From assembly GCA_019638185.1 (NCBI GenBank), contig JAHBUH010000007.1, forward strand, positions 124,001 to 188,000: a stretch of 64,000 bases of DNA, written 5' to 3'. The position numbers were made by a program, and so were the translations under genes. The notes beneath the pieces are model-generated. The model saw only the letters and a list, made by a program, of their open reading frames with translations, ran no database searches and was not told where the DNA came from. The stretch is from Leadbetterella sp. Its GTDB lineage: Bacteria > Bacteroidota > Bacteroidia > Cytophagales > Spirosomataceae. Of the stretch, positions 1 through 64,000 are shown piece after piece; within the stretch, counting starts at the first letter, position 1, and each line of letters opens with the position of its first letter.

Positions 1-17
1 CTGAATTTTTATACAAG

Positions 18-365
18 ATGAAAAAAATTGTCCTCGTACTGGACCTCAAAGATGACCCCGCCCTGATCGCTGAATACGAAGCGTATCACCGGGAGGTGTG
101 GCCCGAGATCCTGGATAGTATCCGGGATTCGGGAATTCTCCGGATGGAAATCTACCGGTTTTCGAACCGCCTGTTTATGATCATGGAAACGGAAGAAGAT
201 TTTTCTTTCGAGCGGAAAGGCGAAATGGATAAAGCTAACCCGAAAGTACAGGAATGGGAAGAGCTGATGTGGAAATACCAACAGGCTTTGCCGGGCTCAC
301 CGCCGGGGGCGAAGTGGCTACCGGCAAAGCTTGTCTTCTCTATGGAATCAGAGCTCGGGGAATGA
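18..365 (+). CDS. L-rhamnose/L-fucose mutarotase family protein (RhaM/DUF718)
   Basis: A 115-residue protein of the RhaM fold (ferredoxin-like alpha+beta barrel). The family interconverts the alpha and beta anomers of L-rhamnose or L-fucose before isomerisation or oxidation. Family marks are the segment YHREVWPEI with the likely catalytic His24, and the later MWKYQQALPG segment, which corresponds to the WWKYM region of E. coli RhaM. There is no signal peptide, so it should be cytosolic. The ATG at 18 is the first start available; the gene or its operon may begin outside the window. Its last 18 bases overlap the 3' end of the convergent lipoprotein gene. Substrate (rhamnose or fucose) cannot be decided from sequence. 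Confidence 0.85.
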   Translation: MKKIVLVLDLKDDPALIAEYEAYHREVWPEILDSIRDSGILRMEIYRFSNRLFMIMETEEDFSFERKGEMDKANPKVQEWEELMWKYQQALPGSPPGAKWLPAKLVFSMESELGE

Positions 366-704
366 GGATCTGAACTTAGTGAACTGGTCGGCTGTTAATA
401 CCGCTTTAAGCTCTTTGTGGTAGTTCTCTTTGGTAGAGGCAGCCAGCCCCTGTTCATTATTTTCCCGGATCCGCTGAAGGAGTTTCTGGTTCACCACGTT
501 AATGGTCAGTACTTTTTCTTCCTGGGGTTTATCCAGCCCCAGCACGGCCTTCATCCGGTTAGTCAGGTCCCTGGCCTGAGCTTCCGCACTGGAAGTACTC
601 TGCGAAGAGGCCTGTCCGCCTCCGCCGCCCGTGCTCAGTCCCCCACCGGTAGCACAGGCTGTCATCAGCAGGGCTACCACGGCTATACTCATTAACTTTT
701 TCAT
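348..704 (-). CDS. Small Spy-like lipoprotein, function unknown
   Basis: A 118-residue protein with a lipoprotein signal ending in LMTAC (Cys17), then a Gly/Ser-rich linker (about residues 20-42) and an all-helical domain (about 45-118). The helical part has the pattern MKAVLGLDKPQEEKV followed by LKAVLTADQFTKF. It resembles the LTxxQ repeats of Spy/CpxP-like periplasmic proteins, but it is not a clear member. It should be anchored in a membrane facing the periplasm or outside. It is monocistronic, and its 3' end overlaps the convergent mutarotase gene. Function is not known; a stress or chaperone role would be a guess from the repeat alone. Confidence 0.75.
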   Translation of the reverse strand: MKKLMSIAVVALLMTACATGGGLSTGGGGGQASSQSTSSAEAQARDLTNRMKAVLGLDKPQEEKVLTINVVNQKLLQRIRENNEQGLAASTKENYHKELKAVLTADQFTKFRSSFPEL

Positions 705-767
705 TTTTCTTCGCGTTTAATCGTTGAGAAACATTTTACGTATTAGATCAGGAAACAGGCAAAAGGT

Positions 768-1433
768 TTAGACCGGTTCTGCCAGGTTCCCCATTTCATC
801 AAAGTACAAATTAGATATTTCGCCAATTATAAAATTACCCTCCACCTGTACGGCCCTGGCCAGCACTTCCATGATCTCTTCCTGCCTGACCCGGCGGTGA
901 ACGGGCTTCATGGTGCCGCCAAAGGCCCCGGGTTCCGCCAGCGGATTCCACTGGAAGATGGCGTCTACCAGGGTGCCGCGCGGTGCCATCAGCGGCGGGT
1001 AGCCCGTACCGCGGTAGTCCAGCTGGCGGGGATGTGGCAGCCCCAGCGCATGGCCGAACTCGTGCGCGGCCGTGGTGCTCTGGCCCAGCTGGTCGGTGAT
1101 CAGCCAATGCCCGGAGTTCTGGCCCAGCCCCATGCCCATCATGGAGCGCTCCACGATATTCGCGTCTTCCACCCGCACGAAATTCACTTCGTGTGAGCGG
1201 TTCTCCCGCATTTTCTGTTTGGCTTCTTCCACCGTTATGGCTTCCACCCGCACCTGGAAGCGTACTTTCAGGTAACGATCCGGCACCGGGATTACTACCA
1301 GTGGCTGGTTCCACATCCGGTTAATCTCCGCTTCTATATCCGCTGCCAGGGGGGCATCGGCGTATTTTCCATAGAGGAAAATACGGGCTTTCACCCGGAT
1401 CTCATCTTCTTCTATATAGCCTATCGCCGACAT
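768..1433 (-). CDS. Metzincin-like zinc metalloprotease, no signal peptide
   Basis: A 221-residue protein with a full metzincin zinc site HEFGHALGLPH (His124, Glu125, His128, Gly131, His134), followed about 15 residues later by LMAPRG, a candidate Met-turn. This arrangement is that of matrixin-type proteases, in which three His bind zinc and Glu is the general base. No signal peptide or pro-domain is seen and the protein starts directly with a folded region, so it is either cytosolic or exported by another route. It begins 2 bases after the stop of rsmG, so the two genes are almost certainly co-transcribed. The substrate is unknown. Confidence 0.8.
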   Translation of the reverse strand: MSAIGYIEEDEIRVKARIFLYGKYADAPLAADIEAEINRMWNQPLVVIPVPDRYLKVRFQVRVEAITVEEAKQKMRENRSHEVNFVRVEDANIVERSMMGMGLGQNSGHWLITDQLGQSTTAAHEFGHALGLPHPRQLDYRGTGYPPLMAPRGTLVDAIFQWNPLAEPGAFGGTMKPVHRRVRQEEIMEVLARAVQVEGNFIIGEISNLYFDEMGNLAEPV

Positions 1434-1435
1434 GC

Positions 1436-2062
1436 TCAGAAGGGGATATACACCACTTTTTTGGTTTCAAAAAATTCTTCTTCAAAGTAATCCTTCAGCT
1501 CAAAGATGCGGTGTTTCCGCCGTACTTCGGCCATTTCTTCCTTCAGATCACCGCCTTTCAGGTAAAGGATGCCGTTATCCAGGGAGCTGAAATGATTCCT
1601 GTTGATCTTATTCCGTACCCAGCCCAGGAACGGCTCCATGCGGGTAACTGCCCGGCTGATGATAAAGTCGTACGTTCCGCGCAGCTGCTCCACCCGCTCA
1701 TGCTCGGCTTTTACATTGGTCAGTCCCAGTCCTGCCGCCACTTCCTCCACCACTTTGATCTTCTTCCCCACGGCATCTACCAGGTGAAAAGATACTTCCG
1801 GGAAAAAAATGGCCAGGGGAATCCCCGGGAATCCACCCCCTGTGCCCACATCCAGCACCTCGGAGTCATCTGCAAAACGGCAGACTTTGGCGATCCCCAG
1901 CGAATGCAGCACATGCCTTTCATACAGCAGGTCGATATCCTTGCGGGAGATCACATTAATTTTGGAATTCCACTCGGTATACAGCTCCTCCAGCCGGTCA
2001 AACTGCTCTTTCTGCTTCTCCGTCAGCTCCGGAAAGTACCTGTAAATTATCTCAGACTTCAC
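1436..2062 (-). CDS. rsmG: 16S rRNA (guanine-527-N7)-methyltransferase RsmG
   Basis: A 208-residue methyltransferase of the RsmG (GidB) family, which uses S-adenosylmethionine to methylate G527 of 16S rRNA in the 30S subunit. The SAM-binding motif VLDVGTGGGFPGIPLAIFFP starts at residue 69, after the family N-terminal helix (FDRLEELYTEWNSKINVISR), and a downstream IISRAV segment is also conserved. Length is usual for the family. It is the first gene of a two-gene unit with the metalloprotease 2 bases downstream. A -7 box (TATCTTTG, minus strand) lies just upstream. Confidence 0.97.
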   Translation of the reverse strand: MKSEIIYRYFPELTEKQKEQFDRLEELYTEWNSKINVISRKDIDLLYERHVLHSLGIAKVCRFADDSEVLDVGTGGGFPGIPLAIFFPEVSFHLVDAVGKKIKVVEEVAAGLGLTNVKAEHERVEQLRGTYDFIISRAVTRMEPFLGWVRNKINRNHFSSLDNGILYLKGGDLKEEMAEVRRKHRIFELKDYFEEEFFETKKVVYIPF

Positions 2063-2080
2063 GCCTTAGGTCGTTTTTCA

Positions 2081-2088
2081 CAAAGATA
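2081..2088 (-). promoter_or_regulatory. -7 promoter box for rsmG
   Basis: The minus strand reads TATCTTTG, a perfect match to the Bacteroidota -7 consensus TAnnTTTG, 19 bases before the rsmG start codon. Transcription would begin about 7 bases downstream of it. A -33 element is not obvious. Confidence 0.5.
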
Positions 2089-2125
2089 AGTGGTTTTGCC
2101 CCTTTCAGAAACCGGTTAATTCCAG

Positions 2126-2133
2126 TATTTTTG
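2126..2133 (+). promoter_or_regulatory. -7 promoter box for aroB
   Basis: TATTTTTG matches TAnnTTTG perfectly and lies 18 bases before the ATG at 2152. It overlaps the TTG at 2131 that would otherwise be a possible upstream start, which argues that translation begins at 2152. Confidence 0.5.
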
Positions 2134-2151
2134 AATTTTAAAAAGAAATGT

Positions 2152-3177
2152 ATGTCGGTACTACAAGGCTCTGTGGAGCAGCTTATCCCCCGTTACCTGG
2201 AAGGAAAGGATTATTCGGCCATAGCGGTGATTGCAGATAAAAACACCCGGAAGCACTGCTATCCCAAAGTAAAAGAACTGCTCCCGCGGCACCTGCTGAT
2301 CACAGTTCAGGACGGTGAAGAATATAAGAATTTAGATAGTTGTACAATTATCTGGAATAAACTCACCGAAGCGGAATTCGACCGGCATGCCCTGGTTATT
2401 GACCTCGGTGGAGGGGTGATCGGTGACATGGGCGGCTTTTGCGCTTCCACCTATAAACGGGGCATTGATTTTATCCAGGTACCTACCACCCTGCTGGCCC
2501 AGGTAGATGCCAGTGTGGGCGGTAAGCTGGGCATCGATTTCCAGGGCTTTAAGAACCACATCGGTGTTTTTACCCAGCCCCGGGCCGTGCTGATCGATCC
2601 CGCCTTCCTGGCTACGCTTCCGGAGCGCGAGCTGCGGTCGGGATTTGCCGAAGTGATCAAGCATTGCCTGATCCGTGACCGGGCCATGTGGAACCGAATC
2701 CGGAGGATCGAACTGGAAGATATGCCCCTGAAAGAGCTGATCAGCCATTCCGTGGAAACCAAAAAAGCCGTAGTTACGGAAGACCCTACGGAAAAAGGCC
2801 TGCGTAAAATCCTGAATTTCGGCCATACCATCGGGCATGCCGTGGAAACCTTTTACCTGGATAAAGACCGGCTACTGCACGGCGAGGCCATTGCCATCGG
2901 CATGATCTGTGAATCGTATATCGCCTACTCCAAAGGCATGCTTTCCGAAGCGGAACTGGCCGAAATAGAAGAATATATTTTCTCGGTGTACGGAGCCGTG
3001 CGACTGGACCCCCAGGATTTTCCAGCCATTATAGCGTTAACCGGCCAGGATAAGAAGAACCGGGGAAATTCCGTACGCGCGGCGCTGCTGAACGGTATCG
3101 GCGACTGCAGTTATGATATCGTGCTGAGCCGGCAGGATATCCTGAAGTCGCTGAAATATTATTGTGGAATTTTATAA
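2152..3177 (+). CDS. aroB: 3-dehydroquinate synthase
   Basis: The second enzyme of the shikimate pathway, converting DAHP to 3-dehydroquinate in the cytosol with NAD and a divalent metal. Visible family marks are DLGGGVIGDMGGF (nucleotide site), the TTLLAQVDASVGGK segment, GFAEVIKH (metal Glu region), LNFGHTIGHA and HGEAIAIGM (metal His residues). I chose the ATG at 2152 (341 residues) rather than an in-frame TTG at 2131, because the TTG lies inside the predicted -7 box. The gene is divergent from rsmG and 41 bases upstream of a histidine kinase gene on the same strand. Confidence 0.96.
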   Translation: MSVLQGSVEQLIPRYLEGKDYSAIAVIADKNTRKHCYPKVKELLPRHLLITVQDGEEYKNLDSCTIIWNKLTEAEFDRHALVIDLGGGVIGDMGGFCASTYKRGIDFIQVPTTLLAQVDASVGGKLGIDFQGFKNHIGVFTQPRAVLIDPAFLATLPERELRSGFAEVIKHCLIRDRAMWNRIRRIELEDMPLKELISHSVETKKAVVTEDPTEKGLRKILNFGHTIGHAVETFYLDKDRLLHGEAIAIGMICESYIAYSKGMLSEAELAEIEEYIFSVYGAVRLDPQDFPAIIALTGQDKKNRGNSVRAALLNGIGDCSYDIVLSRQDILKSLKYYCGIL

Positions 3178-3218
3178 TTATACAAATATCGAATAATAAC
3201 ACATAAACGCGTTCTGTT

Positions 3219-4583
3219 ATGTCTACCCGTCGCAAATTGGTGATCCTGCTGTTCGTTTCCCTGTTTGCGATCATCCTGCTCTTCAGTGGCTTCATTTATT
3301 ATAACCTCATCGAATATTCCTATGCCGATTTTCACGCCCGCCTGCATACGCGGGCTCTTACCACGGCGCGGATTGAGCTGGAAAGTAACCGGGAGGCCGA
3401 TTACCTGAAGCAGTTCAAGGCCGAATACCTCGAAAAACTGACCAATGAACGGCATTACGTCATAGACGCAGACACGCTGGATCTGAACCGCCTCAGTGCA
3501 CGGCTGGATATCCCGAAAAGCTTTATTACGGAAACCTTGCGTGACGGCGACCATTTTTATAAGAAAGGAAATACTTTCTACAATGCCGTTAGGGCGGATC
3601 GTGCCGGCAAAAAGTACCTGGTGATCGTTTCCGCCGAAAATTACTACCATACTCACCACGAGGTATACCTGCGGCAGCTGCTGATCGGAACCATCATTTT
3701 TGCGGTACTCCTGATTTTCTTCCTCTCCTACTGGATCTCTAACCGCATCAGTAAGCCCCTGCACGAGATCAGCACGCGGGTGAATGAGATCGGAACCGAC
3801 AAGCTCCACCTGCGTATCCCGGAAGAAGACCTCCCGCGGGAACTGGAGATCCTTTCGAAATCATTTAACGTCATGCTGGACCGCCTGGAAACCTCGTTTG
3901 AGGCCCAGAAAAATTTTGTATCCAATGCCTCGCACGAGTTCCGCACCCCCCTCACTTCCATTATGGGGGAGGCTGACCTGGCTCTGTCCCGCGAGCGCGC
4001 CCCCCAGTTTTACCAAGACACCCTCCGGGTTATTCTCACCGAGGCCGAGAAACTAAACCACAAAACCCAGGCCCTGTTATTCCTGGCCCAGACCGGCTTT
4101 AAAAAATCAAAGCTGCTGTTTGAACCGCTGCGGGTAGACGAGGTCCTCCTGGAATGCAAGACCACCTTCCATAAAATAGACCCGGCCAATAAAATTGTAA
4201 TTAATTTCACGAACCTGCCCGAGCAGCACCAGCAGCTCCAGATCCTGGGGAACCGGCAGCTGCTGACCCTGGCCCTCACCAATATCATGGGGAATGGCCT
4301 GAAGTATTCCAAAAACGAGGTGGTGGAGGTGAGCCTGGACTGGGAGGGAGAGGATATTGTCATCAAAATCAAAGACCGGGGCATAGGCATTCCTGAAAGC
4401 GAGCTGCCTTTTATCTACGACCCCTTCTTCCGGGCGTCCAATACCAGTGAGTTTGAAGGCTACGGCATCGGCCTGCCCCTGGCCCGTAACATCATTCGCC
4501 TGCATAAGGGCGAACTGCGCATTCTTTCCGCCAAAGATCAGGGGGTGACCGCTGAAATTAAAATTCCATTAAGACAGAATTAG
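3219..4583 (+). CDS. Orphan membrane sensor histidine kinase (HAMP, HisKA, HATPase)
   Basis: A 454-residue two-component sensor kinase. Layout: membrane segment about 7-29, a periplasmic sensing region of about 125 residues with no recognised domain, membrane segment about 153-173, HAMP about 174-228, HisKA with phospho-acceptor His239 in NASHEFRTPL, and an HATPase with N box NIMGNGLKYS, G1 box DRGIGIP and G2 box GYGIGLPLA. It should autophosphorylate and pass phosphate to a response regulator. No regulator gene is adjacent, so its partner is elsewhere. It follows aroB by 41 bases and could be co-transcribed with it. Confidence 0.92.
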   Translation: MSTRRKLVILLFVSLFAIILLFSGFIYYNLIEYSYADFHARLHTRALTTARIELESNREADYLKQFKAEYLEKLTNERHYVIDADTLDLNRLSARLDIPKSFITETLRDGDHFYKKGNTFYNAVRADRAGKKYLVIVSAENYYHTHHEVYLRQLLIGTIIFAVLLIFFLSYWISNRISKPLHEISTRVNEIGTDKLHLRIPEEDLPRELEILSKSFNVMLDRLETSFEAQKNFVSNASHEFRTPLTSIMGEADLALSRERAPQFYQDTLRVILTEAEKLNHKTQALLFLAQTGFKKSKLLFEPLRVDEVLLECKTTFHKIDPANKIVINFTNLPEQHQQLQILGNRQLLTLALTNIMGNGLKYSKNEVVEVSLDWEGEDIVIKIKDRGIGIPESELPFIYDPFFRASNTSEFEGYGIGLPLARNIIRLHKGELRILSAKDQGVTAEIKIPLRQN

Positions 4584-4691
4584 AATATAATTAGAATGCT
4601 CTGTATAAGGGTTTTTCATGAAACCCGTCCTGTTAACCCGGTGTTTAAACTCTCGAAAAGGTATCCTTCTACAAAAGTTTAAACCCGTTTT

Positions 4692-6263
4692 ATGAATTCT
4701 AAATATCTAAAAAATCTGAAGTATGACCTGCCTGCCGGGCTGGTCGTTTTCCTGGTAGCTTTACCCCTTTGTCTGGGGATATCCCTGGCCTCAGGAACCC
4801 CGTTTTTCAGCGGGATCATTGCCGGAGTGATCGGCGGGATCATCATCGGTGCGCTTTCTAACAGCCAGTTGAGCGTAAGCGGCCCGGCTGCCGGCCTTGT
4901 GGCCATCATCATATCGGCCATTGCCACCCTGGGCAGCTTTGAGTCCTTCCTGCTGGCCGTGGTGCTCGCGGGGGCTTTCCAGATCGTCCTCGGGTTTATC
5001 AAGGCCGGGGTGCTGGCTTATTATTTCCCTTCTAACGTGATCAAAGGGATGCTGTCGGGGATCGGGATCATCATTATCCTGAAGCAGATCCCGCACGCCC
5101 TGGGTTACGATACCGAAACATTCAGCGACCTCACTAATTTCTTCCGGACTGACGGCGGAAATGCCCTGCAGGGCCTGCTGGAGTCGTTCGGAAACATCAG
5201 TGTGGGCGCCACCCTGATCTGCCTCATTGCCCTGGGCATCATCATTGCTTTTGAAACCAAGAGACTGAAGCCGGTTTCCCGGATCATTCCCGGCGGACTG
5301 ATAGCGGTGGTGGTCAGTGTGCTCATCAGCGAACTGATCTTCAAAAATATCCCGGCCCTGGCCATTTCTGCCGATCACCTGGTGAATGTACCGGTGGCCA
5401 ATTCGTTTTCAGAAGTGGTGGGACTGTTCACTTTCCCTGATTTCTCCGGCATCATGAACTCCCAGGTATGGCTGGTGGCCCTGACCATTACCGCGGTAGC
5501 GTCTATTGAAACCCTCCTGTGTATTGAGGCGGTAGACCAGCTGGATCCTCACAAAAGATTTACCAACAATAACCGGGAGCTGATAGCCCAGGGCATCGGG
5601 AACATGACCTCGGGCTTTATCGGGGGGCTACCCATCACCTCGGTGATCGTTCGGAGTAGCGCTAACCTGAATGCCAATGCCCGGACCAAGGTCTCCGCTA
5701 TTTTTCACGGGGTGCTGCTCTTTGCGTCCGTATTGCTGATTCCCGTGGTGCTGAATAAGATCCCCCTGGCCTCCCTGGCGGCCATATTGATCCATACCGG
5801 TTACAAACTGGCCCGGCCCGCCATTTTCCGGGATATGTTCTCGAACGGCAAATACCAGTGGAAGCCCTTCCTGGTAACGGTGGTCAGCGTAGTGATCTTT
5901 GACCTCCTGGTGGGTGTGGGCGTAGGACTGGCTTACAGTGTATACTACATCCTGAAAGGAAATTTCAAAAATGCCTTCTTCTATGATAAGCCCGAGGCAA
6001 GCTCCCCCCAACCTATCCGTATGGTGCTTTCTGAAGAGGTGTCTTTCCTGAATAAGGCTAATATCAAGGAATCCCTGGAGGCGATCCCCAAAAACAGCGC
6101 TATCGTCATTGATGCCTCTAATTCCACCTACATTGATTTCGATGTGCTTCAGGGCATCAAGGAATTTGTGGACTATAAGTCGAAATACCGTAATATTCAC
6201 TGCGAGCTCATCGGCTTTGACAAACAATTCTCCCTTTCTGAAGTACCTGTAGCCGCTCATTAA
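4692..6263 (+). CDS. SulP-family anion transporter with STAS domain, probable bicarbonate uptake
   Basis: A 523-residue inner-membrane transporter of the SulP/SLC26 family: a long hydrophobic core of many membrane segments (about 10-420), opening with the family segment YDLPAGLVVFLVALPLCLGI, then a C-terminal STAS domain (about 430-515). SulP proteins carry sulfate, bicarbonate or other anions. A beta-carbonic anhydrase gene begins 7 bases after its stop, which favours bicarbonate as substrate; this is inferred from context. Length is typical for the subgroup paired with carbonic anhydrase. Both genes share a terminator after the second. Confidence 0.9.
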   Translation: MNSKYLKNLKYDLPAGLVVFLVALPLCLGISLASGTPFFSGIIAGVIGGIIIGALSNSQLSVSGPAAGLVAIIISAIATLGSFESFLLAVVLAGAFQIVLGFIKAGVLAYYFPSNVIKGMLSGIGIIIILKQIPHALGYDTETFSDLTNFFRTDGGNALQGLLESFGNISVGATLICLIALGIIIAFETKRLKPVSRIIPGGLIAVVVSVLISELIFKNIPALAISADHLVNVPVANSFSEVVGLFTFPDFSGIMNSQVWLVALTITAVASIETLLCIEAVDQLDPHKRFTNNNRELIAQGIGNMTSGFIGGLPITSVIVRSSANLNANARTKVSAIFHGVLLFASVLLIPVVLNKIPLASLAAILIHTGYKLARPAIFRDMFSNGKYQWKPFLVTVVSVVIFDLLVGVGVGLAYSVYYILKGNFKNAFFYDKPEASSPQPIRMVLSEEVSFLNKANIKESLEAIPKNSAIVIDASNSTYIDFDVLQGIKEFVDYKSKYRNIHCELIGFDKQFSLSEVPVAAH

Positions 6264-6270
6264 GTTATTT

Positions 6271-6900
6271 ATGGAACCGATTAACCGACTGATTGAAAAC
6301 AATAAGCAATGGGCCGCTGCCACGCGCGAGCGCAATCCCCGTTTCTTTGACGACCTGGAGCACGAGCAGAAACCGGAGTTTCTCTGGATAGGATGCAGCG
6401 ACAGCCGGGTGCCGGGCGATATCCTGACCGGAACGCACCCGGGCCAGATCTTTGTTCAGCGCAATATTGCTAATATGGTGATCCATACCGACCTGAACCT
6501 GCTTTCGGTGCTGGAATATGCCGTCAATAACCTGAAAGTGGAGCACGTGATCGTGTGCGGCCACTACAATTGCGGCGGGGTGAAGGCAGCCATGAGTAAC
6601 CAGAACTTCGGCATTATCAATAAATGGGTGCGGAACATCAAAGACGTGATCCGGCTGCACCGCGATGAGCTGGAAGCCATCACTGACGAGCAGGGGCGGT
6701 TTGACCGCCTGGTAGAGCTGAATGTGCAGGAACAGGTTTTTAACCTGGCTAAAACCAGTATTATCCAGCAGGCCTGGAAGAACCGCCAGGGGCCGCATCT
6801 TCACGGCTGGGTCTACGGGCTGAAGACGGGGATCATCAAACCGCTCCTGGACATGACCCACGAAGATCACGTGGATCCCATCTACGAATTTGAATTTTGA
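6271..6900 (+). CDS. can: Beta-class carbonic anhydrase
   Basis: A 209-residue enzyme interconverting CO2 and bicarbonate. The zinc site is complete: Cys42 with the Asp44-Arg46 dyad in GCSDSRVPGD, and His98 and Cys101 in CGHYNCGG. There is no signal peptide, so it is cytosolic. The gene is 7 bases downstream of the SulP transporter, an arrangement that couples anion transport across the membrane to CO2 hydration in the cytosol. A clear intrinsic terminator follows about 30 bases after the stop. Confidence 0.96.
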   Translation: MEPINRLIENNKQWAAATRERNPRFFDDLEHEQKPEFLWIGCSDSRVPGDILTGTHPGQIFVQRNIANMVIHTDLNLLSVLEYAVNNLKVEHVIVCGHYNCGGVKAAMSNQNFGIINKWVRNIKDVIRLHRDELEAITDEQGRFDRLVELNVQEQVFNLAKTSIIQQAWKNRQGPHLHGWVYGLKTGIIKPLLDMTHEDHVDPIYEFEF

Positions 6901-6931
6901 AAGTATATTAAATGTTTAGTGGAAGATAAGG

Positions 6932-6960
6932 CGGGGGCTGATGGCTCCCGTTTTTCTTTT
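6932..6960 (+). terminator. Intrinsic terminator after the SulP-carbonic anhydrase operon
   Basis: Stem CGGGGGC / GCTCCCG (one G-U pair in RNA) with a 5-base loop, followed at once by TTTTTCTTTT. It lies 31 bases after the stop of the carbonic anhydrase gene. Confidence 0.85.
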
Positions 6961-7154
6961 CCCGGATTGGGGGAATGGATTCTTGGGGGGCCAGGGACAC
7001 CCGAGATGCTATGCACAACGCTGCCCGGTCCCCTGACTGAAGCCCGGGGGTAATAAATGCCGGGGCCGGGAGAGGCTGCCGGCCGGATGGAATGTGGGGG
7101 CTGGAGCCAGAGGTAGTGGCAGAAATCCCGGTAAGGGCCTCTGCCACGGGCGGC
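6961..7154. other. GC-rich intergenic stretch without recognisable gene
   Basis: About 195 bases between the terminator of the carbonic anhydrase operon and the 3' end of the convergent YcxB-like gene. It is rich in G and C and contains several short self-complementary pieces. The open frames over it have a proline/serine-rich composition unlike real proteins. No gene is supported. Confidence 0.5.
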
Positions 7155-7649
7155 TCAGGCCGGGAGGAGGTTCTTGCGGCGCAGGATGGACTCAAAGAGC
7201 TTCTGATCGTGCTCGGAGGTAAACACATCCGTGCGGAAATGCAGGAACTGGCCGCGGCCCATGTGCAGGTAAAAGCCGGTTTTATCTTTTTCGGCTGATT
7301 TGATCATGTCCCACTTGATCACCCCGCCTTCTTTGGCATTCAGCTTCACCAGGATCTGGCGACTGTCCACTTCGTAGGCAAACTTATCAAACATCTGTTT
7401 ATTCTGGTCCATCTGGGTGGCAGCATAGAACTGCAGGTACCAGAAGGCGGCAAAAAGAATGGCTCCGATGATGGCTGTGATCAGGATCCACCAGTTTTTA
7501 TATACCCCGGTAAAGTTCAGCACCAGCCCTAACACGGCCACCGCGGCCGGGATCAGGAACCAGATTTTCATTTTATCGATCTGCCCGGCAAAGGCCTTCT
7601 TAATGTAATGTTTTTTATCGAGCGCAAATTTTTTGGTCTTAACTATCAT
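7155..7649 (-). CDS. YcxB-like small membrane protein
   Basis: A 164-residue protein with two adjacent membrane segments (about 29-47 and 53-74), a short basic N-terminus and a C-terminal cytosolic part of about 85 residues. The layout and the segment VIKWDMIKSAEKDKTGFYL fit the YcxB-like family, whose role is unknown. A -7 box (TAATTTTG) sits 20 bases upstream. The gene is monocistronic and divergent from the phosphoribosyltransferase gene. No function can be assigned. Confidence 0.75.
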   Translation of the reverse strand: MIVKTKKFALDKKHYIKKAFAGQIDKMKIWFLIPAAVAVLGLVLNFTGVYKNWWILITAIIGAILFAAFWYLQFYAATQMDQNKQMFDKFAYEVDSRQILVKLNAKEGGVIKWDMIKSAEKDKTGFYLHMGRGQFLHFRTDVFTSEHDQKLFESILRRKNLLPA

Positions 7650-7668
7650 ATCCTGTTTATTCGACCTG

Positions 7669-7676
7669 CAAAATTA
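7669..7676 (-). promoter_or_regulatory. -7 promoter box for the YcxB-like gene
   Basis: The minus strand reads TAATTTTG, a perfect TAnnTTTG match 20 bases before the start codon. Confidence 0.45.
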
Positions 7677-7763
7677 TAAAAAACCACCCGATTAGCCCCT
7701 GCTGTTTAAAAATATATTTGCCCTTTTTAGAAAGTATTTTCACATTTAAAGCCAAGGATTGGT

Positions 7764-7771
7764 TATTTTTG
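7764..7771 (+). promoter_or_regulatory. -7 promoter box for the phosphoribosyltransferase-DedA unit
   Basis: TATTTTTG matches TAnnTTTG perfectly, 22 bases before the ATG at 7794. No clear -33 TTTG is seen. Confidence 0.45.
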
Positions 7772-7793
7772 CAATAACGTAAATTTCCAAAGT

Positions 7794-8297
7794 ATGTCTA
7801 AGGCTCTGCTTCTCACACGTGAAAAAACGCTTCAGAAAGCCAAACGGATAGCCTACCAGATCCTGGAGAACAATACCGGTGAAAATGAAGTGGTGGTGGC
7901 GGGTATCGGTGGCGAGGGCTATGTTCTGGCAGAGATCCTGGTAGACTTCCTCCGGGAGATTTCCGGGCTGAAGGTGACCATTGCCCGGCTCAGCTTTAAT
8001 AAGGAAGCCCCGGCCCAGCCGGATATCACCATTGAGAGTGAAGTAGATACGTTCCGGAATAAATCCGTGGTGATCGTAGACGATGTGCTCAACTCCGGCA
8101 AAACCCTGGCTTTCTGCCTGCGGCCCTTCCTGTCTATTCCCCTGAAAAAATTACAGGTGGCCGTGATGGTAGACCGGAACCATCCGCGGTACCCCATTAA
8201 AGCCGATTTTGTAGGATACAGCCTGTCCACCACCTTATCTGATCACGTGCAAGTGGTTTTATCTGACGATGCACAGGCAGGCGTCTATTTATATTAA
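7794..8297 (+). CDS. PyrR-like phosphoribosyltransferase
   Basis: A 167-residue type I phosphoribosyltransferase. The PRPP-binding motif VVIVDDVLNSGKTL (residues 92-105) has the two acidic residues and the loop typical of the fold, and the GIGGEGYVLAEIL segment (about 37-49) is the pyrophosphate loop region. Size and the MVDRNHPRYPIKADFVGYSL segment resemble PyrR/uracil phosphoribosyltransferase proteins. No pyrimidine gene or leader attenuator is nearby, so a regulatory role like that of PyrR is not shown. A DedA-family gene begins 3 bases after its stop. Confidence 0.88.
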   Translation: MSKALLLTREKTLQKAKRIAYQILENNTGENEVVVAGIGGEGYVLAEILVDFLREISGLKVTIARLSFNKEAPAQPDITIESEVDTFRNKSVVIVDDVLNSGKTLAFCLRPFLSIPLKKLQVAVMVDRNHPRYPIKADFVGYSLSTTLSDHVQVVLSDDAQAGVYLY

Positions 8298-8300
8298 AAA

Positions 8301-8936
8301 ATGGAAGAAATCAGCTCTTTCTTCACGTATATCATGAACTCGGAAGAGATCATACAAACGGGCGGGTTACTGGCTATCCTGCTGATCGTGTATATAGAAA
8401 ACGGCTTGTTTTTCGGTTTCTTTTTACCAGGCGACTACCTCCTGTTCCTGACCGGGGTGTTTGTGTCATCGCATCACCTGGACCAACCCATCCTGGTGGT
8501 CCTCCTGGGGGTACTGGCCGCAGCGGTGCTCGGTACCTACACGGGTTATATTTCCGGGCGCTTTTTTGGCGATAAGATCCGGAACAAGAAGGATTCCCTC
8601 TTCTTTAAGCAGAAACACCTGGCCAAAACCGCCAATTACTTTGAAAAATACGGGAACCGTACCCTCATCATTGCACGGTTCCTGCCTATAGTACGCACCT
8701 TCGCCCCTATCCTGGCCGGCCTGGTCCGGATGAATTTTGTGCAATTCAGCATCTATAACATGGTGGGCGGCGCCATTTGGGCTACTACCCTGGTAGGCGG
8801 TGGCTACCTGCTGGGAAACCGCTTCCCCTTCATTATTGATTACGTTCATTACATCATAATTTTCTTCCTGGCCATTACCACGTTTACGGTGATCAAGGGC
8901 TACCTGAATGCGAGGAAGGAGTTCGAGGAGGAGTAG
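8301..8936 (+). CDS. DedA-family (VTT domain) membrane protein
   Basis: A 211-residue integral membrane protein of the DedA/SNARE-associated (VTT) family. These are thought to be proton-coupled transporters or lipid scramblases, including undecaprenyl-phosphate recycling in some members. Family marks are ENGLFFGFFLPGDYLLFLTG near the N-terminus and the conserved ARFLPIVRTFAPILAG with its Arg residues, followed by GGAIWA. It is co-transcribed with the phosphoribosyltransferase (3-base gap). The specific substrate is not predictable. Confidence 0.92.
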   Translation: MEEISSFFTYIMNSEEIIQTGGLLAILLIVYIENGLFFGFFLPGDYLLFLTGVFVSSHHLDQPILVVLLGVLAAAVLGTYTGYISGRFFGDKIRNKKDSLFFKQKHLAKTANYFEKYGNRTLIIARFLPIVRTFAPILAGLVRMNFVQFSIYNMVGGAIWATTLVGGGYLLGNRFPFIIDYVHYIIIFFLAITTFTVIKGYLNARKEFEEE

Positions 8937-8953
8937 TGTGGTGCGTTTTTTAA

Positions 8954-9006
8954 CCACATAGATACATAGAATCTGGAGGTTCGTTTTAATTCTATGATCT
9001 ATGTGG
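8954..9006. repeat. Long inverted repeat between dedA-like gene and rpsG
   Basis: Left arm at 8954-8972 and right arm at 8989-9006 are complementary over 18 positions, starting CCACATAGAT and ending ATCTATGTGG, with one extra base in the left arm and a 16-base loop. It lies between convergent genes and may act as a transcript end for the dedA-like mRNA. Its sequence looks like a dispersed palindrome rather than an ordinary terminator because no T-run follows. Confidence 0.8.
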
Positions 9007-9010
9007 CCAC

Positions 9011-9038
9011 AAAAAAAGAGCTCCCGGATGGAAGCTCT
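9011..9038 (-). terminator. Intrinsic terminator of the rpsL-rpsG operon
   Basis: Read on the minus strand: stem AGAGCTTCC / GGGAGCTCT (one G-U pair) with a 4-base loop, followed by a run of T (complement of the A-run at 9011-9017). It starts 24 bases after the rpsG stop and shows that transcription ends here, with no fusA downstream. Confidence 0.88.
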
Positions 9039-9061
9039 CTTCATAATCTCTGGTGTACCGA

Positions 9062-9529
9062 TTACAGCCTGAAGTGCGAGAATGCCTTGTTGGCATCCGC
9101 CATTCTGTGGGTATCGTCTTTCTTCTTCACAGAAGCACCTTCGCCTTTGGAAGCGGCTACGATCTCTCCTGCCAGACGTTCGGTCATGGTTTTCTCGCCA
9201 CGCTTACGTGCGTAACCGATCATCCATTTCATACCCAGCGACTGCTTACGCTCAGCTCTTACCTCGGTAGGAACCTGGAACGTGGCACCACCCACTCTAC
9301 GGCTTTTTACTTCCACAGAAGGCATAACGTTACTTAAAGCCTTTTTCCAGACCTCAAGACCGTTTTCACTGGTTCTTTTTTCCACAATCTCTAACGCACC
9401 GTAAAAAATACTGTAAGCCAGTGATTTTTTCCCGTCATACATCAGGTTGTTAACAAACTTGGTTACGGTCACATCCCTGAACTTGGGATCAGGTAGCACG
9501 TAACGCTTTTTGGGTTTTGCTTTTCTCAT
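9062..9529 (-). CDS. rpsG: 30S ribosomal protein S7
   Basis: A 155-residue S7 protein, which nucleates assembly of the head of the 30S subunit on 16S rRNA. It opens with the usual basic [17 protein letters not shown] and contains [20 protein letters not shown] and [20 protein letters not shown], all S7 signatures. It follows rpsL by about 100 bases on the same strand. In most bacteria fusA comes next; here a terminator follows and the next gene is convergent. Confidence 0.98.
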
Positions 9530-9631
9530 TTCTTAAATCTTTTAAGAAGGTTTCGTTTAACGATTTAAACTAATTCACATTCGGTAAAAACTGAATATTA
9601 CTTCCCTATATGTCTATTGACTAATAAAGAA

Positions 9632-10045
9632 TTACTTTTTCTTACCTTTTGTAGGAGCTGCGGCCACCTGACCCGGCTTAGGACGCTTGGCACCATACTT
9701 GGAACGACTTTGCTTACGGTTATTCACACCGGCTGTATCCAGTGCCCCGCGAACGATGTGGTAACGTACACCCGGAAGGTCTTTTACCCGGCCGCCTCTG
9801 ATCAGTACGATCGAGTGCTCCTGCAGGTTATGACCTTCGCCAGGGATATAGGCGTTAACCTCCTTTTGGTTGGTTAAACGTACACGGGCTACTTTTCTCA
9901 AAGCCGAGTTAGGCTTCTTAGGAGTAGTTGTGTACACGCGCGTACATACACCACGACGCTGAGGACACGAATCCAATGCCGGAGACTTCGAATTGTACTG
10001 TAAGGTCTCTCTTCCTTTTCTTACTAACTGCTGTATAGTAGGCAT
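9632..10045 (-). CDS. rpsL: 30S ribosomal protein S12
   Basis: A 137-residue S12 protein of the decoding centre. The segments [14 protein letters not shown] and [13 protein letters not shown] are present with Lys at the positions where streptomycin-resistance changes occur, so the protein looks wild type there. It has a Lys-rich C-terminal tail. A perfect -7 box (TATCTTTG) lies about 55 bases upstream, leaving an AT-rich leader. Confidence 0.98.
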
Positions 10046-10099
10046 TGTAAAGTGTTAAAAATTAATTAATTAAAATATATTACCCCATTTTTGGGACTG

Positions 10100-10107
10100 C
10101 AAAGATA
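10100..10107 (-). promoter_or_regulatory. -7 promoter box for rpsL-rpsG
   Basis: The minus strand reads TATCTTTGCAG, a perfect TAnnTTTG match. Transcription would start about 10093, giving a leader of roughly 48 bases before the S12 start. Confidence 0.6.
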
Positions 10108-10210
10108 GTAGTTTTTATTTAATAATGAAACCATTACCTCAAAATTATCCGATTTCCGGCACCGGATGATAATGTTCCTTCTTTTATTCGTAAGTCTGCC
10201 CGATCCTCAC

Positions 10211-10218
10211 TATTTTTG
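10211..10218 (+). promoter_or_regulatory. -7 promoter box for the SDR-FAH-DUF2130 operon
   Basis: TATTTTTG matches TAnnTTTG perfectly and ends 21 bases before the ATG at 10240. Confidence 0.5.
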
Positions 10219-10239
10219 ATACCCATTTAACAGTTAACC

Positions 10240-11013
10240 ATGTACAATCTGAAGCAAAAAGTGGCCATTGTGACCGGCGGAGCCAGCGGCATTGGCCTTG
10301 AAATCTCCCGTACACTGGCCCGGAACGGCGCCATAGTGCATATTTTTGAAGTAAACCCTGACCTCGCCGAACGGGAAGCTGACCTGATCAACGCTAACGG
10401 CGGAGTGGCGTATGCCCACCGGGTAGACGTGTCCCGCCAGGAAGAGGTGATGAAAAAGGTAGCCAAGATAAATGACCTCCACCCCATCAGCATCCTTGTT
10501 AATAACGCCGGCATATCGCATATCGGTACGGTGGAAAGCACTACCGAGGCGGACCTGGACAAGGTTTATAACGTAAACATTAAGGGCGCCTATAACTGCC
10601 TCCACGCCGTCATCCCCTTCATGAAGGAAAACGGCGGCGGGGTGATCGTGAATATGGCGTCTATAGCCGCTTCCGTAGGGCTGTCTGACCGCTTTGCCTA
10701 TTCCATGAGCAAGGGCGCCATCCGCGCCATTACCTTCCAGGTGGCCCGGGATTACCTGGCTTTTAATATTCGCTGCAACTGTATCTCCCCTGCCCGGGTG
10801 CATACGCCGTTTGTAGACGGGTTCCTTAAAAAAGCCTACCCCGGAAAAGAATCGGAAATGTTTGAAAACCTTTCCAAAACCCAGCCCATCGGCCGGATGG
10901 GAAAACCGGAGGAGATCGCCGCACTTACGGCTTTCCTGGTTTCGGATCAGGCCGGCTTCATCACCGGATCGGATTATCCGATCGACGGAGGATTTATAAC
11001 CTTAAATAATTAA
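10240..11013 (+). CDS. Short-chain dehydrogenase/reductase, possible 2-keto-3-deoxy-aldonate dehydrogenase
   Basis: A 257-residue classical SDR. It has the NAD(P) motif TGGASGIG (residues 12-19), NNAG, and a catalytic set Ser, Tyr, Lys in IAASVGLSDRFAYSMSK, and it ends with the usual DGGF. An FAH-family hydrolase gene follows by 12 bases. SDR plus FAH hydrolase is the last pair of enzymes in the oxidative (non-phosphorylated) L-fucose and L-rhamnose routes, in which the SDR oxidises C4 of the 2-keto-3-deoxy sugar acid and the hydrolase cleaves the product. That assignment is inferred from pairing; other alcohol substrates are possible. Confidence 0.85.
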   Translation: MYNLKQKVAIVTGGASGIGLEISRTLARNGAIVHIFEVNPDLAEREADLINANGGVAYAHRVDVSRQEEVMKKVAKINDLHPISILVNNAGISHIGTVESTTEADLDKVYNVNIKGAYNCLHAVIPFMKENGGGVIVNMASIAASVGLSDRFAYSMSKGAIRAITFQVARDYLAFNIRCNCISPARVHTPFVDGFLKKAYPGKESEMFENLSKTQPIGRMGKPEEIAALTAFLVSDQAGFITGSDYPIDGGFITLNN

Positions 11014-11025
11014 CAAAGTATCTAA

Positions 11026-11877
11026 ATGAAATTAATACGTTTTGAGCAGGAAGGAAAAGTAAAACCGGGCATCATCAGCCCGGACGGCCGCTGGCTGGAT
11101 GTTTCGGCCTTCGGTGAAGATTATAACGAAGATTTTTTCACCCATGACGGGCCCGGGCGCCTGAGCGAATGGCTGAAAACAGCCCAATGCCCCGAAGTAT
11201 CTCAGGATACCCGCCTCGATTCCTGCGTGGCGCGCCCCTCCAAGATCATCTGCATAGGGCTGAACTACGCCAAACACGCTGCTGAAACCGGTGCCGCCAT
11301 CCCTAAAGAGCCCGTAGTGTTTTTCAAATCCACCACGGCCCTGTGCGGCCCGAATGACGAGGTGGTTATCCCGAGAAATTCCGTAAAAACCGACTGGGAG
11401 GTGGAACTGGCCGTAGTGATCGGCAAAAGAGCCAGCTATGTGGATGCCGATGACGCCCTGGATTATGTGGCCGGCTACTGTACCCATAACGACTACTCGG
11501 AGCGGGAGTACCAGCTGGAACGCGGCGGCCAATGGGTAAAAGGAAAATCAGCCGACACTTTTGCGCCCCTGGGGCCCTTCATGGCCACTAAAGACGAGAT
11601 AGCCGACCCCCATAACCTGAACCTCTGGCTGAAAGTAAACGGGGAAAAGCTCCAGGATTCCAACACCAGCGATTTTATTTTCAATATTCCTTACGTGATA
11701 GAACACCTCACCCAGTTTATGACCCTCCTGCCCGGCGATGTGATCTCTACCGGCACCCCTGCAGGCGTAGGCCTGGGCTTTAATCCGCCTCGCTACCTGA
11801 AACCGGGCGATGTGGTGGAACTGGGCATTGAAGGGCTCGGAGAACAGCGGCAGACAGCAGTAGCATATAAAGGATAA
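11026..11877 (+). CDS. Fumarylacetoacetate hydrolase family protein, possible 2,4-diketo-3-deoxy-aldonate hydrolase
   Basis: A 283-residue FAH-fold enzyme, a metal-dependent C-C hydrolase. The core KIICIGLNYAKHAAE, the metal-binding acidic set in DWEVELAVVIG and CTHNDYSERE, and the C-terminal LLPGDVISTGTPAGVG are all present. Proteins of this type are often labelled ureidoglycolate lyase, but the SDR gene 12 bases upstream favours cleavage of a 2,4-diketo-3-deoxy sugar acid to pyruvate and a smaller acid. There is no signal peptide. A DUF2130 gene starts 10 bases after the stop. Confidence 0.88.
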   Translation: MKLIRFEQEGKVKPGIISPDGRWLDVSAFGEDYNEDFFTHDGPGRLSEWLKTAQCPEVSQDTRLDSCVARPSKIICIGLNYAKHAAETGAAIPKEPVVFFKSTTALCGPNDEVVIPRNSVKTDWEVELAVVIGKRASYVDADDALDYVAGYCTHNDYSEREYQLERGGQWVKGKSADTFAPLGPFMATKDEIADPHNLNLWLKVNGEKLQDSNTSDFIFNIPYVIEHLTQFMTLLPGDVISTGTPAGVGLGFNPPRYLKPGDVVELGIEGLGEQRQTAVAYKG

Positions 11878-11887
11878 ACTCTCGGGA

Positions 11888-13102
11888 ATGAACACCACAA
11901 CCTGTCCAAATTGCGGGCATAAATTTGATGCTGGCGAAGCCATGCAGAAACACCTGGAGATTGAGCTGAAAAAGAATATGGAGCTCAGGGAGAAGGAATA
12001 TGCCCTCCGGATGGACGAGTTAAAGAAAAGACTGGACGCTGAAAAAAAGGAATTTGAGATCAGCGAAAAGAAAAAGCTCTGGGCCGTGGCGCTTTCGGAA
12101 GCGCAAAAACGCATGGAAGAGAAAAATGCAGCCGAACTGACGGCCCTGAAGCAGGATAACGAGGCCAAGCAAAAAGAGATCCTCAAAAACCGTGAAAAAG
12201 AAATTGAGCTTTTAAGACGGGAACAGGAGCTAAAGAGCCAGCAGGAGCTGATGAAGGTTCAGATTCAGAAAGAGCTGATCGAAAAGACCGCCCAGATAGA
12301 AGAAGCCGCCAAAAAGAAGAAAGACGAAGAGTTTGAGCTGACGCGACGCGAGTTTGAGAAAAAACTGGAAGATCAGAAAAACCTGATCAATGAAATGAAG
12401 CGAAAGGCCGAACAGGGCTCCACCCAGCTCCAGGGCGAGGTCCAGGAGCTGGCGCTGGAGGAAATCCTCCGGCGGGCCTTTGTGTATGACACCGTGGAGG
12501 AAGTAGGGAAAGGTATCCGGGGCGCTGACGCCATCCAGACGGTGATTAACGAGTTCGGCCAGGTCTGCGGGAAGATCGTCTTTGAGAGTAAACGTACCCA
12601 GAACTGGCAGGATGCCTGGATAGATAAGCTGAAAGACGACCAAAGAGCCCTGGGAGCGGAAATAGCCGTGCTGGTCAGCCAGGTCATGCCCAAAGACATG
12701 GACCGGTTTGGCCAGCGCGATGGCATCTGGATCTGTAATTACCAGGAAGTAATAAGCGTGGTATTTGTGCTGCGCCAGATCCTGGTGCGCTCCCAAAACG
12801 CGCGGGCCATCCAGGAAAATAAAACCGACAAGATGGGACTGCTCTATAACTACCTGACCGGCACGCAGTTCCGCCAGCAGCTGGAGGCCATCGTGGAAGG
12901 CTTCAGCAGCATGAAAACCGAGCTGGAGCGTGAAAAACGGGCCATGAAGAAAATCTGGAAAGAACGCGAAGTGCAGATCGAAAAAGTGATCGATAACACC
13001 ATTGATATGTACGGCTCCATCAAGGGCATCGCCGGTAACGCCATTGCCCCCATCCAGCCGCTGGAGCTGGAGGGAGGAGGTGAGGAGGAGCTGTTGGAGT
13101 GA
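11888..13102 (+). CDS. DUF2130 family coiled-coil protein
   Basis: A 404-residue protein. It starts with a short zinc-ribbon-like CPNCGHKF, followed by a long charged coiled coil (about 25-180) and a C-terminal DUF2130 domain with FESKRTQNWQDAWIDKLK and AVLVSQVMPKDMDRFGQRDG. The C-terminal core recalls nuclease-type folds in its ordered acidic and basic residues, but no activity is established that I can cite. It is third in a unit with SDR and FAH genes, 10 bases downstream, although no functional link to them is evident. Confidence 0.9.
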   Translation: MNTTTCPNCGHKFDAGEAMQKHLEIELKKNMELREKEYALRMDELKKRLDAEKKEFEISEKKKLWAVALSEAQKRMEEKNAAELTALKQDNEAKQKEILKNREKEIELLRREQELKSQQELMKVQIQKELIEKTAQIEEAAKKKKDEEFELTRREFEKKLEDQKNLINEMKRKAEQGSTQLQGEVQELALEEILRRAFVYDTVEEVGKGIRGADAIQTVINEFGQVCGKIVFESKRTQNWQDAWIDKLKDDQRALGAEIAVLVSQVMPKDMDRFGQRDGIWICNYQEVISVVFVLRQILVRSQNARAIQENKTDKMGLLYNYLTGTQFRQQLEAIVEGFSSMKTELEREKRAMKKIWKEREVQIEKVIDNTIDMYGSIKGIAGNAIAPIQPLELEGGGEEELLE

Positions 13103-13104
13103 TA

Positions 13105-14133
13105 TTAATCCACCCCTCCGTACTCCACCACCTTCGCCTTCGCTTCCAGCATCACCCCTTCGTATTCCCGGCGTACCCATTCCAGGGTTTCCAGGATTTC
13201 ATCGAGGTTCATGCTTTGTACCAGCTTCATGCGGTGTTCTTTGAAGTCAGGCAGGCCTTTGAAATAGTTGGAATAATGGCGCCGCATTTCCAGGATGCCA
13301 AGGGTCTCCCCTTTCCATTCTACGGAGAAGCGGAGGTGCTGAACGGCGGCGTTTACCCGCTGGTTCATGTCCGGGGCCGCCAGGTGCTCGCCGGTCCGGA
13401 AGTAGTGTTTGATCTCGTTAAAAATCCAGGGGTAGCCTATGGCCGCGCGGCCTATCATGATGCCGTCTATCCCGAAGCGATTCCGGTATTCCAGTGCCTT
13501 TTCAGGGCTGTCAATGTCGCCGTTACCGAAAATGGGGATCCGGATCCGGGGATTTTCCTTTACTTTGGCGATCAGCCGCCAGTCGGCTTCCCCTTTATAC
13601 AACTGCGCCCGGGTACGGCCGTGGATGGTCAGGGCCTGAATGCCTACATCCTGGAGCCTCTCGGCTACTTCTTCAATGTTTTTAGTGGTATCATCCCAGC
13701 CCAGGCGGGTTTTGACGGTTACGGGCAGGTGAGTAGCTTTCACTACGGCAGAGGTCATGGCGGCCATCAGGGGGATATCCTGCAGCAGCGCCGCACCGGC
13801 TCCCCTGCAGGCCACTTTCTTCACGGGGCAGCCGTAGTTGATATCGATAAGGTCAGGATTTACCGTCGTGGAAATGCGGGTACACTCGGCCATGGTGTCC
13901 ACGTCCGAGCCGAACAGCTGCACGCCGATGGGCCGCTCATACGGGAAAATATCCAGCTTCCGCACGCTTTTAGCCGCATTCCGGATCAGCCCTTCCGAAG
14001 ACACAAACTCGGTGTACATCATATCCGCGCCGTTTTCCTTGCACACCTGCCGGAAGGGAGGGTCACTCACGTCTTCCATGGGGGCCAGGAGCAGCGGAAA
14101 TTCTCCTAATTCTATATTTCCGATCTTAACCAT
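13105..14133 (-). CDS. dusB: tRNA-dihydrouridine synthase, DusB type
   Basis: A flavoenzyme that reduces uridines in the D-loop of tRNA. From the ATG at 14133 the protein has 342 residues and begins MVKIGNIELGEFPLLLAPME, the normal DusB N-terminus. A longer in-frame extension to 14193 has no conservation and is rejected. Marks include the FMN-site LAPMEDVSDPPFR, the catalytic-Cys segment INYGCPVKKVACRGAGA, VKTRLGW, IHGRTR and IPIFGNGDI. It is convergent with the DUF2130 gene, with only 2 bases between the stops. Confidence 0.95.
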   Translation of the reverse strand: MVKIGNIELGEFPLLLAPMEDVSDPPFRQVCKENGADMMYTEFVSSEGLIRNAAKSVRKLDIFPYERPIGVQLFGSDVDTMAECTRISTTVNPDLIDINYGCPVKKVACRGAGAALLQDIPLMAAMTSAVVKATHLPVTVKTRLGWDDTTKNIEEVAERLQDVGIQALTIHGRTRAQLYKGEADWRLIAKVKENPRIRIPIFGNGDIDSPEKALEYRNRFGIDGIMIGRAAIGYPWIFNEIKHYFRTGEHLAAPDMNQRVNAAVQHLRFSVEWKGETLGILEMRRHYSNYFKGLPDFKEHRMKLVQSMNLDEILETLEWVRREYEGVMLEAKAKVVEYGGVD

Positions 14134-14246
14134 ACTGCAAAAATAATTCATTTCTAAGGGATAAAGTTCGAAAAGCCCTGAAAATACCCGCATTTGCCAT
14201 CATATCGTATATCTTTACACGTTTTAATACCATACGTTCCGATACC

Positions 14247-15281
14247 ATGAAGAGACTCGCTTACTTCCTGTTGTTCCTGGCCTTTTCCTGCAAGGAAACG
14301 AAGGTGGTGGTTCCTGATACTTTTCTGACGTTCCGGGCGAACGGGGAAGCGGCCCAGGTGGATAACGATGGGCTTTTCATTACACTGAAGCTGGGTGAAG
14401 ACGCCCTCCCGAGCGCCCTGAAGGTAGATTTCACGGCCACCGGCCAGGCTACAGCGGAGATCGGCGGCATACCGCTTACACCGGGCAGCACGGCGGATCT
14501 GTCGGCCTTCAATGAGGTGGTGCTGAAGTCGGCCGATGGCCGTACCCGCACCTACACCCTGCGGAAATCTTCGGTGTTTGAAGAATACGGGATGGGCAAA
14601 ATCCAGGAAAAGTCCGGCAGCCTGAACCGCAATTATTCTTTCTATCTGGACCAGTACGGAACCGGCACTTGGCAGTACATTAACTGCGGTCCCACGGTGG
14701 TGACCATGGCCCTGCGGTGGAGCGATTCCACTTTCCAGCGGGCCGTGACTGACGCCCGCGCCACGTTCCATCCGGAAGGCGGCTGGTGGTATACCAATGA
14801 CATATATGATTATCTCCGGAAATTCGGGGTTACGCCGGCTTATTCTTCCCTGGCGGCTTCACTGAGCGTGGAAGAATACCAGGCAAAACTGGCCCGGATC
14901 CTGGATAACGGTAACCTGGCCATCGTGTGCCTGGATATGTATTATGTCAGGGAGAACCCCGTTCCCATGGAAAGGACCCACCGGTTTTATACGGCTGGCA
15001 GCAAAGACTGGGGCCATTTTCTGCTGGTGAAAGGTTATAAGGTGATTGACGGGAAAATGTGGCTGGAGGTCCACGATCCGTATTCCATTGATAAAAAATA
15101 TACCAGTGGCCAGCTCAAAGGGGAGCGCCGTTATTATGACCCCGCTGATATCAAAACAGCCACCGATATCTGGTGGCCGTATGCTATTGTGGTTCCCCGC
15201 AAAAACAGCGGCACCAGTGCCCGCTTCAGAACAGAGGAAAGCCGGGTTCCGGCTCAGAAAGGAAGGGGCTTTTTCAGGTAA
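14247..15281 (+). CDS. Lipoprotein with C39-like cysteine peptidase domain
   Basis: A 344-residue protein with a lipoprotein signal (LAFSC, Cys15), a beta-rich N-terminal domain (about 22-105) and a C39-like papain-fold domain (about 125-310). The catalytic set is visible: Cys147 in YINCGPTVV, His257 in DWGHFLLVKGY and Asp277 in HDPYS. Bacterial C39-like proteins outside ABC transporters cleave peptides or are inactive binders. It should sit on a membrane facing the periplasm or outside. The last 28 bases overlap the convergent DUF3298 gene. There is no bacteriocin or ABC transporter gene near it. Confidence 0.82.
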   Translation: MKRLAYFLLFLAFSCKETKVVVPDTFLTFRANGEAAQVDNDGLFITLKLGEDALPSALKVDFTATGQATAEIGGIPLTPGSTADLSAFNEVVLKSADGRTRTYTLRKSSVFEEYGMGKIQEKSGSLNRNYSFYLDQYGTGTWQYINCGPTVVTMALRWSDSTFQRAVTDARATFHPEGGWWYTNDIYDYLRKFGVTPAYSSLAASLSVEEYQAKLARILDNGNLAIVCLDMYYVRENPVPMERTHRFYTAGSKDWGHFLLVKGYKVIDGKMWLEVHDPYSIDKKYTSGQLKGERRYYDPADIKTATDIWWPYAIVVPRKNSGTSARFRTEESRVPAQKGRGFFR

Positions 15282-16027
15282 GGGCGGAGATCTTCCCAGC
15301 TGAGGGTGATGTGCGTTATACCGGCGGCACCCGGCGCTATGGTATACTTATCAAAATAAAAGGTAAGGCCCCGGTCTTCCACCACGAAATTCTGAAAATT
15401 AGACCCAAAGAAGAAACCATCGCACTGGCATTTCTCCTTGTCCAGCGTTACGCCGTCAGGCTTCAGGTAGGCGAGGCCCAGGCCGGGCTCCACAAAATCC
15501 TTAAAGAAAAGGGTGGTATCAGACAGCGCCCGTTCCGCCAGCACCCGTGACAGCCGGATATCTTTATGGGCCGAGAAATCCAGGATCTCTTCGATCTTCA
15601 CCTGCCGCTTATCCTTGCTGAAGCAATAGCTATTTACGAAGGTATTGCCATTGGCACCGCCTGTATATTCATAGGTGGTGAAGAGGTAAGAGACGGTTCC
15701 GAGGCTGTCGGCAGGAAAGCGTTCAAAGCCCATGTCAAAGGTGTACCGTATCTCTGCCCGGTCCGGAAAAGCCCGGGTTACTTTACGTTCCTCCTCATAC
15801 ACGGGTCCGCCCACCTTCCATTCTTCTTTTTTGGCCTGGTAACGATCCATCACAAAGGCCCGCATGGCCTGCTCTTTATCCCGGTTTTCTTCCGGATATT
15901 CCACGGAAATTGAATAAAATGAGGTGGAATCCGCTAAAACGGCCTTCCTTTCGGTGACAGAGCCTCCTGACATGCATTTCTGCATAAAAAGTACGAGGCC
16001 TATACACAGCGCTATGGATTTATACAT
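15254..16027 (-). CDS. DUF3298 domain protein (RsiV-like), exported
   Basis: A 257-residue protein with a hydrophobic N-terminal leader (residues 4-15) and an adjacent Cys18 that lacks a good lipobox, so lipidation is uncertain. The middle part (about 30-150) resembles the DUF4163 region, and the C-terminal part (about 160-250, with LTFYFDKYTIAPGAAGITHI) resembles DUF3298, the pair found in RsiV-type anti-sigma factors and many exported Bacteroidota proteins. No sigma factor is adjacent. Its 3' end overlaps the C39-like gene by 28 bases on the other strand. Confidence 0.8.
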   Translation of the reverse strand: MYKSIALCIGLVLFMQKCMSGGSVTERKAVLADSTSFYSISVEYPEENRDKEQAMRAFVMDRYQAKKEEWKVGGPVYEEERKVTRAFPDRAEIRYTFDMGFERFPADSLGTVSYLFTTYEYTGGANGNTFVNSYCFSKDKRQVKIEEILDFSAHKDIRLSRVLAERALSDTTLFFKDFVEPGLGLAYLKPDGVTLDKEKCQCDGFFFGSNFQNFVVEDRGLTFYFDKYTIAPGAAGITHITLSWEDLRPYLKKPLPF

Positions 16028-16076
16028 GAATTTCCTTTGTTTATATAGGCAACGTCCGCTTTTGCCGCAAATTGTA

Positions 16077-16898
16077 TCACCAGTTCTTTACCAACTCATT
16101 AATCCGGTCCAGCAGGATCTTCGTCTGGGGCCCGATTTTCCCGTTGCCGATCACATATTTATCAATGCCGGTAATGGGCAATACCCGTTTCGTGGTGCTC
16201 GTAGTAAAGACCTCCTCGGCGTTCAGGGTTTCCTGCAGGGTCACCGGGCGTACCTCAATACTGAAATCGGGCTGGGCCAGCTGTAGCACGGTCTTGCGGG
16301 TGATCCCCTCCAGGATATCATCCATGGGCGTGATCAGCCGGCCGTTTTTAAAGATGAAAACATTACTGCGGCTGAGCTCGCTGATGTAACCGTCCTTATG
16401 AAACAGTACATCGGATACGCCTTTCCGTTCAAAATCCTGGCGGAGGATCAGCAAATGTTTGTAGTCGATGCTTTTCAGCATAGGCATATCCCGCACATAA
16501 TTGTAGGTCATCACTTTGATCCCGTTTTCATGCTCCCCGGGCTTATCGTGATGGAGGTCTTCCGTGACGATGATGAGATTAGGGGTGTGCATAGAGATCG
16601 AGTCATCAGTAAAGCCACCCGTCAGCAGGAAGCGGAATGCGCAGTCCTGTCCGCCCTGCAGGGCAAAGAGCTCCTCCACCACCTGGCGGGTCTGGTCTTT
16701 GGTCAGGGGGCAGGGTATTCTCAGGATCCGGGCTGAGCGCTCAAAGCGCTCCCAGTACCAGTCCCACTGAAAGGGGCGCCCGTTATAGGTCTGGAAATAA
16801 TCGAAGAGTCCATAGCCTCTGAGGACTCCCAGGTCATTAAAGTGAAAGCGGGCGGAGGGTACGTCCGTGATGGTTCCATTTAGCCAGCAGTGATGCAT
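16077..16898 (-). CDS. Class IV aminotransferase (branched-chain or aminodeoxychorismate lyase-like)
   Basis: A 273-residue fold-type IV PLP enzyme. The likely PLP lysine is Lys147 in SIDYKHLLIL, and ISELSRSNVFIF and ILEGITRKTVL are family segments. It could be a branched-chain or D-amino-acid aminotransferase or a 4-amino-4-deoxychorismate lyase (PabC); the sequence does not decide. The start codon lies 1 base after the stop of ettA, so the two genes are co-transcribed and probably translationally coupled. Confidence 0.88.
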   Translation of the reverse strand: MHHCWLNGTITDVPSARFHFNDLGVLRGYGLFDYFQTYNGRPFQWDWYWERFERSARILRIPCPLTKDQTRQVVEELFALQGGQDCAFRFLLTGGFTDDSISMHTPNLIIVTEDLHHDKPGEHENGIKVMTYNYVRDMPMLKSIDYKHLLILRQDFERKGVSDVLFHKDGYISELSRSNVFIFKNGRLITPMDDILEGITRKTVLQLAQPDFSIEVRPVTLQETLNAEEVFTTSTTKRVLPITGIDKYVIGNGKIGPQTKILLDRINELVKNW

Positions 16899-16899
16899 T

Positions 16900-18564
16900 T
16901 TATTCTTGTAGTTTACGGTATTTTATTCTTTTGGGGCCTACATCGCCCAGTCTTTTCTTACGGTTTTCTTCATATTCGGAGAAGTTGCCTTCAAACCACG
17001 TCACCTCCGAGTCGCCCTCAAAGGCCAGGATATGGGTAGCCACGCGATCCAGGAACCAGCGGTCGTGGGAGATCACCACCGCACAGCCTGCAAAATTCTC
17101 CAGGCCTTCTTCCAGGGCCCGCAGGGTGTTCACGTCCAGGTCGTTTGTAGGCTCATCCAGCAGCAGCAGGTTTCCGCCCTCTTTGAGCATCATGGCCAGG
17201 TGTACCCGGTTTCTTTCTCCACCGGAAAGTACGCCTATTTTCTTCTCCTGGTCGGAGCCGGCAAAGTTAAATTTGCTCACGTACGCCCGCGCGTTCATCT
17301 GCTTATTGCCCAGGCTGATCCATTCGTTACCCTCCGAGATCATCTCGTACACGGTTTTAGCCGGATCCAGGCGGTCGTGCTCCTGGTCCACATAGGCCAG
17401 CTTCACGGTATCTCCCACCTCAAACGAGCCCTCCAGGGGCTGCAGCTGGCCGGTGATGAGCTTAAAGAGCGTGGTTTTACCGGCGCCGTTCGGCCCGATG
17501 ATCCCCACTATCCCCGCCGGTGGCAGGCTGAAGCTCAGATCCCCGTACAGGAGGCGGTCATCAAAGCCCATCTTAATGTTTTTGGCTTCGATCACCTTAT
17601 TGCCCAGGCGCGGCCCCGGCGGGATATACAGCTCCAGCTTTTCTTCCCGCTCCCGGGTATCCTGGTTCAGCAGGTTATCGTAGGCATTCAGACGGGCCTT
17701 GGACTTGGCGGTACGGCCTTTGGGCGACATACGCACCCATTCCAGCTCTCTTTCCAGGGTTTTCTGGCGCTTGGACTGGCTTTTCTCTTCCCGGGCCAGG
17801 CGGTTTTGCTTCTGCTCCAGCCAGGAAGAGTAGTTTCCCTTCCAGGGGATACCCTCGCCGCGGTCCAGTTCCAGGATCCACCCGGCCACATTGTCCAGGA
17901 AATAGCGGTCGTGGGTCACGGCGATCACCGTGCCCTTGTATTGGTTCAGGTGCTGTTCCAGCCACAAGACCGACTCGGCATCCAGGTGGTTAGTGGGTTC
18001 ATCCAGCAGCAGCACGTCAGGCTGCTGAAGCAGCAGGCGGCAAAGCGCCACGCGGCGTTTTTCTCCTCCGGACAGCGCAGCTACCCGGGCCTCCCCGGGC
18101 GGGCACCGCAGGGCATCCATGGCCCGCTCCAGCCGGGAATCCAGCTCCCAGGCGTCCAGGGCATCCAGCTTTTCCTGCACATCGCCCTGCCGTTCCATAA
18201 GCTTATCAAAATCGGCATCCGGCTCGCCGAACGCCTCGTTAATGGCATCAAATTCCTTCAGCAAAGCCACCACTTCGGCTACGCCTTCCTCCACTATTTC
18301 TTTGACGGTTTTTTCAGGATCCAGCTGGGGTTCCTGTTCCAGTAGCCCCACCGTATATCCCGGGGAGAAGACCACTTCACCGTTAATGTTTTTATCTATG
18401 CCGGCAATCACGCGGAGGAGGGTGGATTTCCCGGAACCGTTAAGGCCCAGTACGCCGATCTTGGCCCCGTAGAAAAATGAAAGATAAATATTTTTTAGTA
18501 CCTGACGATTAGGTGGAATGATTTTACTCACCCCTGCCATCGAAAAGATGACCTGCTCACTCAT
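16900..18564 (-). CDS. ettA: Energy-dependent translational throttle protein EttA (ABC-F)
   Basis: A 554-residue ABC-F ATPase with two nucleotide-binding domains and no membrane part. Walker A motifs are GLNGSGKST (about residue 40) and GPNGAGKTT; the signatures LSGGEKRRVAL and LSGGERNRVHL are followed by LLLDEPTNHLD and LLLDEPTNDLD. Length, the EKGLELYIPPGPRLG-like region between domains and the C-terminal RIKYRKL match EttA, which binds the ribosomal E site and gates translation by ATP/ADP ratio. It is the first gene of a two-gene unit with the class IV aminotransferase. Confidence 0.95.
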   Translation of the reverse strand: MSEQVIFSMAGVSKIIPPNRQVLKNIYLSFFYGAKIGVLGLNGSGKSTLLRVIAGIDKNINGEVVFSPGYTVGLLEQEPQLDPEKTVKEIVEEGVAEVVALLKEFDAINEAFGEPDADFDKLMERQGDVQEKLDALDAWELDSRLERAMDALRCPPGEARVAALSGGEKRRVALCRLLLQQPDVLLLDEPTNHLDAESVLWLEQHLNQYKGTVIAVTHDRYFLDNVAGWILELDRGEGIPWKGNYSSWLEQKQNRLAREEKSQSKRQKTLERELEWVRMSPKGRTAKSKARLNAYDNLLNQDTREREEKLELYIPPGPRLGNKVIEAKNIKMGFDDRLLYGDLSFSLPPAGIVGIIGPNGAGKTTLFKLITGQLQPLEGSFEVGDTVKLAYVDQEHDRLDPAKTVYEMISEGNEWISLGNKQMNARAYVSKFNFAGSDQEKKIGVLSGGERNRVHLAMMLKEGGNLLLLDEPTNDLDVNTLRALEEGLENFAGCAVVISHDRWFLDRVATHILAFEGDSEVTWFEGNFSEYEENRKKRLGDVGPKRIKYRKLQE

Positions 18565-18700
18565 AAATTATTGATCAAATTGTAATTTAATACACAAATA
18601 TCGCGTTCTTACTTTGTAATGTGCAAAAAAACTGCTTTTTTTACACCTTAAAACCAAATAAACAATAGAATTTTAAACCTAGCCACTCCTGGTATTAATT

Positions 18701-19972
18701 ATGAAAGGCGCTACGTTAGAAAATGAATACGCTTACGTCCTTGACAGTAAGGTATTTTTGAAGGGGTATCTGGGAATGCCCGACAGACAGATCGGAGAAG
18801 TTAAAAACACGGATGAAGAAGCATTTCAGTACTTCGAAAGAAGATATGAGATAGCGGTTTCCAAAGTGAACCAACTCGAAGAGGAGATCTTAAACGCCCA
18901 GAACAAAGGTTCTTATCTCACCAAGCTGCTTCAGCTGAGAAAAAGGTTACTGAACTTTGATGGTATAGGAAATTTCCTGCCGCTTCTGGATAAGCTGGAA
19001 GTGATGGAGAAAGACCTGGTGAGCCTGATTGAACAGAATCAGCTCTCTAACCTCCAGATCAAGCGTCAGCTTATCGACGAGGCCAGGCCCTATGAGCACA
19101 GTCAGGAATGGAAAGACGGGGCCGATGCCCTGCAGGAAATCCGGACCCGCTGGATCCGGACCGGCCCTGTGGAGAAAAGCCTCAATGCCGCCATTGAAGA
19201 CGAGTTCAAAGCCATCCTGGACACCTTCTATCAATCCCGGAAAGCCTTCTTTGAAGAGCAAAACCGGGTGATCGATGAACGGGTGGCCAAGTACAATGAC
19301 CTGATCAATAAGGCAGAAGAGCTGGTAGAGCGTACTGATTGGGATGAGGCCTTCCTGGATCTGAAAAACTATCAGACCGAATGGAAGATCATCGGGGAAA
19401 TTCCGCCGAAGATCCTGAAAGCCCTGTTCAAAAACTTCAAGAAGCCTACTTCCATCTTTTATGAGAAGTACTGCAAGGCCAAAGGCATCCAGCCGAAGAG
19501 AAAGCTGGATCCGCGGGTAGAAGCCCAGATGAACATGGTGAAGGAAGTGGAGAAACTTTCCGAAACCGATGATATGTTTGCCGCTACCAACCGGGCCAAG
19601 TTCCTGCTCAATGAGTGGAAGACCATCCGGATACCGGCTCACCTGGCAGACCGGACCATCGCTGAACGCTTCCGCGCGGCCTGTGATAAGATTTTTGAGC
19701 TCAGCTACCTGCATAAGGTAATAGCCCGGAAGTATCCTACTTTCAATTTCCTTTCCGATAAGCAGAAAGATCTGACAAAATACCGGGAAATGGATAATAT
19801 TGTGAGAAGGGCACGTACGGATCTGGATGAGCTGATCCGCTCTTACGACGGGCAGCGGATGGATGAAGAAATGGAAAAGATGATCCAGAGCAACCTGAAG
19901 ACCCAGCGGAGGAAACTGCTTATGAAAGAAGTGATCCTGGAAGAGCTGAGACAGAAGGCGGCAAGCTTGTAA
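18701..19972 (+). CDS. DUF349 repeat protein
   Basis: A 423-residue, highly charged, almost entirely helical protein with several DUF349 units, each with a Trp in a W..I...P pattern, for example EWKDGADALQEIRTRWIRTGP, DWDEAFLDLKNYQTEWKIIG and LLNEWKTIRIPAH. DUF349 proteins are widespread in Bacteroidota, mostly without known function; distant relatives in Proteobacteria bind ribosomes. No signal peptide or membrane segment is seen. It is divergent from ettA, with about 135 AT-rich bases between. Confidence 0.88.
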   Translation: MKGATLENEYAYVLDSKVFLKGYLGMPDRQIGEVKNTDEEAFQYFERRYEIAVSKVNQLEEEILNAQNKGSYLTKLLQLRKRLLNFDGIGNFLPLLDKLEVMEKDLVSLIEQNQLSNLQIKRQLIDEARPYEHSQEWKDGADALQEIRTRWIRTGPVEKSLNAAIEDEFKAILDTFYQSRKAFFEEQNRVIDERVAKYNDLINKAEELVERTDWDEAFLDLKNYQTEWKIIGEIPPKILKALFKNFKKPTSIFYEKYCKAKGIQPKRKLDPRVEAQMNMVKEVEKLSETDDMFAATNRAKFLLNEWKTIRIPAHLADRTIAERFRAACDKIFELSYLHKVIARKYPTFNFLSDKQKDLTKYREMDNIVRRARTDLDELIRSYDGQRMDEEMEKMIQSNLKTQRRKLLMKEVILEELRQKAASL

Positions 19973-19993
19973 CAGATAAAAAGTCTGGTTTCT

Positions 19994-20035
19994 GGCTACG
20001 TAAACTGAGCATAAGTGCGTTCAGTTTGCGTAGCC
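19994..20035. repeat. Inverted repeat between DUF349 and WbqC-family genes
   Basis: Arms GGCTACGtAAACTGA (19994-20008) and TCAGTTTgCGTAGCC (20021-20035) pair over 14 of 15 positions with a 12-base loop. There is no immediate T-run, so it may be a weak terminator or an mRNA processing or stabilising hairpin separating the two genes. Confidence 0.75.
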
Positions 20036-20071
20036 TGGAACTGGTTTTTGGATACTTATCATTAAAAATCC

Positions 20072-20809
20072 TTGGAACTTACTCCTAAAAAGGTAGCAGT
20101 AATGCAACCCTACTTTTTGCCGTATATCGGTTATTTTCAGCTCATTCGTGCCGTGGATGAGTTTATTGTTTACGACAATATCCAATTTTCAAAAAAAGGA
20201 TGGTTTCACCGTAACCGTATGCTTCAGAACGGTAGGGATGAATATTTCAGCCTCACCCTGAAGAAAGATTCTGATTTCCTGGATGTGCGTGACCGCCGCT
20301 TAAGTGATACCTGGCCGGCCGACCGCGAGAAGATTCTCCGGAAAATAAAAGAAAACTACCGTAAAGCACCCTATTTCGAAGCGGTTTATCCCCTGACAGA
20401 GCGGATCTTTCATTACCCGGATGATCACCTTTTTAATTTCCTTTTATTTTCCCTGCAAACCGTCTGCAGCTACCTGGAGATCTCTACGCCGCTGACGGTT
20501 TCCTCCAGCCTGGCCATTGATCATTCTCTGAAAAGCCAGGACAAGGTGATAGCCCTGGTCAAAGCCGCGGGCGGTGATATTTATCTCAATCCCATCGGCG
20601 GATTTGAGCTGTATGATCCTGCGGCTTTTCAAGCGCAGGGCTTAACTTTGCAGTTTCATAAGGCCCGGTCTTTTTCCTACCCGCAGTTCGGGGGGGAATT
20701 TGTGCCCTGGCTGTCGGTTTTAGACCTCATGATGTTCAATTCCCCGGAGCAGATCAACGGGTGGCTGGACCATTTCGACATTATTTTAAAAGATGAACAG
20801 GAAAACTAA
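20072..20809 (+). CDS. WbqC-family protein
   Basis: A 245-residue WbqC-like protein, a family found in O-antigen and natural-product loci with no firmly established reaction. The family start is strongly conserved as a beta strand KVAVMQPYFLPYIGYFQL; here it is preceded by a TTG codon at 20072, while the first ATG (20102) would cut into this strand. I therefore favour the rare TTG start. Further marks are FSKKGWFHRNR and IYLNPIGGFELYD. Its last 17 bases overlap the start of the ATP-grasp/HAD gene, indicating coupled translation and a joint role. Confidence 0.85.
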   Translation: MELTPKKVAVMQPYFLPYIGYFQLIRAVDEFIVYDNIQFSKKGWFHRNRMLQNGRDEYFSLTLKKDSDFLDVRDRRLSDTWPADREKILRKIKENYRKAPYFEAVYPLTERIFHYPDDHLFNFLLFSLQTVCSYLEISTPLTVSSSLAIDHSLKSQDKVIALVKAAGGDIYLNPIGGFELYDPAAFQAQGLTLQFHKARSFSYPQFGGEFVPWLSVLDLMMFNSPEQINGWLDHFDIILKDEQEN

Positions 20810-22082
20810 TGTACTTGTATTTCCATGTGGCGCCGAGAGCGCCATGGAGATTCATTTAGCCCTGAAAGATGTGATGAATATCCGGGTGGTGGGCGCCTCT
20901 AAAAGGGAAGATCACGGCCGGATGCTTTATGCCAATTACTACGGCGATTTCCCCAATATAGCGGAAGAAAATTTCCTGGAGGAATTAAATAAACTCATTG
21001 AAAAAGAGTCTATTGATCTCATTCTTCCCACCCATGACACCATCCTGGTGTATATGGCCCGTAACCTGGATAAGATCCGTACGCGGGTGGCCGTGCCCGG
21101 CCTGTGGCAGGCAGAAATCTGCCGCAGTAAGAAGAAGATCTACCACCTGTTCCGGGAACATGCGTTTAACCCTAAAGTTTTCAATACCCCGGATGACATC
21201 GCCGTTTACCCGGTGTATGCCAAGCTGGACGAAGGGCAGGGCAGCAAAGGGGCTTTTGTGGTGCATAACCGGCAGCAGCTGGAAGAACTCCCTGACCCGG
21301 ATAATTATGTGATCATGGAACTCCTGCCCGGGGAGGAGCTGACCATCGACTGCTTCACCAACCGCCACGGCGAGGTGCTGTTCATGGGGCCCAGGAACCG
21401 GAAAAGGGTATTTGACGGGGTTTCCGTAAACAGCTCATCGGTAGAGCTTACCCCTGAAATAGAGGCTATCGGGAAGATCGTTTCCGACACCATCGGTATC
21501 CGCGGGGCCTGGTATTTCCAGCTGAAAAAAGACGTGGAAGGCCGGTTTAAACTCCTGGAAGCCTCGGTAAAGGTGGCCGGGAATATGAATGTTTTCCGCG
21601 GCATCGGGGTGAATTTCCCGCTGCTGATGGTCTATGATTACCTGGATTATGACGTGGAGGTGATCCCGAATAACTACCGGATAGAGGTAGACCGGGCGCT
21701 GTTCAGCCGGTATAACGTAGACCTGGAGTACGACACCGTTTATATTGATTTTGACGATACCATCACGAAAGAAGGTCGCGTGAACCAGAACGTGATGATG
21801 TTCCTGTATCACCAGAAAAACAAGGGCCGTACCCTGAAACTCATTACCAAACACGCAGGTAACCTGGACGAAACCCTGGAAAGCCTGGCCATTCACAATG
21901 GGCTCTTCGATACCATCATCCATATCCCCATGGAAGAGGAGAAGTACAAATACATCACCGAAAAAGAGAAGGTCATTTTCATAGACAATGCCTACGGCGA
22001 ACGCCTGAAGATAAAGCGGATGCTGAACCTGCCGGTTTTTGATGTGGATGCATTGAGTACGCTGATCGACTGGCGGGAGTAA
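20793..22082 (+). CDS. ATP-grasp ligase fused to a HAD-like domain
   Basis: A 429-residue fusion. Residues about 5-300 form an ATP-grasp enzyme of the carbamoyl-phosphate-synthase-like type (N-terminal nucleotide-like fold with LILPTHDTI, then YVIMELLPGEELTIDCF and the metal region FKLLEASVKVAGNMNVFRG). Residues about 313-425 form a HAD-like domain with DFDDT (319-323), LITKH and IFIDNAYGER as motifs I, II and IV. ATP-grasp enzymes join a carboxylate to an amine or similar group; the HAD part may act as a phosphatase. The gene overlaps the WbqC-family gene by 17 bases. The product is unknown; surface-sugar or small-molecule tailoring is plausible. Confidence 0.85.
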   Translation: MNRKTNVLVFPCGAESAMEIHLALKDVMNIRVVGASKREDHGRMLYANYYGDFPNIAEENFLEELNKLIEKESIDLILPTHDTILVYMARNLDKIRTRVAVPGLWQAEICRSKKKIYHLFREHAFNPKVFNTPDDIAVYPVYAKLDEGQGSKGAFVVHNRQQLEELPDPDNYVIMELLPGEELTIDCFTNRHGEVLFMGPRNRKRVFDGVSVNSSSVELTPEIEAIGKIVSDTIGIRGAWYFQLKKDVEGRFKLLEASVKVAGNMNVFRGIGVNFPLLMVYDYLDYDVEVIPNNYRIEVDRALFSRYNVDLEYDTVYIDFDDTITKEGRVNQNVMMFLYHQKNKGRTLKLITKHAGNLDETLESLAIHNGLFDTIIHIPMEEEKYKYITEKEKVIFIDNAYGERLKIKRMLNLPVFDVDALSTLIDWRE

Positions 22083-22100
22083 TCATTCCTGTATATGCCT

Positions 22101-22146
22101 GTGCCCGGTAAGACAGGGAAAATTCATCTGCGGTCTGACCGGGCAC
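22101..22146. terminator. Bidirectional hairpin terminator between ATP-grasp and YceI genes
   Basis: Arms GTGCCCGGTaAGAC (22101-22114) and GTCTgACCGGGCAC (22133-22146) pair with one mismatch around an 18-base loop. It lies in the 85-base gap between convergent genes. Confidence 0.7.
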
Positions 22147-22167
22147 AAGTGGTTCTGAATACTTCTC

Positions 22168-22725
22168 TTATTTCGAGAACTCGCCTGAGATTCTTAGCGT
22201 CACTTCATCATCTACGGAAGGGCCGGAAGTACCTACTCCAAAATCGATCCGGTTCAGGGTGCCTGTGGCTTTGATACCCACTACTTTCTTACCGCCACGG
22301 CCTTCGATAGGTCCTCTGAACACCGCATCCAGGGTGAGGGGTTTGGTTACTCCTTTCATGGTGAGGTTACCGGTGATCTTGTAGTTATTTCCGGATACTT
22401 TCTTCACGGATGTGCTTTTGAAAGTAAGGGTTGGAAATTTCTCGACCGAGAAGAAGTCGTCACTTTTCAGGTGTCCGTCTCTTCTTTCATTTCCTGTGGT
22501 GATGGAGGCCACTTCGGCACTGAAGTCGATCACGGCATCAGAAAAGTCGTCCTTGGAAGAAGTAATTTTGGCATCAAATTTCCCGAAACTTCCGTCTACA
22601 TCTGAGATTTTCAGGTGGACAATGGAGAAGCCCACATTGGAATGTGACTTATCCAGGGCCCAATCCTGGGCAAATGTTACGGTAGAGATCAGCGCTACGG
22701 CCAGTGTCAAAATGATTTTTTTCAT
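22168..22725 (-). CDS. YceI-family exported protein
   Basis: A 185-residue protein with a signal peptide (MKKIILTLAVALISTVTFAQ) followed by a YceI lipocalin-like beta barrel. Family marks are WALDKSHSNVGFSIVHLKISDVDGSF near the start, GHLKSDDFF and NRIDFGVG near the end. YceI proteins bind isoprenoid or fatty lipids in the periplasm and often respond to stress or are next to cytochrome genes. It is monocistronic here. Confidence 0.94.
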   Translation of the reverse strand: MKKIILTLAVALISTVTFAQDWALDKSHSNVGFSIVHLKISDVDGSFGKFDAKITSSKDDFSDAVIDFSAEVASITTGNERRDGHLKSDDFFSVEKFPTLTFKSTSVKKVSGNNYKITGNLTMKGVTKPLTLDAVFRGPIEGRGGKKVVGIKATGTLNRIDFGVGTSGPSVDDEVTLRISGEFSK

Positions 22726-22850
22726 GTTTCGGTTTGGTAAAATTTTAATTCATGTATATACACGATGCTAAATTAAAAATATTCTAATTTAATTGAAAAA
22801 TATTTCTCCGTTTAATTCATTAAATTGCACTAATAATCAATCTTAAACGC

Positions 22851-23795
22851 ATGAAAGACAATCACTTTTCCCGCCGGAATCTCCTGAAGACCATGGCTGT
22901 AGGTGGAGCGGCCGCCTTAATTCCACCGCCGGTATTAGCGCATGAACAGCCGGCAGCTAATCCCTCACCTATCCGGTTTGCGGTATCCACGTATTCGTAC
23001 TGGCATTTTGAAAAGGTGAAATACCCTATTGAAAAGGTGATAGAAAATGCCTCCCGGCTGGGTTTTGACGGGGTGGAGATCCTTCATCGCCAGATGGAAA
23101 GTGAAGAGAAGGCTTACATGCACAAGCTGAAGAAACTGGCTTTTGATGCCGGGCTGGCCCTGCCCATGCTTTCCATTCACCAGAGTTTTGTGAAGCCGGA
23201 TGCTGAAGCGCGGGCTAAGGACATCGCCCATACCATAAAGTGCATTCAGCTGGCGGTGCAGCTGGGCATCCCGTGCATCCGGATGAACACCGGCAGCTGG
23301 GGAACAGGCCGCTCCGCCCCTGATTATTACAAAACCGGTAAAGAAACGCCCCTGCCCGGCTATACGGATCAGGATGCCATTAACTGGTGCATTGAGGGCA
23401 TGAAAGAATGCCTGAAGTATGCGGAACAGGAAGGGGTGATCCTGGCCATAGAGAACCACTGGGGGCTCTCATCGAATATTGATTACCTGGAAAAGATTTA
23501 TATGGCGCTGAAAGACTCGCCTGCCATGGGCCTGAACCTGGATACCGGTAATTACGTGGGTGATCCTTATCCGCAGTTTGAGCGGCTGATCGGCTACGCT
23601 AACATCATCCAGGCCAAAACCTATTACGGCGGCGGTCACTATTATGACCTGGACCTGGATTACGACCGGCTGGCGAAGATAGCCCGGAAACATGGGTTCA
23701 AAGGTTATGTTTCATTGGAAATGGAGGGTAAAGAAAGTGCCGAAACGGCCGTACCCAAGAGCCTGACCCTGCTGCGGAAGGCTTTTAACGGGTGA
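22851..23795 (+). CDS. Exported sugar phosphate isomerase/epimerase-like TIM-barrel protein
   Basis: A 314-residue xylose-isomerase-like (AP_endonuc_2 fold) protein. It has a Tat-like leader ([17 protein letters not shown]), so it likely acts in the periplasm. Barrel segments include [51 protein letters not shown] and [11 protein letters not shown], with the usual Glu/Asp/His metal residues. A Gfo/Idh/MocA gene with a similar leader follows 73 bases later on the same strand. Such pairs act on oxidised (3-keto) sugars in Bacteroidota; this role is inferred from fold and neighbour. Confidence 0.85.
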
Positions 23796-23808
23796 TACGG
23801 GTAAAATA

Positions 23809-23836
23809 AAAGCCGGCCACCCAACGTAGCCGGCCT
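23809..23836. repeat. Hairpin between the two Tat-exported sugar genes
   Basis: The arms AAAGCCGGCCAC and GTAGCCGGCCTT pair over 10 of 12 positions around a short loop. It may be a partial terminator that reduces read-through into the Gfo/Idh gene. Confidence 0.6.
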
Positions 23837-23868
23837 TACGATACAGGGCAGTAAAAACATTTTAAGCG

Positions 23869-25245
23869 ATGAACAGATCACGACGGGATTTTTTGTATTC
23901 CCTTAGCATGCTGGCGGCCGGCACTGCCGTGTCCAGCCCCCTCCACGGCTTCGGCGCTGACCGCCGCCTGAAAGTAGTACTGGTGGGTACCGGGGTGCGG
24001 GGCAGCTCCTTCTGGGGGAAACGCCTGGTGGACCAGTACCCCGAAAAGCTCACGTTTGTGGGCCTGTGCGACATTAACCCCGGCCGGGTGAAGTTTGCCC
24101 GGGAATATATGGGTGTAAGCTGCCCCATCTTTACGGATTTCGACCTCATGCTCCGCGAAACCCGGCCCGACCTGGTCATTGTCTGCACCAAAGATTCCAC
24201 CCACCATGAGTTCATCGTTAAAGGGCTGGAGTTCGGAGCCGATGTGCTGACCGAAAAACCCCTGACCACGGATGAGGACCGCTGCCGGCAGATTGTAGCG
24301 GCGGAACGCAAATCGAAAAGAAACCTCATCGTGGGCTTCAATTACCGCTGGAGCCCTTATATGACCAAAATCAAGGAGCTTCTGCAGAACCAAAGTGTGG
24401 GACAGATCACCTCGGTAGATTTTCACTGGTATCTGAACACCCATCACGGAGCGTCTTATTTCCGCCGCTGGCACGGCCTTATGAATGGGGGTGGCTCGCT
24501 GTGGGTGCACAAGGCCACGCACCATTTCGACCTGCTGAACTGGTGGCTGGACGATACGCCCGAAGAGGTGTTTGCCTACGGTGCCCTGGAGCATTACGGC
24601 AAAAACGGCCCTTTCCGGGGGGAAAGCTGCCGGAAATGCACCCATAAAACGGAATGCCGGTATTACTGGGACATCACCAAAAGCCCCCAGGATATGAAGC
24701 TGTATGTGGAAAATGAAAAGTACGACGGGTATATCCGGGACAACTGCCTTTTCCGGGAGGAAATTGATATTTACGATAAGATGTCGGCCCAGATCCTATA
24801 CCGGAGTGGCGTGGTTACTAATTATTCGCTGACCACTTATTCACCTTTTGAAGGCTGGCATATCGCCTTTAACGGACAAAAGGGAAGAATAGAAGCCTGG
24901 CTGGACATTCCCTGGATGAAGAGTGAGCATATTGACCAGGAAGGGCTGCATGCCGTGGAAATGACCCAGGGATCAAAAGGGGAGCAAATAGTGGAGCCCC
25001 TGATCCTGTTCCGCAACTGGGAAAATTACGAAACCGTGAACGTGGTCTCGGAAAAGGCCGGGCACGGTGGTGGCGACGGACGGCTGCAGGATAAGATCTT
25101 CCTGAACCCGGAGGCACCGGATCCCTACCGACATGCGGCAGGCCTGCGTGACGGCGTGATGTCGGTCATGATCGGTATAGCAGCCCGGAAAAGTATCCAA
25201 TCGGGCCGGGCTGTGAAGATCAGCAGCCTGACGGATGTGGAGTAA
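23869..25245 (+). CDS. Exported Gfo/Idh/MocA family oxidoreductase
   Basis: A 458-residue dinucleotide-dependent sugar oxidoreductase with a leader beginning NRSRRDFLYSLSMLAAG (Tat-like). The Rossmann motif VVLVGTGVRGSS is followed by the family EKPLTT (active-site Lys) and GFNYRWSPYM, and HKATHHFDLLNWWL carries the catalytic-site residues. A Cys cluster CRKCTHKTEC (about residues 251-260) is an unusual insert that could bind metal. In Bacteroidota, exported Gfo/Idh proteins oxidise or reduce C3 of sugars or act on glycosidic bonds via 3-keto intermediates. It follows the isomerase-like gene. Confidence 0.88.
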   Translation: MNRSRRDFLYSLSMLAAGTAVSSPLHGFGADRRLKVVLVGTGVRGSSFWGKRLVDQYPEKLTFVGLCDINPGRVKFAREYMGVSCPIFTDFDLMLRETRPDLVIVCTKDSTHHEFIVKGLEFGADVLTEKPLTTDEDRCRQIVAAERKSKRNLIVGFNYRWSPYMTKIKELLQNQSVGQITSVDFHWYLNTHHGASYFRRWHGLMNGGGSLWVHKATHHFDLLNWWLDDTPEEVFAYGALEHYGKNGPFRGESCRKCTHKTECRYYWDITKSPQDMKLYVENEKYDGYIRDNCLFREEIDIYDKMSAQILYRSGVVTNYSLTTYSPFEGWHIAFNGQKGRIEAWLDIPWMKSEHIDQEGLHAVEMTQGSKGEQIVEPLILFRNWENYETVNVVSEKAGHGGGDGRLQDKIFLNPEAPDPYRHAAGLRDGVMSVMIGIAARKSIQSGRAVKISSLTDVE

Positions 25246-25248
25246 GAA

Positions 25249-25281
25249 CCCGGAAAGTGTCACTTCAGACCACATTCCGGG
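25249..25281. terminator. Bidirectional hairpin between Gfo/Idh gene and argD
   Basis: Arms CCCGGAAaGTG (25249-25259) and CACaTTCCGGG (25271-25281) pair with one mismatch and an 11-base loop between the two convergent stops. Confidence 0.65.
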
Positions 25282-25289
25282 CCACAAAA

Positions 25290-26411
25290 TCAGCTCACGT
25301 ATTTCTGCAGGCATTCCAAAAAGCGCGCTGCCTGTGCTTTTTCCAGCGACAGCGCCGGCAGCAGCCGGATGATGTTACTACCCGCCACGCCGGTAAATAT
25401 CTTATCGTCTTCCAGCAGTTTTTTCCGGATAGTACCCACGGGCCCGTCCAGCTCTATGCCGATCATGAGTCCCCGGCCCCGTACTTCGCGAATGCCCGAA
25501 AAGCCTTTGAGCTCATGGATGAGGTAAGCCCCCACCTGTGCGGCATTTTCTGTCAGGCGCTCTTCCTTCATGACATCCAGCACGGCGATACCCGCGGCAC
25601 AGGCCAGGTGATTCCCACCGAAAGTGGTACCTAAAAGGCCGTGTTTAGCCTGGAATTTAGGGGCAATGAGGATGCCGCCAATGGGAAAGCCGTTACCCAT
25701 GCCTTTGGCCATGGAAATGATATCGGGCCGGATGCCGTAGTGCTGAAACGAAAAGAACTCCCCGCTGCGGCCGTACCCACACTGCACGGAGTCATGGATC
25801 ATCACGGCCCCGCTGGCATCACAGGCCTCCCGGATGGCTTTCAGGAAGGCCTCAGTGGCCACCTGGATCCCGCCTACGCCCTGGATACCTTCCACAATCA
25901 CCGCGCAGGTTTCCTCATCTACAGCGGCCTTCAGCGCCTCCACATCGTTAAACGGTACAAATTCCACATGGCCTGCAAAGTTCAGCGGCGCTTTAATAGC
26001 CGGGTTATCGGTGACGGCCACGGCCGCGGATGTACGCCCGTGAAAGGCTTTGGTAAAGGCTACTATTTTGGTGCGACCGGTATGGAAAGAAGCCAGTTTC
26101 AGGGCGTTTTCATTGGCCTCGGCGCCAGAGTTCACCAGGAAAAGGCTGTACTCATCCAGGCCGGAGAGTGCACCCAGCTTAGCCGCCAGCTCCTGCTGGA
26201 GGGGTATCTCCACGGAGTTAGAGTAGAAAGCCAGCTTAGCCAGCTGATCGCTGATTTTCTGCACATAATGCGGATGCGAGTGGCCTATGGAGATCACGGC
26301 ATGGCCGCCGTAGAGGTCCAGGTATTCGGTACCCTGGCTGTCCCAGATTTTACTTCCCAGCGCCTTTACCGGTTCGATGGCATTGATGGGATATACGTCA
26401 AATAGTTTCAT
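25290..26411 (-). CDS. argD: Acetylornithine/succinylornithine aminotransferase
   Basis: A 373-residue class III aminotransferase of arginine synthesis. The PLP lysine lies in SMAKGMGNGFPIGG; GGHAVISIGHSHP and NSGAEANENALKLA are further family segments. The usual DE(I/V)Q at the cofactor Asp is HDSVQ here, with Ser in place of Glu. Bacteroides fragilis is known to make arginine through N-succinyl intermediates, so the acyl group here is open. It begins 2 bases after the stop of argC, so the two are co-transcribed. Confidence 0.93.
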   Translation of the reverse strand: MKLFDVYPINAIEPVKALGSKIWDSQGTEYLDLYGGHAVISIGHSHPHYVQKISDQLAKLAFYSNSVEIPLQQELAAKLGALSGLDEYSLFLVNSGAEANENALKLASFHTGRTKIVAFTKAFHGRTSAAVAVTDNPAIKAPLNFAGHVEFVPFNDVEALKAAVDEETCAVIVEGIQGVGGIQVATEAFLKAIREACDASGAVMIHDSVQCGYGRSGEFFSFQHYGIRPDIISMAKGMGNGFPIGGILIAPKFQAKHGLLGTTFGGNHLACAAGIAVLDVMKEERLTENAAQVGAYLIHELKGFSGIREVRGRGLMIGIELDGPVGTIRKKLLEDDKIFTGVAGSNIIRLLPALSLEKAQAARFLECLQKYVS

Positions 26412-26413
26412 TG

Positions 26414-27379
26414 TCAGAAGGAAATGGTTTTAAGATGAAGACCTGTTATTTCGTCCAGCCCGAACATGAGGTTCATGTTCTGCACGGCCTGTCCCGATGC
26501 CCCTTTCAGCAGGTTATCGGTAATAGAGGTGATGAGCAGCTTTTTGCCCTGTTTTTGCAATTCCAGGATACATTTATTGGAATTGACCACCTGTTTCACA
26601 TCAATGGGCCGTCGGGAAATATGGGTGAACGGGTGAGCGGCATAGTACGTTTCAAAAAGCGTCAGGGCTTCTTCCAGGCTGCCTTCAAAGTTCAGGTACA
26701 CGTTAGCCATAATGCCCCGGGGGAAATTACCCCGGTACGGCAGGAAATTGATATCTTCCGAAAAGCCGTTCTGCAGCTGGTTCAGGCTTTGCCGGATCTC
26801 GGCCAGGTGCTGGTGAGTGAAGGCTTTGTAAATGGACACGTTGTTATTACGCCACGAGAAATGGGTGGAAGGGCTGAGGGCCTGCCCGGCGCCGGTAGAG
26901 CCGGTGATGGCTGACACGTGCACTTCCTCCAGCAGACCGGCCTGGGCCAGGGGCAGCAGAGCCAGCTGTATAGTGGTGGCAAAACACCCGGGGTTCGCTA
27001 TTTTATCTGCCGACCGGATCTTTTCGCGGTTCAGCTCGGGCAGGCCATAAATAAACCCGCCGGACTCATCGCGGTAGTCGGTGCTGAGGTCAATGATCTT
27101 CAGGGAAGCCGGTACGGGGTTTTGTTCCAGGAATTTCCGGGACTGCCCGTGACCGGAGCACAGGAAGATGACGTCTGCCTTCTCAAAGGGCAGCTCGGAG
27201 GTAAAGACCAGGTCGGTGTCGCCCAGAAGGTCCGTATGGGTCTCGTACACGGGCTTACCCGCCTGGCTTTGGGAGTTGGCAAAAACAATTTCCACCCCGG
27301 GATGATGAATAAGAATCCGCAGAAGCTCGCCACCGGTGTACCCGGCCGCTCCTATGATTCCAACTTTTATGGAACTCAT
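26414..27379 (-). CDS. argC: N-acyl-gamma-glutamyl-phosphate reductase
   Basis: The NADPH-dependent reductase of arginine synthesis, 321 residues from the ATG at 27379. That start puts the Rossmann motif KVGIIGAAGYTGGELLRIL at residue 4, as normal; the in-frame extension to 27496 is rejected because its first codon lies in the predicted -7 box. The catalytic Cys is in ANPGCFATTIQLAL, and THFSWRNNNVSIYKAFTHQH is typical. It is first in an argC-argD unit with 2 bases between the genes. A leader of about 110 bases separates promoter and start codon. Confidence 0.94.
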   Translation of the reverse strand: MSSIKVGIIGAAGYTGGELLRILIHHPGVEIVFANSQSQAGKPVYETHTDLLGDTDLVFTSELPFEKADVIFLCSGHGQSRKFLEQNPVPASLKIIDLSTDYRDESGGFIYGLPELNREKIRSADKIANPGCFATTIQLALLPLAQAGLLEEVHVSAITGSTGAGQALSPSTHFSWRNNNVSIYKAFTHQHLAEIRQSLNQLQNGFSEDINFLPYRGNFPRGIMANVYLNFEGSLEEALTLFETYYAAHPFTHISRRPIDVKQVVNSNKCILELQKQGKKLLITSITDNLLKGASGQAVQNMNLMFGLDEITGLHLKTISF

Positions 27380-27495
27380 GAAATATAAATTAACAGATGA
27401 AACAAAAGAGAGACGTGCAGGGCCTATCGTCGGTGCCCGGCTCGGGGAGTTCGTATGTAGCTGATAAGGCTCAAATTCTGAACAGAAGTTTGACA

Positions 27496-27503
27496 CAAAT
27501 GTA
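27496..27503 (-). promoter_or_regulatory. -7 promoter box for argC-argD
   Basis: The minus strand reads TACATTTG, a perfect TAnnTTTG match. The resulting leader of about 110 bases contains a small GGGC/GCCC hairpin; I recognise no riboswitch in it. Confidence 0.45.
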
Positions 27504-27633
27504 GGAATTAAAATCAGAAATTATACGGCCCACCGAATTTTATTTTGGGGCGGTTCCGATAAAATAAAGCCGCCCCTTTCCGCTACTTCATCATTTTCCT
27601 TGTATTTTTACGGGTCTATAAATCGGAATAAAT

Positions 27634-28452
27634 ATGACTTTAGCCCAGATAGTGTGGGACGTTTCGCCCACTATCATTAAAATCGGAAGTTTTGAGATCC
27701 GCTGGTATGGTTTGCTTTTTGCCCTGGGATTTGTGATCGGTTACCAGATCATAGCCTGGGCGTTTAAGATTGAGAAGAAAGACAGCAAAGACCTGGATGC
27801 CCTGCTGCTGACCATGATCCTGTCTATTGTACTGGGAGCGCGGATAGGGCATTACGTATTTTATGAAGGCAATCATTTTTTTGACCACCCGGGTGCTTTC
27901 ATCTACGATATGCTGATGCCGCCGTATGCCGGCCTGGCCAGCCACGGTGCGGCTTTCGGGGTGCTGATCGGCCTGTTTCTTTTCCGGCGTAAGCACCCGC
28001 AGTACAGCTATCTCTGGCTGACCGACCGGCTGGTGATCGTATCGGCGCTGGGCGGGGCGTTTATCCGTTTCGGTAATTTCATGAATTCAGAGATCGTAGG
28101 AAAGCCTACTGACGGCCCTTTCGGCGTGATCTTTAAGCAGAATTTTGAGTTCACCCAGGTGCCCCGGCATCCTTCCCAGCTGTATGAGTCCATCTCCTGC
28201 CTGGTGATTTTTATTATCCTGATCCTGCTGTATAACCGCTGGCGGGATAAAACGCCTCAGGGCTCACTCACCGGGATATTTTTTATCTGGATTTTCGGGC
28301 TGCGGTTCTTTTATGAGTTTACGAAAGAGAACCAGGTGGCTTTTGAAGAGACCATGAAGCTGAATATGGGACAGATCCTGAGCATCCCGGCCGTGCTGAT
28401 CGGGCTGTATTTCCTGGTGCGGTCGTTCCGGAATGCGCCTAAACCGGAATAA
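27634..28452 (+). CDS. lgt: Prolipoprotein diacylglyceryl transferase
   Basis: A 272-residue inner-membrane enzyme that moves a diacylglyceryl group from phosphatidylglycerol to the lipobox Cys of prolipoproteins. The Lgt signature GGAFIRFGNFMNSEIVGKPTD region (about residues 145-165) and the RHPSQLYES segment are intact, with about seven membrane segments. The window encodes several lipoproteins that would be its substrates. A near-consensus -7 box (TATTTTTA) lies about 22 bases upstream of the ATG. It is 17 bases upstream of an aldo/keto reductase gene. Confidence 0.96.
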   Translation: MTLAQIVWDVSPTIIKIGSFEIRWYGLLFALGFVIGYQIIAWAFKIEKKDSKDLDALLLTMILSIVLGARIGHYVFYEGNHFFDHPGAFIYDMLMPPYAGLASHGAAFGVLIGLFLFRRKHPQYSYLWLTDRLVIVSALGGAFIRFGNFMNSEIVGKPTDGPFGVIFKQNFEFTQVPRHPSQLYESISCLVIFIILILLYNRWRDKTPQGSLTGIFFIWIFGLRFFYEFTKENQVAFEETMKLNMGQILSIPAVLIGLYFLVRSFRNAPKPE

Positions 28453-28469
28453 CAGGCCATGTTTCTGAC

Positions 28470-29426
28470 ATGACACAAAAGATAAAACTGGGTTTCGGGG
28501 CATGGCAGTTGGGTGGAGAGTGCACTTTCGGCGGCCGGCAGACCGGCTGGGGAAAGCTGGATGAAGCCGAAGCCCGGCAGACCCTCCTGGAAGCCCTGGA
28601 ACGGGGCATCACTTTTTTTGATACCGCGCCGGGTTACGGAAAAGGCCGGTCAGAGCTGCTGCTCGGAAGCGTATTCTCAGCCGTGAAGCCTCCCGGCCTG
28701 CAGGTGTGCACCAAGTACGGAAGCTACGAAAATGCCGCCGGAGAAGCCTATCTCGATTTTTCAGCCGACACCCTGCGGCGTTCGGTAGAAGAAAGCCTGG
28801 GACGGCTGCGGCTGGACCGGCTGGACACCCTGCTAATGCACGGCCCGGCAGATGATTTTGATTACGGCGTATTAGACATCGCTCCTTTTGAAAACCTGAA
28901 AAGCCAGGGGGTGATCCGCCATTATGGCGTGAGTGTAAGAAGCCTGAAAGGGGCGGAAAATGTCCTGAATGTAGGCTTTGGTGATACTATAGAAGCCATT
29001 TTCAATGTACTGGACCGGCGGGCGGAAGAACGGGTTTTTACTCATCCGGCTTTTTCGCGTTATCGGTTTATTGGCCGGGTTCCGCTGGCATCGGGCTTCC
29101 TTTCGGAAAGATTCCTGGAAAACCCCGGGCTGCGCTTCGGCGAAACGGATATCCGTTCAGCGGTGAGCCCTGCTGACCGGAGCTGGTATGAAACGGCGGT
29201 GCAGAAGCTCTGTTTCCTGGAGGAGCTGCCCGGCGGGATCAGCACTTCGGCCCTTCGGTATGTGCTGCATCACCCGGCCACGGATTTTGTGATCCCGGGC
29301 ATGCGAAACCGGGCTCAGCTGAGAAACAATCTCATGGCCCTGGAGCTCGGGCCCCTGAGTGAAGAGCTTCAAACACGGATAAAGGAGGCGCTGCCTCTTA
29401 CTAATCCCAACTGGATAAAACATTAA
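28470..29426 (+). CDS. Aldo/keto reductase
   Basis: A 318-residue AKR-family TIM barrel. Active-site residues are visible in FFDTAPGYGKGRSELLLG (Asp and Tyr), CTKYGS (Lys) and LLMHGP (His). The AKR group containing L-galactose and pyridoxal dehydrogenases has this N-terminal FGAWQLGG style, but the substrate is open. It sits between lgt (17-base gap) and proA (7-base gap), probably as one transcript. No link to proline synthesis is evident. Confidence 0.9.
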   Translation: MTQKIKLGFGAWQLGGECTFGGRQTGWGKLDEAEARQTLLEALERGITFFDTAPGYGKGRSELLLGSVFSAVKPPGLQVCTKYGSYENAAGEAYLDFSADTLRRSVEESLGRLRLDRLDTLLMHGPADDFDYGVLDIAPFENLKSQGVIRHYGVSVRSLKGAENVLNVGFGDTIEAIFNVLDRRAEERVFTHPAFSRYRFIGRVPLASGFLSERFLENPGLRFGETDIRSAVSPADRSWYETAVQKLCFLEELPGGISTSALRYVLHHPATDFVIPGMRNRAQLRNNLMALELGPLSEELQTRIKEALPLTNPNWIKH

Positions 29427-29433
29427 ACCTCTT

Positions 29434-30681
29434 ATGGAAAGCATACTTCCCGAATTACAGAAAACCAGCAGGGAGGCGGCTAAGCTCCGGCGGGCGCCCC
29501 ATTCCCAGAGAGCCGGGGTGCTGACCCACCTGGCAGGCCTGCTTACGGAAAACGTGGCCCTTATCCTGGCGGAAAACCGGAAAGACCTGGAGCGGATGGA
29601 CCGGGAAGATCCCAAATACGACCGCCTGCTGCTCAATGAAGCCCGGATCCATGCGCTGGCGGACTCGCTGCGGGAAGTCAGCCGGCTGGAAGACCCGGCC
29701 GGGAAGGTGCTGCTGGAAAAAACCCTGCCTAACGGCCTCCTCCTGAAAAAGGTGACTACACCTATGGGGGTGGTGGGGACTATTTTTGAGTCGCGCCCAA
29801 ACGTGACCATCGATGTGGCGGCCCTCTGCCTTCTCTCTGGAAATGCCGCCGTGCTGAAGGGCGGAAAGGAAGCCGACTATTCTAACCGGGCCTTCGTGCA
29901 ACTGATCCACCGGGCCCTCCGGGAAAACGGGCTGCCGGAAGAGGTGGTGCTGCTTCTGCCTACCGACCGGAAATTTATGACCGAGCTGCTGCAGGCCGAC
30001 CGATACGTAGACCTCATCATTCCGAGGGGCTCCCAGGGCCTGATCAGCTTTGTTCGGGAAAATTCCCGGATACCCACCATCGAAACCGGCGCCGGGGTAT
30101 GTCATGTGTATGTAGAAAAGACGGCAGACCTGGCTATGGCGGCGGAGATCATCGTGAATGCCAAGGCTTCGCGGCCGTCGGTGTGTAATTCCCTGGACTG
30201 CGTGATCCTGGATGCCGCCGTGGCTCCGGAGCTGATCCCCGGGCTGAAAGCCGGCTTTGAAAAATATGCCATTGAGGTTTTTGCCGATGAGGCCTCCCTC
30301 CCCTACTTCCGGGAGGCGGATTTCCGGGTGCAGCCGGCACGCGCCGAGGATTTTGGCAAGGAATGGCTGGACTTTAAGTTATCCGTAAAAACGGTAAACA
30401 GCCCGGATGAAGCCCTGGATCATATCCGCGAATACTCCTCCCGGCACTCCGAGGCCATCGTTACCCGTGATCCGGAACTGGCTCAGCGTTTCCTGGAGGA
30501 AGTGGATGCTGCCGCCGTATATCACAATGCCTCCACCCGTTTTACCGATGGCGGGGAGTTTGGCCTGGGTGCTGAGATCGGCATTTCCACCCAGAAGCTG
30601 CATGCCCGTGGGCCCTTTGCCCTGGAAAAGCTGGTGACGGAGAAGTGGGTGGTCACAGGTGACGGACAGGTACGGTGGTGA
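29434..30681 (+). CDS. proA: Gamma-glutamyl phosphate reductase
   Basis: The second enzyme of proline synthesis, 415 residues. It has the aldehyde-dehydrogenase-like fold with ESRPNVTIDVAALCLLSGNA, LIIPRGSQGLI, ETGAGVCHVYV, and the catalytic Cys in RPSVCNSLDC, plus DGGEFGLGAEIGIST near the end. No proB is adjacent, although proB-proA is a frequent order. It is 7 bases downstream of the aldo/keto reductase gene and convergent with the large type IX secreted protein (stops 8 bases apart). Confidence 0.96.
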   Translation: MESILPELQKTSREAAKLRRAPHSQRAGVLTHLAGLLTENVALILAENRKDLERMDREDPKYDRLLLNEARIHALADSLREVSRLEDPAGKVLLEKTLPNGLLLKKVTTPMGVVGTIFESRPNVTIDVAALCLLSGNAAVLKGGKEADYSNRAFVQLIHRALRENGLPEEVVLLLPTDRKFMTELLQADRYVDLIIPRGSQGLISFVRENSRIPTIETGAGVCHVYVEKTADLAMAAEIIVNAKASRPSVCNSLDCVILDAAVAPELIPGLKAGFEKYAIEVFADEASLPYFREADFRVQPARAEDFGKEWLDFKLSVKTVNSPDEALDHIREYSSRHSEAIVTRDPELAQRFLEEVDAAAVYHNASTRFTDGGEFGLGAEIGISTQKLHARGPFALEKLVTEKWVVTGDGQVRW

Positions 30682-30689
30682 GGGGCGTT

Positions 30690-33600
30690 TTAACTTTTCA
30701 CTACCCTAAACGTCCTGCTTGCCCCCTCCGTCCGCACATTAATCAGGTAAATTCCACTCTTCAGGCCCGACAGGTCCAGTTTTTGCGGCAGCGCTGATTC
30801 TTTTTCCGAAAGTATTTTCCCATCTGTGCTGAAGACAGTGATTTTATATTTTGCCGGGCTTTCCGCTGTGCTGCTGATGTTCAGATGATCCTGCACGGGA
30901 TTGGGGTAAAAACTGAAGTTCAGTGGGAGGTTTTCGGCGGGAAGGAGGATTTCTTCCGGAGTTTTATTGGTCAACCGGTATAACTGGGTGATATCCTTTT
31001 CATCTTTTGCCCAAAAGTAGAGGTTGTTTTTGAATTCAAAAAAGTTTCTTTCCGGCTGCGTAGGGTACAAAGGAGCTACTTTTAAACGGGTTTCCAGCGT
31101 CATTAAAGTTCCTTCCGGGTCACTTTTCCAGATCCCTTCCTCAGTACCTATAAATAATTTCTCATCAAAAATCCGGAAATATTCCCCTTCTCCAAACAGC
31201 ACGTTAACCTGCTTTGACCGGGCATTTACGCTGATGATGTGCCTTATGTCACTTCCTAAAGCTGCAAAATACCCCACGTCTTTGGTTTCACCCAGGTACC
31301 TGAATTCCCAATAATTCTTCAGTACGGCGGAATCCGGCTTGATTACCTTGTCTTCGGCCGGCCACCACAGTTGCCAGGAATGATCTGAATTATGGAAGAT
31401 GGCAGGTTCAGAAAAAGAATCCCTGCTATGGAATACGCGTTCATCCAGCCCGAACCTCATCCGTACATCCTTTCCGTCAAATTCCCATACTTCGGTTTCT
31501 CTGCTTATCTCATCATAACGGGTCAGGTAAACTTTACCGTTTCTGGTGCCGGAACGCAACAGGAAGCGCTCGGTGGCAATTTTATAAAAACTCCCCGTGT
31601 TAAAATCTACCCGGACCAGCTCGCCGTCTGATAACATGGCGAAGTGACGGTCATTCAATTTAAACACCCTCACCAGAGACCAGGAGTTAGCCTTCATTTT
31701 GTGTCTTACGATATTTCCGGAAGCCAGTTCTATTTTTCCGAATTCCCGAAAGGTAAAGAACACCGCTTCATCGTCCCCTATTTTTTCGGCCCGGAGTGAG
31801 GCGTCCGGCCCGATTATCGTTTCCGAATTACCATTTTCATCTATTTTTATCAGGGTACCTGCTGCCAGCGTATAGAAACTGTCCGGGCCATAAAAGTTTC
31901 CGCCGTAAGTTTCCACCCCCGTATTTTTCAGGGTGCCACTGCCCGGATGGAAATGATAGACCCGGGCTCCACTTCCTTTTAAGAGGAAGGTCTTGTTCGC
32001 AAAATTGCAGATCAGTTCCATTCCGGAGGTGATGCCGGGAAGGGTCAGATCAAAATAATCTTCAAAGTCAGTGATCACATATTTTCCTTCGTTCAGATCG
32101 ATGAGCACAAACTCGCCTGTAGAAGCTTTGGCAGCAAAGGCCCATATAAGATAAGGAGAATTAAAAGAGAAGACTTTTAACGTTTGGTCCGTAGAACTGT
32201 CAAAAGTATAATAATCCCCGCCGGTGGTTCCGTCAAGCCGTAACCCGTGCGCATAAATGAGGTGTTTATTATGAACCCCGATGCCGGTCCAGGAAACCGA
32301 GGCTAATCGGAGGTAGCTGTTTCGTATAGGATCCGGCACGGCACGAAGTTCTTCTCCGTCATAGGTATACGTTTTGAAATGGAAGCCGTCCGGGATAATT
32401 AACTTGCCCGGCGTAGCAAAGTAGCTTCTAAGGGCATCTACCTCATAAAATACGGAGTCACGGATCACCTGCATGAGGGGGTGGTTATGATCTTCCTTAA
32501 TTATCTTCTGCGGGTACGAGAAATTCAGGTGTAAGGTGTCATTTACAGTCACCACCCGCTTTTGCAATGTGTTTTTCCCCTTCTCAGGCGCGAGTTTAAA
32601 ATCGCGCGGATCACAGGAAATACTCAGGTAGTCTTCCGTGTCCGTGACCGCCACTACCTTCTCCCCGGAAGCTATTAATTGCAAACCATAGGGAGGGTAG
32701 TAAAACTGAAGCGCTTTAACGGCTTCTTCCGGGAGGGATAGAGTGGTCACCTGGCGTGTCCCGGGGTTTACCGCCACCAGCTTCATGCTGACCTGCGTAC
32801 TGGTGAACTTTGAATCCCCTACCCAGAAATAAATGTGTTTATTGAAATAAAGTATATTGGAATAAGGGATGGCCGTGCCGGGGCCATTCAGACTTCCACC
32901 GCTGACGTAGTAGTTGTAATCTCTTAATTCGATATCCATCACAGGATCTTTATTCCCCTCTTCCGATACCCGGTACAGTTTATAAAGCACGCCCGGTTGC
33001 CCGGAAAAATCCCGCGCAAAACTCTCCAGCAAATACATTTCCCCCAATTCCCCTTCAAAAAACCGGAGAAAGGCCAGGGCCCGGTCAGAACTTATACTTA
33101 TTTCCTTACCGCTGGGTTTATGGTACAAAAAAGCCTTTTCGAAACCCGAATGGCGGTAAAAAACATAATAATCGGCGAACTCCTGGCCTGACAGCCCCAC
33201 CTCGATATTTTTAGTGAAGTAAAAATTATTCCGGTCATCCCAAAAGCCTTTTACCGTTCCTCCCGCCTTGTTTTTCATTTGAATAATCCTGTTTCTCAAT
33301 GAGCCGCCGCTATCTGCAGGATCATATTTCGCGATTTCTTCCGTATAAATCCCCGATTCATCAAAGGAGATCCTGACCCAGAGATTATCCCTGACGATGT
33401 AGTAGACGTCATTGATTTTGCTTAACTGAGAACTGTTTGGAAAAGAGAAGCGGTTAATGATTTCTCCGGTCTGTGTATCTACTTCGTTTATAATGACTTC
33501 GGGAAAATCTAAAAAAGCGTAAAACAGCCTCCCGTGTGAGATCAGGGAAACATAGTTTATATTTTTATCCAGGGAGCTTACCAGCCGGGTGGTTTCAAAA

Positions 33601-33773
33601 GTCTCCAGGTTTAGCCGGGTCAGGAAATGTGTATTCAGATAGAAAAACTCCGCCCCTATCCTGCCTACCGGCTCCAGGTAAGCGGTCTCAGCAGCCCTGC
33701 CGGAAATGTCAGTGATTTTTTTCTGACCGGCCGCCGTCGTGGAAATGAAAAGCAGAAGAAGGAGCTTTCTCAT
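30690..33773 (-). CDS. Large type IX-secreted protein, paralogue 1
   Basis: A 1027-residue exported protein from the ATG at 33773 (signal peptide MRKLLLLLFISTTAAGQ). An in-frame 54-base extension upstream overlaps the preceding gene and is rejected. The body consists of irregular beta repeats that read like propeller blades (ending in aromatic-rich strands such as FKNNLYFWAKDEKD), including one degenerate ELWxxDGT-like copy near EEGIWKSDPEGT. The last about 80 residues are a type A sorting domain for the type IX system: FSFYPNPVQDHLNISS, then LSGLKSGIYLINVR. It lies 4 bases downstream of its paralogue and convergent with proA. Binding or structural role is unknown. Confidence 0.85.
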   Translation of the reverse strand: MRKLLLLLFISTTAAGQKKITDISGRAAETAYLEPVGRIGAEFFYLNTHFLTRLNLETFETTRLVSSLDKNINYVSLISHGRLFYAFLDFPEVIINEVDTQTGEIINRFSFPNSSQLSKINDVYYIVRDNLWVRISFDESGIYTEEIAKYDPADSGGSLRNRIIQMKNKAGGTVKGFWDDRNNFYFTKNIEVGLSGQEFADYYVFYRHSGFEKAFLYHKPSGKEISISSDRALAFLRFFEGELGEMYLLESFARDFSGQPGVLYKLYRVSEEGNKDPVMDIELRDYNYYVSGGSLNGPGTAIPYSNILYFNKHIYFWVGDSKFTSTQVSMKLVAVNPGTRQVTTLSLPEEAVKALQFYYPPYGLQLIASGEKVVAVTDTEDYLSISCDPRDFKLAPEKGKNTLQKRVVTVNDTLHLNFSYPQKIIKEDHNHPLMQVIRDSVFYEVDALRSYFATPGKLIIPDGFHFKTYTYDGEELRAVPDPIRNSYLRLASVSWTGIGVHNKHLIYAHGLRLDGTTGGDYYTFDSSTDQTLKVFSFNSPYLIWAFAAKASTGEFVLIDLNEGKYVITDFEDYFDLTLPGITSGMELICNFANKTFLLKGSGARVYHFHPGSGTLKNTGVETYGGNFYGPDSFYTLAAGTLIKIDENGNSETIIGPDASLRAEKIGDDEAVFFTFREFGKIELASGNIVRHKMKANSWSLVRVFKLNDRHFAMLSDGELVRVDFNTGSFYKIATERFLLRSGTRNGKVYLTRYDEISRETEVWEFDGKDVRMRFGLDERVFHSRDSFSEPAIFHNSDHSWQLWWPAEDKVIKPDSAVLKNYWEFRYLGETKDVGYFAALGSDIRHIISVNARSKQVNVLFGEGEYFRIFDEKLFIGTEEGIWKSDPEGTLMTLETRLKVAPLYPTQPERNFFEFKNNLYFWAKDEKDITQLYRLTNKTPEEILLPAENLPLNFSFYPNPVQDHLNISSTAESPAKYKITVFSTDGKILSEKESALPQKLDLSGLKSGIYLINVRTEGASRTFRVVKS

Positions 33774-33777
33774 TCCC

Positions 33778-36700
33778 TCAGTTTTTAAATACCCTAAACG
33801 TTTTCTGCACCTGGCCTGACCGCACATTCAGCAGGTAAATGCCACTTTCCAGGCCCGACAGATCCAGCTTTTGCGGCAACACGGATTCTTTTTCCGAAAG
33901 CATTTTCCCATCGGTGCTGAAGACGGTGATTTTATATTTTTCCGGGCTTTTTGTGGTGCTGCTGATGTTCAGGTAGTCAGCCGTGGGGTTAGGGTAGAAA
34001 CTGAAGTGCAGGGGGAGGTTTTCGGAGGGGAGGAGAACGTTTTCCGGCTCCCGAACGCTATGGGCTAGATGCCACAGCTGGAGGCCGCTTTGGGACGTAT
34101 GGGCAAAAACATATAGGTTATTTTTCAGAATAAAGGGTTTTCCGGGGGATGAGCCGTTGGGTCCTTTGTTAATATCATACGCCATCCGGGTTCCTTCTGA
34201 AGAGCCGTCGCTTTCCCAGATCTCGCTCCCTAAATCCTTATCTTTAGCGCTGAAATACCACAGATCGTTAAACCAGGTTCCATTCTGAATGGCCCCGTAC
34301 GCGTCAGGAAGCCTTTCTACCCGGTTAGTTTTTTTATCAAAAGAGATCATTGAAATATCATCCCGGAAAAGAACCCTGTTTTCCACGTCATGGATAACCG
34401 TGGTCAAGCGGGCATTTACCGGTGCTCCGTCCGGAATTCCGGGCAATGTGTAAAGCGTATTTTTTTCCGGATCAAAATAATGTATTTTCCCGGGATCGGA
34501 AACACCTTGAAAAACCGGGTTGTAATTATCCGATACAAAGAGCTCCTTCAGCTGGCCGGCTTCTGCCTGCATCCATCTTCTCCGGGTATGATCCAGGTTA
34601 TCCACAAAGTATAAAAACTCCCCGTTTTTACTTTTTAAAAAATCCCCGCTTATATTTTTAAGACTGACTTTTAAGGAGTTACCATCCAGCACCCAAAGCT
34701 CCCTATTGGTAAGAGCCGTTAAATATACAAGTCCCCGATACGTTACTCCCCGGTCAAAATCCCGGTCACCCGAAAGCTTCACTGACCTTCCGGTTAGCAG
34801 GTCTACATACAGATAATGGGTCCCGGAAAGCCGGTATAAAACTTCCCTGCCGGAAAGATCAGTGGTACGCTGGTAACCCTCTTCTGAGACCCGCGCCAGT
34901 TCTGTATTTCCGGATAAAAGCCTGATTGTTTTATTATCGGAATAAACGGCCTGATTAAATGCCGCTTTAATGATAAAGCCGTCAGAAGTGAGGGTTTCTA
35001 TTTTTTTATACGGGTAGTCTGAATAGTAAACTTTCCGGCCTTCGGTAAACAGTATTCTCCCGCTTGTCAAAATATGGCTGAGTCTGAAATTACAGGACCC
35101 GCTAAATTCTGATACTTCCAGGGTCTCTTTATCCAGTATGTAAAAAGTACCGCATTCTTTGGCCAGGTAGATCTTATTTCCGGATAGCGCCTTCACCAGA
35201 GAAGTATCGCGGAGGTTGATCTCTCCCGGGCTGAATTTATCCGGGAATGCCAGCCTGCCCGTATGAATGTCCAGTAAGTAATACCACCTCTCGCCGTTAC
35301 CCTGCATAGCCTTCATGGAAATAATCACAGTGCCATGAACCGTTTGTGAGGTATAGGTGATGCTCTGATTCCGGGTGTGGGGTATTCCCGCAGGTAAGCC
35401 GATATGCCTGAGTTTTTCACCATCAAAAAGTGCAAATTCCGTTTCATTCACAAAAAACACACATTCCCTGTAAATCTGTGCCTGCAGGATGGCAGAACCT
35501 TCCCTGCTAAAGTTTTTCCGGATGGATTTGCTCTTATTCAGTACCCGGTTATATATCTTCAGGGAATCAGTGGTTTCTGCTATTAAAGTAGTGTGGTTTA
35601 ACCGGGTGAACCTCCATTTATAATTCTCCACAAACAGGCTGTCGCCAAAAGTGCCGCTACGGGTATCGTAGAAAGTTACCTCCTTACTGTTAGAGACCGG
35701 GAAAATGAAAATAGTATCGTGCTGTATTTCAAATGAATACCGGCCACTTCCTGAAAACGCCTCTTTAAAACGGTCGGGGAAGCTCCGGTGGCTGATCTCT
35801 TTCGTGACACCGTCCAGGCAGGAAAGCCGGATATCCCTGTTTTGAGAGTTGCCTTTTGTGGATATAAAGTAGAATTTATCCTTCAATTCCAGGTAATCCG
35901 AATAATGTTCGAAAGACTGGGAAAGGGTTTTTTGGACAAGACCTCCCACAGAGCCGCTGAAGATCAGCGTACTTTCGTTATTTACCTGTTTAGTCACACG
36001 GATACTATCACTTTCTGCTGATGCCAGATAGAAAAAACGGGTAGCGTAAGAGGTAGAGTCATTGACGATATGGACTTTTCCGGAAGGTGTCTTACCGTTC
36101 ATTCTTATCTTCCCGGTCTTAAGATTCCAGAGGTAGCTCCCTCCAGCTCCATTTAGCATCAGTATATCCTTGTCTTTCAAAGTGATATATAGAATTTCCC
36201 GCGTATTAATGCGGGTCTGAAATTCGTCGTCGTGTTCATCTACAAGAACCAGGCGGGAATCAGCCCCTGAAGGCCCTAAATGCTGAATCAGCAGAGACCT
36301 GTCTACCCCTTTTTCAATATAATAGTGGGATTCTGCAAGCGTATCTGTTTTTGAATGGTCCTCCAGGTTGTATTTCAGCAAAGGGCTGGTGTCCGGCAGG
36401 GATATAACATGCATTACATAATGACATGCATACAGGTTTCCGCCATAGAACTCAAAAAGATTGAATTTTTCAGGGAAATCAAGCGTTTTTTCCAGCACTT
36501 TGGTCCGGCCGTTTAATTCCCACAAGGATCCGTTATTAATGAAGTAGACATTCCCCCGGTGAATATGGATTTTGGTATTGATATTAATGGTCGGATCCGT
36601 CATCAGGCTGTCAAAAACAGCATGATCGTAAGACCACAAGGTGTTTTTATCGGACAGGGAATAGATTTTTCCGCCTGATTCCCCGATGACACGGTAAAAC

Positions 36701-36804
36701 CGGTTTTCAGTCTGCCCGGTGTGGGTGAAACGGGTCACCTGCTGCTGCGCCAATCCTGCCACAGAGATTAAAAGAGCTATGCAGATAAATATTCCCTTCT
36801 TCAT
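33778..36804 (-). CDS. Large type IX-secreted protein, paralogue 2
   Basis: A 1008-residue paralogue of the downstream gene. The start at 36804 gives a signal peptide MKKGIFICIALLISVAGLAQ; the extension to 36855 is rejected because a perfect -7 box (TAAATTTG) sits inside it. The body is again made of weak beta repeats, with an ELWxxDGT-type copy (SEIWESDGSSEGTRMAYDINKG) about 110 residues before the end. The C-terminal sorting domain (FSFYPNPTADYLNISS to the end) is almost the same as in paralogue 1, while the bodies are far more diverged. It is first in a two-gene unit. Confidence 0.85.
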   Translation of the reverse strand: MKKGIFICIALLISVAGLAQQQVTRFTHTGQTENRFYRVIGESGGKIYSLSDKNTLWSYDHAVFDSLMTDPTININTKIHIHRGNVYFINNGSLWELNGRTKVLEKTLDFPEKFNLFEFYGGNLYACHYVMHVISLPDTSPLLKYNLEDHSKTDTLAESHYYIEKGVDRSLLIQHLGPSGADSRLVLVDEHDDEFQTRINTREILYITLKDKDILMLNGAGGSYLWNLKTGKIRMNGKTPSGKVHIVNDSTSYATRFFYLASAESDSIRVTKQVNNESTLIFSGSVGGLVQKTLSQSFEHYSDYLELKDKFYFISTKGNSQNRDIRLSCLDGVTKEISHRSFPDRFKEAFSGSGRYSFEIQHDTIFIFPVSNSKEVTFYDTRSGTFGDSLFVENYKWRFTRLNHTTLIAETTDSLKIYNRVLNKSKSIRKNFSREGSAILQAQIYRECVFFVNETEFALFDGEKLRHIGLPAGIPHTRNQSITYTSQTVHGTVIISMKAMQGNGERWYYLLDIHTGRLAFPDKFSPGEINLRDTSLVKALSGNKIYLAKECGTFYILDKETLEVSEFSGSCNFRLSHILTSGRILFTEGRKVYYSDYPYKKIETLTSDGFIIKAAFNQAVYSDNKTIRLLSGNTELARVSEEGYQRTTDLSGREVLYRLSGTHYLYVDLLTGRSVKLSGDRDFDRGVTYRGLVYLTALTNRELWVLDGNSLKVSLKNISGDFLKSKNGEFLYFVDNLDHTRRRWMQAEAGQLKELFVSDNYNPVFQGVSDPGKIHYFDPEKNTLYTLPGIPDGAPVNARLTTVIHDVENRVLFRDDISMISFDKKTNRVERLPDAYGAIQNGTWFNDLWYFSAKDKDLGSEIWESDGSSEGTRMAYDINKGPNGSSPGKPFILKNNLYVFAHTSQSGLQLWHLAHSVREPENVLLPSENLPLHFSFYPNPTADYLNISSTTKSPEKYKITVFSTDGKMLSEKESVLPQKLDLSGLESGIYLLNVRSGQVQKTFRVFKN

Positions 36805-36822
36805 TACGTCAATATCAATATG

Positions 36823-36830
36823 CAAATTTA
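36823..36830 (-). promoter_or_regulatory. -7 promoter box for the two large secreted proteins
   Basis: The minus strand reads TAAATTTG, a perfect TAnnTTTG match, 18 bases before the ATG at 36804. Confidence 0.5.
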
Positions 36831-36982
36831 GCTCCCCCCGCCCTACTTTCCGCACCGTAAATTAGTTAACGGTTATAATTCTTAATACTCCCGTAATATT
36901 CAGTTAATACTGTTCATGCAATTTTGTGCAGGAGATCAAACAGCATTTATCTTCATACATATTGGTAATAATCTTCAAAGAC

Positions 36983-37005
36983 CCCCGGCCATGCCGGGGA
37001 TTTTT
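36983..37005 (+). terminator. Strong hairpin plus T-run with no gene in front of it
   Basis: Arms CCCCGGC (36983-36989) and GCCGGGG (36993-36999) with a 3-base loop, then ATTTTTG. It has the full form of an intrinsic terminator on the plus strand, but no plus-strand gene is seen upstream within the 36805-36980 gap. It could end a small RNA or block transcription into the tRNA gene. Confidence 0.7.
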
Positions 37006-37040
37006 GTTGGTGTATACTTTCAAATTAGCACAAGTTTTCC

Positions 37041-37048
37041 GACATTTG
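37041..37048 (+). promoter_or_regulatory. Possible -7 box for the tRNA-Arg gene
   Basis: GACATTTG matches TAnnTTTG at all but the first base and lies 14 bases before the mature tRNA. A weak TTTC occurs 20 bases upstream of it. Confidence 0.35.
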
Positions 37049-37062
37049 CAGTCCGAAAAGGA

Positions 37063-37134
37063 GGTCTCATAGTTCAACGGATAGAATAGAAGTTTCCTAA
37101 ACTTTAGATGTGGGTTCGATTCCCGCTGAGACCA
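37063..37134 (+). tRNA. tRNA-Arg(CCT)
   Basis: A 72-base tRNA that folds fully: acceptor stem GGTCTCA/TGAGACC, D stem GTTC/GAAT (one G-U), anticodon stem GAAGT/ACTTT with loop TTCCTAA and anticodon CCT (reads AGG), T stem GTGGG/CCCGC with loop TTCGATT, discriminator base A. The 3' CCA is not encoded. An intrinsic terminator follows 5 bases later. Confidence 0.95.
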
Positions 37135-37139
37135 CTACA

Positions 37140-37166
37140 AAGCCCGGCTGCGCCGGGCTTTCCTGT
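37140..37166 (+). terminator. Intrinsic terminator after tRNA-Arg
   Basis: Perfect stem AAGCCCGGC / GCCGGGCTT with loop TGC, followed by TCCTGTTT. It may also serve the convergent chimeric gene that stops at 37180. Confidence 0.8.
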
Positions 37167-37179
37167 TTATATACTCAAG

Positions 37180-37710
37180 TTAAACCCCCAATATCCACCT
37201 CACATCAAACGCATCGGTGATTTCCACCAGCTTCTGGTCATGGTAATTCTCCGTATTCTTACTTCCCAGCTTTTTCACCAGTGCCTTGCGGTCAGCACGG
37301 CTTTTACAATGCAGGAAAACAGCCATGTAATTTCCGAGGATCCGGCCTTCGCTGTGGGTCAGGTCTGAACCATAAATAACGATGCTGTCGGAGACCAATG
37401 AGCCGCTGATCACCGGTTTTTCCGGGTAGCCCGGCAGTTCTAACGTTTCAAAGTGAAGAGTACCGCCAAAGCAGGTTTGGTAGTGGGTGAGCGCTCTCCG
37501 GCAGTTACCGGAAAAGGTAATAAAGATAGCACTCACCCGTTTAGCCGCGGAGGGGCGGGCCTCAGCCATGTGCCCGGATTTTACCGCCATATACGTAAGA
37601 AACGGCCAGGATTCTACATATTTCACAAAGTTATCCAGTATGGCCTGCCATCCCTGTTTCTGGTATTGGGGAGCATTCACGGTAGCTTCCACTTTAATTC
37701 TTGTTGCCAT
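37180..37710 (-). pseudogene. Chimeric gene: shrunken SRPBCC domain joined to a PhnB-like VOC domain
   Basis: A 176-residue open frame made of two unrelated pieces. Residues 1-14 (MATRIKVEATVNAP) match the very start, and residues 20-34 (GWQAILDNFVKYVES) the very end, of AHSA1-type SRPBCC proteins; the roughly 100 residues that normally lie between are absent. Residues about 58-176 form a PhnB-like VOC (glyoxalase-fold) domain beginning VSAIFITFSGNCRRALTHYQTCFGG. The simplest reading is two adjacent genes merged by an internal deletion. The VOC part may still fold; the SRPBCC part cannot. It is divergent from a frameshifted GlxA/AraC regulator. Confidence 0.72.
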
Positions 37711-37841
37711 AATTAACGGGTTTGTTTTTTATATCACAAAATTACAGGGGAGTGGACGAACCGGGCTGTAGTGAAAACGACAACTTCAGGGGTGGATTAT
37801 GACAAAGTATTTTTACCATGCGGTATAACCCGTTTTGTACT

Positions 37842-38818
37842 ATGCAGATTTCTGTCTTTGTACCCGAATATGGTGTAATTGAAGCCATTACACCGCCTTT
37901 CCGGATTTTCATACGGCCAATGAGTTTTTAACCGCCTTTGGCAAAAAGCCGGTTTTCCAGGTGGAGTATGTGGGCCTGAACGAGTACTTACCCGCCAATA
38001 ACGGCGAATATATGGTAAAAACCCACCGGCTTCTCAGGGATGTGGCCGAAACCGACCTACTGATCATTCCGCCCCCCTTCGGCGATACCGAAAAAGGGAT
38101 CCGGGCCAATGCCGAAGCGATACCCTATTTTAAGCAACTGTACGAGAAAGGCTCGGGCCTGGCCAGCTTATGCATAGGTGCCTTTCTGCTGGCGGAAACC
38201 GGCCTGCTCAGCGGTAAAAAATGCTCTACCCACCGGGCCCACGTAAGCGAGTTCAGAGAGCGGTACCCTGACGTGGAAGTTGAAGACGGAGCGGTCATCA
38301 CCGAACACAATAACATTTACAGCAGTGGCGGGGCAAACAGCCTGTGGAACCTGGTGCTTTACCTGGTGGAAAAGTTTTCCGACCGGGAAACGGCCATTAT
38401 GATCTCCAAGTATTTTGCTTTGGATATCGGGCGCGACAGCCAATCGCAGTTTGCCATCTTCAAAGGCCAGCGGAATCACGGCGATAAGGATATTCAAAAA
38501 GTCCAGGATTATATTGAAGCCCATTACCCGGATAAATTATCCATAGAAATGTTAGCCGGCATAATTCATACCGGCCGCAGAACATTTGAAAGAAGATTTA
38601 AGGAGGCTACGAATAACACTCCCATCGAGTACATTCAACGGGTGAAGATAGAAGCAGCCAAAAGTTCCTTTGAAGCCTCCCGGAAAAACGTAACGGAGAT
38701 CATGTGGGATGTGGGCTACACAGACACCAAGGCCTTCCGCGATATTTTTAAAAAGATCACAGGGCTGACGCCCGTGGAATACCGGAATAAGTTTGCGAAG
38801 TTGAGCTGCGAAGCCTGA
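37842..38818 (+). pseudogene. GlxA-like AraC-family regulator with a frameshift near its start
   Basis: The expected protein has an N-terminal DJ-1/PfpI (GATase1-like) domain and a C-terminal AraC helix-turn-helix pair. From the ATG at 37842 the frame reads MQISVFVPEYGVIEAITPPF, the normal family start, then hits a stop at about 37932. One base added near 37910 would restore HTANEFLTAFGKKPVFQ and join the long frame that runs to 38818 (RRTFERRFKEATNNTPIEYI and WDVGYTDTKAFRDIFKKITG are the HTH parts). Without repair, a GTG at 37961 could give a 285-residue protein lacking the first strand and helix. It is either a real pseudogene or a single-base sequencing error. Confidence 0.8.
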
Positions 38819-38830
38819 TTGAAACGGCTT

Positions 38831-40912
38831 TCAGTTAAAAACCACTTCATCCACAAACACCCATGCCGGAGTGCCCTTGCCCGGGTGCCAGGCCGGCAGA
38901 GGGTTCACGTTTTTTACCCGGATCCGGATCTCCCGGTATTTCTGCGGCGGCAGCGGTACATCAAAATAGGTGGTTTTCCGCGGGCGCCCGGCAGTAGGCT
39001 GAACGGGTGAAATTTTCCCGAGGAGCTGCTCCGGCCCGGAGACGGGCTTACCCCAGACTTCTATGCTTTGGGGCGGCAGGATGTAGGAATCAATTTTTTC
39101 CAGCATACTGACCGTCATATTTTTCAGCTCCCGGGGTGTGGAAAAGAAAAAGACAGCTTCCAGGGGCTTCTCCCGGTACCCCAGCCAGGTCTTATCCAGG
39201 AAATTATCGGGATCGCCTTTGAGGCGGTCGTACAGGCTTTTGGCGCCTTTGGCTCCGTATTGGGCCGCCGGTGAAGACATGAGGGCTGCGGAATCAGGCT
39301 CGGGGCCGTTTACCAGGTAATCCAGCTCCAGCACGGTGCTGCCCAGCCAGCCCTCTTTAAATGCCCGGGCCCGGATGCGGGTGCGCCCCTGAACCGTGAG
39401 CGGGCGGGAGTACACCTCTCCGTGGGTGCTGTCAGGCAGGGTGCCGTCCAGCGTATACCGGATCTGCACACCGGGTAAGGCATGGCGCAGCGTTAAGGGC
39501 GTGCCCTGCTTCAAGAAGGCTTTTTTCTCCGAACTTTCGGGCGGATTAATGGCTATCCGCTCATTTTCCCGCTGGCCGGTATCCAGCTGTATAGCCGGGT
39601 TCAGCTTTTTAAGGCGGTTCCTATCTTCTGCCGTGAACCCGCTTTCCCATAGGTAAACCGTATTCAGCCGGGCCAGTGCCTTCAGATCCGGCTGATGGAG
39701 GCGGGTATTGGCCAGGGAAACCGACTTCAGGTGGCGCAGGCCTTTCAGGTAGCTCAGGAAACTGCCCGTGACTTCCGTGCTGCTGAGGTTCAGGTGGCGT
39801 AGGTTCTTAAATTCGGCCAGCACCTTCAGGTCGGCGTCATTTACCGGCATTTTGCTGAGATTCAGTTCGGTCAGTTGGTCTTTAACACGCAGCAGCTTTT
39901 CCAGTTGCGCGGGATCAAACTTCGCCCGGACAAAAAAAGAGGCGCTCAGGGCCGGGCTGTTCACCGCTACAGGCGTTACCCGGCAAAAGGGTGTGTTCAC
40001 TTCCACGATGGTTTCCGGGCTGGCGGCGGGAAAGGTAAAGGCCTCCTCCGCTTCTGTCTGCCGGTACTTTCTCAGGGGAGAATCCGGCTTTAACTGCGCG
40101 AAGCTCATTTTGGCCGGGGCGCCCTCGTTGATCCAGGCTGTCAGAATTTCTATTTCCGGTTCGGTGAGCTGGGTCTTCTTCCGGGGCGGCATGTGTTCTT
40201 TATGTTCCAGGGGCAGGAAAATACGCTTCATGAGGTGGCTTTCCAAGGCATTGCCTGCCACCAGGGCGGGCCCATTCTCGCCTCCTTTGAGCATCAGCGC
40301 TACTGACCCCAGGTTCAGGCCGCCTTTGGTCTTGCCGGTTTTATGGCAGGAACTGCACTTTTCCTCCAGGATAGGCGCTATCAGGGTAGCATAGACGTCA
40401 TCTTCCTGAACGGGAGACTCGGCAGGCCTGAACCGCAGGAAGTCTTCGCCGTGCGTCAGCTCACCGCCCCGGTGACCCGTTAGGATAACCAGCCCACTGA
40501 CCAGCACCAGCACGGCAGGCATAGCCCGGTCAGGAATCCGGTCAAAGAAGATCACGGCCAGCCAGAACAGACCGCTGAGCGCCACACCGGTGTATTTATG
40601 GCCGGTGATTTGCGAAGCATCATAATCTACCCCCAGGGCCAGGAGCATTCCGGCCAGCGCTGTCACTGCCGTAAAAACTGCGGTGATCTGCATGAAGGTC
40701 AGAAGCAGGGCGCGATAGCCCGGAACCCGGTGCCGCAGCAGATAAAGAATGATCACCGCGGCCCACAGCCCAATGGGCAGGTGGAGCAGAACCGGGTGCA
40801 GCCGGCCGGCGGGAATCAGCCATTCCGGCAACTGCAGCCGGTTTTCAAAGACCACCAGCACGGCCAGCAGGCCATTAAAAAATATCAGGAGGTATTCCGG
40901 GACTCGCCGCAT
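38831..40912 (-). CDS. Membrane c-type cytochrome with DUF2231-like, leucine-rich and chitobiase-C-like regions
   Basis: A 693-residue protein. Residues about 5-150 form a membrane module with DUF2231-like LHPVLLHLPIGLW; a Planctomycete-type cytochrome domain follows, with heme motif CSSCH (Cys186, Cys189, His190) and the MPPRKKTQLTEPEIEIL end. Residues about 320-440 read as leucine-rich repeats (LRHLNLSSTEV, LRHLKSVSLANTRL), about 455-520 as a CHB_HEX_C-type domain (LPGVQIRYTLDGTLPDSTHGE), and the rest as a beta domain. It is third in a unit with DUF1501 and DUF1549/DUF1553 genes. Electron transfer tied to a periplasmic oxidation is likely; substrate unknown. Confidence 0.85.
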   Translation of the reverse strand: MRRVPEYLLIFFNGLLAVLVVFENRLQLPEWLIPAGRLHPVLLHLPIGLWAAVIILYLLRHRVPGYRALLLTFMQITAVFTAVTALAGMLLALGVDYDASQITGHKYTGVALSGLFWLAVIFFDRIPDRAMPAVLVLVSGLVILTGHRGGELTHGEDFLRFRPAESPVQEDDVYATLIAPILEEKCSSCHKTGKTKGGLNLGSVALMLKGGENGPALVAGNALESHLMKRIFLPLEHKEHMPPRKKTQLTEPEIEILTAWINEGAPAKMSFAQLKPDSPLRKYRQTEAEEAFTFPAASPETIVEVNTPFCRVTPVAVNSPALSASFFVRAKFDPAQLEKLLRVKDQLTELNLSKMPVNDADLKVLAEFKNLRHLNLSSTEVTGSFLSYLKGLRHLKSVSLANTRLHQPDLKALARLNTVYLWESGFTAEDRNRLKKLNPAIQLDTGQRENERIAINPPESSEKKAFLKQGTPLTLRHALPGVQIRYTLDGTLPDSTHGEVYSRPLTVQGRTRIRARAFKEGWLGSTVLELDYLVNGPEPDSAALMSSPAAQYGAKGAKSLYDRLKGDPDNFLDKTWLGYREKPLEAVFFFSTPRELKNMTVSMLEKIDSYILPPQSIEVWGKPVSGPEQLLGKISPVQPTAGRPRKTTYFDVPLPPQKYREIRIRVKNVNPLPAWHPGKGTPAWVFVDEVVFN

Positions 40913-40916
40913 AGGT

Positions 40917-42350
40917 TCAGGTAATAATTCCCGGGACTACTTTTCCGGCCACATCGGTGAGACGGTAGCGCCGGCCCAAGTGCTTGTACACCAGTTTTTC
41001 GTGGTCCAGCCCACAGAGCTGAAGCACGGTGGCGTGAAAATCATTGATGTGAACGGGATCTTTCACGATGTTATAGCCCAGCTCATCCGTCTCGCCATAC
41101 ACCACGCCGGGTTTGATTCCGCCTCCGGCCATCCAGATACTGTAGGCCCGGGGGTGATGGTCGCGGCCGTAGTTATCTTTGGTGAAATTACCCTGGCAGT
41201 AGTTGGTCCGGCCGAACTCCCCGCCCCAGATCACCAGGGTTTCGTCCAGCAGGCCGCGCTGCTTCAGGTCTTTGATGAGGGCGGCTGAAGCCCGGTCCAC
41301 GTCGCGCGCCTGCCCTACCATTTCACCGGGAAGGTTATCGTGCTGATCCCAGCCCTGGTGATAGAGCTGTACAAAGCGCACCCCCGACTCGGAGAGCTTA
41401 CGGGCCAGCAGGGCATTGGCGGCATAAGTGCCTGGCACCAGGCATTCGGGTCCGTACATTTTGATGATGTGATCGGGCTCCCGGCTGAGGTCGGTCAGCT
41501 CGGGCACGGCCGTCTGCATGCGGTACGCCATTTCGTACTGGGCTATTTTAGCGGTGATCTCCGGATCGCCTGATTCCTCAAAACCCAGGTGGTTCAGTTC
41601 GGAAAGTTTATCGAGCATGGCGCGGCGATCCACGCCGTCACGATCATTCAGGTAAAGGATGGGGTTATCGCCGCTGCTGAAGAGCACGCCCTGGTGGGTG
41701 GCATCCAGGAAGCCGTTACTCCAGAGCTTGGAGTATACGCCCTGGCCGTTTCCTTTCCCGCGCGAAAGCAGCACGCAGAAGGCCGGCAGGTTCTGGTTTT
41801 CGCTCCCCAGTCCGTAGCTGAGCCAGGCCCCCATGCTGGGCCGGTTTCCCTGCTGGGCGCCGGTTTGCATGAAGGTAAGCGCAGGGTCATGGTTAATGGC
41901 CTCGGTATGCATGGAGCGCACTATGCAGATGTCATCGGCGATAGACGCAATGTGCGGAAACAGCTCCGAGATCCACGCTCCGGAGGAGCCATATTGCTGA
42001 AAGGCGAATTTGGATCCCACCAGCGGGAAGGACTTCTGGCCACTGGTCATGCCGGTCAGCCGCTGCCCGCCCCGGATACTCTCCGGCAGATCCTGCCCGG
42101 CCATTTGGATCAGGGCCGGTTTGTAATCAAACGACTCCAGCTGGCTGGGGGCACCGTTCTGAAAGAGGTATATGATGCGTTTGGCTTTGGGGGCAAAGTG
42201 CGGCAGGCCCACGGGCACCTCGCCGGCTTTCCCCGAAAAGAGGTCGGGTACCAGCAGCGAGCCCAGCGCCAGGCTGCCTATGCCCACGGCGGCTTTCCCC
42301 AGGAAATGCCTGCGGTTTATGTTTAGCCGGTTTTCTATGAGTTCTTTCAT
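40917..42350 (-). CDS. DUF1501 family Tat-exported protein
   Basis: A 477-residue protein with a Tat-type leader (NINRRHFLGKAAVGIGSLALGS). The DUF1501 body has a sulfatase/alkaline-phosphatase-like layout with SMHTEAINHDPALTFMQTG, LVIWGGEFGRTNY and DHHPRAYSIWMAGGGIKPG. DUF1501 genes occur almost always beside DUF1549/DUF1553 cytochrome genes, as here: the partner ends 9 bases upstream and the membrane cytochrome gene starts 4 bases downstream. The reaction is not known to me. Confidence 0.92.
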   Translation of the reverse strand: MKELIENRLNINRRHFLGKAAVGIGSLALGSLLVPDLFSGKAGEVPVGLPHFAPKAKRIIYLFQNGAPSQLESFDYKPALIQMAGQDLPESIRGGQRLTGMTSGQKSFPLVGSKFAFQQYGSSGAWISELFPHIASIADDICIVRSMHTEAINHDPALTFMQTGAQQGNRPSMGAWLSYGLGSENQNLPAFCVLLSRGKGNGQGVYSKLWSNGFLDATHQGVLFSSGDNPILYLNDRDGVDRRAMLDKLSELNHLGFEESGDPEITAKIAQYEMAYRMQTAVPELTDLSREPDHIIKMYGPECLVPGTYAANALLARKLSESGVRFVQLYHQGWDQHDNLPGEMVGQARDVDRASAALIKDLKQRGLLDETLVIWGGEFGRTNYCQGNFTKDNYGRDHHPRAYSIWMAGGGIKPGVVYGETDELGYNIVKDPVHINDFHATVLQLCGLDHEKLVYKHLGRRYRLTDVAGKVVPGIIT

Positions 42351-42359
42351 GCGTTTAAT

Positions 42360-44642
42360 TCATATCCGTACTATCGCCTCTTCCATATTGTATATCATCT
42401 GGATGGTGTACATCAGTGCTACCGTTTTTTCATAATCTTTCACCGGGAGATCGCGGTACTCCCCTACTTTCAGGAGACCCGGTTTTTTCAGCTTCCGGAG
42501 TCGGGCGGTTTCCTGATCCCAATAGCCGGCCAGCACTTTCAGCTCCCGGCTGTCCGGTTCACGGCAAATGATCTTCCGGAATACCTCCCTGAGCACCTGG
42601 TCTGCGGGCCGGGAAGCCATTTCCTGGGCCAGCACGCGGGAGGCCTCCTGGATCACGGGATCGTTCAGCATCACCAGGGCCTGGAGGGGCGTGTTAGTAG
42701 CCAGGCGGGTCACTTCACACTGGTCGCGGTTACTGGCATCAAAGATCAGCATATTGGGCGGCGGTACCGTGCGCTTGATAAAGACGTACATCCCCCGCCG
42801 GTAAAGGTCAGTGCCGTCATCCTGCACGTAACGGGCCAGGCTGCCGCGGCCGGAAGTAGATTTCTCCCAGATGCCATCGGGCTGGTAGGGCTTAATGCTG
42901 GGTCCGCCGATCTCCGGGTTCAGCAGGCCGGAAGAAGACAGGGCCAGGTCACGCACCAGCTCGGCTTTCAGGCGGGTACGACTGCTACGGGCCAGGTAGC
43001 GGTTTTGCGGGTCTTTGTCCAGGTGCTTCCGGGTCACTTTTGAGTCCTGGCGGTAGGTGGCCGAGGTCACCATCTTCCTGACCAGCCGTTTGATGTCCCA
43101 GTTATGTTCTCTAAAGTCCACGGCCAGCCAGTCCAGCAGCTCGGGATGCGAGGGCAGATCTCCCTGCATGCCGAAGTCACCCGTGGTGGCCACAATTCCC
43201 CGTCCGAAGAAATGCTCCCAAAGCCGGTTCACAAAAACCCGGGCGGTCAGGGGATTTTCCGGTGCAAACATCCATTTCACCAGGCCTTCGCGGTTACCGC
43301 CGTAGCGTGCTGCGCTAAAAGGCAGCACGGCCGCCGGCAGGCCTGCGGTAACTTCCGGGCCGGGGGCGTCGTAATTTCCCCGTTCCAGGAGGTAGGTTTT
43401 GCGCAGCCCTACCGAGTCTTTCATGACCATCACGTATACGTCAGCCGTATCTTTCTTATGGATAAAATTCAGGATGCCCCTGACCTCTTCCTGGCCGATT
43501 TTCAGGTTAGGCGGATCGGCAAACGAGGCATCAATGGTACCGAAAAGCCCCTTTTCCGGTACTTGGTTAAAGAAGGCGTAGGTGCTGAAATAGTCTTTCT
43601 GGCTGATGGGGTCAAACTTGTGGTCGTGGCATTTGGCGCACTCAAACGTCAGTGAGAGAAAGGCTTTTCCGAAGGTATTGGTCCGGTCTGTGACGTATTC
43701 GGAGCGGTACTCTTCGTCGATCACCCCGCCCTCCTGGGTGATTTTATGGTTCCGGTTAAAGCCGGTGGCCAGCAGGCTTTCGGTATTCCGGTCTTTGATC
43801 AGGTCGCCGGCCAACTGGTAGGTCACAAATTTCCGGTAGGAATAATTCTGATTGAAGGCGTGGATCACCCAATCGCGCCAGGGCCACATGGTCCGCAGGC
43901 CGTCGTCCTGGTAGCCATGCGAGTCCGCATAGCGGGCCACATCCATCCAGTCCAGGGCCATTCGCTCCCCGTAATGCTTACTTTTCAGCAACTCATCCAC
44001 TATTTTTTCGAAGGCGTCAGTGCTCTTATCTTCCAGGAAACGGTCCTGCATTTCCACCGACGGCGGCAGGCCGGTCAGGTCCAGGCTCACCCGTTTCAGC
44101 AGGGCTTCCCGGCCGGCTTCTTCGGAGGGTTTTAAGCCGGCAGCCTGCATTTTGGGGTAAGTAAAATAGTCAATCTCGTTACGCACCCAGTCTTCATCCG
44201 CCTCCGGAAGCGCCGTTTTCTGAGGCGGGATAAACGCCCAGTGCGGCTTATATTTGCCGCCCTGTTCTATCCATTTTTTGATGAGGCCTATTTCTTCTTC
44301 CGTGAGAGTGAGGTTAGCCTCCGCCGGCGGCATCCTTTGGGAGATATCTTTGGCGGTGATCCTCAAATAGATTTCTGATGTGGCCGGGCTGCCGGGTACG
44401 AGGGCGCGGGCATGGGGATTATCTTTTAAGGCGGCGTAGGCACCTTCCGGCGTGTCCAGTCGCAAGCCGGCTTCGCGCGTGTTAGCGTCCGGACCATGGC
44501 ATTTGAAGCATTTATCCGAAAGTATGGGACGAATGTGGTAATTATAGTCTACTTCCGCGGAGCTGTCGGCCCGGTGGTTTCCCCGCTGGCAGCCCCATGC
44601 TGCCCAGCCGGTTAAGAGGAGTAAGAAGTACCTGATCCGCAT
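42360..44642 (-). CDS. Planctomycete-type cytochrome c / DUF1549 / DUF1553 lipoprotein
   Basis: A 760-residue lipoprotein (signal ending WAAWGC, Cys18). The N-terminal PSCyt1 domain carries heme motif CFKCH (Cys45, Cys48, His49) and MPPAEANLTLTEEEIGLIKKWI; DUF1549 covers about 150-360 (YFTYPKMQAAGLKPSEEA, DWMDVARYADSHGYQDDG) and DUF1553 about 450-740 (NPLTARVFVNRLWEHFFGRG, DGTDLYRRGMYVF). It is first in the three-gene unit. The trio is common in Planctomycetes, Verrucomicrobia and some Bacteroidota and is linked to polysaccharide or sugar oxidation by gene context rather than by biochemistry. Confidence 0.92.
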   Translation of the reverse strand: MRIRYFLLLLTGWAAWGCQRGNHRADSSAEVDYNYHIRPILSDKCFKCHGPDANTREAGLRLDTPEGAYAALKDNPHARALVPGSPATSEIYLRITAKDISQRMPPAEANLTLTEEEIGLIKKWIEQGGKYKPHWAFIPPQKTALPEADEDWVRNEIDYFTYPKMQAAGLKPSEEAGREALLKRVSLDLTGLPPSVEMQDRFLEDKSTDAFEKIVDELLKSKHYGERMALDWMDVARYADSHGYQDDGLRTMWPWRDWVIHAFNQNYSYRKFVTYQLAGDLIKDRNTESLLATGFNRNHKITQEGGVIDEEYRSEYVTDRTNTFGKAFLSLTFECAKCHDHKFDPISQKDYFSTYAFFNQVPEKGLFGTIDASFADPPNLKIGQEEVRGILNFIHKKDTADVYVMVMKDSVGLRKTYLLERGNYDAPGPEVTAGLPAAVLPFSAARYGGNREGLVKWMFAPENPLTARVFVNRLWEHFFGRGIVATTGDFGMQGDLPSHPELLDWLAVDFREHNWDIKRLVRKMVTSATYRQDSKVTRKHLDKDPQNRYLARSSRTRLKAELVRDLALSSSGLLNPEIGGPSIKPYQPDGIWEKSTSGRGSLARYVQDDGTDLYRRGMYVFIKRTVPPPNMLIFDASNRDQCEVTRLATNTPLQALVMLNDPVIQEASRVLAQEMASRPADQVLREVFRKIICREPDSRELKVLAGYWDQETARLRKLKKPGLLKVGEYRDLPVKDYEKTVALMYTIQMIYNMEEAIVRI

Positions 44643-44740
44643 GAAGTGAAAATGCCAGGCGATGAAGGTAGGAAAATATTTTTATAAATACACTGAATAT
44701 TAATAAAAAATCTTTGTAAAAGGCAATTTGTCTTTCAGAC
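44643..44740. other. AT-rich upstream region of the DUF1549/DUF1553 operon
   Basis: About 100 bases between the operon start and dispersed element copy A. It should hold the promoter of the minus-strand operon, but I see no perfect -7 box and no gene. The gap of 375 bases to the DUF1080 gene is otherwise filled by the dispersed palindromic element and a short leader. Confidence 0.4.
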
Positions 44741-44960
44741 GGACCTACTTTTCCGCATCGGCGGACCGTTTGTAAAAAAGTAGGCGGCAGCGGCCAACCG
44801 TAAAAAAACATTCACAAAGCGGTTTGCCGCCCGATAATGTCCTGACTAGCAGTCTGCCCTGAAAAATTTGATTACCAATATTTTATAAACTTTCTCACTC
44901 TTTTGCCTATCAAATTATTCAAACGGACTATTTTGTGATATAAGGTACATTCTTATTTAT
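44741..44960 (+). repeat. Dispersed nested palindrome, copy A (longer form)
   Basis: About 220 bases that align with 52285-52441 in the same orientation. Shared blocks in order: GGACCTACTTTT, AAAAAAGTAGGC-like, AACATTCACAAA, ATAATGTCC, CTGAAAA(A)TTTGATT, TTTTGCC, ATCAAATT, ACGGACTATTTTGTGA, TAAGGTACA and TATTTAT. It differs from copy B by GC-rich insertions of about 14-19 bases, all in its left half. Ends are set by where the two copies stop matching. No open frame of note lies in it. Confidence 0.85.
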
Positions 44961-45017
44961 TTCTCTCGGAATATGGTAATTTTCTGATAGTTTTACCCTT
45001 GAAAAAACCTTTTTAGT

Positions 45018-45788
45018 ATGCGGTTATCCGGTTTGGTGACACTTATGCTGGTAGTGTGTTCGTGCAGTGCCACTAAAGAAAAAACGATTTTTAATGGTAA
45101 GAACCTGGAGGGGTGGACGCCGAAGATTTATCATCATGTATATGGTGATAATTATGCGAATACGTTCCGGGTGGAGGATGGGCTCATTAAGGTGCGGTAT
45201 GATGGCTACGACCAGTTCAGGGAGCGCTACGGTCACTTGTTTTATAAGACGCCCTATTCGCATTTTCACCTGACGCTGGAGTATCGGTTTAGTGGTATCT
45301 GGCGGAAGGATGCCCCCTCATATACGCACCTGAATTCCGGGGTGATGTTTCATTCCCAGGACCCGGCTACTATCCTGAAGGAGCAGGACTGGCCCATTTC
45401 GGTGGAGATGCAGTTCCTGGCTGAAGAAAAGCCGGGCGTGCCCCGCCCTACCGGCAATATGTGCTCACCGGGTACCGACGTGGTTTACCAGGGGCAGAAG
45501 TCGCCCAAACACTGTATCGATTCCCGTTCAAAAACCTATAAACCGGATGAATGGGTCAAAGCCGAGTTGATCGTTTACGGAGATTCCCTGGTGCAGCACC
45601 TCATTAACGGGGAAGTGGTGTTGGAATATACGAAACCCACTATAGGCGGTGGCGTGGTGAACGGCGCTGATCCGAAGATTTTTATCCCGGGAAAACCGCT
45701 GACCTCGGGTTATATCGGGCTGCAGAGCGAAGGCCAGGAAATTGATTTCCGGAATATCCGGATCCGGGATCTGAGTAAAAAGAAATGA
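45018..45788 (+). CDS. DUF1080 (3-keto-disaccharide hydrolase-like) lipoprotein
   Basis: A 256-residue protein with a lipoprotein leader (LMLVVCSCS, Cys16 likely lipidated) and one DUF1080 beta-sandwich domain: TIFNGKNLEGWTP at the start, LNSGVMFHSQDP in the middle, GYIGLQSEGQEIDFRNIRIRDL at the end. DUF1080 proteins are concanavalin-like folds; members act on 3-keto-glycosides made by Gfo/Idh enzymes. It is divergent from the Planctomycete-type cytochrome operon, with the dispersed element between them, and is followed by two hairpins. Confidence 0.92.
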   Translation: MRLSGLVTLMLVVCSCSATKEKTIFNGKNLEGWTPKIYHHVYGDNYANTFRVEDGLIKVRYDGYDQFRERYGHLFYKTPYSHFHLTLEYRFSGIWRKDAPSYTHLNSGVMFHSQDPATILKEQDWPISVEMQFLAEEKPGVPRPTGNMCSPGTDVVYQGQKSPKHCIDSRSKTYKPDEWVKAELIVYGDSLVQHLINGEVVLEYTKPTIGGGVVNGADPKIFIPGKPLTSGYIGLQSEGQEIDFRNIRIRDLSKKK

Positions 45789-45789
45789 C

Positions 45790-45844
45790 GGTGCCCGGAA
45801 AGGGACAGTTTATGGCAGTGGCGAACCGTCTCTTTCCAGGCACC
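45790..45844. terminator. Bidirectional hairpin 1 after the DUF1080 gene
   Basis: Arms GGTGCCcGGAAAGgGAC (45790-45806) and GTCtCTTTCCaGGCACC (45828-45844) pair with two mismatches. It lies between convergent genes. Confidence 0.7.
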
Positions 45845-45856
45845 ATCGGTATTTCC

Positions 45857-45893
45857 AAACCGTGGGGCCTCTTTAGACAGCCCCTGCCGGTTT
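45857..45893. terminator. Bidirectional hairpin 2 before the NTF2-like gene end
   Basis: Nested arms AAACCG and GGGGC (45857-45868) pair with GCCCC and CGGTTT (ending 45893), with small internal bulges. It forms a second hairpin behind hairpin 1 in the same 126-base gap. Confidence 0.6.
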
Positions 45894-45914
45894 AACAACA
45901 CCTTTTCAGATCAC

Positions 45915-46862
45915 CTACTTCTTCATCAGCATGCTCTCGCTGTAATACGCCGATTCGGAAATGATCTTTCCATTCTCGTCAAAACCCATGCTCAGGTGCA
46001 TCGGCAGCATGATGGCCTTCTTATCTGACTTCCGCACCAGGTTTATTTTCCACCAGGAGAGCACTTCGCGGCCATTGTCCATCTCGTATTCCAGGTAATC
46101 CGGGTAACCTATCATATCGATGCTTTTAATCTCAAAAAGGGTTCGAAATTGCTCAATATTGGCCTTTTCTTCCGCTTTATTGCGTGTTTTCCCCCATTCC
46201 GTGTTAATGTCATAAAACTCGGCATTGTCGCCGTAGTAGCTCATGTACTGATCAATATCCCCTTTTTCCCAGGCGTACATGGCCTTGCGGGCGGTATTGA
46301 CATTGGCATGGTGGTTATAGATGGTGCCGTTAGTGCGGTTAGAGAAGCTGGCAAAAATCTCATCCAGCACTTTCCCGTTAGCGTAACTGATGATCCGTTT
46401 GATCTTACCTTCTTTGGTGACATAATAAATGCGGAAACCCGCCGCATCCAGCTTCACGCCTGTGGTCTTGTGCACCCCTTTCAGGAGTACCCAGTTTTGT
46501 ACCACCACATCGCCGTTTTTGTTGTCTTTTTTGTATTCCAGGGCGTCAGGATAGGAACCGGGAATGGCCTCTATGGCAAAGTAGTCCAGCTGCCGGCTGT
46601 AATTCAGCAAAGTGCGCACATAGGTCAGCCTGTCTGATGACGGGAGCGCCGGGTCACTGGTGGTGCCGTTATACGCCTTAAAATCATCGGTTAAAAGACC
46701 GGACATTTTTGCGGAATCGCCTTCTACCGTGGCTTTCTCAAAAGCGGTCACCACTTTAAGGGCGGGATGGTCTATGTAAACGGTGCCGTTCTCATTTTTC
46801 TGGGCTGAAACGGTCAATATCCCGGGAAGGACCAGGGCTAAAAAACATACTACTCTTTTCAT
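45915..46862 (-). CDS. Exported protein with two tandem NTF2/SnoaL-like domains
   Basis: A 315-residue protein with a signal peptide (MKRVVCFLALVLPGILTVSAQ). Two similar halves follow (about 33-165 and 190-312), each with a helical opening (VVTAFEKATVEGDSAKMSGLLTDDFKAY and TARKAMYAWEKGDIDQYMSYYGDNAEFY) and then curved beta strands, as in the NTF2-like fold. The fold is used for binding or for simple enzymes; no activity can be named. The gene is divergent from the HTCS regulator, with direct repeats CCGGACAAA in the shared upstream region, suggesting it is a target of that regulator. Confidence 0.8.
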   Translation of the reverse strand: MKRVVCFLALVLPGILTVSAQKNENGTVYIDHPALKVVTAFEKATVEGDSAKMSGLLTDDFKAYNGTTSDPALPSSDRLTYVRTLLNYSRQLDYFAIEAIPGSYPDALEYKKDNKNGDVVVQNWVLLKGVHKTTGVKLDAAGFRIYYVTKEGKIKRIISYANGKVLDEIFASFSNRTNGTIYNHHANVNTARKAMYAWEKGDIDQYMSYYGDNAEFYDINTEWGKTRNKAEEKANIEQFRTLFEIKSIDMIGYPDYLEYEMDNGREVLSWWKINLVRKSDKKAIMLPMHLSMGFDENGKIISESAYYSESMLMKK

Positions 46863-46972
46863 AACAATGGTTTTTAATAGTTAAAAATTATTACTCCCCA
46901 AAGGTCATATCCGACAAGCTCGTTTTGTGAGGAGATTCCCCGCTTCTGATGCTACATTCCGGTCTTTTTTAC

Positions 46973-47001
46973 CCGGACAAACCGCCCATGATCCGGACAA
47001 A
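46973..47001. promoter_or_regulatory. Direct repeats CCGGACAAA, 20-bp spacing, between NTF2-like gene and HTCS
   Basis: CCGGACAAA occurs at 46973-46981 and again at 46993-47001, identical over nine bases with start-to-start spacing of exactly 20 bp (about two helical turns). AraC-type domains bind such direct repeats, and the HTCS encoded next to them ends in an AraC domain. A near-consensus -7 box for the NTF2-like gene (GACCTTTG, minus strand, about 46900-46907) lies downstream of the repeats, as expected for activation. Confidence 0.6.
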
Positions 47002-47070
47002 TCCGTCTTTTTACATGCGAAGCCCGAAAAAGTGTACCGGGTTATGTTATAAGCGGTTATCTTTACTGAT

Positions 47071-50000
47071 ATGATCAAGGGCCCCTATATTCATTTCCTG
47101 TTCTTCATTTTCATCTGCGGAAATGTGGCTTTTGCACAGCCGGGTACGGGCTTTGAAGTCATCTCCACAGCACAGGGGCTTTCGCAGGGACTGATCAATG
47201 ACATGATCCAGGACCGGGAGGGCTTCATCTGGATAGCTACCAAAGGCGGACTGAACCGCTACGACGGCTATAGCTTCAAGATCTTCACGAACGATCCCCA
47301 GGATGCCCTCTCTATCAGCAGTAATTCCATCAGCACCCTGCTGGAAGACCGGATGGGGAGATTATGGATAGGTACCTACGATGGCGGCGTTAATGTTTAT
47401 GATAAAAAGACCGGGCATTTTCTCCGGATCGGGCAAGGGTCCGGCCTCTCCAGTAACCGCATTGAATCTGACATGGCAGAACTGCCTGACGGACGCATCC
47501 TGGTCAGCCCGCAGGGAGGCCGCATCAATATTATTTCACTATCCGATGCCGGCAAGCCCCTTATCTCGTCATTAGATATTCCCGGAAACCGCAGCGCCCA
47601 ATGGGTTTTAAAGGATGAAAAGGGCCTGATCTGGATCAAGTGCCCCGATCATACTATTTATACTTTTAACCCTGCCACTTCGGGGTTCGGGCTTTTATTT
47701 GACGGGCACCGTTTTACAGCACTCATCGAAAAAACCGGCCGGTTTGTTTCTGCAAAATTCAGCCAGTCGGTTAACACAAAGGTCATTCCGGATATCCGGT
47801 CGGGGTTTATTGATTCCACCGGTAACCTGGTGGCCTCTTTCCTTACCGGAAAAGGAGGAAAGCTGCTGATGGATCATCGCTTTCCGCTGGAAACGGGTAC
47901 TCTGGGCTGTAATATCTTCGATTTCAGTTCAATAAAAGCCGGAGACGATATGAATCCCGTTTATGCCCGTAACCTGAAAACGGAGGTCAGAGATCAAAAT
48001 ATCAAGTGTCTCCTGCTGGACCGGTCAGGGGTGCTGTGGGTAGGCACCATGGGGCATGGTATCTATAAATACCGGATCCGAAGCGACCGTTTCTTCCCCC
48101 TGCTGCCCCATATGAGCATCCAGCGGCTAAGTACCTGGGATAAAGACAAGGTCTATGTACAGGGGTGGAGAACGGCGAAACTGCTCAATGCGCAGGGAGA
48201 AGAACTCCGAAGCCCGGTAGAAGCGGCGGTGAGCAATGCCCCGGCCTACATGAAAGTGCTGAAGGCCGCGAACGGCGACTACTGGATGTACTGGAACGGG
48301 GTAAAAAAAATGGTCCGGTATACAGCAGACATGAAATTAGCCGCTACTTACCCGGAACCCGTAGATCCGACCATCACAGAACAGCTGCAACCCCTGATAG
48401 AAGACCGCCGGGGCCGGATATGGGTGTGCGGTGCCAATGGCTCCCTGGCCCAGGTAAATCCGGCTACCGGCAGGCTTTCAAAGTTTGTGATTAACACCGC
48501 ACAATATACCGGCACCACTGCCCTTACCCAAACCAATGCCTTCTACGAAGACGGGCAGGGCATTTTCTGGCTGGGTACGGAACACGGTTTTGCCCGGCTG
48601 GAATTTCAGGATGATCAGACCATGCCCCACATAAAATGGTTTAAAAATATTCCCGGCGATCCCCGTTCTCTCAGCTATAATTATGTTTCCTGGTTTACCG
48701 ATGACCCCCGGAATCCCGATTACCTATGGGTCTGCACTAAAGGCGGCGGCCTTAACCGTATCCAAAAATCTACCGGGGAATTTATTCATTACACAACGAA
48801 AAACGGGCTGCCTAACGACGTGGTATACGGCGTGCTGGCCGACAAAGCCGGCAACCTGTGGGGCAGTACCAATAAAGGGTTATTTTGCCTGCCGGCAGGG
48901 AACAAAAAAGAAATACGGGTCTTCACCACCAGCGATGGCCTGCAGGCCGACGAATTTAACACCAATGCTTTTACCGCCCTTCCGGACGGCCACCTGGTGT
49001 TCGGCGGGGTAAACGGCCTCAATATTTTCAACCCTCAAAAAGTGCTGGCCTCCGGCTTTACCCCCGGGGTGTTTATCACCGGTATCCAGATAGGCAATAA
49101 AAACGTACTGCCTGGCGATGAAACCGGCGTACTGACCCAAACTATTGAGCAAACCTCCTCCATTACACTTCACTATTTGCAGGATGTACTGACCCTGGAA
49201 TTCTCCTCCCTCGATTTTACGGCGCCCCTGCAGAATAAATACCGCTACCGCCTGATAGGTATCGATAAAGAATGGGTAGAGAGCGGCACCCGTCGTACGG
49301 CCACCTATGTTCACCTGCCCTCCGGCAACTACATTTTCAAGGTCCAGGGAAGCAACAGCCAGGGCATCTGGAGCGATCAGGTTGCCGAATTAAAAATAAA
49401 GGTATTGCCGCCCTGGTGGTTAAGCTGGTGGGCCTACGGGGTCTATGCCTTACTGGCCGCAGGGCTGATCCGGGCCTATCTCCGGTTTAATGTTAACAAA
49501 GCCCGGCTGCAGTCGCAACTGAACTACGAGCAGATCGAGGCCAAACGGGTAAAAGAGCTGGACACCATTAAAACCCAACTGTATACCAATATCACCCACG
49601 AGTTCCGCACCCCGCTTACGGTGATCCTGGGCATGGCGCAGCAGGTGATGGACAAGCCCTCCGAACAGTTTGAAACCCGGATGGAGATGATCGTGCGGAA
49701 CGGCCGCAACCTGCTGAACCTGGTGAATCAGCTACTGGATCTTTCCAAGCTGGAAACCGGCAAAATGCAACTAAACGTATCAGGCGGGGACGTTATCGGG
49801 TTTCTGCGTTACGTGGTGGAGTCGTTCCAGTCGCTGGCCGAAAGCCAGCAGAAGCAACTGCATTTTTTAACGGACCTGGATGCGCTGTATATGAAGTATG
49901 ACCGGGAAAAACTGCGGCAGATAGTAACTAACCTGCTCTCGAATGCCATAAAGTTCACCCCCGAGAAAGGCAATATCTATATCGGGGTATTGGAGAACCC

Positions 50001-51213
50001 GGATCCTGACGACAGCACCACCCTCCTTATCAAAGTAAAAGATACCGGCATAGGAATCCCCCCCGAAGAACTGCCCTATGTGTTTGACCGTTTCTACCGG
50101 GCCGATAACAGTCACACCCGCAAAACCGAAGGTACGGGTATCGGCCTGGCCCTGACCAAGGAGCTGGTCAAGTTAATGGACGGCACCATTACGGTAAAGA
50201 GCCCGCCGGCCGGGGCCCATAAAGGCAGCGAGTTTACGGTAGCGCTTGCCTTAAAAAGGGTGGAGCCCGGTGACCTGAAAAAAGGGATAATTCCCGCGCC
50301 ACAGACGCGCGTGAACTCCCCTGTAGCTGAAAAGGGGGCAGAGGCCACAGGCGAGTTGAATGAGAAGAAAAAAGAGGTGATTCCCCAGGTGCCACAGGCA
50401 GCCGCGAACCCTCCCCTGCCGGAACGGAAAGACGCCACACTCCCGCTGATCCTGCTGGTGGAAGATAACGCCGATGTGGTGGCATACACGGCCTCCTGCC
50501 TGCCCGATTACCGGCTGGCCGTAGGTAAAGACGGCCGGGAGGGCCTGGAAATCGCCACCGACATTATTCCCGACCTGATCATCAGCGATGTCATGATGCC
50601 TTACATGGATGGTTTTGAGCTGGTGCACCGGCTGCGCCAGGATGAAAGTACCAGCCACGTCCCGGTGATCCTGCTCACCGCCAAAACAGACATCGCCAGC
50701 AAGATAGAGGGCATACAGCAGGGCGCTGACGCCTACCTGGAGAAACCCTTTCACAAGGAAGAGCTGCAGGCGCGGATCAGGAAGCTGCTGGAAATGCGCC
50801 AAAATCTACAGCAGTATTACCTTAAAAAGGCCGGTTTGAGCAGTGATCCGGCCGTACCCGCCGGCACCGTTCCTGACCCCACCCTGGACCCGGAAAACAG
50901 CTTCGTGAAACGGGTACGCGAAGCCATAGAGCAGAATTTTACCGATGTAAATTTCACCGTGGAAAAACTGTGCAAGCTGGTTTTCATGAGCCACTCCCAG
51001 CTGCACCGGAAGTTAGATGCCCTCACAGGCTGCTCCCCGAACCGCTTCATCCGGCTGATCCGCCTGAACAAAGCCAAAACGCTGCTGCTGAACCCGGAAA
51101 ACAGCATCGCCGCAGCAGCCCTGGAGTGCGGCTACCAGGATCCGGGGTATTTTGCACGGGTGTTTAAGCAGGAGTTCGGGGTGACGCCGCAGGAGTGGAG
51201 AACCGGGAGATAG
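47071..51213 (+). CDS. Hybrid two-component system regulator (HTCS)
   Basis: A 1380-residue one-protein signalling system typical of Bacteroidota glycan sensing. Layout: signal peptide (1-24), periplasmic two-component-propeller repeats (about 30-690, such as FIWIATKGGLNRYDGYSF and GRLWIGTYDGGVNVYD), Y_Y_Y domain (about 700-770), one membrane helix (about 787-806), HisKA with His843 in NITHEFRTPL, HATPase (NLLSNAIKFTP, DTGIGIP, GTGIGLAL), response receiver with Asp1173 in DLIISDVMMPYMDG, and an AraC DNA-binding domain (about 1280-1378). No SusC/SusD pair is adjacent, so its ligand is unclear; the divergent NTF2-like gene is its most likely local target. Confidence 0.96.
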   Translation: MIKGPYIHFLFFIFICGNVAFAQPGTGFEVISTAQGLSQGLINDMIQDREGFIWIATKGGLNRYDGYSFKIFTNDPQDALSISSNSISTLLEDRMGRLWIGTYDGGVNVYDKKTGHFLRIGQGSGLSSNRIESDMAELPDGRILVSPQGGRINIISLSDAGKPLISSLDIPGNRSAQWVLKDEKGLIWIKCPDHTIYTFNPATSGFGLLFDGHRFTALIEKTGRFVSAKFSQSVNTKVIPDIRSGFIDSTGNLVASFLTGKGGKLLMDHRFPLETGTLGCNIFDFSSIKAGDDMNPVYARNLKTEVRDQNIKCLLLDRSGVLWVGTMGHGIYKYRIRSDRFFPLLPHMSIQRLSTWDKDKVYVQGWRTAKLLNAQGEELRSPVEAAVSNAPAYMKVLKAANGDYWMYWNGVKKMVRYTADMKLAATYPEPVDPTITEQLQPLIEDRRGRIWVCGANGSLAQVNPATGRLSKFVINTAQYTGTTALTQTNAFYEDGQGIFWLGTEHGFARLEFQDDQTMPHIKWFKNIPGDPRSLSYNYVSWFTDDPRNPDYLWVCTKGGGLNRIQKSTGEFIHYTTKNGLPNDVVYGVLADKAGNLWGSTNKGLFCLPAGNKKEIRVFTTSDGLQADEFNTNAFTALPDGHLVFGGVNGLNIFNPQKVLASGFTPGVFITGIQIGNKNVLPGDETGVLTQTIEQTSSITLHYLQDVLTLEFSSLDFTAPLQNKYRYRLIGIDKEWVESGTRRTATYVHLPSGNYIFKVQGSNSQGIWSDQVAELKIKVLPPWWLSWWAYGVYALLAAGLIRAYLRFNVNKARLQSQLNYEQIEAKRVKELDTIKTQLYTNITHEFRTPLTVILGMAQQVMDKPSEQFETRMEMIVRNGRNLLNLVNQLLDLSKLETGKMQLNVSGGDVIGFLRYVVESFQSLAESQQKQLHFLTDLDALYMKYDREKLRQIVTNLLSNAIKFTPEKGNIYIGVLENPDPDDSTTLLIKVKDTGIGIPPEELPYVFDRFYRADNSHTRKTEGTGIGLALTKELVKLMDGTITVKSPPAGAHKGSEFTVALALKRVEPGDLKKGIIPAPQTRVNSPVAEKGAEATGELNEKKKEVIPQVPQAAANPPLPERKDATLPLILLVEDNADVVAYTASCLPDYRLAVGKDGREGLEIATDIIPDLIISDVMMPYMDGFELVHRLRQDESTSHVPVILLTAKTDIASKIEGIQQGADAYLEKPFHKEELQARIRKLLEMRQNLQQYYLKKAGLSSDPAVPAGTVPDPTLDPENSFVKRVREAIEQNFTDVNFTVEKLCKLVFMSHSQLHRKLDALTGCSPNRFIRLIRLNKAKTLLLNPENSIAAAALECGYQDPGYFARVFKQEFGVTPQEWRTGR

Positions 51214-51220
51214 TCTTCTA

Positions 51221-51301
51221 TTACTCTGACCAAACAGCCAGCTCGTAGCCGTCCGGGTCGGTAAATTGAAAACGTTTACCTCCGGGGAAACTATTTGTAC
51301 A
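51221..51301 (-). pseudogene. C-terminal remnant of a VOC (glyoxalase-like) gene
   Basis: Directly behind the hemB stop, in the same frame, the minus strand reads TNSFPGGKRFQFTDPDG, then YELAVWSE and a stop at 51221-51223. FTDPDGYELAVW is the characteristic last strand of VOC-fold proteins. The rest of the gene is missing and no start codon fits, so this is a fragment of about 26 codons left by a deletion that ended at the hemB stop. Confidence 0.7.
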
Positions 51302-52279
51302 TTACGCCCGATTCAGCAGCGCCGCCGCCTCCTTCGCAAAGTAGCTAAGGATAATGTCCGCGCCGGCCCGTTTCATGCTGATGAGCATTTCCATCATGGC
51401 CTTGTCGCCGTCTATCCAACCGTTTTGGGCGGCGGCTTTGATCATGGCGTATTCGCCGGACACGTTGTAGGCGGATATGGGCAGGTCAAAATTATCCTTC
51501 AGGGTTTTGATCACGTCCAGGTAGGAAAACGCCGGTTTCACCATCAGGATATCGGCGCCTTCCGCATAGTCCAGTTCGGCCTCCACCAGGGCTTCTTTTA
51601 CATTGGCCGGGTTCATCTGGTAGGTTTTTTTATCGCCGAATTTAGGGGCAGATTCCAGGGCATCGCGGAAGGGTCCGTAAAACGCCGAGGCATATTTAGC
51701 CGTGTAGGCCATGATGCCTGTGCCGGTAAAGCCTTCTGCGTCCAGGGCGCGGCGTATGGCCACTACCCGGCCGTCCATCATGTCTGACGGCCCGATGATG
51801 TCGGCACCGGCCCGGGCCTGGGCTACGGCCATTTTGACCAGCACTTCCACGGATTCGTCGTTCAGGATCTTCCCGTCTTTCACGATGCCGTCATGGCCGT
51901 CAGAGCTGTAAGGATCCAGCGCCACATCCGTCATCACCACCAGTTCCGGGAATTTGTTTTTGATTTCGGAAAGGGCACGGAGGTACAGGGTACCTTCTTT
52001 GATGCTTTCCGAGCCTACGGAATCTTTTTTGCTGTCCGGGTAATTGGGGAAAAGGCATATAGACCGGATGCCGTGCGCCACCACGTCTTCTATCTCCGTC
52101 AGCAGGGTATCCAATGAATACCGGAAAATGCCGGGCATGGAGCGGATGGCCACTTTTTCACCGCTTCCTTCCTGCACAAACATCGGGAAGATGAAATCGT
52201 TGACGGAAAGGGTGTTTTCAGCCACCATTTCGCGGAGGCCGGCGGATATACGGTTACGTCTGGGTCTTCTGGTTAACAT
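51302..52279 (-). CDS. hemB: Porphobilinogen synthase (delta-aminolevulinic acid dehydratase)
   Basis: A 325-residue enzyme of heme synthesis that condenses two 5-aminolevulinate molecules in the cytosol. Family segments include FPMFVQEGSGEKVAIRSMPG, TDVALDPYSSDGHDG, SAFYGPFRDALESAP, and the active-site DILMVKPAFSYLDV. The DPYSSDGH segment, without the Cys residues of zinc enzymes, suggests a magnesium-dependent type. It is transcribed away from the dispersed palindrome copy B, which lies in its upstream region, and it is followed at once by a VOC remnant. Confidence 0.97.
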   Translation of the reverse strand: MLTRRPRRNRISAGLREMVAENTLSVNDFIFPMFVQEGSGEKVAIRSMPGIFRYSLDTLLTEIEDVVAHGIRSICLFPNYPDSKKDSVGSESIKEGTLYLRALSEIKNKFPELVVMTDVALDPYSSDGHDGIVKDGKILNDESVEVLVKMAVAQARAGADIIGPSDMMDGRVVAIRRALDAEGFTGTGIMAYTAKYASAFYGPFRDALESAPKFGDKKTYQMNPANVKEALVEAELDYAEGADILMVKPAFSYLDVIKTLKDNFDLPISAYNVSGEYAMIKAAAQNGWIDGDKAMMEMLISMKRAGADIILSYFAKEAAALLNRA

Positions 52280-52284
52280 ATTTT

Positions 52285-52441
52285 GGACCTACTTTTTTCG
52301 AAAAAAGTAGGCAAAAAACATTCACAAAATAATGTCCTCCTGAAAATTTGATTTCCAAAGATTTATATATTTCCTTCCTTTTTGCCGATCAAATTTTTCA
52401 GACGGACTATTTTGTGAGGATAAGGTACAATTAGTATTTAT
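52285..52441 (+). repeat. Dispersed nested palindrome, copy B (compact form)
   Basis: About 157 bases, same orientation as copy A. It holds two structures: a 24-base perfect palindrome (arms CCTACTTTTTTC and GAAAAAAGTAGG, 52288-52311), and a long nested hairpin at 52322-52417 with outer arms TCACAAAATA/TATTTTGTGA, then GTCC/GGAC, then TGAAAATTTGAT/ATCAAATTTTTCA. It fills the gap between the dioxygenase stop and the hemB start, so it lies in the hemB upstream region. Confidence 0.88.
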
Positions 52442-52463
52442 GCTAAAGCTTCTTTACGGGGCT

Positions 52464-53312
52464 TTAGTCTTTTTTGAATAATCTGAACTCCAGGGCCACG
52501 CGGGTGGTGTCGGGTTCGGCATTCACGGCCAGGCCATGGATCAGGTGACCGGAGAAGAAAAGTACTTCACCGTAGTCTACTTTGGCTCTTTCCAGCTGGC
52601 TGCTTCCGCCCCATTCTTTGATCATGCGTACGCGGTACCTGTTGCCCTCCACCACAGCGCCGTTATGCGTTCTGAGCACCTTGTTTTCGGTGAACTTGTG
52701 GCTTCCCGGGGCTATGGGCAGCGAGGAGTTTTCGGTCACGCCCGCTATGGGAATCCAGAGGTTAACAAACGGCGGGATGTAGTCGGCCTCATCTACCCGC
52801 TCGTACACGTCTTTGTGCGGCGGGTTATAGTCGTTAGAGCCGGGGCGGTTTATCCGTACTATAATGTGCAGCTCTTTACCGTCTTCGGGGTTAATATCGG
52901 TCAGGGCAAAGCCCAGGATCTTCTCGAATTTCGGCAAAATCTGTTTCACGGGGAAGTTAAAATCTTCCGCAAAAAGGTCACGGGTCTTACCCACTACCTT
53001 AAAATGGTCTTCCCGGCTGGTTACCACGTCATGGTAGCGCTCCAGGCTGAAATCTGCTGGCACTTCTATGCCCAGCTCGTTCCGGATAATTTTAGCTACA
53101 CTCTGGGTCAGACCCTGCTTTAAAGATGCAAATTCCTCCTCGCTCAGGAATTTTGCCGAGGTATGGCCTTCATCGTACCAGGGCTGGCTATAAACGATGT
53201 CGGTGTCTTCTCTTGACAGTCTCACTTCCTTGCCGTAATCAAACGGCGGGCAGTCTTTTACGGAGACTTCGTACTTTTTATCACCAATCGTGTAGGACAG
53301 TATATCTTCCAT
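52464..53312 (-). CDS. 2-oxoglutarate/Fe(II) dioxygenase (phytanoyl-CoA dioxygenase-like)
   Basis: A 282-residue dioxygenase of the double-stranded beta-helix type. The Fe(II) triad is visible as His166-x-Asp168 in NPPHKDVYE and a distal His in SGHLIHGLAVN (His256 or His259), with an Arg (271 or 277) placed to bind 2-oxoglutarate. LWIPIAGVTENSSLPIAPGSH is the usual middle segment of the phytanoyl-CoA/PhyH-like group. The substrate is not known. Its promoter carries a Fur-like palindrome, so expression may depend on iron. The dispersed element copy B follows its stop. Confidence 0.8.
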   Translation of the reverse strand: MEDILSYTIGDKKYEVSVKDCPPFDYGKEVRLSREDTDIVYSQPWYDEGHTSAKFLSEEEFASLKQGLTQSVAKIIRNELGIEVPADFSLERYHDVVTSREDHFKVVGKTRDLFAEDFNFPVKQILPKFEKILGFALTDINPEDGKELHIIVRINRPGSNDYNPPHKDVYERVDEADYIPPFVNLWIPIAGVTENSSLPIAPGSHKFTENKVLRTHNGAVVEGNRYRVRMIKEWGGSSQLERAKVDYGEVLFFSGHLIHGLAVNAEPDTTRVALEFRLFKKD

Positions 53313-53335
53313 AAATCTTTTAAAATGTTAGGGTA

Positions 53336-53343
53336 CAAAAGTA
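53336..53343 (-). promoter_or_regulatory. -7 promoter box for the dioxygenase gene
   Basis: The minus strand reads TACTTTTG, a perfect TAnnTTTG match; a TTTG lies 18 bases upstream of it as -33 element, giving a good full promoter 24 bases before the start codon. Confidence 0.6.
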
Positions 53344-53364
53344 CCTCAAAAAACAAACGCACAA

Positions 53365-53380
53365 AATGATAATAATCATT
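53365..53380. promoter_or_regulatory. Fur-like palindrome overlapping the -33 region of the dioxygenase promoter
   Basis: AATGAT-AATA-ATCATT, a perfect 6+6 inverted repeat with 4-base spacer, close to the core of the Fur consensus (GATAATGATAATCATTATC). It touches the -33 TTTG of the minus-strand promoter, the place for a repressor. Confidence 0.5.
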
Positions 53381-53406
53381 TTTTAGCTAATCGTCTCCAC
53401 CCCTTC

Positions 53407-55512
53407 TTATTTTAAGGCTTTCACACCCATATTCCACAGGATAAACCCATAAATATCGGCTGTCTGCTCTATGGCTTTCCGGGTATTGCTGGCGCCGTGG
53501 CCGGAATTGGTATCGATCCGGATCAGCAGGGGGTTCTCAGAGCTGCTTCCGGCTTTTGCCTGGAGCTCAGCGGCGTATTTAAAGGAGTGCGCCGGCACCA
53601 CGCGGTCATCGTGATCTGCCGTGGTGATCAGGGTGGCCGGGTAATTCACGCCTGATTTGATGTTATGGAGCGGCGAGTAGGCATAGAGCGCCTTAAATTC
53701 TTCAGCATTGTCAGAAGAGCCGTAGTCTGCAATCCAGTTCCAGCCAATGGTGAACTTCTGGAAACGCAGCATATCCATCACTCCTACCTGTGGAATAGCC
53801 ACTTTAGCCAGGTCAGGCCGCTGGTTAATCACGGCGCCTACGAGGAGACCGCCGTTAGAGCCGCCCCGCAGCGCCAGGTGCTCTGAATCACAGTATTTAT
53901 GGGCTATCAGGTATTCGCCTGCGGCAATGAAGTCGTCAAACACGTTCTGCTTTTTCAGCTTCATGCCCTGCTCATGCCAGGCTTCGCCATATTCCGCCCC
54001 GCCCCTGAGGTTAGCCTGGGCGTACACGCCGCCTTGCTCCAGGAAAGGGATCAGCAGCGGGCTGAAGCCCGGGTTCAGGCTCACGTTAAACCCGCCGTAA
54101 CCGTAGAGTAGCGTAGGATTAGCCGAATTCAACTCCAGGCCTTTCTTATAGGTGATAAACATGGGGATGCGGGTACCGTCTTTGGAATTGTAAAATACCT
54201 GGCGGGTTTCAAAATCGTCCGGGTTAAAATCCACCTCCGGCCTGCGGAACAGCTCCGACCGGCCCGTAGCGATATCATACCGGTAAATGGTAGACGGGAA
54301 GGTAAAAGACGTAAAGGAGTAAAAGACAGATTTGTCTTTGGCTTTTCCGCCGAATCCGCCGGCCGTTCCCACACCCGGCAGCCTGACCTCACTTTCCCGC
54401 TTCCCGTTCAGGTCGTAAACGTACACCCGGGTAGCCACATCTTTCATGTAGCTTGCAAAGAGCTTTCCGCCCGCTGCGTTCACACTCTGCAGGGGTTCCG
54501 GCTGACCGGGGATCAGCTCCGTCCATTGCTTGGAAGCGGTGGCATAAGTCATCACCTTGTAATTAGGCGCCTGGTCATTGGTGCTGACATAAAATTTATC
54601 TCCCACGTTATGAAATATGCTGTAGGAAGAATTTCCGATCTCTGCCACCACCGGCGTAAATTCCTTTTCTCCTTTCTTTTTGTAGTAAATGGCGTTTCCG
54701 TCCAGCCCCTTTCCGCGGTCGCTGATGACCAGGAAAGCATAATTTTCATCTTCCAGCGTGTATACGGTGTTAAAACGCTGCGGATGGGCCTTGTCTTCAA
54801 ACACCAGCTTATCTTCTGCCTGGGAAGTGCCTATTTTATGGTACCACACCTGGTGGTTCTCGTTTACGGCCGCCAGCGCACTTCCTTCCGGTTTCGGGTA
54901 GCGGCTGTAGTAGAAGCCGTTACCCTGCCAGGCTATGCCTGATACCTTCACCCATTCCAGCTTATCAGTCAGTGTTTTTTTGGTGTTCATATCCATCAAA
55001 AAGATGTCCATCCAGTCGGACCCGCCTTTAGACAGTGCGTAGGCAGCAAATTTCCCGTCTTTGGATAAGCTGAACTGCTTCAGGCCCGTGGTACCGTCTG
55101 CCGAGAGCCCGTTCGGATCCAGAACCACCTCGGCCTGGCCGTTTATTTCTTTCTGACGGTAGAGCACCGACTGGTTCTGAAGCCCGTCATTTTTATAGAA
55201 ATAATACCACCCGCCACTCTCAAAAGGCGCCGAGTATCTGGGATAATTATATACCTGCTCCAGCCGTTCTACCAGCTGTCCGCGGTACGGAATGGTGGCC
55301 AGGTAGGCATTCGTGACCTCGTTCTGGCGCTTTACCCACTGGCCGGTCTCTTCGGAGCGGTCGTCTTCCAGCCAGCGGTAAGGATCCGCCACGCTAAGCC
55401 CGTGATAAGTGTCCTGATGATCGGATTTCCGGGTTTCCGGATACCGGATTTGTGCGTGTGCTGACGCAGATAATACTAAGCCCACAATAACAGCGTTAAA
55501 TTTTGTATTCAT
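53407..55512 (-). CDS. Prolyl oligopeptidase (S9A family), exported
   Basis: A 701-residue serine peptidase with a signal peptide (about 1-20, ending SAHAQ). The N-terminal seven-blade propeller covers about 80-420 and the alpha/beta hydrolase domain about 430-700. The catalytic Ser552 is in GGSNGGLLVGA, His672 in SGHGASN, and the Asp lies in DHDDRVVPAHS. It cleaves short peptides after proline. YPETRKSDHQDTYHGLSVADPYRWLED is the typical S9A start. The leader implies a periplasmic location. Confidence 0.95.
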   Translation of the reverse strand: MNTKFNAVIVGLVLSASAHAQIRYPETRKSDHQDTYHGLSVADPYRWLEDDRSEETGQWVKRQNEVTNAYLATIPYRGQLVERLEQVYNYPRYSAPFESGGWYYFYKNDGLQNQSVLYRQKEINGQAEVVLDPNGLSADGTTGLKQFSLSKDGKFAAYALSKGGSDWMDIFLMDMNTKKTLTDKLEWVKVSGIAWQGNGFYYSRYPKPEGSALAAVNENHQVWYHKIGTSQAEDKLVFEDKAHPQRFNTVYTLEDENYAFLVISDRGKGLDGNAIYYKKKGEKEFTPVVAEIGNSSYSIFHNVGDKFYVSTNDQAPNYKVMTYATASKQWTELIPGQPEPLQSVNAAGGKLFASYMKDVATRVYVYDLNGKRESEVRLPGVGTAGGFGGKAKDKSVFYSFTSFTFPSTIYRYDIATGRSELFRRPEVDFNPDDFETRQVFYNSKDGTRIPMFITYKKGLELNSANPTLLYGYGGFNVSLNPGFSPLLIPFLEQGGVYAQANLRGGAEYGEAWHEQGMKLKKQNVFDDFIAAGEYLIAHKYCDSEHLALRGGSNGGLLVGAVINQRPDLAKVAIPQVGVMDMLRFQKFTIGWNWIADYGSSDNAEEFKALYAYSPLHNIKSGVNYPATLITTADHDDRVVPAHSFKYAAELQAKAGSSSENPLLIRIDTNSGHGASNTRKAIEQTADIYGFILWNMGVKALK

Positions 55513-55609
55513 GTTTTTTTAAGTAATAGATTATTCCCCGACAAAAATAAAATAAAATTTGAAGGGAGACTCAACCTTTACCTTTGAAAATCATCTAAAT
55601 AAAAAACCT

Positions 55610-55638
55610 TTTGTAATGACGGGACGTTATTACATTTG
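55610..55638 (+). promoter_or_regulatory. Complete promoter of the TonB-domain/TPR gene
   Basis: TTTG at 55610-55613 and TACATTTG at 55631-55638, 17 bases apart, fit both the -33 and -7 elements of Bacteroidota promoters. Transcription would begin about 55645, 19 bases before the ATG. Confidence 0.65.
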
Positions 55639-55663
55639 TAAAAGATTACATAAACCTTAAGAA

Positions 55664-56662
55664 ATGCGTACTTTTCTTTTTGCGATATTTCCTTTATTCC
55701 TAACCTTTTCAAGCTTTGGTCAAGCTCCGCTAAAAAAACAACTGATCAAAAACTGGAAAAAGACAGATATTACGGCTATTGACGGCAGTCCGTATTATGA
55801 TGACGAGACCCTTAATCTGGATTTCGACCTTAATTTCTTTTCGGCTGACTCTCTCTACCTGTTCAATAACAGCCGGCTGACCCCGTTGCGCTACCGGCTG
55901 ACGGCTGACAGCATGCTGGTCCTTTCCGGGCTGCGGCTCAAAATCGTGGAGATCTCTGACATCAAGCTGGTGCTGGAGTCGCTGGAGAGCGAAGGCTTTG
56001 ATTTCCGGATCACCTACATGCCCAAAAATCTTTTTGACCTCACCTACACCCCGGAGGTTTACCGTGCTAAAAACGGGGAAGTGGTGTTTAAGACCATCCA
56101 GGGTAAGCTGGAGCCCCAGTTCCTGCATAAAAATATGAGCCCGGTAGATTATATTTTCGAGAAATTCGGTTTCCCGGAATACCGTAAGGGCGGGTTTGTA
56201 GTGCGGTTTATTGTGACCGCCACCGGCGATGTCACCGGCGTACGGGTGGTTGCCTCCTCTAACGACCGGTATAACGATAACCTGGTAAAAGCCGTTCAGA
56301 AGACCAAAGGCCTGTGGAAACCGGCCGAATTTAAAGGAGAAAAGGTAACCACGGAGGTGGAGTACGATTATAACCTGGGCTACGAAGACCGTACCCTTAC
56401 CTCCAATGTGGATTCCATGGAGTACAGCAAAATGTACCTGGATTATGGCCTGCAGTTTATTTCCACAGGTGCTTACCGGAACGCCATCTCCTACCTCAAG
56501 AAGGCCATTGATTTTAACCCGCTGAATGTGGACGCCTACTTTAAGCACGCAGAGGTCTCCTTTGCGCTACGGCGGAAAGAGGAAGGCTGCGAGAGCCTGT
56601 CTTACCTGCTGCTGCTGGAGCAAAAGAAGGCAGAACCGCTGTATGAGAAGTATTGTAAGTAA
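55664..56662 (+). CDS. Exported protein with TonB-C-like domain and C-terminal TPRs
   Basis: A 332-residue protein with a signal peptide (about 1-19, ending FSSFG-Q). Residues about 20-150 form a beta-rich part of unknown type. About 160-245 resembles the TonB C-terminal domain (GGFVVRFIVTATGDVTGVRVVASS), and about 265-325 has TPR-like helices (FISTGAYRNAISYLKKAIDFNPLNVDAYF). It lacks the N-terminal membrane anchor of true TonB, so it is unlikely to transduce energy alone. It is divergent from the prolyl oligopeptidase gene. Confidence 0.78.
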   Translation: MRTFLFAIFPLFLTFSSFGQAPLKKQLIKNWKKTDITAIDGSPYYDDETLNLDFDLNFFSADSLYLFNNSRLTPLRYRLTADSMLVLSGLRLKIVEISDIKLVLESLESEGFDFRITYMPKNLFDLTYTPEVYRAKNGEVVFKTIQGKLEPQFLHKNMSPVDYIFEKFGFPEYRKGGFVVRFIVTATGDVTGVRVVASSNDRYNDNLVKAVQKTKGLWKPAEFKGEKVTTEVEYDYNLGYEDRTLTSNVDSMEYSKMYLDYGLQFISTGAYRNAISYLKKAIDFNPLNVDAYFKHAEVSFALRRKEEGCESLSYLLLLEQKKAEPLYEKYCK

Positions 56663-56663
56663 G

Positions 56664-56700
56664 GGATTTCATCAGAGCCCCGAAAGACCCTGATGAATCC
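56664..56700. terminator. Bidirectional hairpin after the TonB-domain/TPR gene
   Basis: Arms GGATTtCATCAG (56664-56675) and CTGATGAATCC (56690-56700) pair with one bulge; on the plus strand GCTTTTTAT follows. It lies between convergent genes. Confidence 0.7.
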
Positions 56701-56709
56701 TGCTTTTTA

Positions 56710-57339
56710 TCACTGCCCCAGAAAATATTCTGCTTCTATTTTGCCCCAGGTGGGCGAGTAGCTGTTCGGGGATTTGAAGGTTTCAAATTTCTTTAAGGTA
56801 CTTTCAAAATAAGGTTTTGCCTTGTCTTTGCCGCCACCGAAGGACTCGGGGGTGTGAAAGAGGTTAACTGCCCGGAGGTAATCGATGCGCGGGTTTTGCG
56901 GATCCAGTTTGGCGGCTTCTCCCAGGTGCTGCTCAAACAGCGCGCCGTATTGCTGCCAGCGGGCCATGGGGTCTACGATCAGACGGGCCGAACTGAAATT
57001 GGCCTTCAGCACTTCGATCTCGGCATTTTTCGGGGAAATAGCCTCCGCTTTTTTAATGAATTGTTCGGCTTTGTCCAGTAAGATATCTTTTTCGGCGGTG
57101 TTAGTAGTGGTGTACGACTCCTTGATCAGGCCGTAAGCCACCCAATACTGCGGTAACCACTCTTTGGCCTCTGCATTGGCCACCCGCTCCATTTTATTGA
57201 TCTCGGGCATAATGGATTTTTCATATTCACTCTGAAGCACGCCGGCCAGTTCGGTCATGGTGGCTTCATACTTTTCCTTCTGGGCGTTCACTACCAGCGA
57301 GCTACCCGCCAGGAACATCACTAAAAGCATTTTTTTCAT
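56710..57339 (-). CDS. Exported TPR-like protein, partner of the TonB-dependent receptor
   Basis: A 209-residue protein with a signal peptide (MKKMLLVMFLAGSSLVVNAQ) and a helical body with TPR character (KDILLDKAEQFIKKAEAISPKNAEIEVLKA and FEQHLGEAAKLDPQNPRIDYLRAV). It begins 21 bases after the receptor stop and so belongs to its operon. Small TPR proteins are found beside this receptor type in Bacteroidota, but their role is not known. Confidence 0.8.
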   Translation of the reverse strand: MKKMLLVMFLAGSSLVVNAQKEKYEATMTELAGVLQSEYEKSIMPEINKMERVANAEAKEWLPQYWVAYGLIKESYTTTNTAEKDILLDKAEQFIKKAEAISPKNAEIEVLKANFSSARLIVDPMARWQQYGALFEQHLGEAAKLDPQNPRIDYLRAVNLFHTPESFGGGKDKAKPYFESTLKKFETFKSPNSYSPTWGKIEAEYFLGQ

Positions 57340-57360
57340 TACGGTATCTGTTTAAATTGT

Positions 57361-59523
57361 TTAAAAGTTAAGATCGGCTTCTTTTGACCGGCCATTCAGC
57401 TTCCCGAAGGTCCAGGCCAGTCCGAAAAATACGGAGGTTTTCATGGGCGATTTCACGGCGTAGCGCTCCTTGCCATCAGCAGAATAGCGGTATCCGAAGA
57501 TATTGTCCCGGCCCAGCAGGTTATCTACCAGGAAGTAAAAGACCAGGAAGCTGTTTCGGGTTTGCTTCACCTTGCTGGCCATCAGGCTGACCGAGTGAAA
57601 CGGCTTGGTTAGCTCCCGGGTCTTAAAATCATCGGCCAGGGCATACACCGGCCTGCCCGATGCAAAAGAGTAGGTCAGGCCTATGTTTGTGCTGATCTTC
57701 GTGAAGAATTTCTTGGTGACCACGCTCATATTGTGTTTGGCCGCAAAAGTGGGTGTAAGCTGTTTCGGGTAGTTTTTAAACTCCCTTTCGGTGTCCAGAA
57801 AAGAGTAGGTTACCCAAAGATCCCCGTTTTTAATGGCCTTTTCATCCCGGAAAAACACATCGAATCCGCGGGCATAGCCACTTCCGGTATTGGTGGTTTT
57901 ACCGGTAGGAAACCGGTAGGGATTGGGATCAAAATAGGCCGTTTCTTCTTTCACCAGCCGGGCATATTTTTTATAAAACATCTCGGTGCGGAACGTCCGC
58001 TTGTTTTTGATCACCTGGTAATTCAGGATCAGGTGGTCTGCCCGCTCAAAGCTAAGGTCAGGATTCACATACAGGTATTCTTTTTCAGGATTCTGATAAA
58101 ACCGGCCGCCGGCAAACGAAAACTGGGAATATTGCCCTACCTTATACGCCAGCGACAGCCGCGGCGCCAGGTTACTTTCTCCCAGCACAGACGTATACTC
58201 GTAACGGAGGCCGGGCCTCACCGCCAGCTTTGGGGTGAAGTACATTTCGGTTTCCGCAAAGAGCGCCGAGTAGCTGTCATTGAAACCAAACTTATAGTCG
58301 TAATACCGGTTACCCACCGAAATATAGTGACTTTCCGCTCCAAAGTTAAACGAGTTGGCGTTCGAATTTCCAAACAGCCTGGTAAAGACCACCCGCGCCT
58401 GGGTGCGCTCGTCTGTCCGGTCGGAATTAAAATCCTGGATATCCAGGTTATCCTTATTATTGGAGTAAGACAGGCCGCTGTTCATGACCCAGCTCTCATC
58501 TTTAAAAACGTATTTATAAGAGGCGTTGGTAAACAGGTTTTTGTTACGGTTAGAAAAACGGTAGGTCCCCTCTTCGGTATCGTAGGAGGGCAGGTTCATG
58601 GCCGAGGTATTATCAGACCAGGTACCGTACAGCTTAAAATGGCTGTTGCGCGGGAGGCTTTTATTGATACTCAGGCTGGTGCCTATGCCCTGGGGCACGG
58701 TTTCAAAATCGAAGCGGTTCTTCACCAGCGCCAGCAGCGGCGCGATATTGGTATAGTACACCGAGCCGGTGATCCAGCCTTTATGGGTATGGGAGACGCC
58801 GGCTCCGGCCAGGTTCAGGCTGGCGGTGGTGGAGGTGTTGGTGCCCAGCTGGTCCTGGGTAGACAGTAGCAGTACGGATGACAACGCCTGCCCGTACTGG
58901 GCCGAATACCCGCCGGTACTGAAGGCCGTACCCTTGAACATGAAGGGCTCGAAACGGCCGCGCTGGGGCACATCCGGCGTGCTGCTGAAGAAAGGATTCT
59001 GAACAATCATCCCGTCTATCACCGTCTTGGTTTCCTGGGCAGAGCCGCCCCGTACAAAAAGCCCTTCCTGCTCCCCTACCCGCGTGGAGCCGGGGAGAAG
59101 CTGCATCACGGAGGTGATATCGGCATTGCCGCCCGCCGTGGTCACAATGTCCATGGGCTTCAGCATAACCATACGCTTGCTGTCAGAGGCCTCGAAGACC
59201 CCGGCGGAGACCACCACCGCATTCAGCTGGTTAATGGTCTCTTTCAGCTCCAGATTTACGGTAAGGTCAGCCCCGGCCAGGGTGATCTCTTTCACCAGTG
59301 TGTGGTAGCCTATGATGGAGGCCTGCAGTTTGAAGTTCCCTTTTTCATCGGTTTTAAAGCTGTATGAGCCGTCTTCAGCGGTGGTAGCCCCGTCATAAGT
59401 GTCCAGTAGCGACACATTGGCAAAGGCCAGGGGTTCGCCCCCGTTACCGGTGACTTTCCCGCTGATCCGGATCTGGGCCTGCGTTAAAAGGGGGAGTAAT
59501 AAAAGGAGTAATAGCTTTTTCAT
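57361..59523 (-). CDS. TonB-dependent receptor with carboxypeptidase-like N-terminal domain
   Basis: A 720-residue outer-membrane protein. Signal peptide 1-16, then a carboxypeptidase-regulatory-like domain (about 17-100, GKVTGNGGEPLAFANVSLLDTY), a plug domain (about 110-225, with DITSVMQLLPGSTRVGEQEG and FVRGGSAQETKTVIDGM), and a beta barrel to the end. It imports a ligand using TonB energy; the ligand is unknown and no SusD-like partner is present, so it is not a SusC-type glycan importer. It is co-transcribed with the small TPR protein. Three direct repeats and a -7 box lie upstream. Confidence 0.92.
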   Translation of the reverse strand: MKKLLLLLLLPLLTQAQIRISGKVTGNGGEPLAFANVSLLDTYDGATTAEDGSYSFKTDEKGNFKLQASIIGYHTLVKEITLAGADLTVNLELKETINQLNAVVVSAGVFEASDSKRMVMLKPMDIVTTAGGNADITSVMQLLPGSTRVGEQEGLFVRGGSAQETKTVIDGMIVQNPFFSSTPDVPQRGRFEPFMFKGTAFSTGGYSAQYGQALSSVLLLSTQDQLGTNTSTTASLNLAGAGVSHTHKGWITGSVYYTNIAPLLALVKNRFDFETVPQGIGTSLSINKSLPRNSHFKLYGTWSDNTSAMNLPSYDTEEGTYRFSNRNKNLFTNASYKYVFKDESWVMNSGLSYSNNKDNLDIQDFNSDRTDERTQARVVFTRLFGNSNANSFNFGAESHYISVGNRYYDYKFGFNDSYSALFAETEMYFTPKLAVRPGLRYEYTSVLGESNLAPRLSLAYKVGQYSQFSFAGGRFYQNPEKEYLYVNPDLSFERADHLILNYQVIKNKRTFRTEMFYKKYARLVKEETAYFDPNPYRFPTGKTTNTGSGYARGFDVFFRDEKAIKNGDLWVTYSFLDTEREFKNYPKQLTPTFAAKHNMSVVTKKFFTKISTNIGLTYSFASGRPVYALADDFKTRELTKPFHSVSLMASKVKQTRNSFLVFYFLVDNLLGRDNIFGYRYSADGKERYAVKSPMKTSVFFGLAWTFGKLNGRSKEADLNF

Positions 59524-59584
59524 TTTGTATAAGTATTCCGGGGTGCCGGGTTTCAGGGGTTTAGCTCAGGGCTAATTCCTGCTT

Positions 59585-59592
59585 CAAAATTA
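59585..59592 (-). promoter_or_regulatory. -7 promoter box for the TonB-dependent receptor operon
   Basis: The minus strand reads TAATTTTG, a perfect TAnnTTTG match. Transcription would start near 59578, giving a leader of about 55 bases. Confidence 0.5.
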
Positions 59593-59623
59593 GAGACCCG
59601 GTGCAGACGGCTGAACGGGTTTT

Positions 59624-59671
59624 CGATAAACACTTCAGAATTACCGATAAACGATCCTTTTTACCGATAAA
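59624..59671. promoter_or_regulatory. Three phased direct repeats CGATAAA upstream of the receptor promoter
   Basis: CGATAAA occurs at 59624, 59645 and 59665, spaced 21 and 20 bp; the last two share the longer TTACCGATAAA. The block lies about 30-80 bases upstream of the predicted -7 box of the receptor gene, where activator sites are expected. Two-turn spacing fits regulators that bind one face of the DNA, such as LytTR- or AraC-type proteins. Confidence 0.6.
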
Positions 59672-59821
59672 ATTAAGCGGCGTTTTCAGGAAGTTGACCG
59701 GATGAATCTATTTTTTTCTTACTTTTACCCGACTTACTTCAAAAAGCCGGTCTGCCCGTAAACCGAACATGCGCAGAATTATGTACAGACCCGTCTGTTT
59801 TGTTACACCTTAACATTGATT

Positions 59822-61051
59822 ATGAAATTAAACGTTACCTCCAAGATTTTTATCGGAATGGCCCTGGGTATTGTCATAGGGTATATCCTGAACAAAACCC
59901 TTCCAGAGGTCTCTATTGAAAAATGGAGCGATTATCTGAATCTTCTCAGCGTCATATTTCTCCGCATGATCAAAATGATCATCGGGCCGCTGGTTTTCTC
60001 TATACTGACGGTGGGAATAGCCAAGCTGGGCGATTTCAAGCTGGTAGGACGTATAGGTTTAAAGACTTTGGGCTATTTTTATTTTGCCACCATACTTTCC
60101 CTCATTACGGGTTTAATAGCCGTGAATATCCTGAAACCGGGTTCCGGTATGCAGGGTAAGCTTCCCGCAGCCGGGGCATCTACCGGTGTGGAGACCAAGA
60201 AAATGACCCTGGATAACTTTTTTGAACACCTGATCCCGGAAAGTATTTTCCAGGCGCTGGCCACCAATGAGATCCTCCAGATCGTGGTATTCGCTATTTT
60301 CTTTGGGATTGCCACGGCGGCTATCGGCGACAAGGGCAAAGTGATCATCAAAGGCCTGGACTCTGTGGCGGAAGTGATGTTCAAAGTGGTAGGTTATGTG
60401 ATGGAGTTTGCTCCTTATGCCGTTTTCGGGGCCGTGGCCCGGGTGGTAGCGCAGAAAGGGCTGGGTATCCTGGGTGATTACCTCTACCTCATCATTTGTT
60501 TCTTCCTGACCCTTCTCTTTTTTATATTCGCAGTTTTACCGGTCATCTGCCTGTTTGCCAAAGTACCTTACTGGAAGCTGCTTTCGTACGTCAAAAGTGC
60601 CATTTTCCTTTCTTTCGGAACCGCCAGCTCAGAGGCTTCCATGCCTATGCAGATTGAAAAACTGAAGGAATTCGGGGTGCCGGAGCGGATCGTAAGCTTT
60701 GTTTTGCCTTTGGGATATTCGTTTAACCTGGATGGCTCCATGATGTATATGACCTTTGCCACCGGCTTTATAGCCCAGGCCTACGGGATAGACCTCAGCC
60801 TTGGCCAGCAGGTGACCATGCTGCTCACCCTGCTGATCACCAGTAAGGGCATCGCCGGCGTACCGCGGGCTTCGCTGGTGGTGATAGCAGGAACCATGGC
60901 CATGTTTGACCTTCCGTCTGAAGGGTTGATCCTGCTTTTTGCGGTAGACTGGCTGCTGGATATGGGCCGCTCTGCTACTTCGGTGGCCGGAAACGCGGTG
61001 GCTACGGCAGTGGTGGCCAAATGGGAAGGCGAACTGGAGACCGCTGCTTAA
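59822..61051 (+). CDS. Dicarboxylate/amino acid:cation symporter (DAACS family)
   Basis: A 409-residue inner-membrane transporter for glutamate, aspartate or C4-dicarboxylates with Na+ or H+. Family segments: FLRMIKMIIGPLVFSIL, SFGTASSEASMPMQIEKL (the serine-rich loop), YSFNLDGSMMYMTFATGFIAQA, and TSKGIAGVPRASLVVIAGT. I prefer the ATG at 59822 over a TTG two codons upstream. It is divergent from the receptor operon across nearly 300 bases, and upstream of an S9 peptidase gene whose products (peptides, amino acids) would be suitable cargo. Confidence 0.95.
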   Translation: MKLNVTSKIFIGMALGIVIGYILNKTLPEVSIEKWSDYLNLLSVIFLRMIKMIIGPLVFSILTVGIAKLGDFKLVGRIGLKTLGYFYFATILSLITGLIAVNILKPGSGMQGKLPAAGASTGVETKKMTLDNFFEHLIPESIFQALATNEILQIVVFAIFFGIATAAIGDKGKVIIKGLDSVAEVMFKVVGYVMEFAPYAVFGAVARVVAQKGLGILGDYLYLIICFFLTLLFFIFAVLPVICLFAKVPYWKLLSYVKSAIFLSFGTASSEASMPMQIEKLKEFGVPERIVSFVLPLGYSFNLDGSMMYMTFATGFIAQAYGIDLSLGQQVTMLLTLLITSKGIAGVPRASLVVIAGTMAMFDLPSEGLILLFAVDWLLDMGRSATSVAGNAVATAVVAKWEGELETAA

Positions 61052-61104
61052 TATTTAACAACCATCAGCCCGCGGATGCACTGATGGCTGAAAACCGGAT
61101 ACCT

Positions 61105-63240
61105 ATGAAACGCCTTATTCTTTTTCTTGCCCTGGTTCCCGTTTTTGCCATTGCGCAGTCGGAGCAGGTACAAGTCACTGATCTGACCCGGATAAAATTG
61201 GTTTCAGATGTTACGGTGGCTAAAAACAAAATTGTGTTTACGGTTAACTCCATTGAAAAAAGTGAAGAGAGGCCCCTGGAGTTTGACTATGTGAATAACC
61301 TCTTCCTGGTGTCGGATGACCGGAGCAGCGTTACTGCACTCACCCGTGGCAGGGAGGGCGTTTCCCAGGCGGAGCTTTCGCCTGACGGGAAGTACGTGGC
61401 GTTTGTACGGCGGGTGAAAGAAAAACCACAGGTCTTTATTCTTCCGTTAAACGGTGGCGAACCCTGGCAGCTGACCCATTCGGTGTACGGAGCTTCCTCG
61501 CCCCGGTTCAGCCCTGACGGTACCCGGCTCCTGTACAGCGTAAGCATTAAGCTGGAGGAACTGGCTAATGACTCCCTGCTGAACCCCGGCCGCACCCTGC
61601 CGCCTTTTTCCATGGAAAAACCGGGTTTTGCCACGGATGATTACCTGCTGAAGAACAAAAACGTAAAGGCCGATCCTAACGGCAGCCTGGAAGAGATCAG
61701 GGCTTACCTTAACAAGAATGCCGAGGACAAAAAGACCCGCGTATTCACCCGCCTGAATTTCCAGGGAGAAGCGAACCTGAACGGGGATATCTCCTTTAAT
61801 CACCTGTATGAAATAGAAGTAAGGGAAAATGCCACCGCCCGGGCGCTGACTTCGGGCTACGCCTCGTACAGTGGTGCCGGCTATGCGCCGGACGGGCAAA
61901 GCCTCTATGCCAGCACGGCCCGGAATGCGGATGAGCACCCTGACCGGGAAAATGAGAACCGGATCGTGCAGATCCGACTGGCGGACCTGTCGCAAAAGAC
62001 CATCCTGGAGCAGAAGGAAACCAGTTACCGCGGGTTCAGCGTTTCGCCTTCGGGGAAACAGGCCGCTACGGTAACGGCCACTACCGGTGGATTAAGTTAC
62101 GGCCGGCTGGCGCTGGTGAACAGCGACGGCACAGGCCTGAAGCTGATCGATTTTGACCGGCAGCCGTCGGATTTCAACTGGAGTGCCGACGGGAAAACCC
62201 TTTGGTTTACGGCTCAGTCTAACGGTGGCAGCCCGGTGTACAAGCTGGATATCCCCAGCGGAAAGGTCAGCCGGATCACGGATTTTAACAGCGGCACAGC
62301 CCACCTGAGCCTACTGGAAAACGGCGAATGGGTGTACTCCAGAACAGAAGTGGCTAACCCGAATGAGCTCTACCTTTCCAATGCTTCCTTCACAAAGAAT
62401 ATACGCCTCACCGATCTGAACCAATCCTGGGTTAAAAATAAGAAGCTGAGCTATCCCGAGAAGAAAATTTACAAAAACTCGGCCGGGCAGGACATTGAAT
62501 TCTGGGTCATGAAGCCGGTGAACGCGGAAGCCGGGAAGAAATACCCGGTGGTTTTACAGCTTCACGGCGGGCCTACCGCTATGTGGGGGCCGGGCGAAGG
62601 CTCCATGTGGCACGAATTCCAGTATTTTACCGCCCGGGGCTACGGCGTGGTGTATCCTAACCAGCGCGGTTCAGGCGGATACGGCAAGGATTTTCAATTC
62701 TCCAATTACCGTAACTGGGGCAAAGGCCCGCAGGAAGATGCCCTCGGCGCCCTGGATATGGTCTCGAAGGAAAACTGGGTGGATACCTCCCGCCTGGTAA
62801 TCACGGGCGGCTCGTACGCCGGCTACCTGACGGCCTGGATCATTGCGCATGACCACCGGTTCAAAGCGGCATTTGCCCAGAGAGGCGTTTATGACCTGAC
62901 CACCTTCATGGGTGAAGGCAACGCCTGGCGGCTGACCCCTAATTATTTCGGACTCCCGTGGGAGGAAGAATCTGTTACCAAAATCCGGGAGAACTCACCT
63001 TACACGTATGTAGACCAGATCACCACGCCTTTCCTGATCAAGCACGGCGATAACGACCTTCGCACCGGCGTGATCCAGTCAGAAATGATGTACAAAAGCC
63101 TGAAATACCTGAACCGCGACGTGGAATACGTGCGGTACCAGGGCGCCACGCATGAGCTTTCGCGCGCAGGAAACGTACGCCAGCGGATCGACAGGATACT
63201 GAGGATACATGAGTTTTTTCAGAGGTATATCGGGGAATAG
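61105..63240 (+). CDS. Exported S9 peptidase (acylaminoacyl/dipeptidyl peptidase-like)
   Basis: A 711-residue serine peptidase. The ATG at 61105 gives the signal peptide MKRLILFLALVPVFAIAQ; the longer frame overlapping the symporter gene is rejected. An N-terminal propeller with PD40-type repeats (AELSPDGKYVAFVRR, PRFSPDGTRLLYS, FNWSADGKTLWFTA) is followed by an alpha/beta hydrolase domain (LQLHGGPTAMWGPGEG). The catalytic Ser570 is in GGSYAGYLT and His683 in GATHELSR. The Ala after Tyr (GGSYAGY rather than GGSYGGY) is a minor variant. It is exported, probably periplasmic, and 53 bases downstream of the symporter. Confidence 0.94.
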   Translation: MKRLILFLALVPVFAIAQSEQVQVTDLTRIKLVSDVTVAKNKIVFTVNSIEKSEERPLEFDYVNNLFLVSDDRSSVTALTRGREGVSQAELSPDGKYVAFVRRVKEKPQVFILPLNGGEPWQLTHSVYGASSPRFSPDGTRLLYSVSIKLEELANDSLLNPGRTLPPFSMEKPGFATDDYLLKNKNVKADPNGSLEEIRAYLNKNAEDKKTRVFTRLNFQGEANLNGDISFNHLYEIEVRENATARALTSGYASYSGAGYAPDGQSLYASTARNADEHPDRENENRIVQIRLADLSQKTILEQKETSYRGFSVSPSGKQAATVTATTGGLSYGRLALVNSDGTGLKLIDFDRQPSDFNWSADGKTLWFTAQSNGGSPVYKLDIPSGKVSRITDFNSGTAHLSLLENGEWVYSRTEVANPNELYLSNASFTKNIRLTDLNQSWVKNKKLSYPEKKIYKNSAGQDIEFWVMKPVNAEAGKKYPVVLQLHGGPTAMWGPGEGSMWHEFQYFTARGYGVVYPNQRGSGGYGKDFQFSNYRNWGKGPQEDALGALDMVSKENWVDTSRLVITGGSYAGYLTAWIIAHDHRFKAAFAQRGVYDLTTFMGEGNAWRLTPNYFGLPWEEESVTKIRENSPYTYVDQITTPFLIKHGDNDLRTGVIQSEMMYKSLKYLNRDVEYVRYQGATHELSRAGNVRQRIDRILRIHEFFQRYIGE

Positions 63241-63378
63241 TGTCCTGTGAAGGTAGTGGAAACCTGGACCTTTAAGATACCAGCTGACCGGCTGATGGTC
63301 CAGGCGAATCAACCTGGAGCACCGGCTGGTGTATATCGTGGAAGATAATACCGTGGTGATGCCGGCATCATTACCGAT

Positions 63379-64000
63379 CTAAGGCTTGATCCTGGAGGGT
63401 TTTACTCCCTCAAATGTCATTTTTACGGGTAGGATATTCCCGGCTTTATCGAAATACATGCGGTCTATGCAGGTGACGCGGGCATTCCTGTCGGTTTCAT
63501 TCAGGGGCCGGCGGTGATAAACCATGTACCATTCGTCTTTGCGGGGGTTACGGATCACGGAATGGTGTCCGGCACCCCGGGCGATAGACGCATCCTGGTC
63601 CAGGATCCGCCCTTTTCTTTCGAAGGGCCCCAGGGGGCTGTCAGCCACGGCATAGGCCACAGCGTAGTCAGGCCCGGTCCAGCCGCCTTCTGACCACATG
63701 AAATAATATTTCCCATCTTTTTTAAACATAAACGGGCCTTCCACGTATTTTTCGGGGGTGATTTCCTTGAAAGTGGTGCCGTCACTGAAGGGAATAAACC
63801 CGGTGAAATCGTCATTCAGCCGGACCACGTTGCAATGCTTCCATCCGCCGTAAAAGAGGTAATAGTCATTACCGTCCCGGAAAACGAACTGGTCAATAGG
63901 CTGGGCACCGTTATGAAAGCGGTCTATCAGCTGCTTTCCGAGGTGGTCCCGGAACGGCCCTTCGGGCTTGTCAGACACCGCCACACCGATGCCGCCTGTT
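63379..64000 (-). CDS. Glycoside hydrolase family 43 protein (5' end outside window)
   Basis: The 3' part of a GH43 five-blade-propeller glycosidase such as a beta-xylosidase or arabinofuranosidase. Visible: GVAVSDKPEGPFRDHLG, IDQFVFRDGNDYYLFYGGW, EGPFMFKKDGKYYFMWSEGGW (with the probable catalytic Glu) and IARGAGHHSVIRNPRKDEWYMVYHRR. The frame stays open to the end of the window (it also contains TGGIG before the first internal start), so the gene begins beyond 64000. It is convergent with the S9 peptidase gene; the 138 bases between stops hold no gene. Confidence 0.9.
   Translation of the reverse strand, partial: TGGIGVAVSDKPEGPFRDHLGKQLIDRFHNGAQPIDQFVFRDGNDYYLFYGGWKHCNVVRLNDDFTGFIPFSDGTTFKEITPEKYVEGPFMFKKDGKYYFMWSEGGWTGPDYAVAYAVADSPLGPFERKGRILDQDASIARGAGHHSVIRNPRKDEWYMVYHRRPLNETDRNARVTCIDRMYFDKAGNILPVKMTFEGVKPSRIKP

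What the first reader, a model, noticed from the sequence alone, without database searches (positions are those of the whole stretch)
44741..52441. A dispersed nested palindrome present twice, in intergenic DNA 7.5 kb apart
Seen directly: 44741-44960 and 52285-52441 share at least ten ordered blocks in the same orientation (GGACCTACTTTT ... TTCACAAA ... ATAATGTCC ... GAAAA-TTTGATT ... TTTTGCC ... ATCAAATT ... ACGGACTATTTTGTGA ... TAAGGTACA). Copy B folds into a long nested hairpin whose outer 10-bp arms are perfect, plus a separate 24-bp perfect palindrome at its left end. Both copies lie upstream of a gene start (DUF1549 operon/DUF1080; hemB). Copy A carries GC-rich insertions of about 14-19 bp in the left half only. 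No transposase is present, so it resembles a non-autonomous MITE- or REP-like family or a structured RNA spread through the genome. I know of no description of this sequence.
Basis: partly seen in the sequence, partly recalled or inferred. Interest (0 to 1): 0.75.

Follow-up and report, generated by a model that had tools for sequence, protein, structure and literature searches.

The report
Mobile hairpin element with nested mini-hairpins
The two palindromic stretches belong to a family of small jumping DNA pieces in Lacihabitans/Leadbetterella-type bacteria that carry the same kind of foldable hairpin, kept by matched changes in both arms, on two different transposon shells, and that gain and lose tiny hairpins inside it.

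Summary
Copies A and B match at E = 3.5e-19, and four copies were found in the genome. A covariance model finds the element in 10 of 10 genus genomes, own included, and 30 of 222 family genomes. The core is a palindromic hairpin, an A-run, and a long bulged hairpin with a variable loop and conserved tail. Its arms covary: 22 distinct arm pairs, 0 of 5000 permutations as good. In relatives some copies are insertions with empty sites, and 18 elements are MITEs with one of two unrelated terminal repeats, the best preserved with 7-9-bp target duplications. Each repeat also flanks a DDE-transposase insertion sequence. Most copies, including all four own ones, show no clear terminal repeats. Of 101 copies, 32 carry 15-16-nt GC hairpins, near-exact indels between orthologous copies. 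Hairpins or loops are swapped at orthologous sites. On the minus strand the core looks like an intrinsic terminator; its left end mostly faces gene starts (49 of 69 loci). Best reading: a MITE-type family with a conserved terminator-like core; function untested.

The parts
44730..44960 (+). Copy A of the hairpin core, divergent-gene context, with four GC-rich mini-hairpin inserts
   Evidence: R1 match 44787-44964, 48.3 bits
44744..44784 (+). Copy A hairpin 1 (CCTACTTTT ... AAAAGTAGG) with a 16-nt mini-hairpin in its loop
44753..44768 (+). mini-hairpin module CCGC-ATCG-GCGG-ACCG (hairpin 1 loop)
   Evidence: sequence; same site in other copies
44785..44800 (+). mini-hairpin module CGGC-AGCG-GCCA-ACCG (after hairpin 1; one mismatch in its stem)
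   Evidence: sequence; compare copies C and D
44819..44833 (+). mini-hairpin module GCGG-TTTG-CCGC-CCG (5' outer arm)
   Evidence: sequence; same site
44844..44858 (+). mini-hairpin module GACT-AGC-AGTC-TGCC (internal loop)
   Evidence: sequence; same site
44860..44921 (+). Copy A inner stem with variable loop (arms 44860-44872 / 44909-44921)
52285..52444 (+). Copy B of the hairpin core, between a PhyH-like gene and hemB, both on the minus strand
   Evidence: R1 match 136.4 bits
52288..52311 (+). Copy B hairpin 1, 24-bp perfect palindrome
   Evidence: folded
52312..52319 (-). CAAAAAAC run; on the minus strand a T-run right after the long hairpin (terminator-like)
   Evidence: family-wide
52322..52417 (+). 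Copy B long hairpin: outer arms 52322-52331 / 52408-52417, bulge, TCC/GGA, internal loop, inner stem, variable loop
52421..52441 (+). conserved 3' tail TAAGGTACAATTAGTATTTAT
   Evidence: compare the consensus

Best explanation
Copies A and B are two of four resident copies of a dispersed, non-autonomous element whose conserved part is a structured hairpin core. Shown in relatives: cores are inserted between genes, and 18 of the elements examined are MITE-type, sharing terminal inverted repeats with DDE-transposase insertion sequences, with two unrelated repeat types. The paired arms are kept by compensatory changes. Read on the minus strand the core has the anatomy of an intrinsic terminator, a long hairpin followed at once by T7-8, and its left end preferentially faces gene starts. 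Inferred: a trans-acting IS transposase moves the shell; once inserted, the core is retained because it is harmless or useful as a terminator or insulator in one orientation; and exchange among copies (gene conversion) homogenises cores and swaps hairpins and modules while the terminal repeats decay. The own-genome copies would then be cores whose shells have decayed, or cores placed by such exchange.
For: MITE part: empty sites for two G144 copies in relatives (first site clean in G145, G150, G149; second in G145, G150, G143, G148, G149) and for further copies. TIR1 ACTAAAGTTTCGG at both ends with at least 11 of 13 matches in 8 of 101 copies, plus seven TIR1 and three TIR2 (TACTGGCATCCGA type) elements found through their ends. 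Repeated flank sequence of 7-9 bp when the repeat is read from CTAAAG or TACTGG, e.g. TTAAATAA, TTAATTAA, TTAACTTTA, TTTTGGAAA, AATTTTTAT. Best-pair TIR+TSD score >= 19 in 6 of 101 copies against 0 in each of three re-paired controls (98, 101, 101 pairs); >= 15 in 18 against 6, 3 and 6. TIR2 flanks a 1413-bp IS with a DDE_Tnp_1 ORF (3.6e-21) and TSD ATTTTTTTA; TIR1 flanks a 1604-bp IS with split ORFs, one DDE_Tnp_1 at 6.6e-9, the other only a DDE_5 match below its cut-off. Structure: 22 distinct outer-arm pairs, own-pair complementarity 8.2 of 10 against 5.9 for cross pairs, 0 of 5000 permutations. Terminator-like: A-run (minus-strand T-run) in 96 of 101 copies; hairpin closes within 6 nt of it in 64 of 66 locus groups folded. 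Orientation: left gene on the minus strand in 49 of 69 groups (p = 3e-4); tandem contexts 33 against 13 (p = 0.002).
Against: Most of the 101 copies, including the four own-genome copies and the 13 sub-family-3 copies of G147, show no clear terminal repeats, so shell decay there is inference. The window's own genome has only a distant (30% identity) relative of the TIR2 transposase. The orientation bias is stronger for the left gene (49 of 69) than for transcription entering at the right end, where a terminator would act (40 of 69, summed from the same table), so termination alone does not explain it. A simple terminator does not need the conserved bulge and internal loop (ATGATCCTC / AACGGAC). 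No transcription data exist here. The locus groups merge some non-orthologous neighbours, and the covariation permutation does not correct for relatedness.
Confidence: 0.62

Rival explanations
1. The core is a mobile or convertible hairpin unit in its own right; the MITE shells are secondary carriers that captured it, so spread does not depend on terminal repeats.
For: 13 sub-family-3 copies of G147 show no shared sequence outside the core. Two G147 copies 5 kb apart in opposite orientation have near-identical loops (36 of 37) but background-level flanks (0.50/0.47; background mean 0.50). The same architecture sits in two unrelated TIR shells and in 285-300-bp tandem arrays in G142.
Against: Gene conversion between resident cores gives the same picture without movement. 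No target duplication or dedicated enzyme for the bare core was found; no partner gene recurs nearby (402 ORFs clustered). The empty sites examined hold 255-391 bp of extra DNA, more than the core.
Confidence: 0.25
2. The core is a conserved small-RNA gene or cis-acting RNA, copied around with its promoter.
For: Compensatory arms; sequence-conserved tail GGAACAATTAGTATTTATT and conserved ATATACTTTG just upstream.
Against: Loops differ even between several orthologous loci; the upstream motif does not have the spacing of the Bacteroidetes -33/-7 promoter (recalled, not tested); no neighbour gene family recurs.
Confidence: 0.15
3. A REP/REPIN system moved by a RAYT (Y1) transposase.
For: Mini-hairpins with a short unpaired tail resemble REPs; Y1 genes occur in 9 of 10 genus genomes.
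Against: 0 core matches in 30 Y1 loci; none of those loci has a mini-hairpin module of the form searched; own genome has four cores and no Y1 match; modules lie mostly inside cores.
Confidence: 0.04
4. Integron-like attC sites (bulged folded sites in arrays).
For: The extra bases lie mainly on one arm; several copies lie 1-2.5 kb apart in one orientation.
Against: ORFs between copies look like ordinary chromosomal genes and no recurring gene was found; 18 elements have transposon-type TIRs. Integrases were not searched for by profile.
Confidence: 0.02

Closest known systems
Prokaryotic IS-derived MITEs (Correia elements, PMC10969869 passages; MITECca01 of Cardinium, PMC9769881 passages)
   Same: short, intergenic, no coding sequence, TIRs shared with an autonomous IS, target duplications, stem-loop structure
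   Different: the internal core is kept by compensatory change, is shared by two unrelated TIR families, and carries optional 15-16-nt hairpin modules; MITECca01 derives from an IS982-family element
SPRITE / BOX / RUP repeats of Streptococcus pneumoniae (review PMC10969869, passages)
   Same: small intergenic repeats, one type Rho-independent-terminator-like, elements inserting into one another
   Different: different phylum; the nested units here are 15-16-nt hairpins at fixed sites inside one core
REP / REPIN elements (PMC3733652, passages)
   Same: short palindromes with an unpaired tetranucleotide at one end (compare the modules)
   Different: no RAYT link found, module tail is usually (A/T)CCG rather than GTAG or CGTC, and modules lie mostly inside the core
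Mitochondrial GC clusters and double-hairpin elements (PMC4478555, search listing and start of abstract)
   Same: tiny GC-rich hairpins inserted in AT-rich DNA (partly recalled)
   Different: organellar; no known relation

Membership tests
MITE | short element without coding sequence | tested here: met
   300-405 bp between TIRs; 3 of 98 hits overlap an ORF prediction of 100 aa or more
MITE | terminal inverted repeats | tested here: met
   TIR1 and TIR2 in relatives, 18 elements; not found for the four own-genome copies nor for most of the 101
MITE | target-site duplication | tested here: met
   e.g. TTTTGGAAA, AATTTTTAT, TTAATTAA, TTAACTTTA; scores >= 19 in 6 of 101 against 0 in each control; several L241-L245 elements show short or no clear duplications
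MITE | parental autonomous IS with the same ends | tested here: met
   L240 (TIR2, DDE_Tnp_1 3.6e-21) and L239 (TIR1, split ORFs)
MITE | insertion polymorphism (empty sites) | tested here: met
MITE | mobilisation in trans by the parental transposase | not testable with these tools
   needs an experiment
Conserved structured RNA/DNA element | compensatory base changes | tested here: met
   0 of 5000 permutations; the control does not correct for relatedness
Conserved structured RNA/DNA element | match to a known Rfam family | tested here: not met
   a tRNA elsewhere at gathering threshold, and two sub-threshold matches outside the copies
Intrinsic terminator | stable hairpin directly followed by a T-run | tested here: met
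   minus strand, 64 of 66 groups folded
Intrinsic terminator | transcripts end there | not testable with these tools
   no RNA data
REP/RAYT | RAYT gene flanked by the repeat | tested here: not met
   0 of 30 loci
Integron attC | array with integrase and cassettes | tested here: inconclusive
   no recurring neighbour gene; integrase not searched by profile

The most novel reading that the evidence does not exclude
The hairpin core is an autonomous evolutionary unit: it spreads or is copied as folded DNA from core edge to core edge, hitch-hikes on unrelated IS shells, has its hairpins swapped wholesale at fixed loci, and is itself invaded at fixed sites by 15-16-nt mini-hairpins that insert near-exactly without duplication. 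That would make these mini-hairpins among the smallest mobile DNA units described, nested three deep.
Probability: 0.2. Interest if true: 0.82.

Novelty: new variant of a known kind. Interest (0 to 1): 0.58.

Why it matters
It gives a natural system, in a genus where empty and filled sites can be compared, for asking why a transposon passenger keeps a folded core by compensatory change while its ends decay. It also offers a test of whether 15-16-nt hairpins can move, or be gained and lost exactly, in a bacterial chromosome. If the terminator reading holds, these elements would change operon read-through where they land, including upstream of hemB.

Tried and rejected
REP/RAYT origin: rejected. 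Rfam identity: none. Partner gene near copies: 402 ORFs clustered, no family recurring at more than 3 loci of one genome, and the one reaching 3 looks by eye like an ABC-transporter ATPase. Promoter reading of the conserved ATATACTTTG: spacing does not fit the recalled Bacteroidetes consensus, left open. A TIR for sub-family 3: none found. The named-genome scan with a pattern of 19 fixed bases returned 14 stretches; 4 are this genus, the other 10 were not examined and are probably chance. The listing of the TIR1 pattern search was cut off, and its reversed-pattern control had as many or more matches than the pattern in most genomes, so single TIR1 matches mean little and only facing pairs were used. 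Some rows that labels EMPTY (G149:C113 against three species) are in fact filled by a core of another sub-family and are not counted. Mean values mix true orthologous pairs with neighbouring loci; only named pairs are used here. Part of the printed output was cut; the missing rows were printed. Literature: six searches listed no description of this element; PMC10969869, PMC9769881 and PMC3733652 were seen as passages, other papers as listings and starts of abstracts.

Rows dropped: the 101-copy set used was picked by hand from the listing. Left out were the G142 tandem-array rows, minus-strand self-matches, several weaker rows and the part not listed. One search used 36 of these, 57 left flanks, 48 of 70 locus groups, 71 of 101. 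One search dropped the three G146 rows. One search scored at most 13 candidates per genome, at most 150, at most 7, at most 3.
Full report
OBSERVATION. The two stretches are real repeats. Searching the window's own genome (4.22 Mb, 39 contigs) with copy B gives copy A at E = 3.5e-19 and two more copies, on contigs C1 and C18 (sequences). A covariance model (R1), built from nine copies of the same architecture, finds four distinct places in the own genome (five rows, one being the reverse strand of copy B), and matches at E <= 0.001 in 10 of 10 genus genomes, own included, with 5-33 rows each. The counts include reverse-strand self-matches and, for G142, tandem arrays. At family level 30 of 222 genomes match at E <= 0.01. 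At order level 15 of 390 match at E <= 1e-4, in 8 of 129 genera, with weak matches outside the family. Contig lengths identify G150 with Lacihabitans sp. CCS-44, G148 with a Leadbetterella sp. MAG and G147 with MAG LEAD1.

ANATOMY. Read as in the window, the core runs: a small GC-rich hairpin (GTCGCC-TTTCC-GGCGGGGAC or GTGTGCC-TTGCC-AGGCGGGC type); hairpin 1 (TTACTTTTTTTTGAAAAAAAGTAA and variants); CAAAAAAACA; an outer arm of about 10 nt; ATGATCCTC; an inner arm of about 13 nt; a variable loop of about 30-40 nt; the inner 3' arm; AACGGAC; the outer 3' arm; and the tail TATAAGGAACAATTAGTATTTATT. Hairpin 1, the A-run, ATCCTC/AACGGAC and the tail are conserved in sequence; the arms are conserved as pairs. 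The 101 copies fall into 70 locus groups; one copy per group was taken and 48 had both anchors. They give 22 distinct outer-arm pairs, for example TCACAAAATA/TATTTTGTGA, TTTCTGTGCA/TGCACAGAAA, TTTTTGTGTA/TACACAAAAA and CTTCTGAACA/TGTTCAGAAG. Own-pair complementarity is 8.2 of 10 against 5.9 for cross pairs, 10 of 22 own pairs are perfect against 3.5% of cross pairs, and no permutation of 5000 is as good. Four of the imperfect pairs are arms into which a mini-hairpin has been inserted, and three others are misframed by a shifted anchor. Copy B folds far better than shuffles as RNA (z = -7.66) and as DNA (z = -5.10).

MOBILITY. In G144 two cores sit between adjacent same-strand genes, where relatives have only a few bases. 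At the first site G144 has 255 bp against -4 in G145, G150 and G149, while G143 has 99 bp of other sequence. At the second it has 272-284 bp against -5 to 6 in G145, G150, G143, G148 and G149. Further empty sites: G145:C96:255536 and G148:C251:34638 (one orthologous insertion) against G150 and G143; G150:C62:53818 against G144; G150:C6 and G148:C90 against G149. The inserted DNA is longer than the core. In one sub-family the ends are ACTAAAGTTTCGG ... CCGAAACTTTAGT, about 60 bp left and about 95 bp right of the model hit; 8 of 101 copies have both ends at 11 or more of 13 matches. In another the ends are TACTGGCATCCGA .... Ten more elements were found through their ends: seven with TIR1 and three with TIR2. 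Duplicated flanks of 7-9 bp are seen in the best preserved copies; several others show shorter or no clear duplications. The TIR1 pair flanks a 1604-bp IS with two DDE-like ORFs (L239), and the TIR2 pair flanks a 1413-bp IS (L240) with a DDE_Tnp_1 ORF, a 19-bp perfect repeat and a 9-bp duplication. A relative of the L240 transposase is found in 3 of 10 genus genomes, in the own genome only at 30% identity. So two unrelated IS types have small derivatives carrying the same kind of core. Most of the 101 copies, however, show no clear terminal repeats.

CORES WITHOUT SHELLS. The own-genome type (sub-family 3) has no detectable TIR. In 13 G147 copies nothing is shared beyond the core, and none of the four own copies reached the TIR/TSD reporting score. 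At the hemB locus the syntenic intergenic region of G142 lacks the core (139 bp against 236 bp between aligned blocks). Whether such cores are old MITEs with decayed ends or bare cores placed by exchange is open. Two G147 copies 5 kb apart in opposite orientation share 36 of 37 loop bases while their flanks are at background, which suggests that core sequence is copied from core edge to core edge.

EXCHANGE. At orthologous loci the hairpin can differ wholesale. G143:C174 and G148:C196 have TCACAAA-type arms, whereas G144:C1, with the same left flank, has TTTTCTGAAC/GTTCAGA-type arms and another loop. G144:C35 and G150:C13:11430 share flanks (0.94/0.94) and arms (0.91/0.84) but not the loop (0.45); the loop of G144:C35 is closer (0.75) to the neighbouring copy G150:C13:13835. 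I infer gene conversion. Other orthologous pairs keep their loops (for example G145:C8/G144:C194 identical, G148:C196/G143:C174 0.97).

MINI-HAIRPINS. Copy A has four GC-rich inserts of 15-16 nt: a 4-nt stem, a 3-4-nt loop, the matching stem (one mismatch in one of them), and a tail ending CCG or GCC. Of the 101 copies, 32 carry at least one module of the strict form searched for. Modules are largely site-specific in sequence: mostly GCGRGTCGYCGCACCG in hairpin 1, CCGCNNCGGCGG(A/T)CCG in the 5' arm, GACTAGCCGTCCGCC or GCCTAGGCGGCCCCC in the internal loop, and a reverse-oriented CCGAAACGTCGGACCG in the 3' arm. Between orthologous copies they appear as near-exact insertions or deletions: G144:C15/G150:C65, G148:C240/G150:C54, G143:C174/G148:C196 and G145:C96/G148:C251. 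The hairpin-1 motif has 20 exact matches in 7 of 10 genomes against 0 for the reversed pattern; 14 of the 20 lie in R1 matches listed by coordinates. Of 39 generic module hits in 539 kb, 30 lay in the 101 cores. Of the other 9, six lie by eye in further core copies (L121, L166, L198, L213) and three do not.

FUNCTION. On the minus strand the long hairpin runs directly into the T-run. The run is present in 96 of 101 copies, and the fold closes within 6 nt of it in 64 of 66 groups. Orientation is not random: the left neighbour reads away from the element in 49 of 69 locus groups (p = 3e-4), and in tandem gene pairs the minus strand is the sense strand in 33 against 13 (p = 0.002). Both window copies have a minus-strand left neighbour, and copy B ends 5 nt from the hemB start. 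Against a pure terminator role, the bias is weaker for transcription entering at the right end (40 of 69), and the conserved bulge and internal loop are unexplained. The most likely mechanism is therefore a MITE-type passenger whose core terminates or insulates transcription in one orientation and is tolerated or kept where that does no harm. The movement history is shown by comparison; the transcriptional effect is inferred.

KNOWN OR NEW. MITEs with stem-loop transcripts, and terminator-like repeats that insert into one another (SPRITE, BOX, RUP), are described (review PMC10969869, passages). An IS-derived MITE is known in Cardinium (PMC9769881, passages; its parent is IS982-family). REPs are tagged GTAG or CGTC (PMC3733652, passages). 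Six searches of the library listed no description of this core; the library lacks most subscription papers. I rate it a new variant of a known kind: a MITE family whose covarying core is shared by two unrelated IS shells and is itself decorated with 15-16-nt hairpins.

Noticed in passing
L119:2282-10749; also L117, L118 (G142:C1): The same core architecture (ATGTCCTC / AAACGGAC / AAAGGAACATTAGTATTTATT) occurs as tandem arrays with a period of about 285-300 bp in a single-contig Leadbetterella-type genome.
   Followed up: partly
L137, L139 (Y1 transposase loci): Y1 transposase genes in the genus are followed by their own, different palindromes (GGCTAAAGCC, CTCCAGATAAATCTGGAG).
   Followed up: no
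window 52442-52468: A second, plus-strand terminator-like hairpin (GCTAAAGC...GCTTTAGT CTTTTTT) directly right of copy B, overlapping the end of the PhyH-like gene.
   Followed up: no
left flanks of cores, e.g. L182, L198: ATATACTTTG is conserved immediately left of the first mini-hairpin in many copies; promoter, end motif or protein site is unresolved.
   Followed up: partly
G284, G409, G419, G404 (order level, small genomes): Weak R1 matches (E 8e-7 to 8e-5) in 1-1.9 Mb genomes of another family; not inspected.
   Followed up: no
G149:C113:246377 against G143:C116 / G144:C180 / G150:C60: The same intergenic region holds a core of a different sub-family in G149 than in the other three species.
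   Followed up: partly
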